A DNA stretch of 33,070 bases from Gemmatales bacterium (GTDB taxonomy: Bacteria; Planctomycetota; Planctomycetia; Gemmatales; HRBIN36), in NCBI GenBank assembly GCA_025056555.1, contig JANWVZ010000023.1, forward strand, positions 1-33,070. The letters run 5' to 3'. The notes below the pieces were generated by a model. The model had not been told where the DNA came from. It was given only the letters and a program-made list of their open reading frames with translations, and searched no databases. The first letter of the stretch is position 1. Each line of letters opens with the position of its first letter. Position numbers and translations under genes: made by a program. Shown here piece after piece: positions 1 through 33,070 of this stretch.

Positions 1-1
1 G

Positions 2-652
2 GAGGACGCCCAAACCATTACGGTCCGCCGTGAAAATAATGTCCTCGAAACCGTGCAAAAGACTAATATCGAGGACATGAAGATAGAGACGCGCTCCCTC
101 ATGCCAGAGAACTTAGATCAGAATATCACGGAGCAAGAGTTTCGTGATTTAGTAAGTTATCTGCTCGCCAGTCCGTTTATTACTGAAGTTTATGTTTCCG
201 CACCGACGCGCCCAGATTCCGCTAAGCTGGAGACCTGGTGGAAGGGAACTAAGCGGCCCGTCGAGGATAAGTCTCTAGCTTGGGAAACCCCTGCGGTTGG
301 ACCGGCCGGGCGAATCCCTATTCCTTCGGCGAAATATGATTTAGCAGGACGTGATGTGAGTTACGTTTACGCCGAAGTCGAAAATGAGCAAGCGATCAAG
401 ACGGAATTACGATTGGGCAGTATTGTTGCCTGTCGAGTTTGGATAGATGGAAAACTAGTGCTGCAGAAGTCTCAACCTTCTAAGCAGGCCCAGATTGATG
501 AACTAAGTGTCCCCGTGCAGCTAGCACCGGGACGACATCGCATTCTTATTGAGGCCGTTTGTTTAGATCGGCTCGGTGAACTTTACTTGCGCTTTCATGA
601 TCCCCATGCGCAGATCAAGCAGGTACCCGTTACACCCGTCTCGGCTAAATGA
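2..652 (+). CDS. PVC-type cytochrome/heme-binding protein, C-terminal fragment (5' partial)
   Basis: The frame is open from the first bases of the window, so this is the 3' end of a larger gene and the GTG at 53 need not be a start. The first ~55 visible residues, including the 'IEDMKIETRSLMPENLDQ' stretch and 'ITEQEFRDLVSYLLAS', match the end of the c-type cytochrome domain of the large planctomycete membrane-bound dehydrogenase/heme-binding proteins; the 'SLMPE-L' and 'DLVSYL' elements are typical. The heme CxxCH itself would lie upstream, outside the window. The remaining ~150 residues look like a beta-sandwich module: 'YVYAEVENEQ', 'LRLGSIVACRVWIDGKLV' and 'LAPGRHRILIEAV' resemble carbohydrate-binding or PA14-like accessory domains fused to such proteins. 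The protein is probably exported. The family call is fairly secure; the substrate is unknown. Confidence 0.7.
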   Translation, partial: EDAQTITVRRENNVLETVQKTNIEDMKIETRSLMPENLDQNITEQEFRDLVSYLLASPFITEVYVSAPTRPDSAKLETWWKGTKRPVEDKSLAWETPAVGPAGRIPIPSAKYDLAGRDVSYVYAEVENEQAIKTELRLGSIVACRVWIDGKLVLQKSQPSKQAQIDELSVPVQLAPGRHRILIEAVCLDRLGELYLRFHDPHAQIKQVPVTPVSAK

Positions 653-1604
653 CTTATAATTCGACTTACTTCTGACCAGCTTATCGAAGTCCACAGCAAG
701 AATTAGAAGCAACGACCGTTTACAAAAATGCCTTGATTATGTGGTGGCGCAATGGTGTAGGAGTACTGTCGCTCTGGTTTGGAGCCATATAGCTGGGAGC
801 ACGGTTATAACGCCTGCCCCCCAGTTTGGCCCAAATTACCTAGTCGCGGAAGCTAAGTAGCGTCAGGAGTGTGTAATAGGCGGTGGTCCTGTAAACTTGT
901 GGGCGTGCAAGCCGTGTAACGGGTCTCGCATGGGGACCTTGTGGTGGTACCATCTGCGAGCATCCGTGTAACCTGCAGTTTAGTTATTGACTATAAGCGC
1001 CTAAGCGGTGGACTTTCTCCCTGCAATCGGGGGAGTACATCGAAAAACTAAATCGCAGAGTACGCAGATGAACACAGAGGAAACAGAGAAGAGTTGGCGT
1101 ATGTTTAGATCGAGAAAACTTCTTTGCGGCCAAGATAAGCAACGTGGCAGCGAACGGCACTTGCATGTCCGTACTATCTGCCCCCAGTTGTCTAGTCTGC
1201 GGTTTCAAGACCATCCAGTATCCGTTCGAGGCTAAACTGAACCTGAGGGTTTGCGCCGGAGTTTGATACAGGCCAGGCAACTGTAGATTGGGCAAAGGGT
1301 TACACATGCGCAGCCGTGCGAAACAGCACGGCACGGCATGATAATAGTCGTAAGCCCGATTGCCGTAGTTGGAATGCATGAAAGTCCGCTGGCAACGGCG
1401 TGCCGGTTCGGTTGAGGCTCCGCAGAACCCCGACCCATGGAGCCGCGGAACTCGGAAGCCGATTTCCTGGCCGGGCGCGGAGCGAATCGCAGTGACGGTG
1501 CTCTTCTGCACTGGGGCGGATCTTCCCTTTCGCAGCGAGCCTGCGACAATGGTATCATTGTCGCTCTTCGAGGAAAGCAGACCTACTGGCAGCAGGATGG
1601 AACC
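653..1604. other. gene-poor stretch between the cytochrome and GH57 genes
   Basis: About 950 nt with no open frame I would call a gene. The frames at 984-1511 (-), 1232-1558 (-) and 1369-1614 (+) overlap one another and have no recognisable domain. Visible structure: a CCGT-GTA-ACGG mini-hairpin near 912-922, a stem CTCGCA...TGCGAG around 926-961, and a CAGAG-type short repeat at 1054-1091. The GH57 frame stays open back to 1437, but that extension has no family similarity. No tRNA or known structured RNA signature was found. Confidence 0.5.
1054..1091. repeat. short CAGAG-type tandem repeat
   Basis: Four imperfect ~10-nt units in a row: CGCAGAG, TACGCAGATG, AACACAGAGG and AAACAGAGAAG. Similar 'CRCAGAG' purine-rich intergenic repeats are scattered through many environmental bacterial genomes. 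They produce the typical spurious frames reading 'MNTEE...' on one strand and '...LCVHLRTL' on the other, both of which appear here. Function is unknown. Confidence 0.5.
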
Positions 1605-3707
1605 ATGTACCTGATTTTCGCTTTACACAATCATCAACCTGTCGGCAATTTCGGATTCGTTTTTGAACAAGCGTATCGCGATGGCTACCAGCCCTTCCTG
1701 GAGTTGATGGAGGCCTATCCCGAGGTGCGTTTCTCGCTCCACATCAGCGGTTCGTTATTGGAGTGGTTGACCGAACATCGGGCAGATTATCTTCAGCGTT
1801 TGCGAGGATTGGTGGCGCGCGGCCAGCTGGAAATTCTCGGCGGGGCCTACTTCGAGCCGATTCTGGCTATGTTGCCGCGCCGCGACCGTCTCGGACAGCT
1901 TCGCCATTATCGGCAGCATTTGCAGCAGCTTTTTCAGACTGAGGTTTCCGGGGTCTGGCTTGCAGAGCGTGTCTGGGAGCAGGAACTGACCAGCGACTTG
2001 GCCGAGGCCGGGGTTACCTTTACGCTGCTGGATGATTTTCACTTTCGCCAGGCCGGCGTTCCCGAAGAGGAGCTCTGCGGCTACTTTCTCACCGAAGACC
2101 AGGGTAACCTGGTGCGCCTTTTCCCGATCAGTGAGCCCCTGCGTTACCTGGTTCCGTGGAAGGAGCCTGAAGCAAGTATCGAGTATCTACGCCAGCTTCA
2201 CCAGCGCAATCCGGAAGCGATAGCGGTATGCGCTGATGATGGCGAAAAATTCGGAGTCTGGCCGGAAACCCATGAGCACTGTTATACGCGCGGCTGGCTT
2301 CGCCGCTGGTTCGATTTGCTGATGCAGAACCGCGATTGGCTGCACCTCACGAGCTTTGAGCACGTGCTCAAGTCCCAGGCGGCGCGCGGGATTGTCTATT
2401 TGCCGGATTGCAGCTACCGAGAAATGACTGAATGGGCCTTGCCACCCACTTCTCAGCGGACTTTGCTGGAGTTGCGCCGCCAACTCGAACATGATCCCTG
2501 TTGGCCGCAACTGCGGAGTTTCATCCGCGGCGGATACTGGCGTAACTTTCTGGCACGTTATCCTGAGGTGCGCGAAATGTACGCCCGCATGCGGCAAGTC
2601 AGTCAATTAGTGGCTCAGGCCGAAAAGCGCAAGGCTGAAAAACTCTCTCAGGCGCGACTTGACCTTTACCGCGGTCAGGTCAACTGTCCCTACTGGCACG
2701 GTGCCTTTGGCGGATTGTACCTACCACACTTGCGCCAAGCGGTCTATTTCCACCTCCTCCGCGCGGAAGCCTCCTTGCGCTCAAGCAGGGGCCTTGAGCT
2801 GATTTGCGAAGACCTCAATTTAGACGGTCGCGAAGAAATATGCTTGGCGAACTCGTACATGCGGCTCTATCTCGCTCCTCATCAAGGGGGCATGTTATAC
2901 GAATGGGATATCTTTCCTTTTTGCCATAATCTCTTGGCCACACTGTCGCGCCGACCGGAAAGCTATCACTATACCATCCTGGAAGCGGCCGGCGTTACCC
3001 AAACGGGCAGTTGGGGAGCACTTCACGAGCAAATCAAATTCAAGCAGCCCGAACTGCATAAGCTCCTTTATTATGATCGCTACCCGCGAAAGAGCCTGTT
3101 GGAGCATTTCTACTCACCTGATACCACTCTGGAGCACTTAGTCCGCCTCGAAGATCGGGAACTGGCAGACCTGGTACACGCGCCCTGGAGCTGGCGGTCC
3201 ACACGTGCGCGGCAGCGCTGGCAATTGACGCTGGAATGCCAGTCCCTGTTACTCAACAGGCCGGTTCACCTGGTTAAAACTCTGACTCTGGCCCGCGAAA
3301 GCCAAGCCTTGGAAGTGGAATATAAATGTGACAATCTTCCGGGCGGCACCTATATCTTGGCTTCGGAGTGGAATTTTGCCGGCCTGGCGCCCGATGCCGA
3401 GGACCGCTATTATTGGCAGGGTGAGGGTCAGCGCCTCGGTCGGCTGGGGCAAAGCTTGGATCTGCCGGAAACAACTTGCTTTGGTTTGGCAGATGAATGG
3501 TTGGGGCTTCGTATCGCTATGACCTGTGAACCACCCGCTGCGATTTGGGCCTTTCCTATTCAGACAGTCAGTCAATCCGAAGGTGGCTTTGAGCTGGTTT
3601 ATCAAAGCTCCGCTGTCCTGCCCCATTGGACTTTGCATGTGCCCGAAGGCGCTTCCTGGTCTGCGAAACTGAGCTTTCAAATCTCGGACAAGTCATCGCA
3701 TCGGTAA
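1605..3707 (+). CDS. GH57 4-alpha-glucanotransferase / alpha-amylase
   Basis: A 700-residue glycoside hydrolase family 57 enzyme that probably cleaves and transfers alpha-1,4-glucan segments in the cytoplasm. The N-terminus 'FALHNHQPVGNFGFVFEQAY' is GH57 conserved region 1. 'GVWLAERVWEQEL' carries the expected nucleophile E121. 'CADDGEKFGVWPETHEH' carries the acid/base Asp (D211/D212, 90-91 residues later, as in the Thermococcus glucanotransferase). The C-terminal half (~430-700) matches the beta-rich DUF1925/DUF1926 modules of that subfamily, and no signal peptide is seen. The start is set at ATG 1605 because family similarity begins there; the upstream open frame to 1437 looks noncoding. 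The length fits the family (~650-720). The gene stands alone, convergent with the nicotinamidase gene. Glucanotransferase is favoured over amylase on architecture, but substrate cannot be read from sequence. Confidence 0.88.
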   Translation: MYLIFALHNHQPVGNFGFVFEQAYRDGYQPFLELMEAYPEVRFSLHISGSLLEWLTEHRADYLQRLRGLVARGQLEILGGAYFEPILAMLPRRDRLGQLRHYRQHLQQLFQTEVSGVWLAERVWEQELTSDLAEAGVTFTLLDDFHFRQAGVPEEELCGYFLTEDQGNLVRLFPISEPLRYLVPWKEPEASIEYLRQLHQRNPEAIAVCADDGEKFGVWPETHEHCYTRGWLRRWFDLLMQNRDWLHLTSFEHVLKSQAARGIVYLPDCSYREMTEWALPPTSQRTLLELRRQLEHDPCWPQLRSFIRGGYWRNFLARYPEVREMYARMRQVSQLVAQAEKRKAEKLSQARLDLYRGQVNCPYWHGAFGGLYLPHLRQAVYFHLLRAEASLRSSRGLELICEDLNLDGREEICLANSYMRLYLAPHQGGMLYEWDIFPFCHNLLATLSRRPESYHYTILEAAGVTQTGSWGALHEQIKFKQPELHKLLYYDRYPRKSLLEHFYSPDTTLEHLVRLEDRELADLVHAPWSWRSTRARQRWQLTLECQSLLLNRPVHLVKTLTLARESQALEVEYKCDNLPGGTYILASEWNFAGLAPDAEDRYYWQGEGQRLGRLGQSLDLPETTCFGLADEWLGLRIAMTCEPPAAIWAFPIQTVSQSEGGFELVYQSSAVLPHWTLHVPEGASWSAKLSFQISDKSSHR

Positions 3708-3767
3708 CAATCGGATCGTTCCGCATGGCCCTCGGCTGTGGCTTGCAAGCAGCTATACCTTACAACT

Positions 3768-3814
3768 CCGATGCATGAACCGGCTGCCCCGGCCATGCAT
3801 CGGGTTCCGAACCC
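3768..3814. terminator. inverted repeats between convergent genes, probable bidirectional terminator
   Basis: A perfect 10-bp inverted repeat, CCGATGCATG at 3768-3777 and CATGCATCGG at 3794-3803, encloses a 16-nt loop. A second small hairpin, GGGTT-CCG-AACCC (3802-3814), overlaps its end. The site lies between two convergent genes, 60 nt after the GH57 stop and 38 nt beyond the nicotinamidase stop, which suits transcription termination on both strands. There is no clear T-tract. Confidence 0.5.
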
Positions 3815-3851
3815 GTCTGCCTCTGCCTTCAGCGTTTTTCCGAGGAACCGA

Positions 3852-4463
3852 TTACAACCGTGCAGCGGCGGCACTAATTTCTTCACTGCTGAGATAAAGA
3901 ATACCCATTTTCTGCGCATCACTGCGTGCTTGTTCCTGATAGAGCCCAGCCGCGGGCACATCTACACCGGCACTGGCATCGTCGGCAATGATCACCCGAA
4001 AGCCAGCCTGGCTCAGATCGCGTGCGGTGTAAAAGACACAAATATTCTTAGCCAACCCACACACGACCACGGTATCTACATGGGCCGCGTGGAGCAAAGC
4101 GGGGTAAGCAGGGTGTTGAGCAGTCAATGCGTAAGCATCGCGGTCGCGAAGATAGCCTTTCCGCCAGATCGTATGGAAGCGCTGCGTCCACAGCCCCGGC
4201 AGAAACTCTGCGCCGCGCGTCCCCTGCACGCAATGAGGTGGATACAGGTTATCCCGCTGTCCGAGAAAACTGCAATGGTCCGGCGGATGCCAGTCCTGAG
4301 TAGCATCTATACGCTCCCAGTCCAAAGCCAGCAAGCGATTAATCGCAGGCACGATGCCCAGGGCGCCCGGCACGGGTAGTTCCTGCGGACATAGCTCACT
4401 GAAACCGCACTGGACATCTACCACAATAAGAGCGCTCTTTCGGAAATCAATGTCTCGGCTCAT
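3852..4463 (-). CDS. pncA: nicotinamidase / isochorismatase-family cysteine hydrolase
   Basis: A 203-residue cytoplasmic hydrolase of the isochorismatase fold, most like nicotinamidase, which deamidates nicotinamide to nicotinate for NAD salvage. The expected catalytic triad is visible: D16 in 'LIVVDVQCGF', K102 in 'TIWRKGY' and C142 in 'VCGLAKNICV'. D57, H59 and H63 in 'TQDWHPPDHCSF' match the metal site typical of PncA. Length matches the family (~180-215). The start codon overlaps the stop of the upstream M16 peptidase gene by 4 nt (ATGA type), so the two are probably translationally coupled. That pairing has no obvious metabolic logic. Another amidase of the same superfamily is possible, but the complete metal site favours nicotinamidase. 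Confidence 0.85.
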   Translation of the reverse strand: MSRDIDFRKSALIVVDVQCGFSELCPQELPVPGALGIVPAINRLLALDWERIDATQDWHPPDHCSFLGQRDNLYPPHCVQGTRGAEFLPGLWTQRFHTIWRKGYLRDRDAYALTAQHPAYPALLHAAHVDTVVVCGLAKNICVFYTARDLSQAGFRVIIADDASAGVDVPAAGLYQEQARSDAQKMGILYLSSEEISAAAARL

Positions 4464-7198
4464 GGTGCTGCCGGTTTGCCAGTACTTGGAAAATCTCCGG
4501 CAACTACAATATAGAGCTTCCCAGGAACGAGATACTTCCTCATCGCTTCGTGAATCTGCTGGGGCGTGAGCTGGGCAATGTGTTTTTCCAGCTCTTGATA
4601 ATACTGCATCGTTCGACCTTCATAGGCCAGCTCTGCAAGGATGTTGGCCAAATTAGCGTCATTGGTGCGCGTCACTCGCTGCTGCTGGAGCCAGCCTTGC
4701 TTGGCCCGTTTCACTTCCTCTTCCGTAACCCCTTCCTTGCGCAATTTTTCGATTTCCTCGAGCATCAACGCCTCGACCCGTTCCCGATTCTGGGGATTAT
4801 AGATGGCATACAGTAAGAAACTGGCGCGTTTGTCAAGCGCCAGCGCATTGAAACGCGAACCGACGCCATACGACAAACCTTCCTTCTCCCGGATGCGGTC
4901 GCCCAGCCGCGACGCTAAGGTATTATTGCCCAATATATAATCACCCAGGACTAAGGCGGGATATTCGGGCTCGTTGTCGCTGAGTGGGAAGACTAATCCT
5001 GCCATATACACCGCGTTTGCTTTATCGGGGGTGATGATAACCTGCCGCCCAGGCTTGGTGTCCAAGGCCGGCCGCGGGATGCGGGCATAAGGCTGCGGGG
5101 CCTGCCATCCGTCGAAGAGGGCGGCCAGCTGAGAGTTCACTGATTCAGGGTCGAAATCGCCGACGAGGGCCAGTTCGCCTGCCTGACTGCCCAAAAACTC
5201 CTGATAAAGTCGTCGAATTTCCTCGCCACGCAGGGCGCGCACCCGTGCGATTTCCTCTTCCACCGTGGGCACATAGCGAACGTCGTCCACAGGGTAGGGA
5301 TTGAGCTGGCGACGCAGGGTACGCAACGCCAGAGCCTGCGGCTCCTTCAGCTGCTCCTCCAAAGCTGCTATATGCTGCCGTTTCAGAATCTCCAATTCCT
5401 GGTCCGACAATGCCGGTTCGCGCAAAATGTGGCGCAGCAGCTCCAGCGCCCGCGCTAGATTAGGTCGAGTCGTCTGCATGGTTACGGTAACTTGGCCGAC
5501 GTCGCTGGAGATGCTCAGCCGCGTGCGGGCTTTATCCAATTCGTCCTGAAGCTGTTGATAGCTCAGGGTGCGCGTTCCACGCCGCATCAATGGGCCTAGA
5601 AAATCGCTCGCGGTACCATAAGGTTTCAGAGTTTCCGCCGTGCCGAAACGCAAGCGCAGCGTGAGATGAACCGTTTGCCCACGGGTTTTCTTAGGCAAGA
5701 GCACGCCCTGGATGCCCTGCCACTGCTTTCGCTGGACACGTTTTTCGATGTTTTCCGGGCTGACATCAAAAGCTTCCCCGGCGGTGAGAGTATCGCGGCC
5801 TTTATAGTCCCTGACCAGGGCAGCCACGTCCGGAGCCGCAGGGATTGCCACCCGCTCGGGTTGCGCCGTGGGAATGAACATACCGAGTGTGCGATTATTG
5901 CGCCGCAAGTACCTCGCAGCCACCTCACGGACTTCCTTCGGCGTGACTTTTTCCACGCGATCCCGGTACACAAAAAACAACCGCCAGTCTCCCTGTGCCG
6001 CCCAGTCGCTCAGCTGAATGGCCATACGTTGACTGTTTGTCCAGGCCAATTCCCATTCTCTCAGCAACTGCTGCTTAGCCCGTTCTACTTCCTCATCCGT
6101 CGGTGGCTTACTCAGAACGCCCTCCACTTCCTGGAGCATGATGTCCTTTACTTCCTCCAAATTGCCGTTCTTGGGAACGGTTACCAGGATTTCGATGATT
6201 CCAGGTTCGCGGAAAGCGTAGGCATTGCCGAAGACACTGGCCGCCTTCTTCGTCTCGACCAGGGCTTTGTAGAGCCGCCCGGAGGGGGTTTCCGTTAATA
6301 TCTGATTCAACACATCCACCGCGACGAAATCGGGATGCGCTCCGGCGCAAATGTGATAAACCAACCCTACGAGCTGCACATCGCCAACTCGTCGCAGCAC
6401 AACGCAGCGTTCGCCATCCTGAGGAGGTTCCTCGGTATAAGTATCCGAGAGTTTCCGGGCAGGCCGGGGCAGCGCTCCGAAATACTTTTCAATCCACTGC
6501 AGCGCCTTGTTCTCGTCAAATTGGCCTGCGACGATCAGTAAGGCATTATCGGGCTGGTAGTATCGGCGATAAAACTCACGCAGATTTTCCACGGGCACCC
6601 GCTCAATGTCGCTGCGATTACCAATAGTGGCTTTGCCATAGTTATGCCACTCATAGGCGACCGCCAGCATCCGTTGGGAGAGGATGTTCGTCGGATCGTT
6701 CTCCCCCATCTCGAACTCATTACGCACTACCGTCATTTCCGAGGCGAGGTCTTCGCGGCGAATCAGACTGTTGACCAGACGGTCTGCTTCCAGGCGAATA
6801 GCAAATTCGAGGTTGTCGTCGGAAGCCGGCAGTGTTTCCCAATAGTTGGTCCGGTCCACCCAGGTAGTGCCGTTAAAGCGGGCCCCGCGGTCGGCAAGCG
6901 CCTTGGGGATGTTGGGATGTGTCGGCGTGCCCTTGAACAGCATGTGTTCCAGCAGATGGGCCATCCCACTTTCCCCATATCCTTCGTGTCGCGACCCAAC
7001 AAAAACGGTCAGATTCACCGTGACCGTGGGCCGAGAGGGATCGGGGAAGAGCAACACTTTCAGGCCGTTGTCCAGTTGGTACTCTGTGATCCCCTCCACG
7101 GTAGCGATTTTCCGCACTTCTGCATGCCCTAATGTCGGCGCGAGTCCCACCCACATTGCTACATAGGCGCAGCCCAAAAGCCACCACCTGGGTCGCAT
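4460..7198 (-). CDS. exported M16 zinc metallopeptidase, two tandem peptidase units
   Basis: A 912-residue M16 (pitrilysin/insulinase clan) peptidase made of two M16 halves in one chain. The inverted zinc motif HxxEH is H81-LLE-H85 in 'MAHLLEHMLFKG'; E161 in 'VVRNEFEMGEND' is the expected third ligand. The C-terminal half (~490-905) lacks HxxEH but keeps the 'REKEGLSYGVGSRF' Arg/Tyr segment of the substrate-holding unit, as in other fused M16 proteins. Residues 1-26 form a signal peptide ending 'LGHA', so the mature enzyme is periplasmic or extracellular. A strong AGGAGG lies 7-8 nt before the ATG at 7198. It overlaps the downstream nicotinamidase start by 4 nt and follows the DUF1573 gene by ~104 nt. 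Substrate is unknown; peptide degradation is likely. Confidence 0.9.
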   Translation of the reverse strand: MRPRWWLLGCAYVAMWVGLAPTLGHAEVRKIATVEGITEYQLDNGLKVLLFPDPSRPTVTVNLTVFVGSRHEGYGESGMAHLLEHMLFKGTPTHPNIPKALADRGARFNGTTWVDRTNYWETLPASDDNLEFAIRLEADRLVNSLIRREDLASEMTVVRNEFEMGENDPTNILSQRMLAVAYEWHNYGKATIGNRSDIERVPVENLREFYRRYYQPDNALLIVAGQFDENKALQWIEKYFGALPRPARKLSDTYTEEPPQDGERCVVLRRVGDVQLVGLVYHICAGAHPDFVAVDVLNQILTETPSGRLYKALVETKKAASVFGNAYAFREPGIIEILVTVPKNGNLEEVKDIMLQEVEGVLSKPPTDEEVERAKQQLLREWELAWTNSQRMAIQLSDWAAQGDWRLFFVYRDRVEKVTPKEVREVAARYLRRNNRTLGMFIPTAQPERVAIPAAPDVAALVRDYKGRDTLTAGEAFDVSPENIEKRVQRKQWQGIQGVLLPKKTRGQTVHLTLRLRFGTAETLKPYGTASDFLGPLMRRGTRTLSYQQLQDELDKARTRLSISSDVGQVTVTMQTTRPNLARALELLRHILREPALSDQELEILKRQHIAALEEQLKEPQALALRTLRRQLNPYPVDDVRYVPTVEEEIARVRALRGEEIRRLYQEFLGSQAGELALVGDFDPESVNSQLAALFDGWQAPQPYARIPRPALDTKPGRQVIITPDKANAVYMAGLVFPLSDNEPEYPALVLGDYILGNNTLASRLGDRIREKEGLSYGVGSRFNALALDKRASFLLYAIYNPQNRERVEALMLEEIEKLRKEGVTEEEVKRAKQGWLQQQRVTRTNDANLANILAELAYEGRTMQYYQELEKHIAQLTPQQIHEAMRKYLVPGKLYIVVAGDFPSTGKPAAP

Positions 7199-7302
7199 CG
7201 CGTTTCCTCCTCGTTGGCTAAGCCATGGATCAACACAGGCCTATTGCAGCAAATTGTAGGGATTTTGCGATGCCAACTGCAGCGGATGACGTCGCCCTGC
7301 TC

Positions 7303-8343
7303 TCAGCGGCGCTGTATCCGAACAGGAATGCGTACCAGGCATGCCTCGGGTTCGGCAAAGTAAACACGCAGTTCCGTCAGCGCACTGTCCCCCGACCAGC
7401 TTCCCGGGTGCACGGTTACCCGTAGCGTATTCACTGGGAACGCGCCTTGTGGCCAACTGCATTGTATGCCCGCAGGATCCCATTCCACGCGACTGATACG
7501 GCTCGGCCGACCTTGCCTGTCCCGCAGGGTTACTAAACGACTCACGGGTTCGTTGCCAGCCAGCACTATAGTCAGCTCGCTTGGCGCAATTAGAATTGGT
7601 GTCTGCGCCAGCCGCCGCACTCGGATCGGCACCAGCAGTTGCGGACACTGAACATCGTTCGTGTGAATGACCAGGAGGCTGTCCTGAACTGGCTGGGGCA
7701 ATTCTGACGAGACCTTGACGCGAATTCGGTATTGCCGAGGCCGGCATGCTTCCTGGGCGCCCGCGATCAGCTGGGCTGAGAGTGCCGGGGAAGTTGTTTC
7801 CACGCGCAGGATCTGCAAGGGTTGCTCCCGATGATCGCTGACGACGATTTCCTGCTCAACTTCCGACGAAACCGCTAACTCCACGTGAGGCGGATGTACC
7901 GTAATTTCGCGAATGACCTCTGCGCGTACCGCCCATTTTGCTTCGTAGACCTGCTCCTCCTCACGATAGCGGATGCGTACTTCCCAGACGTGGACACCTG
8001 CCGGGGCACGCAACGGATATAAACTCAGACGTAATCGCCCCAACCGTCCGGGGGCCACCTGGGGTGTGAGGACCTCCACTTGCAGACATCCACAGCTGCC
8101 GCGAGCTTCCAGGATTTCTACTGGCTTCGTCCCTCGAACGTGGAACGTCACTTCCCGCTGAGGCGAACTGAGTGTCGAAACTCGGCCAAAGTCCACCGTT
8201 GGCTCGACTGGCACCAATTCCGCCTGAATACCGCCTGCGTAAGACATCATGGCCAACAGAGCTAACAGAACTCGACACCCTCCACACTGTTTCCTGCGCC
8301 GGCTTAGATTCCCGTCTGGTATGGCGTACATATTCCCGGCCAT
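7303..8343 (-). CDS. exported DUF1573 (ASH/HYDIN-like beta-sandwich) protein
   Basis: A 346-residue protein with an N-terminal basic stretch and hydrophobic segment ('VLLALLAMMSYAGGIQA', ending near residue 41) that looks like a signal peptide. Right after it, 'VDFGRVSTLSSPQREVTFHV' followed by 'ARGSCGCLQVE' is the DUF1573 signature, a beta-sandwich with the conserved SCGC pair. Two more beta-rich repeats follow, around residues 150-235 and 240-340. Planctomycetes carry many such proteins of unknown role, thought to be periplasmic or surface-associated. ATG 8343 is used; ATG 8331 is an alternative, and neither has a good Shine-Dalgarno. It lies upstream of the M16 peptidase on the same strand and is divergent from the alpha/beta hydrolase. 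Confidence 0.75.
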   Translation of the reverse strand: MAGNMYAIPDGNLSRRRKQCGGCRVLLALLAMMSYAGGIQAELVPVEPTVDFGRVSTLSSPQREVTFHVRGTKPVEILEARGSCGCLQVEVLTPQVAPGRLGRLRLSLYPLRAPAGVHVWEVRIRYREEEQVYEAKWAVRAEVIREITVHPPHVELAVSSEVEQEIVVSDHREQPLQILRVETTSPALSAQLIAGAQEACRPRQYRIRVKVSSELPQPVQDSLLVIHTNDVQCPQLLVPIRVRRLAQTPILIAPSELTIVLAGNEPVSRLVTLRDRQGRPSRISRVEWDPAGIQCSWPQGAFPVNTLRVTVHPGSWSGDSALTELRVYFAEPEACLVRIPVRIQRR

Positions 8344-8592
8344 CCGTTTCTATAGACTCCGAAGTGGCGCTTAGAGACTTAGCCAGAAATTAGATATTTA
8401 TCCCTGCAACACACCGCGATCCTTGCTTGCCGCTCTCGACTACCTCCTGATAATCTCTTCCAGCAGTGTGTTTCATAGCAAACGGTCTCCAGATCGCAAG
8501 ACAATTTTTTCGAGTGGAACCCCTGATCAGGATAAGTACGAAGTGGCAGCCTAATAAGATAGACGGACTGTGCGGTGGCATTGGAGGAACCC

Positions 8593-9396
8593 ATGTACGC
8601 AGAGACAATGGCGGGACGGATTTATTATGAAATCGAAGGGGAAGGCCCGACGGTCGTACTGGTGCACGGCTTAGGGGCTACCAGTAATATCTGGCACGGC
8701 GTGCGCACCATTCTGAAAAAGCAATTCCGTGTGATTGTCTTCGACCTGCCTGGCTCAGGACGTTCCGACCGACGCGAACCTCGCTATGACTTTGCTGGCT
8801 GGTCCCGAGTACTGGGTCAACTGGTCGAACATTGGCAATTGAAACGATTGGTGCTGGTCGGCCACTCCATGGGCACCTTACTGGCGCAAATCTATGCCGC
8901 GGAACATCCTGAGTATTTGGCAGGGCTGGTTCTGTGTGGACCTATCGTCGAACTGTCGGAGACACGTAAGAAGCTCTTTCAACAGCGCAGGGAAACGGTT
9001 CTGAAAGAGGGTATGCTACCCATAGTGGACGGCGTAGTCTCCGGAGCACTGACGGCAGCCACCCGCGAAAGTCCCTCGCCCTTGCCGGGCTTAGTGCGCG
9101 AAATGCTCCTGGCGAACGACCCAGTCCACTATGCCGCTCAATGTCAAGCTTTAATCGAGGGCACGGCCCGCCCGGCCCTGCCAAAGATCCGTTGTCCCGT
9201 ACTGATTCTGCAGGGTGACCAGGATACGGTCACGCCTCTGAGCAACTGCCAGGAAATTCGACAACACCTGCCGCAGAGCCAACTGCACATTATCCCGGCC
9301 ACCGCACACTGGACTATGCTCGAACAGCCTTCTCTGGTGGTCGCGGCCCTGGAGCAGTTCCTCGCTGCCTGCTTTGGCCCGGCGATGGGCACCTGA
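8593..9396 (+). CDS. alpha/beta-fold hydrolase
   Basis: A 267-residue soluble alpha/beta hydrolase. The oxyanion motif 'VLVHGLGATSN' (H25-G26), the nucleophile elbow G-H-S92-M-G, the acid D211 in 'LQGDQDTVTP' and H239 in 'ATAHWTMLE' give a full catalytic triad. The sequence resembles 3-oxoadipate enol-lactonase-like and other small ester or lactone hydrolases, but there is no pathway context, so the substrate is open. The start is ATG 8593 because GGAGGA sits 4 nt upstream; the frame extends to a GTG at 8575 that lies across this Shine-Dalgarno. The gene is alone on its strand, divergent from the DUF1573 gene, with a CCTGATCAGG palindrome at 8522-8531 in the shared upstream region. Confidence 0.85.
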   Translation: MYAETMAGRIYYEIEGEGPTVVLVHGLGATSNIWHGVRTILKKQFRVIVFDLPGSGRSDRREPRYDFAGWSRVLGQLVEHWQLKRLVLVGHSMGTLLAQIYAAEHPEYLAGLVLCGPIVELSETRKKLFQQRRETVLKEGMLPIVDGVVSGALTAATRESPSPLPGLVREMLLANDPVHYAAQCQALIEGTARPALPKIRCPVLILQGDQDTVTPLSNCQEIRQHLPQSQLHIIPATAHWTMLEQPSLVVAALEQFLAACFGPAMGT

Positions 9397-9492
9397 GTTC
9401 GATGTGCCCGTTTCGCCTCACCCTGAGACTGCCGCCCACCAATAAGGGCTATCACCCGCTGACGCAGATTCTCCGCATCAGCACTTATATAC

Positions 9493-9550
9493 CTATACTT
9501 AGAATGGCATGCACTTCTTCTTGAGTCCAGGTGGGCAGTGATAAGTATAG
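9493..9550. other. inverted repeat in the gap before glnE
   Basis: A perfect 9-bp inverted repeat, CTATACTTA (9493-9501) and TAAGTATAG (9542-9550), encloses 40 nt. It lies in the 355-nt gap between the alpha/beta hydrolase and glnE, roughly 200 nt upstream of glnE. It could be the base of an RNA stem, part of a terminator for the hydrolase, or a protein-binding site. The rest of the gap holds no recognised gene or RNA. Confidence 0.35.
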
Positions 9551-9751
9551 AGAAGCGAACCATCTGTATTCTGGCCCTAGTAAAATGCTCTATAGCTCCC
9601 CGCGACAAAGAGTGTACCATACGCTGTGTCCCTGGGAGAAACTCGAGAGCTGCGCGAACTATCAGTAAGGTAATTCACCGGTACACTTATAAAGTTCTCC
9701 GCAATTCCTGAATGGGTATGAGCCTTGAGGCCCCCAGACCATAGTCCTGGA

Positions 9752-12700
9752 ATGAACATGAACGACAAGACTTTCCCCGACGTGGAAGAGTTCCGCACCT
9801 GGTTGCAGGAGTGCCGCCTGCGCGATCCAGCGCGGGCTTGGCAGAACCTGAGCGGTTTGCGCCGCTCGATAGGCGAAGAACGCTTTGGCGAACTTAGCGA
9901 GTTACTTCAGCGCTTCCTGCCCCGCTGTGCCGATCCAGACATGGCCTTGAATAATCTGGAGCGTTTCCTGGCTAACAAAACCGCTGGGGATCATCTGGAA
10001 ATGCTGGCCGATGGTTCCGGTCGGCGTCTGGAAATTCTGCTCCAGATTTTCAGCACCAGCCAGTATTTCAGCGAGCTGCTCATCGGCCATCCTGAAGACT
10101 TAGAGATGCTCTGGCTGCCGTTGCAGCGCACTCCTCAGCGCCATGAGTTGGTGCAGCAATTGCAAGCGCAAGCCGAGGCTGCTTTTGAAGACAGCGCTCT
10201 GTTGCGCACCTTTCGGCGTTATCGAGAGCGGCAATTGCTCCGCATTGGTACGAATGACATCATTCGCGAACGCCCCCTGGAAGAAATTGCGCGGGACATC
10301 TCGACCGTGGCCGAGGCGGCCGTGGAGGTGGCCCTGGGCTTGGCCTTACGCAAGATCGCCGAGCGCTTCGGCGAACCTGTGGACGTTTATGGCCAGCCGG
10401 GGCGTTGCACCGTGTTAGCCTTCGGCAAATTAGGCGGGGAGGAACTCAATTACAGCAGTGACATTGACATCATGGTAATCTACGCCGAGGAAGGTCAGAC
10501 CCGAAGTCGCGCCCCTATTACCCTGGACGAGTTCTATGCACGGGTGGTAACCGAACTGGTACGGATTCTCAGCAGTCCGCCTCCTGCTTATCGTGTGGAC
10601 TTGCGCCTCCGCCCCGAAGGAAGGACTGGCCCCTTGGCCCGCTCTCTGAATTCCACGCTCTCTTACTACGATACCCTGGGACGCACCTGGGAACGCCAGG
10701 CTCTCATCAAAGTGCGCCCCATTGCCGGCGATATGGATCTCGGGCGGCAGTTTCTCCAAAGTATAGAACCATTTGTTTATCGCAAATATCTTTCTTTTTC
10801 CGAAATCAATGAAATTAAGGCCATCAAACGTGCCCGTGACCGCAAGACCAGCCTGGCTGGCGCGGAAGATTGCGACGTTAAGACCGGCCGCGGTGGTATT
10901 CGCGATATTGAGTTCGTGATTCAGTTTCTGCAATTGGCCAATGGCGGGGACTTGACTTCGGTGCGCCAGCGCAACACCCTGCAAGCCATCGAAGCCCTGG
11001 AACGTGCCGGTTGCCTTACGGATCAGGAAAGCCAGTTTCTCGCGGATACCTATCGCTTCCTCCGCAAGTTAGAACACCGCCTGCAACTCATGTTTGACCT
11101 TCAGACTCATCGTTTGCCTCAGAAAGACGAGGAACTGCACAAACTCGCCCTGCGGATGGGTTATGCGGACACGCCTCGGTGCTCAGCCTTGCAAGCGTTC
11201 ACGAAAGATTATCGGGAAAAGACTGAGCTGAATCGCACTATACTGAATCATCTCCTGCAGCAGGCCTTCCAGAGTCCCGAAGGAATTGCCGGGCCCGAGG
11301 TAGATCTGATCCTGGATCCCGAACCCGATCCGGATACCATTCGGCAGGTCCTAAGTAAGTATCCCTTCCGTGACTGGCAGGCGGTTTATAAGCATCTACA
11401 ACTCCTGGCTCAGGAACCCGTGCCGTTTATATCCTCGCGTCGGTGTCGTTATTTCCTTGCGCGTATCGCAGCCCCCTTATTAGAGGCAATCTCCGAAGCT
11501 CCGGATCCGGACATGGCTCTGGTTAACCTGGAGAAGGTTACTGCATCGTTAGGCGCCAAGGGCGTGCTCTGGGAATTATTCAGCTATAATCCGCCTACTC
11601 TGCGGCTCTATGTGGAATTATGTTCCTGGAGCCAATTCCTCTCGAACATCCTGATTAACAATCCGGGGATGATTGACGAATTGTTAGACACTCTCGTGCT
11701 CAACCAACCTCGCACTTATGATCAGCTGCGGGAGGAACTCGACCAGTTATGCCATAATGCGGAGGACCCGGAGCTTATTCTTCACAGTTTCCGCGATAAG
11801 GAGCTGTTGCGGATAGGTGTCTATGACATCCTGGGGAAAGAGCCTGTGCCTGTGACTTTAGAAGCCTTGACTGTTTTAGCCGAGGTAATCTTGAGCAAAG
11901 CGACGGAATTAGCCTGGTATGATCGCCTGCTGCGGTTCGGAGTGCCTACGGTAGCCGATGGCAACCGCGCCGGACAGCCGGCCCGCTATGTGATTCTGGG
12001 TTTAGGTAAGTTAGGTGGTCGGGAAATGAGTTATCATAGCGACCTGGATGTGATCTTAGTGTACGAAGCAGACGGTTCTACCCGCGCGGTTTCTCCATCG
12101 GAAACTGAGGAGTTAGCTGCACAACGTGCCTTAGGCCGTCCCCGTTATGCCTCTTATCGCACTCCGCCGGAGCGGACCAGTAACTTTCACTTTTTCAGCG
12201 AATTAGCGCAACGTCTGATACGCATCCTCGATCAGCACGGGCCTTATGGGCGCATCTATGCCGTGGATATGAGGCTGAGACCTACGGGCCGATCCGGCAG
12301 CCTGGTCGTACCTTTAGGAGAGTTTCGTCGCTATTACGAGCAGGGAGGGGCCCAACTTTGGGAACGTCAGGCCTTGACCCGTGCCCGAGTGGTTTATGGC
12401 GATGCCGAGTTAGCTGCTGAGGTCATGCGCTCTGTCCATCAGGCCGTTTATGGAATCCCCTGGAAAAATGAATATGTGGACGAGATCGCTTCCATGCGCC
12501 GCCGACTTCAGGAAAGCCGAGGTGAACGCGATTTGAAACGGGGCTTCGGGGGGATCGTGGACATCGAATTTTATGTGCAACTTTATCAAATTCGCTACGG
12601 CCGGCAATATCCTGCCTTGCAATCTCCAAACATTCGCCACGCACTCTATGGACTGGAAACGACCGGTTTAGTGCCTATCAGCGAAGTGACCGAATTGCGG

Positions 12701-12934
12701 GATAATTATGATTTTCTCAGGCGAGTCGAAAGTCGGCTGCGGATTGTTCATGATATTTCTCAAGATGAGTTACCTGTCCGTCCCGAGGACTTGGAGAAAT
12801 TAGCCCGTCGCCTGGGTTATGTCGCTTCCGATGCTCAGTCGGCACGGGAAGCTTTCCTGCACGAAATGGAACATCGTACTGCGCGCATTCGACAGATTTT
12901 CCTCCAAGCTCTTCAGCGGGAAAAAATGCGCTAA
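9752..12934 (+). CDS. glnE: bifunctional glutamine synthetase adenylyltransferase/adenylyl-removing enzyme
   Basis: A 1060-residue GlnE that attaches and removes AMP on glutamine synthetase in response to PII and glutamine, tuning ammonia assimilation in the cytoplasm. Two homologous nucleotidyltransferase domains are visible. The N-terminal (adenylyl-removing) one has 'GKLGGEELNYSSDIDIM' (G225; D237 and D239). The C-terminal (adenylyltransferase) one has 'GKLGGREMSYHSDLDVIL' (G752; D764 and D766). Each is followed by the 'VDLRLRPEGRTG' or 'VDMRLRPTGRSG' segment and an all-helical GlnD PII-uridylyltransferase-like region. Both metal-binding Asp pairs are intact, so both activities are likely retained. 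It is slightly longer than the enterobacterial protein (~946). ATG 9752 is chosen, with ATG 9758 equally possible. No glnA or glnB is nearby. Confidence 0.95.
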   Translation: MNMNDKTFPDVEEFRTWLQECRLRDPARAWQNLSGLRRSIGEERFGELSELLQRFLPRCADPDMALNNLERFLANKTAGDHLEMLADGSGRRLEILLQIFSTSQYFSELLIGHPEDLEMLWLPLQRTPQRHELVQQLQAQAEAAFEDSALLRTFRRYRERQLLRIGTNDIIRERPLEEIARDISTVAEAAVEVALGLALRKIAERFGEPVDVYGQPGRCTVLAFGKLGGEELNYSSDIDIMVIYAEEGQTRSRAPITLDEFYARVVTELVRILSSPPPAYRVDLRLRPEGRTGPLARSLNSTLSYYDTLGRTWERQALIKVRPIAGDMDLGRQFLQSIEPFVYRKYLSFSEINEIKAIKRARDRKTSLAGAEDCDVKTGRGGIRDIEFVIQFLQLANGGDLTSVRQRNTLQAIEALERAGCLTDQESQFLADTYRFLRKLEHRLQLMFDLQTHRLPQKDEELHKLALRMGYADTPRCSALQAFTKDYREKTELNRTILNHLLQQAFQSPEGIAGPEVDLILDPEPDPDTIRQVLSKYPFRDWQAVYKHLQLLAQEPVPFISSRRCRYFLARIAAPLLEAISEAPDPDMALVNLEKVTASLGAKGVLWELFSYNPPTLRLYVELCSWSQFLSNILINNPGMIDELLDTLVLNQPRTYDQLREELDQLCHNAEDPELILHSFRDKELLRIGVYDILGKEPVPVTLEALTVLAEVILSKATELAWYDRLLRFGVPTVADGNRAGQPARYVILGLGKLGGREMSYHSDLDVILVYEADGSTRAVSPSETEELAAQRALGRPRYASYRTPPERTSNFHFFSELAQRLIRILDQHGPYGRIYAVDMRLRPTGRSGSLVVPLGEFRRYYEQGGAQLWERQALTRARVVYGDAELAAEVMRSVHQAVYGIPWKNEYVDEIASMRRRLQESRGERDLKRGFGGIVDIEFYVQLYQIRYGRQYPALQSPNIRHALYGLETTGLVPISEVTELRDNYDFLRRVESRLRIVHDISQDELPVRPEDLEKLARRLGYVASDAQSAREAFLHEMEHRTARIRQIFLQALQREKMR

Positions 12935-13146
12935 GGCTAAGTGGCCCTCGTTGACAAGGCTGATGCCCAACCACTTCCTGCCAGGATTATTAGTCTATTA
13001 GACCTTATATACCGCCCGCCTGTCTGAAACGTTTTGAACAACCAGCCTAAGCGTTTCCTATTCCTTTGCTAAATGTAACGGATAATTGGCTGCTGCGCGA
13101 ATATAGGCCCCCTCTGAATATGCTCGGCGAAATTTGGCTTATCGCC

Positions 13147-13175
13147 TTGACAAACCTGTCAGCATCGGTCAAAAT
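13147..13175 (+). promoter_or_regulatory. sigma70-like promoter with overlapping palindrome
   Basis: TTGACA (13147-13152) and CAAAAT (13170-13175) are separated by 17 nt, about 90 nt upstream of the surface-protein gene at 13268. The -35 box forms part of a perfect inverted repeat TGACA-AACC-TGTCA (13148-13161), a plausible operator. The surrounding gap 12935-13267 shows nothing else convincing. Confidence 0.45.
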
Positions 13176-13267
13176 CAAGTGAGAAAGCATGGCTGCCTTC
13201 TGCGCATCGGCAACAGACACCGTCCGAGAATACGTTAGACTCGCCTTGATCTATCGGAGGAAGCATC

Positions 13268-13975
13268 ATGAGGGAGCAACTGAGCGCAGGTCTAAGTGTG
13301 GAGAGCTTAGAAGATCGCTGCGTGCCAGCCGGAGTTGTTCGAGTCACTTTCCGCAGTGGTTTGTTAACTCTGACGGGAGATAACCTGGACAACAGCGTGC
13401 GGCTACAGTTCGGCAGTACTGGCCGCACCGTAAGCATCATCGGCCTTGATAATACCGTGATCGCGGGCGTCAATTTCGCGAATGGTGTGCGTGATATTCG
13501 CGCCAACTTGCAGGGCGGAAACGACCTGGTTCTTATTTGGGGTGGCCGAATAGCAGGCAGTGTCAGCATGGACATGGGACAAGGCACGGATCGCGCTATT
13601 CTGGGTTACACCAATATAGGCAATAAACTAACCATCACCGATCCCCTCGGTATCCTCGAGGTGGCACTGACGGTAAGCACTATCCAGAACTCTACTGCCA
13701 TCCAGAGCGCTGGTCAGGACGACATTATTAATGTGCAGCAATGTACTTTTCGAGGCCCGTTCCTGCTCAATACGGGGAGCGGCGCGGACACCGTAAATAT
13801 GGTGGGTACCAATTTTCAGGGAAGTTTCCTAACTCTGCTGGGTAATGGAGATGACACTATTGATCTGACGAACTGCTTCTTTGGTCAACCGGGAGTGCTG
13901 GATGGCGGCGCCGGCGCAGACACCCTGACGCAAGCCGGCGTCTTAGGAACTCCGGTTACCATCAGCATTCCATAG
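13268..13975 (+). CDS. surface/extracellular protein with planctomycete 'LEDRCVPA' N-terminal motif
   Basis: A 235-residue protein beginning with 'LSVESLEDRCVPAGVV' at residues ~8-23, the N-terminal sorting-type motif seen on many planctomycete extracellular proteins in place of a classic signal peptide. The rest is beta-rich with Gly/Asp repeats: 'QGGNDLVLIWGG', 'NTGSGADTVNM', 'LGNGDDTIDL' and 'DGGAGADTLTQAG'. These resemble degenerate RTX-type nonapeptide calcium-binding turns. That suggests a short beta-solenoid stabilised by calcium, but the exact repeat register is imperfect. GGAGG lies 8 nt before the ATG, and a TTGACA-17-CAAAAT promoter lies upstream. Family members are usually much larger, so this is a miniature member. 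No enzymatic motif is seen; function unknown. Confidence 0.7.
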   Translation: MREQLSAGLSVESLEDRCVPAGVVRVTFRSGLLTLTGDNLDNSVRLQFGSTGRTVSIIGLDNTVIAGVNFANGVRDIRANLQGGNDLVLIWGGRIAGSVSMDMGQGTDRAILGYTNIGNKLTITDPLGILEVALTVSTIQNSTAIQSAGQDDIINVQQCTFRGPFLLNTGSGADTVNMVGTNFQGSFLTLLGNGDDTIDLTNCFFGQPGVLDGGAGADTLTQAGVLGTPVTISIP

Positions 13976-13994
13976 CCGATTGGTTGGCGTTCAC

Positions 13995-16037
13995 CTAAGA
14001 AGCTGCTGGTTGCGCTTCCGGAGCCAATAGCGACGGGCATTTGTGCCGGAGATTTGCCGCTCGGCTTATCGCTTCGTGAGTGCTGAGCCGCTGGTGGACG
14101 ACATAGTGGATAGCCTGGGCAATCACCGCAGGATCGTCCTCGCCGCAGAATAAGACATTGCGGCCAATGAGACAGCCTCGAATGTTAGGCCCCGCGCCTA
14201 AACCTCGCTCCATGTCTAAGACTGTTAGCACGGGCTTGCCCGTAGCCTCCCCACCTAGGAGCAAGACCGGCAGCGTGGTGGCTTTCGCAACGCGGGCGAA
14301 GTCCTCACAATACGGTATCTTGAGCCAGAGCCGACCGGAATAATAACCGAGCGCACTGGCAATGCCCACCGCCTTGATAATATTATCCGGATGCAGATCC
14401 GTGCGATAGCCACTCTCAGTTTTCTGAACCGGCAGGGGTTCGACAAAAGCAGCCAGACCTAGATCGGCTAATTCCTCTACGGCGCGGGCCACCCGCTCTA
14501 ATGTTTCCAGAGCATAGCGATCGTTCTTTTCGCCACCAGGAACCCAGCGCCACAACAGCTTACCCCCGTCTAAGTTCATTTCCTTGATGCGTTTTCCCGT
14601 CATATAACTGGAAGGGCGATCCATCATCTCATGTTCCGTACCTGCCAGACCGGTGCGGTTCATACTGCCGATAAGCACCCGATTCTCCAGGAAACTTCGC
14701 CCGGTTTTTTGCCGCACCATATAATTGACCAGAACCACGTCATCAATCACATCGCTGGTCGCCATCAGACCATCTATCTCGCTGACCATAAGACAACGCA
14801 CAATCCGACTGAGATAGTCTAAACGATGCCCCATGGCGGTAGGATGCGTACCGACCCGAGTAACTCCTCGAGCCGGATGATCGGCCGCGAGAATCACCAG
14901 GCGGCCATCGGGAGCAAGCACACTGCGTTTTCGGCGGTTTCGGAGTTCTTCCAGGATAAGCTCAGGCTTTTCTACACGGAGCTTAGTGATTTCTGCAAAA
15001 GTCTCTTCCGTGAGGAAATCCCGGGCGCGGAAGGCAAAGCCCAGCGGCAGAGCACTGATAACCTCTAAATCCGCGGCCGCCTGCTCTAACAGAGCATAGG
15101 CCACGCTGATTACGTGGCCCGGCACTTCGCGGCCCACAGGCCGAACTGCAATACTTAGAGGCCCTGTATAACTAAGCTCGGCTAAGGTACGCAGGAACTC
15201 GGTCAGGTCGTCCGCCTGCACTAAGCTACCCGGCACGCCAAATCGTGGATAGGTGGCCCCACGCCGCTGCGCTTCCCCCTCCGCGCCGACGGCATTAGAA
15301 ACGTGAAACCACATCAGGAACGGCGCTGCGTGAGCCAAGGCTTGCGCGTTTTCATGATTGAGGCGCAGAACGCCGCTCTCCAGTGCCAGCCCCACATGAT
15401 CATAGCCTTCGCCCCGCAGGGTTTCGATCAGGGCCACCGCTCGGGCGACAGGCCCGACCAGTTGATGGCGCCAGGTTCCCGGATCTGGTGAACCCCGGTC
15501 GCCCACACTTAGTATCAGCTTCATCTTGCGTTGGCGGGCCTGGACAGCCAAGTGACGCAGCGAAACCAGGAGAGCCTGTTCCGCTTGCTGTTCGATAGCC
15601 GCACTTGCCGAGTCATAGGGTTGGCCAGACGCAGGATTGCGGCCGCTGGCCAGGAAAACGGCTTCGGCACTATACTCTGCCGCTTCATCCATGAGGCGAA
15701 TAATACGCTCTATAGCCCGCTGGCGATGAATTTGGCTGAGGCTGCTTAAGTCGGCGGGATCGATCAGATTCTCCTCATTAGTCCACTGTACTGGCTGACA
15801 ATGAAAGGCAATTCTCTTGCCGCTGTTCCTGAGTCGCTGGGCTACTTGTTGTCTCAGGGTGCGCGACTTAAGTGAGGTAACCTCCACGCACTGGAAACGC
15901 TGATCCTGGAGAAAGGCATCCAGATGTCGCAGGAGATAATCCGGATCGATCAGACTGCGGGAAGCTCCATCCAGATTGCCAGGTCCCGGATAAGCCATGT
16001 AAAAAACCAGTGACCGTGGATTCTTTTCTAAGCCCAT
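13995..16037 (-). CDS. fusion of a sugar-isomerase-like TIM barrel and a class I aldolase-like (Cgl0159/DeoC-LacD type) barrel
   Basis: A 680-residue cytoplasmic protein made of two (beta/alpha)8 barrels. Residues ~10-310 resemble the xylose-isomerase-like/AP-endonuclease-2 family ('FLASGRNPASGQPYD', 'MKLILSVGDRGSPDPG', 'HVGLALESGVLRLNHEN', 'MWFHVSNAVGAEGE'). Residues ~340-660 resemble the Cgl0159-type DeoC/LacD aldolase family. 'VILAADHPARGVTRVG' holds the typical Asp near 384, and 'LWLKIPYCEDFARVA' holds a candidate Schiff-base lysine, K573. This suggests isomerisation or epimerisation coupled to cleavage of a sugar or inositol-derived phosphate, but the substrate is not readable. AAGGA lies ~9 nt before the ATG. 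The gene is divergent from polA with a ~217-nt shared upstream region. I see no frameshift, and the join appears clean. Confidence 0.75.
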   Translation of the reverse strand: MGLEKNPRSLVFYMAYPGPGNLDGASRSLIDPDYLLRHLDAFLQDQRFQCVEVTSLKSRTLRQQVAQRLRNSGKRIAFHCQPVQWTNEENLIDPADLSSLSQIHRQRAIERIIRLMDEAAEYSAEAVFLASGRNPASGQPYDSASAAIEQQAEQALLVSLRHLAVQARQRKMKLILSVGDRGSPDPGTWRHQLVGPVARAVALIETLRGEGYDHVGLALESGVLRLNHENAQALAHAAPFLMWFHVSNAVGAEGEAQRRGATYPRFGVPGSLVQADDLTEFLRTLAELSYTGPLSIAVRPVGREVPGHVISVAYALLEQAAADLEVISALPLGFAFRARDFLTEETFAEITKLRVEKPELILEELRNRRKRSVLAPDGRLVILAADHPARGVTRVGTHPTAMGHRLDYLSRIVRCLMVSEIDGLMATSDVIDDVVLVNYMVRQKTGRSFLENRVLIGSMNRTGLAGTEHEMMDRPSSYMTGKRIKEMNLDGGKLLWRWVPGGEKNDRYALETLERVARAVEELADLGLAAFVEPLPVQKTESGYRTDLHPDNIIKAVGIASALGYYSGRLWLKIPYCEDFARVAKATTLPVLLLGGEATGKPVLTVLDMERGLGAGPNIRGCLIGRNVLFCGEDDPAVIAQAIHYVVHQRLSTHEAISRAANLRHKCPSLLAPEAQPAAS

Positions 16038-16254
16038 GTCTGAAATTCCTTATAGCACTTGAGGCACATCCGCCGGAAGCAGTTCTATCGGCAAAATCGG
16101 GGAGTATGCTATCTCTAAGTGCCGGCGCGTCAAGAGACTAATCGCTTATGGTTTCGTTTCGTGCGCAGCATCGGAAGCACGTTCCTGAGCAATCCGCCGG
16201 CATAAAATGTGTGGGGCCTTAACCTTGCCGCAGCGTACGGGGAGAGAACTAAGC

Positions 16255-19029
16255 ATGCCCGAGAACAGGAATCCTGCACCGACCGTTTACGTTGTAGATG
16301 CTTATTCGCTGATTTTTCAAGTGTTTTATGCGTTGCCGCGAATGACCAGTGCGGACGGGAGGCCCACGAATGCGATTTTCGGCTTCGCCGGTGACTTACT
16401 GCGGTTACGCCGAAAGAAGCCCGACTATTTAGTGGTTGTGTTCGATGCTCCCGGAAAAACTTTTCGCGAAGACCTCTATCCTGCCTATAAAGCCCAACGT
16501 CCCCCCATCCCGGAGGAACTGCAAAGACAGCTGCCAACCATACGCGAAATCATCAGTGCCCTGCGCATCCCTCTGTTAGAAGTGCCGGGTTATGAAGCGG
16601 ATGATGTGATGGCCACACTAGCTGCACAGGGTGAGAAAAAAGGCTATCAAGTCATCTTGTGCACGAATGACAAGGACTGCCGTCAATTGATAAGTGATCT
16701 TGTGTTCATTTATCACGTCCGTAAAGATACCCTGATTGACCGTGAAGCTCTACGCCAGGAATGGGGCATTACGCCGGAGCAAGTAGTAGATTATCTCGCC
16801 CTGGTGGGCGATAGTGTAGATAACGTGCCCGGCGTACCGGGTGTCGGTCCGAAGACGGCGGCCAAGTTATTGCAGGAATTTGGAACCCTGGAAAACCTCC
16901 TGGCCCACGTGAGTGAAATCAGACAGGCCAAACTGCGGGAGGCATTGCGGCAGAATACGGAGAACATTCTTCTGGCCCGTCGTTTGGTAAAACTGTGTCG
17001 TGAGGTTCCCATAACTCTCTCATGGCAGGATTGGCGTCTGGTCCAGCCGGATGTCCCGCGGTTGCGCCGGCTCCTGCATGATCTTGATATCCGCCGCTAT
17101 GACGATGACCTCAGGGCACTAAGTCAGGACGATCCTCCCTCGGAAACCGGCCTTCTTTTCAGCGACCCTAAGAAACAGTTCTCCGAGAGTGATTATCAAC
17201 TCATAGACACTCCCGAAAAGTTTGAGCAGTTTTGCCAGCAGCTGCAGCAGCAATCCCGATTCGCTCTGGATGTGGAAACCACCGGTCTAGATGCTTTGCA
17301 GGCGGAAATCGTAGGCTTAGCATTCTGCTGGCAGAAAGGGAAGGCGTATTATGTGCCGTTGCAAGGCCCCCTCGGACAAAACGTGTTGCCGCGCGACTTA
17401 GTGCTTAAGGCGCTTGCGCCGCTTCTGTGCCATCGTGAGGTAGGAAAAGTTAATCAGAACATCAAGTATGACGCTCTGGTTCTCCGACAGGCGGGTTGTC
17501 CCTTAGAGGGTATAGCCGGCGATCCTATGATAGCAGATTACCTGTTAGAGCCTGGGCGACGGCGCCACAACTTAGAAGATTTATCACAACGCTATCTGGG
17601 CCATACACCGATAGCCATCAGTGAGCTGATCGGGGAACGAAGTGGCGGGCAGAAGCGGATGTCAGAAGTGGACGTCCAGCGCGTCGCGGAGTATGCCGCG
17701 GAGGATGCTGATCTGGCATGGCGCTTGTGCGAAGTTCTGGAACATAAATTACAGCAGGAGGGACTATTGCGGCTTTATCAGGAGGTCGAGGTTCCGCTGA
17801 TCGCTGTGTTGGCCGATATGGAATTTAATGGGGTGAAGCTGGACACCCATCTGCTGCGTCAGCTTAGTCGCGACTATGACCAACGGTTGCATGCTTTAGA
17901 GGAAGATATTTATCGCCTTGCAGGCCGACCTTTCGCCATCCAGTCGTTGGAGCAGTTGCGCGAAGTGCTGTTTGACGAACTGAAGCTTCCATCTTTGCGC
18001 AAGACCGCGATCACCGGGGAAGAAAGCACCGCCCAGGACGTGTTGGAAGCGCTGGCCTCCGCAGGGCATGAATTGCCTCGCAAGGTCTTGGAATACCGAC
18101 AACTCGCCAAGCTCAAGAGCACTTATCTGGATGCGTTGCCGCGGATGGTCAATCCGAAAACGGGTCGAGTACATGCCTCGTTCAATCAGACGGTAACAGC
18201 CACAGGCCGACTGAGCACCAGCCGACCTAATTTGCAGAATATTCCTGTGCGCAGTGAATCCGGGGAGCAAATCCGCCAGGCGTTTATTGCGCCGGCTGAA
18301 GATTGGGTCTTGCTGACCGCAGATTACTCCCAGATCGAATTGCGCCTATTGGCACATTGCAGCGAGGATGCTGCGCTTCGCCGAGCCTTCGAGCAGGACC
18401 TGGACATTCACGCAGCGGTGGCGGCGCAGGTATTCGGCGTGCCGGTTGAACAGGTCACTAAGGAACAACGTCGTGTCGCAAAAACGATTAACTTCGGGAT
18501 AATTTATGGGCTTAGTGCCTTTGGATTGGCACAACGTCTAGGGATCAGTCAAGAGGAGGCAGCAGCATTTATTGATGCCTACTATCAGAGATACCCCGGA
18601 GTGTTGGTGTTTCAGGAGCGGGTCCTGGCGGAGTGTCGGGAGAAAGGTTACGTACAAACGATCTTAGGCCGTCGGCGCAAGATTAGCGGTGTGCGGTCTC
18701 AATCGAGTTATCGGCAGAGGAATGCGGCAGAACGCGAAGCCCTGAACACAGTGATCCAAGGCTCCGCTGCAGACCTTATCAAGGTGGCCATGGTGAGATT
18801 ATGGCAAGAACTGCGAACGCATGCCAGCCGGGCACGGCTGATTTTGCAGATTCATGATGAACTGATATTGGAAGTGCCCAGGTGCGAACTGAACGAGGTC
18901 GCCCAGCGCACTCGGCAAGCCATGACTGGAGCGTTGGCCTTGCGGGTGCCGCTGAAGGTGGATTTAGCGTTTGGGCCGAACTGGTTGCAGGTGACAAGCT
19001 GGTCGGAGCAGGAATCCTTGCACGCTTAG
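16255..19029 (+). CDS. polA: DNA polymerase I
   Basis: A 924-residue family A polymerase with all three modules. The 5'-3' nuclease (~1-290) has 'YEADDVMATLA', 'CTNDKDCRQLI' and the helix-hairpin-helix 'GDSVDNVPGVPGVGPKTA'. The 3'-5' exonuclease (~310-505) keeps all DEDDy motifs: 'FALDVETTGLD' (D339, E341), 'NQNIKYDALVL' and 'YAAEDADLAW', so proofreading should be active. The polymerase domain (~510-924) has 'LLTADYSQIELRLLAH' (motif A, ~690), 'KTINFGIIYGLSAFGLAQRL' (motif B) and 'QIHDELILEVP' (motif C, ~865). It fills gaps and removes primers in replication and repair. ATG 16255 is chosen because GGGGAGAG sits upstream and conserved sequence begins at 'VYVVDAYSLIFQ'; the frame is open to ATG 16207, where there is no Shine-Dalgarno. 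The stop overlaps the convergent small secreted-protein gene by 4 nt. Confidence 0.97.
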   Translation: MPENRNPAPTVYVVDAYSLIFQVFYALPRMTSADGRPTNAIFGFAGDLLRLRRKKPDYLVVVFDAPGKTFREDLYPAYKAQRPPIPEELQRQLPTIREIISALRIPLLEVPGYEADDVMATLAAQGEKKGYQVILCTNDKDCRQLISDLVFIYHVRKDTLIDREALRQEWGITPEQVVDYLALVGDSVDNVPGVPGVGPKTAAKLLQEFGTLENLLAHVSEIRQAKLREALRQNTENILLARRLVKLCREVPITLSWQDWRLVQPDVPRLRRLLHDLDIRRYDDDLRALSQDDPPSETGLLFSDPKKQFSESDYQLIDTPEKFEQFCQQLQQQSRFALDVETTGLDALQAEIVGLAFCWQKGKAYYVPLQGPLGQNVLPRDLVLKALAPLLCHREVGKVNQNIKYDALVLRQAGCPLEGIAGDPMIADYLLEPGRRRHNLEDLSQRYLGHTPIAISELIGERSGGQKRMSEVDVQRVAEYAAEDADLAWRLCEVLEHKLQQEGLLRLYQEVEVPLIAVLADMEFNGVKLDTHLLRQLSRDYDQRLHALEEDIYRLAGRPFAIQSLEQLREVLFDELKLPSLRKTAITGEESTAQDVLEALASAGHELPRKVLEYRQLAKLKSTYLDALPRMVNPKTGRVHASFNQTVTATGRLSTSRPNLQNIPVRSESGEQIRQAFIAPAEDWVLLTADYSQIELRLLAHCSEDAALRRAFEQDLDIHAAVAAQVFGVPVEQVTKEQRRVAKTINFGIIYGLSAFGLAQRLGISQEEAAAFIDAYYQRYPGVLVFQERVLAECREKGYVQTILGRRRKISGVRSQSSYRQRNAAEREALNTVIQGSAADLIKVAMVRLWQELRTHASRARLILQIHDELILEVPRCELNEVAQRTRQAMTGALALRVPLKVDLAFGPNWLQVTSWSEQESLHA

Positions 19030-19397
19030 GGGGCCTGCTGCGGCGTGAGAATTACGTTCCCCGTGGGGCTGACATGGATGGCGTAGAGGATGCTGCCCTT
19101 AGCGGGAACCATCAGGACGGTTTTGGCGAGGAGTTGGCCCGAGAGGGCGTCCGACACTGCGACGGGGATTCGCGCACCCGCCGGGAGGCGGTCCCAGACC
19201 ATCTCCTTCGGTCCGAGGCGAATCGGCGGCGCCAAAGGTTGGGTCAGATCGCGGATGAGAATCGGGACAGGCAGATCATTCAGGAAGCCGACACGAACGG
19301 GCTGCTGCAGAATTTGAGCAGGAAGCGTCCCGGCCAGCAGCGACCAAGCCAGGCAAGACCTAACCACAAGCCCAAGCCAGTGTTTCCATTGAATCAT
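19026..19397 (-). CDS. small secreted protein of unknown function
   Basis: A 123-residue protein with a plausible signal peptide: basic start, hydrophobic core 'WLGLVVRSCLAWSLLAGTLPA', cleavage near residue 27. The mature ~95 residues are predicted beta-rich ('VRVGFLNDLPVPILIRD', 'ILYAIHVSPTGNVILTP') with no cysteine or recognisable motif. A G-rich GGGGGGA lies ~9 nt before ATG 19397, which supports translation. The 3' end overlaps the end of polA by 4 nt on the opposite strand, and it is divergent from DUF2617. I do not recognise a family. The signal peptide, Shine-Dalgarno and placement beyond polA make it more likely real than a shadow frame. Confidence 0.6.
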   Translation of the reverse strand: MIQWKHWLGLVVRSCLAWSLLAGTLPAQILQQPVRVGFLNDLPVPILIRDLTQPLAPPIRLGPKEMVWDRLPAGARIPVAVSDALSGQLLAKTVLMVPAKGSILYAIHVSPTGNVILTPQQAP

Positions 19398-19533
19398 GGT
19401 AATAAGTCCCCCCGAGACCAGTATCCGCCCTGATTAACGCCCTGGGGTAAGCGAATTTGCGCAACGAGCGGGCGTTTTTCAGGAAAGTCCAAGGCCGTCG
19501 GCTCTGGCTCGTGCCGCGCAGGTCAAATCGCAA

Positions 19534-19562
19534 TTGAGCCAGATCGAGACGGACAGTATAAT
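19534..19562 (+). promoter_or_regulatory. near-consensus sigma70-like promoter upstream of DUF2617-fwdC
   Basis: TTGAGC (19534-19539) and a perfect TATAAT (19557-19562) are separated by 17 nt. The predicted transcript start near 19569 lies ~42 nt before the DUF2617 start codon. It is the best promoter match for the DUF2617-fwdC pair. Confidence 0.6.
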
Positions 19563-19610
19563 TTCAGCGCATGAACCACAAGACAACTGGTAGGATGGGG
19601 AAGCGAAGTC

Positions 19611-20150
19611 GTGCTCCTGTGTCGGCCACGTGTGTCTGACCTGCTCTTCTGCGTTTACCGGCGGGCGTTGCACCCCGAGCTGTTTGAGGTTTTGTCCGGT
19701 CATCGCGTGGAGCGCGGAGATTTCCTTTTGCATATGTGGGTGACGCGCAGTGGGCATGTGTTGACCTGGACAGATGGCAAGCATCAGCTGACGGAAGTGG
19801 TGGCGTCGCAACAGGACGCCTTGCCCGAAGGTTGGGTCGTGCGGCTGCATTTGCGCGGAGAACGGCTAGCCGAGGTGGTGGGTGTAGCGGGTGTCCGCTA
19901 TCAGGCCGGATTTCAGGAGGAAAGGTTGTCCCCGGAGATTTTCCTGCACCTCCATGATGAAATTGTGGAAGATGGCCAACGCGAAGGATTCTTCGTACCG
20001 TGGGGCGCGGGGGGCCGGACCAAACTGACACCAGTCAGTTACCTTCACCCCCAGGCGCGTCCTGGTTCCCTGGTAGTCTATGCGTTCCACACTTTTCCTG
20101 AGGAATACACCATCATTAAGACGCAATCGCTCATTGAATCCGTGCGGTGA
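19611..20150 (+). CDS. DUF2617 family protein
   Basis: A 179-residue soluble protein. 'RVSDLLFCVYRRALHPELFEVLSGHRVERGDFLLHMWVT' followed by a 'GHVLTW' strand matches my recollection of the DUF2617 family, found mostly in planctomycetes and actinobacteria; its biochemical function is unknown. No transmembrane segment, signal peptide or catalytic motif is obvious. A GTG start at 19611 is supported by an AGGATGGGG stretch upstream and by full-length family similarity from residue 1. The gene ends only 6 nt before fwdC, and a TTGAGC-17-TATAAT promoter precedes it, so the two are probably co-transcribed. Confidence 0.75.
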   Translation: MLLCRPRVSDLLFCVYRRALHPELFEVLSGHRVERGDFLLHMWVTRSGHVLTWTDGKHQLTEVVASQQDALPEGWVVRLHLRGERLAEVVGVAGVRYQAGFQEERLSPEIFLHLHDEIVEDGQREGFFVPWGAGGRTKLTPVSYLHPQARPGSLVVYAFHTFPEEYTIIKTQSLIESVR

Positions 20151-20156
20151 CGGGTC

Positions 20157-21041
20157 ATGCTGGAATTGCGGATGCGAACCGTTCCCACAGTTCCGTTGGA
20201 AGCCGAATGTATCTCCCCAGACCGGTTAAGCTCCCTCAGAACCGAAGAGATCGCCAGGCAAAGCGTGCTTTATGGCAATCGCGAGGAACAGTTGGGAGAG
20301 TTTTTCACCGTTTACGGTTCCGCCGAAGATGGTGAGGTGCATGTCGAGGGAGAATTATCGAAGGTCAAGTGGCTCGGCGCGCAGATGACCCGTGGCCGTC
20401 TGGTGATCCATGGGACAGTCGGAATGCACCTGGGTTCGCAAATGCGGGGAGGAAGCATCGAAGTATTCGGCGATGTCGGGGACTGGTTGGGCGCTGAGAT
20501 GCGTGGCGGGAAGATTCATGTCCACGGCAACGCAGGCCATCTGGCTGGCGCTGCGTATCGGGGCAGCCGTGCCGGCATGCGAGGCGGTGTTATTCTGATT
20601 GAAGGCCACGCGGGTTTCGAGGTGGGGCACGGCTTACGGCGGGGGCTGATTGTCATCGGCGGCGACGTCGGGGACTTTTGCGGTGTGAACGTTCTGGCTG
20701 GGACAATTTGCGTGTTTGGTCGAGTCGGTTGGCGGGTCGGCGCGGGGATGAAGCGCGGCAGTGTCGTGCTCGCCCATCCCCAAAGCGGTTTTGAACCCTT
20801 GGCAACTTATCGGCGGAGCGGACTCTTCGAGTCGGTTTGGTTGCGCGTTCTGGGTCGGCAGTTGGCCCAATGGGGGTTTACTCCGCTCGCGACAGAACCG
20901 GCGCCCTCCAGGCCCAAATCCGCCCAACACAGCTATACGGCGACGGAGACTACTCCGACCTGGTGCACGGGACGATTCTGGCGTTACTGTGGCGACTTTG
21001 CTGAGCTTGCCAAAGGGGAGATCCTGGTGCGGGAATCATAA
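20157..21041 (+). CDS. fwdC: formylmethanofuran dehydrogenase subunit C (FwdC/FhcC)
   Basis: A 294-residue structural subunit of formylmethanofuran dehydrogenase, or of the bacterial formyltransferase/hydrolase complex, in methanofuran/tetrahydromethanopterin-dependent C1 metabolism. Residues ~65-205 form the hallmark beta-helix of G-x2-G-x3-G-x-x-M/R-x-G repeats ('VGMHLGSQMRGGSIEVFG', 'VGDWLGAEMRGGKIHVHG', 'AGFEVGHGLRRGLIVIGG', 'VGWRVGAGMKRGSVVL'), the same fold as the glutamate synthase alpha C-terminal domain. The C-terminal 'FWRYCGDFAELAKGEILV' is typical of FhcC/FwdC. It starts 6 nt after DUF2617 and ends overlapping the minus-strand RraA-like gene by 6 nt. The partners FwdD and FwdB follow after that inserted gene. 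Confidence 0.9.
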   Translation: MLELRMRTVPTVPLEAECISPDRLSSLRTEEIARQSVLYGNREEQLGEFFTVYGSAEDGEVHVEGELSKVKWLGAQMTRGRLVIHGTVGMHLGSQMRGGSIEVFGDVGDWLGAEMRGGKIHVHGNAGHLAGAAYRGSRAGMRGGVILIEGHAGFEVGHGLRRGLIVIGGDVGDFCGVNVLAGTICVFGRVGWRVGAGMKRGSVVLAHPQSGFEPLATYRRSGLFESVWLRVLGRQLAQWGFTPLATEPAPSRPKSAQHSYTATETTPTWCTGRFWRYCGDFAELAKGEILVRES

Positions 21042-21698
21042 GATGCCGTAGCGGGCAAACGTTTCGCGAACACTCTTGCCAGCGGCCAATTCGTCGCGGA
21101 CACGGTTCTCACCTGTAACTTTGGCCAAGGCCTGGCGCAGGGCCGGCTCCGCCAGTTCTGCCGGGATGACGATCACGCCGTCAAAGTCGGCATAGAGAAT
21201 GTCGCCGGGATTGACCATACACTCACCAATCAGGACTGGCCCGTTCATAAACAGTCCTTCCAGACGACCTTTGGAATCCAGGGGCGTGACCCCTGCGGCA
21301 AAAACCGGGAAATCGAGGCGGAGAATTTTCTCGACATCACGGGTCAGGCCGTCAGTAACGACACCAGCAACCCCGCGTGCCTTACAGGCGGTCGAAAGTA
21401 ACTCTCCCCAAAGCGCACCACTGGTATCATTGCGTGTGCTGGCCACCAGCACCTCGCCGGGCTGCAACTGATCCACGCACTCCATTTCCAAAGCATACGG
21501 CGTCTGTGGCACCTGCAAGGCGGGGCCAAACGCAATGGTAACCACGCGACCAACAATGCGCCAATGCGGTGCCAGTGGACGAATGTAGTGGGGCAGCGCG
21601 CTGGTGCGATGGCCCAGACTGTCCAGCACGTCGGCAAGCACTGCGCTGTAGAGGACATGCTGATGCCGGCGATACTGTTCCAACACTTCTTCGTTCAT
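21036..21698 (-). CDS. RraA-like family protein
   Basis: A 220-residue protein of the RraA/4-hydroxy-4-methyl-2-oxoglutarate aldolase superfamily. Landmarks are 'SAVLADVLDSLGHR', 'GEVLVASTRNDTSGALWGEL', 'ACKARGVAGVVTDGLTRDVE' with the R120-D121 pair, 'CMVNPGDILYADFDGVIVIP' and a helical C-terminus. Aldolases carry an acid three residues after that Asp (R-D-x2-E/D). Here position 124 is Lys with Glu at 123, so aldolase activity is uncertain, and RNase E regulation is equally unproved. The start is set at ATG 21698 because GGGAGCGGA precedes it; the longer frame to 21782 has no family similarity. It lies antisense between fwdC and fwdD. Confidence 0.85.
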   Translation of the reverse strand: MNEEVLEQYRRHQHVLYSAVLADVLDSLGHRTSALPHYIRPLAPHWRIVGRVVTIAFGPALQVPQTPYALEMECVDQLQPGEVLVASTRNDTSGALWGELLSTACKARGVAGVVTDGLTRDVEKILRLDFPVFAAGVTPLDSKGRLEGLFMNGPVLIGECMVNPGDILYADFDGVIVIPAELAEPALRQALAKVTGENRVRDELAAGKSVRETFARYGIL

Positions 21699-21834
21699 GG
21701 TTCCGCTCCCGCATGGACGGGGCAACTTTGCTCCTCGAAAGCCTCTGGCACTAAAATAGGGTACAGGTGCGGCAATTTCCAATCAGGTGAAGATTCGGGC
21801 ATGGCAGCGGACGCCAGCTTTTTGTCCGACCGAC

Positions 21835-22230
21835 ATGACGCCAACTTTTCTGCTCATCGCGGGACGAACGTCGCGGCAGGGAACCAGTCTGAACGATAGC
21901 AAATTCGGTGCAGAATATCTCGAGGAAACGCGGACACTCCTGCTGCACGCTGAGGACTTGAAGCAACTGGGGCTGCAGTCGGGCCAAAGAATTCGTGTCC
22001 GCAGCGCCTGGGGCGATGCGGAAGTAATCGCCCAGGTGGACAAGCGTGGGGAATTGCCTCGGGGAGTCGTGTTCATCGCCTATGGCGAAGTCTCCAGCCG
22101 ACTTATGGGCGGCGATACTCACGGCACGGGAATGCCGGACAGCAAGGGGATCGAAGTGGTCATCGAGCCAGGGCCGGTGGCACCTGGCCCGCCTGCGGAC
22201 GACCTGAACTCATCGGAGCAAGGATCATGA
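21835..22230 (+). CDS. fwdD: molybdopterin dinucleotide-binding subunit of formylmethanofuran dehydrogenase (FwdD)
   Basis: A ~131-residue double-psi beta-barrel protein that matches FwdD/FmdD and the C-terminal domain of molybdopterin oxidoreductases. 'LLIAGRTSRQGTSLNDSKFGAEY', 'LHAEDLKQLGLQSGQRIRVRS' and 'GEVSSRLMGGDTHGTGMPDSKGIEV' are the typical dinucleotide-contacting segments. It completes the cofactor pocket of FwdB, whose start codon overlaps this stop by 4 nt. ATG 21835 fits the family N-terminus; the frame also opens at GTG 21787, and neither start has a convincing Shine-Dalgarno. A weak TTGCTC-18-TAAAAT candidate promoter (21728-21757) lies in the gap shared with the divergent RraA-like gene. 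The C-terminal ~20 residues form a Pro-rich tail. Confidence 0.85.
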   Translation: MTPTFLLIAGRTSRQGTSLNDSKFGAEYLEETRTLLLHAEDLKQLGLQSGQRIRVRSAWGDAEVIAQVDKRGELPRGVVFIAYGEVSSRLMGGDTHGTGMPDSKGIEVVIEPGPVAPGPPADDLNSSEQGS

Positions 22231-23555
22231 GTACCTCAGCGGAAAGTTTGCGCGTCATCGAAAACGCTACCTGCACTTTCTGCGGTTGCGTCTGCGACGA
22301 TATGGTGCTCAAGGTGCAGGGAGACCGCATTGTCGAAGCCAAGAACGCCTGTGTTTTGGGTAAGGCATGGTTTCTGAATCATCATCCGGAAAATCGTCCC
22401 CTGGCTACCATCGAAGGCAAGCCGGTCAGCCTGGACGAAGCCGTTGAGCGCGCGGCGCAGATTCTGGTGCAGGCGCGTTATCCTGTAGTCTATGGGCTTT
22501 CCGACACCACCTGCGAAGCGCAGCGGATTGCGGTAGCCATTGCCGATTGGATCGGGGCCTGCGTGGACACCACGACTTCGGTCTGTCATGGGCCTTCCGG
22601 CATGGCGTTTCAGGGGGTCGGGGAAGTCACTTGTTCTCTGGGAGAAGTCAAAAATCGCGCCGATTTGGTCATCTTTTGGGGTTGTAATCCTGCAGAGTCG
22701 CATCCTCGACACATGACCCGCTATTCGACGATGCCGCGGGGCCTGTTTGTTCCGAAAGGACGCAAAGATCGCACCGTGGTTCTGGTGGATGTCCGCCGAA
22801 CCAAGACTGCTCCCGCAGCGGACATTTTCCTCGCCATCAAACCGCGCAAAGATTTCGAGGCTCTCTGGGCACTGCGAGCTATCGTCAAAGGCATGGAGGT
22901 AGATGAGCGCATCGAGGAAGAAACGGGCCTGTCCATGGCCCAGCTGAAGGACCTGGCACAGCGGATGAAATCGTGCAAGTTCGGCGTGCTTTTCTTCGGC
23001 ATGGGTTTGTCCATGACGCGAGGCAAACATCTCAACGTAGAAGCAGCATTAGCTCTGGCCCGCGACCTCAACCAGTTCACCAAGTTCTACATCAAACCGA
23101 TGCGGGGCCACGGTAATGTGACCGGCGCGGATAATGTCGTCAGCTGGCAGACCGGGTATCCGTTCGGCGTCAATCTGGCTCGAGGCTATCCACGGTTCAA
23201 CCCCGGCGAATACACCACGGCTGATCTCCTGGCACGGGGCGAAGCGGATGCCGCTCTCATTATCGCTTCCGACCCGCTGGCCAATTTCTCCCAACCTGCG
23301 CGAGAACACCTCCGCCGCATTCCTTACATCGCCCTGGACCCGAAGGAAACGCCGACGACTCGCCACGCCACCGTCGCCTTCACCACGGCCGTTTATGGCA
23401 TCAACGTGGCCGGAACCGTGTATCGTATGGACGACGTTCCCATTCGCCTGCGTCCGGCCCTGCCTTCCCCTTATCCCAGCGATGAAGAAGTGCTTCGTCG
23501 AATTGAACGGCGTGTCCGCCAATTGCTGGGTCATCCCAGCAGCGTCCATCCCTAG
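22227..23555 (+). CDS. fwdB: formylmethanofuran dehydrogenase subunit B (Mo/W catalytic subunit)
   Basis: A 442-residue FwdB of the molybdopterin oxidoreductase superfamily. It catalyses CO2/formate redox chemistry within formylmethanofuran dehydrogenase. A [4Fe-4S] motif is intact: C16-x2-C19-x3-C23 in 'CTFCGCVCDD' plus C42 in 'KNACVLGKAWF' (C21 is an extra Cys). 'SVCHGPSG' places C120 where archaeal FwdB has its tungsten-ligating Cys. Later conserved parts include 'WGCNPAESHPRHMTRYS', 'VLVDVRRTKTAPAAD', 'MRGHGNVTGADNVVSWQTGYPFGV' and 'IALDPKETPTTRHATVAF'. The length agrees with the archaeal subunit (~430). By contrast, proteobacterial FhcB has lost its metal centres. It overlaps fwdD by 4 nt and is followed 14 nt later by the zinc-ribbon gene. 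No FwdA is in the window. Confidence 0.92.
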   Translation: MSTSAESLRVIENATCTFCGCVCDDMVLKVQGDRIVEAKNACVLGKAWFLNHHPENRPLATIEGKPVSLDEAVERAAQILVQARYPVVYGLSDTTCEAQRIAVAIADWIGACVDTTTSVCHGPSGMAFQGVGEVTCSLGEVKNRADLVIFWGCNPAESHPRHMTRYSTMPRGLFVPKGRKDRTVVLVDVRRTKTAPAADIFLAIKPRKDFEALWALRAIVKGMEVDERIEEETGLSMAQLKDLAQRMKSCKFGVLFFGMGLSMTRGKHLNVEAALALARDLNQFTKFYIKPMRGHGNVTGADNVVSWQTGYPFGVNLARGYPRFNPGEYTTADLLARGEADAALIIASDPLANFSQPAREHLRRIPYIALDPKETPTTRHATVAFTTAVYGINVAGTVYRMDDVPIRLRPALPSPYPSDEEVLRRIERRVRQLLGHPSSVHP

Positions 23556-23569
23556 CCAGACGATGAGCC

Positions 23570-24067
23570 ATGCCCCAAAACCTCCCTGAAGAGCCGCTTA
23601 GCGCTGAGCCCCACGATTCCGACTTGCGTGGCCGTACCTCTAAGTCCGAACGGCGTCGCTCCCGCAAAGCAGTCCTGGTCGCCTTTAAGGTTGAGCCGGA
23701 ATTGGCCCAGATTCTCGACCAGCTACCCAACAAGAGCGACTTCATTCGGCGCGCGATTATTGCCCAGCTGAATATGGGATGTCCGCTGTGCGCGGGCACG
23801 GGGGTGCTGCCTCGGGGCTTGCACGACCACTATGCCCAACACCTGCGAGAAATCGCGCAACGCCACTGCGACCGTTGCGGCCGCACGGAACCCCTGCCTG
23901 CTTCTGCGGCCGACATCCCGGCTCAAGATCGGCCACGATTGGAACAGTTTTTCTTCGGCGGCCCGTTTTACTGTCACAATTGCTACGACACGGCACCTGT
24001 CTGTCGCGAATGCGGCTGGCACATTGCCCCAGAGCAGGCCCGGCAACATCACCACGACCACCGCTAG
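23570..24067 (+). CDS. ribbon-helix-helix protein with four CxxC pairs, candidate regulator
   Basis: A 165-residue soluble protein. Residues ~34-68 ('AVLVAFKVEPELAQILDQLP' then 'KSDFIRRAIIAQL') look like a ribbon-helix-helix DNA-binding domain preceded by a very basic stretch 'SKSERRRSRK'. Four CxxC pairs follow: C71/C74, C100/C103, C135/C138 and C145/C148, enough for two zinc or iron sites, with a His-rich tail (H160-H162, H164). The architecture suggests a metal- or redox-responsive transcription factor. It starts 14 nt after fwdB, so it is probably in the same transcript and could regulate the cluster, though that is inference. I do not recognise a named family. A non-regulatory metal-binding accessory protein is the alternative. 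Confidence 0.75.
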   Translation: MPQNLPEEPLSAEPHDSDLRGRTSKSERRRSRKAVLVAFKVEPELAQILDQLPNKSDFIRRAIIAQLNMGCPLCAGTGVLPRGLHDHYAQHLREIAQRHCDRCGRTEPLPASAADIPAQDRPRLEQFFFGGPFYCHNCYDTAPVCRECGWHIAPEQARQHHHDHR

Positions 24068-24735
24068 CCCGCTCCATCTCGCTGTCTAAGCTGGCACCGA
24101 CCACCTTGTCCGCTCCGAGCCGCCAACATCTTTTTGCGCCAGTTCGAGAAGTTCGCCCTGACGGCGGTTTTCGAGCGATTCGCCGACCACTTGCGGACGC
24201 ATACTCCGGCTCGAAGCGTAATCCGCTGGCCCAGTCCAAGTTGCTCGTGTCCAAACCGCCTCAGGCTGGCTACGACAACCCCCCTAGGCAAAATGCGGAT
24301 CCGTATATTTTTGGAAAGGTGGCGTTTTCCTGCGAAATCAGCTCGTGCGCCAACGAGACGATTATTTCCTAAGTTATTTCAGCGTTTAGACTTACGAATC
24401 ATAATCTCCTTGGCGGCGACTGGGTGGGCACTGCGCGGGAAAACCTGGGGCAAATTCGCAATTTTGCCGATTTTTGAAAACCCCTTTGCCTCTGCCACTT
24501 TTCCGACCTTCAAAGTAACATTATCATCTTAGTAGCATTGGCTTTTACCCATGGCGTCGCCCTCTTCGTCGCTTCCTCGGCAGAATAATCACGCCGTGCT
24601 CGGCTTCGACCCACGATGAACGCCCCTGGATAACCGCGATGGTTCCGCTGCGACTTCCTGGACCGCAGTATTCCCAACGTGAATAGATGAGCAAATCGGG
24701 CCTGTGCCCCCGCACGGCGCCATCGCTCTCAAGCT
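24068..24735. other. noncoding stretch, no gene supported
   Basis: About 670 nt after the zinc-ribbon gene. Open frames here (for example 24134-24532 +, 24064-24291 -) have no domain, no Shine-Dalgarno and low-complexity composition. No tRNA, known RNA or clear terminator was seen. The base composition becomes locally AT-richer around 24300-24540. Confidence 0.5.
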
Positions 24736-24840
24736 GTTTCTCGGAGTAAGCGGCCACCGATCACCAGCTTCACCATCCTTGCTTGACCATGTACCGTGCA
24801 TTTGTTAACGTTTGTCGGAGCGAGCTGCCACCGATCACCA
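24736..24840. repeat. imperfect 31-nt direct repeat, 74-nt period
   Basis: Copies at 24736-24766 and 24810-24840 match at 27 of 31 positions; both contain GCCACCGATCACCA. The 43 nt between them are unrelated. The second copy ends 12 nt upstream of the -35 box of the small basic-protein gene, so a regulatory role is possible. The period matches other repeat pairs further along this gap. Confidence 0.65.
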
Positions 24841-24852
24841 ACTAAAGACGGG

Positions 24853-24881
24853 TTGCCACGACTTGGCACGTGTTGTATAAC
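24853..24881 (+). promoter_or_regulatory. near-consensus promoter for the 40-residue basic protein
   Basis: TTGCCA (24853-24858, 5 of 6 consensus) and TATAAC (24876-24881, 5 of 6) are separated by 17 nt. The predicted start near 24888 gives a short ~27-nt leader that contains AAAGGAGG (24904-24911) just before ATG 24915. Confidence 0.65.
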
Positions 24882-24914
24882 TTGGCTCGTCCTGGTACTG
24901 CGGAAAGGAGGAAT

Positions 24915-25037
24915 ATGCCGATAGGACGAACCCCACCGGAGCCCCACATGGGCAGTCGAAGACGCGGCAAGGGCCGACGCAAAGTCGGACGGAAAAAACG
25001 CCGTATGCGGAGCAAGATTCGTCATCGCAAGAAGTAG
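24915..25037 (+). CDS. 40-residue highly basic AURKAIP1/COX24-type protein, probable ribosome-associated
   Basis: A tiny gene encoding 40 residues, of which about half are Arg or Lys. From the internal Met (residue 12) it reads 'MGSRRRGKGRRKVGRKKRR' and continues in the same style to an 'RHRKK' end. This resembles the AURKAIP1/COX24 domain proteins of bacteria, which relate to mitochondrial mS38 and actinobacterial bS22 small ribosomal proteins. A role at the small ribosomal subunit or in RNA binding is therefore likely, by analogy. A full AGGAGG sits 4-5 nt before ATG 24915, and a TTGCCA-17-TATAAC promoter lies upstream, arguing for strong expression. The Met at codon 12 would give the classic-length family member but lacks its own Shine-Dalgarno. 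The gene stands alone in a 2.7-kb gap. Confidence 0.8.
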   Translation: MPIGRTPPEPHMGSRRRGKGRRKVGRKKRRMRSKIRHRKK

Positions 25038-25250
25038 TTCGACCTGGAGCCAGTAGTATTGGCTGACCGCTTGCACTCTGAGCCACGCCCCTAGTGATCC
25101 GCTATCTGCCGACACCCGTCATCCCGTTGCCATCCATCCACGCCCAAGCTGAAACGGCACTGATTCCCTGCGTCCGCTTGAGCCGGTTCGTCGCGTAGTG
25201 CCCACTGGCAGCAAGAACACTGATGCGTTCGCTAGTCCGCTTCCAACCTC

Positions 25251-25386
25251 GCCATCTCGTTGTTTTCCCAGGGCCAAGCACGAAACTGCCGGAACAACTG
25301 ATTTACTAACGCCTCTCCTGCGGGCCACCTCGTTGTTTTCCGAGGTCTATGCAAAAAACTGGCGGAACATCCGATCTGCCAACGCC
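25251..25386. repeat. imperfect ~64-nt tandem repeat, 73-nt period
   Basis: 25251-25314 and 25324-25387 match at about 51 of 64 positions, including CTCGTTGTTTTCC near the start and AACGCCT at the end. A weaker partial third unit may precede the first (around 25215-25250: GAACACTGAT...CTAGTCCGCTTCC). No protein similarity was recognised in any frame. Possibly a decaying tandem duplication. Confidence 0.6.
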
Positions 25387-25564
25387 TTGGCTGAAAGCTC
25401 ACCTTACTGTGGCCACACGGGATGAAAACAAAAGCCCGTCAGGCCGTGTTCCTGCAACGGTTCCACGACGTTATCCACAACATAAACTGCAATCAGCCGC
25501 CGGGGCACACATGAGATCACCTTATCTTTGACTTTGTCGAGCACAAAGTATCGCGGCTCGACGG

Positions 25565-25674
25565 TTCGATGTTTTTGGTAAACAGACTTTTCTTTGTTCC
25601 CTTGATGAAGATGCATATTAGTTGGCCGTGGTGGTCGTTCGATGTCCTTTGAAAACAGGCTTTTCTTTGCCCCA
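25565..25674. repeat. imperfect ~37-nt direct repeat, 73-nt period
   Basis: 25565-25601 and 25638-25674 match at roughly 29 of 37 positions (shared TTCGATGT, AAACAG and CTTTTCTTTG). A weaker third copy may start near 25726 (TTGAAAAGGC...TCTCGCCC). The intervening 36 nt are unrelated. Confidence 0.6.
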
Positions 25675-25675
25675 G

Positions 25676-26213
25676 ACGACAAGGACGCGGGTGCATTCCC
25701 AGGTCCAGAAGGTACCGCCTTGATCTTGAAAAGGCAGTATCTCGCCCTGGGGTACCCGAAAATCGCGGAGAACTTACATGGCCCGGTCGCGGAAAACCGC
25801 AAGGCCGCCTCTGCGGTTCCGCTCAAAGGCTTGCCGCTTTCGTTTGCGACAGCCTTTGATCCAGGTACGCGTGGGCGTCCGATCTTACCTGTGGGCTTAC
25901 CATCGCTGGCCCCATAGGCTTGGCTGACTTTCACTAACCAGTCTTAATCGAAATCAGGCCCATCTGCCGATAAGGGGTAGGCTTGAAACCCACAATGTTG
26001 CACCATGGCGGTTACTTTCGGTGACCTCGAACAGAATGAGAATCTGACATTCCCCCCGCAGATGCTATGGTCGAGGTGTATCTGCGTCATCGAGAAGTTG
26101 GCGCTGTCGCTGGTGCTGCTTAGCACTGCGCTGGGAACCCAAGGTAAAGCAGATGCCCTGTGTCGCTAAGAGGCGGGAAGTGTGGAAGTGTTGACGGCCC
26201 AGTAAACAGGGAA
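25676..26213. other. noncoding stretch, no gene supported
   Basis: Frames 25404-25934 (-) and 25642-25917 (+) overlap each other across the repeat copies, and neither has a recognisable domain or Shine-Dalgarno. Apart from the possible weak third repeat copy near 25726, no RNA gene or regulatory element was identified. Confidence 0.4.
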
Positions 26214-26324
26214 GGTGTCAAACCGGTTTGGTCGTGGTCTCAGGAGAAAGCCCGCGAACCCATAGTGTAGTCTCGGTTTCCGAGCGTGGTGTCAAACCGG
26301 TTTGGTCGTGGTCTCAGGAGAAAG
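26214..26324. repeat. perfect 37-nt direct repeat with 37-nt spacer
   Basis: 26214-26250 and 26288-26324 are identical over 37 nt. They are separated by a 37-nt spacer (26251-26287) of different sequence, a 74-nt period. Each copy contains the 12-bp palindrome CAAACCGGTTTG. The geometry is that of one CRISPR spacer unit, but there are only two copies and no cas gene in the window. A degenerate relative may occur at 26397-26433 (shared GTCGTGG and a GAAAG end). The segment after the second copy partly resembles the spacer (shared CGAGCGTG), which favours a tandem-duplication origin. Confidence 0.75.
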
Positions 26325-26460
26325 GCAGCGCTCCCGGTGGGCGTAGCCGCAGCTGCGAGCGTGCGGAGCAGGATAGGCATTCGCCCCGCGAGCCACGGTG
26401 GGCGATGGTGGCAGTCGTGGCCGCAGCGGAAAGTGGCTGGCCTATGATGGCGCATGGCTA

Positions 26461-26563
26461 TCAGCGCTCGAGGTGGGGAGACGCCCAGTGCCTTAGGCTA
26501 CTCCCGCCCGAACACCAAATCCTGGCTCAGTGCTCGGCGTGGCAAGACGCCCAGTTACTGAGG
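26461..26563. repeat. imperfect 37-nt direct repeat, 66-nt period
   Basis: 26461-26497 and 26527-26563 match at 29 of 37 positions, sharing AGACGCCCAGT, with a 29-nt spacer. The sequence is unrelated to the perfect 37-nt repeat upstream. It lies 230-330 nt upstream of the large propeller-protein gene. Confidence 0.55.
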
Positions 26564-26626
26564 GGGAGGATATTCGTCTTAAGAAGGGATACTGTCTATC
26601 GGGCGGTGGAGAGCCGAGTGCCGCTC

Positions 26627-26670
26627 AGGCCTCCGCAATGGCCGGGTCTTTTGCCATTGAGGGAGTGCCT
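26627..26670 (+). promoter_or_regulatory. strong hairpin in the upstream region of the 1743-residue protein gene
   Basis: AGGC (26627-26630), CTCC (26631-26634) and CAATGGC (26636-26642) pair with GCCATTG (26653-26659), GGAG (26662-26665) and GCCT (26667-26670). That makes about 15 bp with small bulges and a 10-nt loop. It ends 120 nt before ATG 26791. It could be a 5' leader element, an mRNA-stabilising stem or a terminator; there is no T-tract after it. Confidence 0.5.
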
Positions 26671-26790
26671 CTTGCAATTTCGGGTCGAAGCCCGCACAAT
26701 GCTATTGACGTGGGAAGCCCGTTCCGCTCGAGGAAGCAGCCTGGGCAGCGTAAAACGGACAACGGTCGTGTGGTGCAGAGGAGCTCAAGT

Positions 26791-29700
26791 ATGAAACGTC
26801 AGCGAGCCGTGGCGGCGCTACTGACAGGGGTAGGAATAGTAGCGACGTGGTTGGTGATGGAGTTAATGTTGGGCGGAGATTTCTGGAGCCTCGGGGCACT
26901 GGGACAAGTGGGACGCTTGCCGCCGGGCAGCTCGAACGTGCCGACGAAACCAGAAGGCAAGCCCGAACCGGTGCGTTTGCCACGCGATCGTAATGCCGAA
27001 CGCAAGATCACCGAGGCGCAGCGACTGATTAAAGAAAAAGAATGGCGGCAGGCGATCGAACTGTTGCAGGGCATGCTGGACGAAAAGGAAGACCGCTTCA
27101 TGCAGGATAGCCAGGGGCGGTGGGCCAGTGTGCGTTCGGAGGCGAATCGGCTGCTGGCCAGCATGGGCCGCGAAGGTCTGCAACACTATGAACAGTATTA
27201 CGGGGCGCAGGCGAGGGCGTCGCTGCAGCAGGCGCTGCAAAGCGGCGACGTGCACAAGTTGGCGGAAGTCGCGGTGCGCTTCCTGTACACCGAAGCCGGC
27301 GCGGAGGCGTTGGCGGCTCTGGGGACGATGCAGCTGGATCAGGGCAGCGCGATCACCGCGGCGCTGTATTTTGAACGATTGCTCAAGCGCGTGGGCAGCC
27401 TGGCGGAGCTGCCGACCTTGACCCTGGTCAAGGCCGCCTTCGCTTTCGAGCGGGCGGGTCAAACCAGTCTGCGCGACCAGGTGTGGGAGGAACTGAGTCG
27501 GCGGGATTGGCAACGTGATTTGCCCGCGGGCCTGGCACGATTAAGCCCTAAGGAATTGCGCCAGTTGGCCGCCGCCAGTGCTGGGGGGCGTTTCCAACGA
27601 GAACGCTTCGATTGGCCGATCTTCGGCGGCGATCTGCAGCACACCGCCATCAGCGAAGGAACTGCGCCTTTCCTGGAAACCGCCTACGAACTGCCCACTT
27701 ACCGCGACCCGCGCACCCGCACCGAGATCGAGGCAGCGACGCGTGCCCTGGAACGCCGTGGTGTGGTATTGCCCGGCGGGCTGCCGGCCAGCTTCGGCGA
27801 CATGGTGCTCTTCCGCACCAGCCATGGCTTGCAGGCCATTCGCGCATCCACCGGGGAAGTGCTGTGGCGCTCCGCTGAGTATGAGTACAACCTGGATAAT
27901 CTCCTGGCCTCTGGCGGTCGGCCGCCGGAAGTTTACAACCTCATCAATCAATATAAGAATAGCGGACCGCGTGCGTTTGTGTATAACACGTTGCTGGGCA
28001 CGGTCAGCGTGGACAGCGACCGCGCCTACATCGTGGAAGATACGCCCCTGCCGCCGATTGTATTTCGTCGGAACATGCCGGTGTTCATGCCCGGCGGCTT
28101 ACCGCCCAGCATCGGCTCGTCGGCTCATGGGAACAATCTGACGGCCGTATATCTGGACGGCGGACGGTTAGCCTGGTCGCTGGAAGTGGCCAAACTCGGC
28201 GCCAATTCTCCGCTGGCGGATACGTTCTTCCTCGGGCCGCCGTTACCCTTGGGCGGGAAACTCTACATCCTGGCGGAATCGAACGGCGAGATTCGTCTGG
28301 TGTGCCTGGAGCCCAGCACGGGCGCGGTGAACTGGGTGCAACCTCTGTGTTTCGTCGAGCGGCGGGTCCTGGAGGAACCTGAGCGGCGCATGGAAGCGTG
28401 TCATTTAGCCTACAGCGATGGGATACTGGTGTGCCCGACGAATGCCGGGATAGTGTTGGGGGTGGATTTACTGTCGCGGTCGCTGGTGTGGGCGCAGCCC
28501 TACGATTCGCTGCTGACGCGCGTGGACGATCCGAGCAATTTCCCGCGTCAGGTCGCAGTCCGTCAATCGGGCGTCCTGCAACTGATGGAGCCCCGGTGGT
28601 ACTATAGTGCCCCCATGATTGCTCAGGGCAAGGTGGTGTTCACCGCGCCGGACACGAAATACCTCTACTGCCTGAACCTGCAGGACGGCACGAATGCCTG
28701 GGGGCCAATTCCTCAGGAGGCCGGCGATCTGTACGTGGCGGGGATTTATCACGGGCGGGTTGTGGTCGTCAGTCGGGATCGCGTACGGGCGCTCGACCTG
28801 GCCGACGGTAAGCTGGTGTGGCGCGTGAGTGTGCCCATGCCCGCCGGTCGAGGTGTGGCCAATGCCAGCACGTATTTCCTGCCGACCCGTACTGGCGAAG
28901 TGCTGGCCATCAGCCTGCAGGATGGGGCGATTCTGGGCCGCAGCCTGTCCCCCAAGAAGGAACCGCTGGGCAATCTGTTGTTCCATAACGGATACGTTCT
29001 GGTGCAGGGAACGACCAGTCTGGTGGCTTATCCGCAATTGGCGGTTCGCCAAGCGGAAATCGCTCAGACTTTGCAGAAGAATCCCAAGGACCCCTTCGCA
29101 CTGACCGAGCGCGGTGTGTTGCGTCTGCATTGGGGTGAGATTGATAACGCTGTGGCCGATCTCCGTCTGGCGCTCGAGCAAGAGATGCCGTATGAGCTGC
29201 GGCGTCGGGCGCAGCAGAAGCTCTTCGACGCCCTGACCATCCGCCTGTACCGCGACTTCGCCGCCCATGAGCACGACCTGGCCGAATATGAACGGCTGGT
29301 CGCCATACCAGAACCGCCAAACGAAAGCCCCGAAGCACAGACGGCGCGCCTGGCCGAGCAGAGGCAACGGCGCGCGGTGTTCTTATACTTGACCGCGCGG
29401 GGTCGCGAAGCCCAGGGACGATTCCGCGATGCCTTCCAAGCCTACCTGGAGTTCGGCAAATTGGGCAACCATGCTGCCGTGACGTTACCGGGGGATGTGG
29501 GCGGTAACGTCCTGCCGGAGCAGTTGGCCGAGTCCCGCTTATTGGCGCTGCTGGAGCGTCCTATACCGCCGGAGCAGCGGCGTGCCATCCTCGACCTGGT
29601 CGAGCAGGAATGGCAGAATGTGCGAACCTCGGCGAGCCTGGAAGCGTTGCAACGATTTATTCATCTGATGGGCGAGATTGGCGAATCCGGCGTGCAGGCG

Positions 29701-32022
29701 CGCCTGCTCTTGGCCGAGCGCTATGTGAGTGCCGGTAAATTCGCTGATGCTGAGTACACTTTGCTGACTCTGCTCAGTCATCCCGACGAAACCGCTGCCG
29801 CGCGCGGTCTGGAAGCCCTGGCGCAACTCCATGCCCGCAACGGCAACATGGAAACCGCATTGTTCTACTTTACGCGTCTGGCCGAACTCTTCCCGGACAT
29901 CCCCGTGCGCGACGGCAAAACCGGTCGTCAGATTCTCGACGAACTGGCGACAGATAAACGCTTCCTGCCGTTCCTGGACGCCGGGAAACAAACCTGGTTA
30001 CCCAGCCGTCCGGAGATTAGATACCGTATCGAGTCGGGTACCTTCCCGCAAATGGTTGCAATTCGTCTCGATACCAGCGAAGTACGCTGGCCCTCGATGC
30101 AGCGTTACGCCCTGGCTATCGCCATCAATCAGTTTCCCAACCAACTGCGGATTTACGAACGCGGACGTGGCGACGATGCCAGTCAGGTGCTCCGCTCGTT
30201 ACCCCTGGAACACCGAAGCGTCTCGGTGAACATCCATGCCCAGAATTTCTTCCAGGCGACACGGTGCCAGGGGGTGGGAAGCCTGATCTTTTTCACTTGG
30301 GGCAGCCACCTCTATGCGTTGGACTTGAACGAGAAAAAGTTTGCCTGGAAGCGTGATCTGCTGAGCGAAATTATGCAGAATTGGCCGCCCGGCGTTCAGC
30401 CTAACTTGTACTGGGACCCGTCGGTGAACGATTGGACGGTGAATTATCCCGACGGCACCCGCGAACGCCTCTTCACCCAATTCCTGGCGACAACGCACTA
30501 CGTCGCCTACTTCGTGAAGGATCGCGGCCTGATCGTAGCCGAACCGCGCACCGGCAGCGTGCTCTGGGAAAAACGTCTGGCCAGTGCGCCGGCCGAATTG
30601 TTCGGCGATGAACGAGTTATCGGTCTGGTGATACGGGGCGAAGGGGGCTCCGGCCAGCACCAGACGCTGGTCTTTTCGGCGAAAAGCGGCGAAGTACTCA
30701 CGGTGCCCGACTTCCTGCCGGCCTGGCAGCAACGCAAGCACATCCTGGGCCGCTATCTGTTACTATGTGAGGCCCAGCCGAACAACCAGGAAAACTGGCG
30801 GCTTTACGATGTGGTGAGCGGTCGCAATGTCTGGTCGAGGCGTCTGCATAACGTCCTGGGTCAGGCGCAATCCCTGGTGCCCGGAATTCTCGCCCGCCTC
30901 GCGCTGGCTCCGCGCGCAGCCAACGACGACCGCGCCGGTGAACTGGCACCGCATCTGCTCATCCTCGACATGCGGACGGGTCGGACCTTGGCCAGTTGCG
31001 AAATCCCCGAAGGTGCGGTGCTGCAACAGAGCGAATGTTACTTGTTGGCCGACGATTTTCATTGGTATCTGGTCTATAACAAGACCAATCGGGCTTTCGT
31101 CGGAGGCGGAGTCCTGGCGTTCGGCAATGGGCGACAGCTCTTCCCGCAGGGCACGATGATGCGCACCCTGCTGGTCGAGGGGCCACTGCTCGCCTGGGAT
31201 CGTGTTTCAGGGCAGTTGCGCTGGAAGACCGAATTGCCCCTGCAGACACTCATCCTGGAACGCCTGGAAGAGATGCCCCTTCTTTTGTGCGCCAGTTGGC
31301 AGCGTACGCCCCTGGATAACGTCGGCCGTCGGGTTATGGACATCAATCTGGTCCATGCCGTGGATAAGCGCAATGGTAAACTGACGGAATGCGAAACGGC
31401 CATGCGCAGCCAGTTCCATGAACTGTTGGCCGACCGGGTACGAGGTACTGTGGAGCTGCGATCTGGCAATTTCCGTATTGTCTTTGAGGTAGCCGACCCT
31501 CAGGAGACAGCACAAGGCGGAGCCAGCCGTTCCGACGCTTCCGCGGAGCCGGGAGCGCCGCCCGCTCGCCCGGCAGTTCCCAATCCCCCGATTCGCGTGA
31601 TTCAGCCAGCGCCCGCAGTTCCCGTACTGCCTTTACCAATTGCCCCGGCTCAGCCTGTCCCCAAGATCCAGATTCAACCCTTACCCGTCCCCATAGCTCC
31701 ACCGGCCCAGGATGCTCCTGCCCCCGCTGTGCCCAAGATAATCCCGCCGGCGCAGCAAGTTCCGGCCAAAGCAGCGCCGGCCCCACTACCGCCCAAGGCT
31801 CAGCAGGAGGAGCAGGGGGATGCGTTGGAGCAAGAAATTCGCCAGCTGCGGAACAAGCTCCAGGAGATGATCCGCGAATTCAATAACGACGGCCCCGGCA
31901 TTGACCGGGAAAAATTTGAACGCATCCAGGAGCTTATCCAAGAATTGCGCCGTTTGCAGGAAGAGCGTAGTCGGCAGCTTCAGAAAGTGCCACAACACCG
32001 CGCTCCCCAGCGTCCGGAATGA
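26791..32022 (+). CDS. giant membrane-anchored PQQ-like propeller / TPR protein
   Basis: A 1743-residue protein. Residues ~6-29 ('VAALLTGVGIVATWLVMELML') form a signal anchor after a basic start. TPR-like helices at ~65-250 ('AQRLIKEKEWRQAIELLQGM') are followed by a PQQ-like beta-propeller region at ~272-755 ('FDWPIFGGDLQHTAISEG', 'GLQAIRASTGEVLWR', 'RVRALDLADGKLVWRV'). More TPR-like repeats come at ~760-1060, a second propeller-like region at ~1080-1570 ('SHLYALDLNEKKFAWKRD', 'RTGSVLWEKRLAS'), a Pro/Ala-rich linker at ~1585-1670, and a charged coiled coil to the end. Such proteins are common in planctomycetes and likely act as periplasmic scaffolds; no enzyme motif is seen. ATG 26791 is chosen because GAGGAG lies 7 nt upstream and the anchor starts there. 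The frame is open to 26530, but that part crosses a repeat copy and a hairpin. Confidence 0.85.
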   Translation: MKRQRAVAALLTGVGIVATWLVMELMLGGDFWSLGALGQVGRLPPGSSNVPTKPEGKPEPVRLPRDRNAERKITEAQRLIKEKEWRQAIELLQGMLDEKEDRFMQDSQGRWASVRSEANRLLASMGREGLQHYEQYYGAQARASLQQALQSGDVHKLAEVAVRFLYTEAGAEALAALGTMQLDQGSAITAALYFERLLKRVGSLAELPTLTLVKAAFAFERAGQTSLRDQVWEELSRRDWQRDLPAGLARLSPKELRQLAAASAGGRFQRERFDWPIFGGDLQHTAISEGTAPFLETAYELPTYRDPRTRTEIEAATRALERRGVVLPGGLPASFGDMVLFRTSHGLQAIRASTGEVLWRSAEYEYNLDNLLASGGRPPEVYNLINQYKNSGPRAFVYNTLLGTVSVDSDRAYIVEDTPLPPIVFRRNMPVFMPGGLPPSIGSSAHGNNLTAVYLDGGRLAWSLEVAKLGANSPLADTFFLGPPLPLGGKLYILAESNGEIRLVCLEPSTGAVNWVQPLCFVERRVLEEPERRMEACHLAYSDGILVCPTNAGIVLGVDLLSRSLVWAQPYDSLLTRVDDPSNFPRQVAVRQSGVLQLMEPRWYYSAPMIAQGKVVFTAPDTKYLYCLNLQDGTNAWGPIPQEAGDLYVAGIYHGRVVVVSRDRVRALDLADGKLVWRVSVPMPAGRGVANASTYFLPTRTGEVLAISLQDGAILGRSLSPKKEPLGNLLFHNGYVLVQGTTSLVAYPQLAVRQAEIAQTLQKNPKDPFALTERGVLRLHWGEIDNAVADLRLALEQEMPYELRRRAQQKLFDALTIRLYRDFAAHEHDLAEYERLVAIPEPPNESPEAQTARLAEQRQRRAVFLYLTARGREAQGRFRDAFQAYLEFGKLGNHAAVTLPGDVGGNVLPEQLAESRLLALLERPIPPEQRRAILDLVEQEWQNVRTSASLEALQRFIHLMGEIGESGVQARLLLAERYVSAGKFADAEYTLLTLLSHPDETAAARGLEALAQLHARNGNMETALFYFTRLAELFPDIPVRDGKTGRQILDELATDKRFLPFLDAGKQTWLPSRPEIRYRIESGTFPQMVAIRLDTSEVRWPSMQRYALAIAINQFPNQLRIYERGRGDDASQVLRSLPLEHRSVSVNIHAQNFFQATRCQGVGSLIFFTWGSHLYALDLNEKKFAWKRDLLSEIMQNWPPGVQPNLYWDPSVNDWTVNYPDGTRERLFTQFLATTHYVAYFVKDRGLIVAEPRTGSVLWEKRLASAPAELFGDERVIGLVIRGEGGSGQHQTLVFSAKSGEVLTVPDFLPAWQQRKHILGRYLLLCEAQPNNQENWRLYDVVSGRNVWSRRLHNVLGQAQSLVPGILARLALAPRAANDDRAGELAPHLLILDMRTGRTLASCEIPEGAVLQQSECYLLADDFHWYLVYNKTNRAFVGGGVLAFGNGRQLFPQGTMMRTLLVEGPLLAWDRVSGQLRWKTELPLQTLILERLEEMPLLLCASWQRTPLDNVGRRVMDINLVHAVDKRNGKLTECETAMRSQFHELLADRVRGTVELRSGNFRIVFEVADPQETAQGGASRSDASAEPGAPPARPAVPNPPIRVIQPAPAVPVLPLPIAPAQPVPKIQIQPLPVPIAPPAQDAPAPAVPKIIPPAQQVPAKAAPAPLPPKAQQEEQGDALEQEIRQLRNKLQEMIREFNNDGPGIDREKFERIQELIQELRRLQEERSRQLQKVPQHRAPQRPE

Positions 32023-32377
32023 GCCTGCATGCCGACTGCCTGCTTGCCGCGATTTTCGTTTTTCCCCACCGCTTTTTTCCGCGGCGGTTGACGCGCGCTC
32101 CCACCACTGGACGATGTCCTGCGCGGTGCACTTTGGGCGGAACACCCTCTTGACTCAGCGGAGCTGTCCTCTCGCCTCGTGCTGAAGCTGACCCGACAAA
32201 CCGGCCCTGTCATGTCCTCTGCGCAGCCGGGATTACGGGAAGCGAAGGGGTGTGTTGGTTGGTCTTGCCAGAGTGCCCCCCTGACGCGTCGTGAAATGGC
32301 GGTAGCCTCGCCGTCAGTCTAGAATGGCTTCAGGTACGAGGAGGTTGGCGTATGCTGCAGGCTACTGGAGGGTGGGC
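32023..32377. other. intergenic gap before riboflavin synthase; no FMN riboswitch seen
   Basis: About 355 nt. A stem ACCGC...GCGGT around 32077-32099 with an internal T-run may serve as a weak terminator for the large upstream gene. I looked for the conserved FMN-riboswitch segments and did not find them. Nothing else is supported. Confidence 0.4.
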
Positions 32378-32992
32378 ATGTTTACCGGCATCATTCGCCA
32401 CCTGGGAACGGTGCACGACTTACGCGAAACCGGTGTGGGCAAACGCTTAACGGTCAGCCAGGCCCATTTAGCGCGGGCGCTGCAATCGGGGGACAGCCTG
32501 GCCGTCAACGGCGTGTGCCTGACGGTAGTCCAGGTCGAGGAGGAACGTTTGCATTTCGACCTCGGCCCCGAAACTTTGGCACGCACCAACCTCGGACGCC
32601 TGCAGCCCGGCGAGGTCGTGAATCTGGAACCGCCGGTGCGTCTTGGGGACGCGCTGGGCGGCCACTGGGTCCAGGGACACATAGACGGTCTGGCCACGGT
32701 TTCCTCGCGTCAGCATCAGGAACAATTCGACATGCTTTGGCTTAGTGTTTCCCCCGATCTTCTGGCGTACATGGTGCCGAAAGGCTCGATCGCGTTGGAT
32801 GGGGTCAGCCTGACTTTGGTTGAAGTGCTCAGCGACTGCTTCAGCGTCATGCTCATCCCCTACACGCTGGCCCAGACTACTTTGGGCGTTCGCCGTATCG
32901 GCGATGCCGTCAACGTGGAAGTGGACATCCTCAGCAAATACGTCCGCCGCGCGGTGGAGTATCTCCTGCCATCTTTCCTGGCCAGGAAGTAA
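32378..32992 (+). CDS. ribE: riboflavin synthase alpha chain
   Basis: A 204-residue enzyme that dismutates two 6,7-dimethyl-8-ribityllumazine molecules into riboflavin and the pyrimidinedione, the last step of riboflavin synthesis in the cytoplasm. It starts with the family's 'MFTGIIRHLGTV'. The two homologous lumazine-binding domains are seen at ~1-95 ('SGDSLAVNGVCLTVV') and ~96-190 ('GHWVQGHIDGLATV', 'GSIALDGVSLTLVEV', 'YTLAQTTLG'). The C-terminal helix 'LSKYVRRAVEYLL' drives trimerisation. ATG 32378 is chosen because GGAGGG lies 5 nt upstream and the protein then has the standard length; the frame extends to 32324 without similarity. No other rib genes are adjacent. Confidence 0.95.
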   Translation: MFTGIIRHLGTVHDLRETGVGKRLTVSQAHLARALQSGDSLAVNGVCLTVVQVEEERLHFDLGPETLARTNLGRLQPGEVVNLEPPVRLGDALGGHWVQGHIDGLATVSSRQHQEQFDMLWLSVSPDLLAYMVPKGSIALDGVSLTLVEVLSDCFSVMLIPYTLAQTTLGVRRIGDAVNVEVDILSKYVRRAVEYLLPSFLARK

Positions 32993-33070
32993 TTAATCGT
33001 GCTCTACCGACCACACCGTTCGCCGCTTGTCGAAAAAAACGTGTCGGGGAAATTGACCGCCACCTCACTC

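Follow-up and report, generated by a model that had tools for sequence, protein, structure and literature searches.

Split genes for a probable archaeal-type formyl-methanofuran dehydrogenase in a Gemmatales bacterium

Do the fwd genes found in this Gemmatales MAG encode a dehydrogenase of the archaeal type or a relative of the bacterial Fhc complex? The window, by which we mean the whole analyzed stretch of 33,070 nucleotides, had been assigned to the Fwd type and not to the Fhc type by a sequence-only reading. This assignment held, as its FwdB proved to be far nearer to archaeal FwdB both in sequence and in predicted fold. Judging from the sequence comparisons, we consider it probable that FwdBCD forms the BCD part of an archaeal-type bacterial formyl-methanofuran dehydrogenase, which ends the tetrahydromethanopterin (H4MPT)-linked oxidation of formaldehyde in CO2.

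The genes of the locus and the sites within FwdB are compiled in Table 1. FwdC matched the profile TIGR03122 with 253 bits (cut-off 131) and gave structure matches to PDB 9SW6_K (E=4e-50) and 5T5I_C (E=4.5e-41). The proposed existence of a separate FwdD in the window was affirmed by matches to PF01568 (52 bits, exceeding the cut-off of the model), to NF042908 (63.5 bits, E=2e-17, which lies under that model's cut-off of 175) and to FwdD-2, PDB 2KI8 (E=7e-16). The alignment of starts suggests that fwdD probably begins at the conserved ATG at position 21835 rather than at the GTG at 21787, which opens the ORF. The genes fwdD and fwdB overlap by the sequence ATGA. Their products, approximately 131 aa and 442 aa in size, are two separate chains; for a fused formate dehydrogenase (FdhF/FDH-alpha), the respective models remained far under their cut-offs. 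The RraA-like gene likely starts with the ATG at about 21698. It has a counterpart at the matching position in the Gemmatales MAG SKYB77, whereas none was detected when the fwd loci of the other relatives were inspected.

Table 1. Genes and FwdB sites of the fwd locus (positions refer to the window)
Feature	Position	Strand	Evidence
FwdC, beta-helical bridging subunit	20157..21041	+	TIGR03122, full length; PDB 9SW6_K and 5T5I_C matches
RraA-like protein (PF03737) between fwdC and fwdD	21036..21782	-	PF03737, 130 bits
FwdD, molybdopterin-dinucleotide-binding subunit	21835..22230	+	PF01568, NF042908, PDB 2KI8, alignment of starts
FwdB, catalytic subunit, [4Fe-4S] site and Cys ligand for Mo/W	22227..23555	+	TIGR03129, 5T5I_B, AlphaFold2
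FwdB [4Fe-4S] motif CxxCxxxC...C, C16/C19/C23/C42	22272..22352	+	Register with 5T5I C9/C12/C16/C35
FwdB Mo/W-ligand motif SVCHGPS, residues 118-124	22578..22598	+	C120 = 5T5I C118; H121 = 5T5I H119
FwdB active-site R293-G294-H295	23103..23111	+	= R288-G289-H290 of 5T5I

FwdB scored 544 bits against TIGR03129, whose cut-off is 328. Its nearest structure matches were archaeal FwdB proteins with approximately 44% identity, and the E-value was 5e-126 for archaeal 5T5I_B versus 1.6e-17 for the proteobacterial FhcB 6S6Y_B. The AlphaFold2 model (pLDDT 89.7) gave TM values of 0.91-0.92 to archaeal FwdB versus 0.68-0.69 to FhcB. An iron-sulfur set and a cysteine, C120, at the Mo/W-ligand position had been claimed for the protein. 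In the alignment with 5T5I_B, C16, C19, C23 and C42 indeed coincided with C9, C12, C16 and C35, and C120 with the tungsten ligand C118, so that no residue was out of register. H121, R293 and H295 were likewise in register with the archaeal residues and invariant in the 23 intact planctomycete and five archaeal sequences aligned (23/23 and 5/5); His290, the archaeal equivalent of H295, is one of the residues around the metal (PMC11656701). In the same sequences C120 was constant except for an X in 9SFI, a non-standard residue that is possibly Sec, and two further relatives exhibited an in-frame TGA at the ligand position, read as Sec. Both the ligand motif SVCHGP[S/T] and the [4Fe-4S] cysteines were retained in all of the 80 best relatives, down to 68% identity. 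An apparent exception without the ligand, L132, proved not to be one, the search pattern having caught an earlier HGPS instead of the true motif SVCHGPS.

Planctomycetes possess two paralogous FwdB clades, an intact one with the metal site and a decayed one. The decayed clade has long branches and has lost C120/H295 and FwdD; in Fhc, loss of the metallopterin has been attributed to the absent D subunit and to loop remodelling (PMC11656701). A stand-alone FwdD was present in each of the eight genomes with an intact FwdB and in none of the 13 genomes with the decayed form only, while one genome contained both forms of FwdB. Two of the 11 decayed copies kept C120 and none kept H295. The four Fe-S cysteines, however, which had been adduced as a contrast with the type that has lost its centres, were retained in all 11, and we thus rejected them as diagnostic of Fwd-type proteins. 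On the basis of these alignments, it is C120, H295 and the stand-alone FwdD that discriminate the Fwd type from the decayed one.

We also searched the remaining genome, a MAG of 374 contigs and 87% completeness, for the individual families of the pathway and the cofactor syntheses, as the sequence-only reading had advised. FwdA and Ftr, correctly described as absent from the window, are encoded on contigs C72 and C154, respectively. The complex, suspected to be split or incomplete, is therefore split but not incomplete. FwdA matched 5T5I_A at all of its metal-ligand residues H57, H59, K64, K178, H231 and D385. The genes for Fae and MtdB lie side by side outside the window's contig, and a methanofuran-synthesis gene (PF04476) and MobA are present on other contigs. 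The search for Mch gave no hit in this assembly of 87% completeness. Since Mch was present in 31 of 34 searched genomes, the closest relative among them, an assembly gap is likely, and we rejected a broken pathway as the explanation.

The fragmented, incomplete assembly also bears on the origin of the genes, which might be archaeal contamination of the MAG. We regard this as barely credible, because the contig is syntenic with SKYB77 around the fwd genes (polA-like ORF, DUF2617, fwdC, rraA, fwdD, fwdB) and because FwdB falls within the planctomycetes in a tree built without a full-length FhcB sequence. SKYB77, whose FwdB is 91% identical, is the nearest relative, and together with the shared gene order this supports the planctomycete assignment.

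The genome encodes further bis-pyranopterin enzymes, among them a separate formate dehydrogenase alpha subunit. Fwd need therefore not be the formate-oxidizing step. FwdA and Ftr could yield formate from formyl-H4MPT in the manner of Fhc, with FwdB and FwdD as structural relics and the separate dehydrogenase finishing the oxidation; the oxidative H4MPT pathway in the same genome would fit, and related planctomycetes with a decayed FwdB share these pathway genes. Relics, however, are not expected to preserve ligand and pocket in all 80 relatives, and relaxed constraint is visible in the sister paralogue with its long branches and its losses. We thus consider a mere hydrolase rather unlikely.

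Intact loci repeatedly adjoin genes for a tungsten-type aldehyde oxidoreductase (AOR), MoaD-like proteins, MobA and MoeA. Such AOR/Moco genes were found at 27 of 85 intact loci and at none of the eight decayed ones, a contrast that is weak because the decayed set is small. Across 80 loci, neither a FwdF/FwdG polyferredoxin nor another dedicated electron-transfer subunit recurred at a distance of up to 10 kb from FwdB. Ferredoxin and FNR were rejected as general electron partners, as both occurred together in one contig only (L056). A ferredoxin gene near FwdB was also seen in L048.

The archaeal Fwd/Fmd enzymes (PDB 5T5I, 8RJA, 7BKB) share with the proteins studied here the subunits FwdA/B/C/D, the [4Fe-4S] cysteines, the Cys ligand, the equivalents of His119/Arg288/His290, the metal-ligand residues of FwdA and the fold. 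They differ in host, and here the genes are spread over several contigs, Fae and MtdB are present alongside, and no polyferredoxin recurs nearby. Fhc of Methylorubrum extorquens (PDB 6S6Y) likewise comprises homologues of FwdA (FhcA), B, C and Ftr in a bacterial H4MPT pathway, but has neither the D subunit nor the metallopterin site. To equate bacteria with Fhc was nevertheless too coarse, as FwdB proteins that retain the ligand had already been published from bacteria, planctomycetes included (PMC4807772, PMC7325909, PMC10100899). A planctomycete FmdB in an operon fmdDBAC, with Sec/Cys at the ligand position, was reported in 2016 for Porphyra isolate P2 (PMC4807772); phylum and enzyme type are the same, but that operon is contiguous and of the Sec form, whereas the genes described here are split and of the Cys type. 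The Fwd of Hakuba Actinobacteria is a bacterial FwdABCD with Cys118 and [4Fe-4S] and also lacks FwdFG (PMC7325909), but belongs to an operon fwdDBA-ftr-fwdC in a Wood-Ljungdahl setting, where methanopterin-synthesis genes were not found. The enzyme type is thus established and widespread in the phylum and not new; new is the pair of intact and decayed FwdB clades, with the presence of FwdD tracking the intact one.

Since the metal-binding residues and the partner subunit are all present, the enzyme probably yields CO2 directly from the final one-carbon intermediate. FwdA would hydrolyze formyl-methanofuran, or a methylofuran analogue, at its zinc site, and the formate, retained in an internal cavity, would be oxidized to CO2 by a bis-pyranopterin centre with Mo or W that FwdB and FwdD hold between them. 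The electrons may exit via the [4Fe-4S] cluster of FwdB to a soluble low-potential carrier, probably ferredoxin. Fwd would follow Fae, MtdB, Mch and Ftr as the final enzyme of the H4MPT route of formaldehyde oxidation, and would take the place of both the hydrolytic Fhc complex and a separate formate dehydrogenase. This proposal stands on homology, ligand register, subunit set and the pathway genes except Mch, from which we infer cofactor loading, metal, direction and electron carrier; the presence of ligands is not proof of cofactor insertion, and Mo or W cannot be read from the sequence (PMC11656701).

A changed direction or end product of the pathway had also been anticipated. The adjacency of Fae and MtdB points to formaldehyde oxidation, so that the change would concern the end product, CO2 and low-potential electrons instead of formate; the predicted direction is not altered by the enzyme type as such. 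A mainly reductive role, fixing CO2 as formyl-methanofuran for assimilation, would be in line with the reversibility of the archaeal homologues and with the low-potential ferredoxin pool suggested by the AOR neighbours. With Fae and an MtdB-type dehydrogenase side by side, and with a formyl-methanofuran/CO2 couple of about -0.53 V (PMC11656701), uphill unless ferredoxin is strongly reduced, we deem it improbable.

Beyond the oxidative dehydrogenase preferred here, we tentatively suggest that planctomycetes might hold an enzyme conversion in progress: a probably W-dependent, AOR-linked archaeal-type Fwd, through which the bacterial oxidation of formaldehyde would yield CO2 and low-potential electrons with no free formate, next to a paralogue turned into an Fhc-like scaffold by the stepwise loss of FwdD, ligand loop and active site. 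The pair of paralogues offers a natural series on how a redox enzyme turns into the scaffold of a hydrolase, and presence or absence of FwdD is a simple marker and a practical annotation rule for the two types. Provided that the enzyme is active, a considerable share of a bacterial phylum would rely on a dehydrogenase of the archaeal type to end the H4MPT-linked oxidation of formaldehyde, with CO2 and electrons of low potential as output in place of formate, and annotations labelling every bacterial homologue as Fhc would state the wrong end product.

The sequence-only reading had assigned C16, C19, C23 and C42 of FwdB to an iron-sulfur cluster and C120 to the Mo/W-ligand position. Alignment with the archaeal structure 5T5I bore out both assignments, the four cysteines corresponding to C9, C12, C16 and C35, and C120 to C118. 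Furthermore, H121, R293 and H295 were aligned with H119, R288 and H290 of 5T5I; the equivalent of His119 has been treated as a gate and His290 was listed among the metal-surrounding residues (PMC11656701). The best solved relatives of FwdB were its archaeal counterparts (5T5I_B, E=5e-126; 8RJA_B, 4e-124). Proteobacterial FhcB (6S6Y_B) gave 1.6e-17, with the C-terminal half as the best-matching stretch. A cofactor-free AlphaFold2 model based on 34 sequences (mean pLDDT 89.7) reached TM values of 0.91-0.92 to archaeal FwdB, but 0.68-0.69 to FhcB.

Features of the fwd region in the window
Feature	Position	Strand	Remarks
fwdC	20157-21041		
RraA-like gene	21036-21782	(-)	between fwdC and fwdD, orientation opposite to both
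fwdD	21835-22230		conserved start at 21835
fwdB	22227-23555		
small protein gene	23570-24067	(+)	immediately 3' of fwdB; ribbon-helix-helix-like stretch and cysteine-rich zinc-ribbon-like part

FwdC and FwdB scored far over the curated profile cut-offs. FwdD remained under the cut-off of NF042908, yet exceeded that of PF01568 and also matched solved FwdD structures. The overlap of fwdD and fwdB by four bases (ATGA) suggests that their translation is coupled. The nearest relative, Gemmatales SKYB77, showed the same gene order and has also kept the small protein; among the best 80 of 435 loci, it was the only other one with the RraA-like insertion.

Further genes of the pathway were identified on other contigs of the genome. 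FwdA (C72), adjoined by a sulfite-oxidase-fold molybdoprotein, was closer to archaeal FwdA (E=7e-150) than to FhcA (8e-110) and possesses all counterparts of H57, H59, K64, K178, H231 and D385 of 5T5I_A. Ftr is encoded on C154, Fae and MtdB next to each other on C288, a PF04476 methanofuran-synthesis protein on C329 and MobA on C119. Mch gave no match in this genome (87% complete); it was present in 31 of 34 planctomycete genomes searched, including the closest relative. Other genes of this genome specify a formate dehydrogenase alpha subunit (C140) and one more bis-pyranopterin oxidoreductase, a relative of formate dehydrogenases and nitrate reductases (C93).

A second FwdB clade, which evolves fast, is found in other planctomycetes. 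An archaea-rooted tree of 40 sequences placed the intact (24) and the decayed (11) proteins each to one side of a branch (SH-aLRT 95 and 99), and one genome (G087) contained one copy of each. The internal order of the decayed copies is unsure, because the tree program warned of long branches among them. All of them retained the four Fe-S cysteines; C120 was kept in two of the 11 and H295 in none, R190 and N143 each persisted in a single copy, and in three the ligand loop was wholly gone. A stand-alone FwdD occurred in all eight intact-type genomes tested, each with a complete FwdB, but in none of 13 genomes with the decayed type only, where the sole matches lay inside large fused enzymes. Were all genomes independent, the chance of this split would be approximately 5e-6, a value that is descriptive since they are related. 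The loss of FwdD fits the cause stated for Methylorubrum Fhc, in which the missing metallopterin was ascribed to the absence of D and to remodelled loops (PMC11656701).

Using intact planctomycete FwdB as query and one genome per species, we obtained 435 relatives, the best 80 of which were nearly all labelled planctomycete MAGs. Both CxxCxxxC..C and SVCHGP[S/T] were present in 80/80; one seeming exception to the latter was a pattern artefact. A draw of 246 genomes of the phylum yielded six with complete intact FwdB and one with a fragment. In two of the former, belonging to family f69, an in-frame TGA falls precisely on the ligand codon and is read as Sec. The loci L015 and L016 (genomes G148 and G117) read SL-TGA-HGPT, with TGA at the Mo/W-ligand codon, and by their sequence are probably a selenocysteine form in another planctomycete family. 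Planctomycete-like fwdB was also seen at loci labelled Euryarchaeota, Ardenticatenaceae, Nitrospirae and Kuenenia (L095, L099, L116, L071, L118), which stem either from mis-binned or mislabelled MAGs or from transfer; the branches of L099 and L116 lie close to the base of the intact FwdB clade.

Bacterial Fwd has been described before. In 2016, a Sec-containing fmdDBAC operon of a planctomycete was described and homologues in other planctomycetes were mentioned (PMC4807772), and bacterial FwdB with Cys118 was reported (PMC7325909). While bacterial representatives were still called absent in 2020 (PMC7331816), another study counted 149 bacterial FwdB and inferred transfer from archaea (PMC10100899). 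From PMC4807772, PMC7325909 and PMC10100899 it follows that the window's Fwd belongs to a known enzyme type. In the literature searched, with most subscription journals outside, we found no report of the paralogue split with FwdD co-loss in one phylum, or of fwd linkage to genes for aldehyde ferredoxin oxidoreductase (AOR) or cofactor synthesis.

Clustering of the genes around intact fwdB loci recovered FwdA, FwdC, FwdD and Ftr, together with MoaD/ThiS-like proteins (13 loci), MobA-like guanylyltransferases (11) and MoeA (9, some fused to a PBP-like domain). AOR genes lay nearby at 19 loci (L069, L075, L130, L138 and 15 more), often alongside a MoaD-like gene. At a density of some three AORs per 3.8 Mb, the 1.24 Mb covered should contain about one, a comparison that is descriptive because the loci are related. 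The AOR genes were placed in at least three ways: upstream in the same orientation, between fwdC and fwdD in the opposite orientation, or downstream, again in the opposite orientation. Eighteen of the 19 AORs constitute one subfamily, to which the C322 AOR of the window's genome is 45-52% identical and the two other AORs of this genome only ~28-37%. Among solved structures, the C322 protein was closest to Pyrococcus-type AOR and formaldehyde ferredoxin oxidoreductase. Tungsten is the typical metal of AOR-family enzymes, which makes it a plausible metal for Fwd too. At L145 (G000:C46, 1-1127) a second gene of the AOR family, truncated at the end of the contig, adjoins one for a multi-cluster ferredoxin-like subunit, an arrangement reminiscent of Aromatoleum-type AOR operons. 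In L056 (G079:C170, 1-5155), fwdB-fwdA-ftr-fwdC are succeeded by genes for a 4Fe-4S ferredoxin and an FNR-like flavoprotein, through which electrons might pass; this contig may be a stray, since genome G079 yielded no Fae, Mch or MtdB.

With the subunits, ligands and pathway genes at hand, the most likely mode of action is that FwdA would hydrolyse formyl-methanofuran and an internal cavity, bridged by FwdC, would carry the formate onward. The FwdBD metallopterin, presumably loaded, would then convert formate to CO2, and electrons would exit via the FwdB cluster to a putative carrier. The pathway context with Fae and MtdB favours the oxidative direction.
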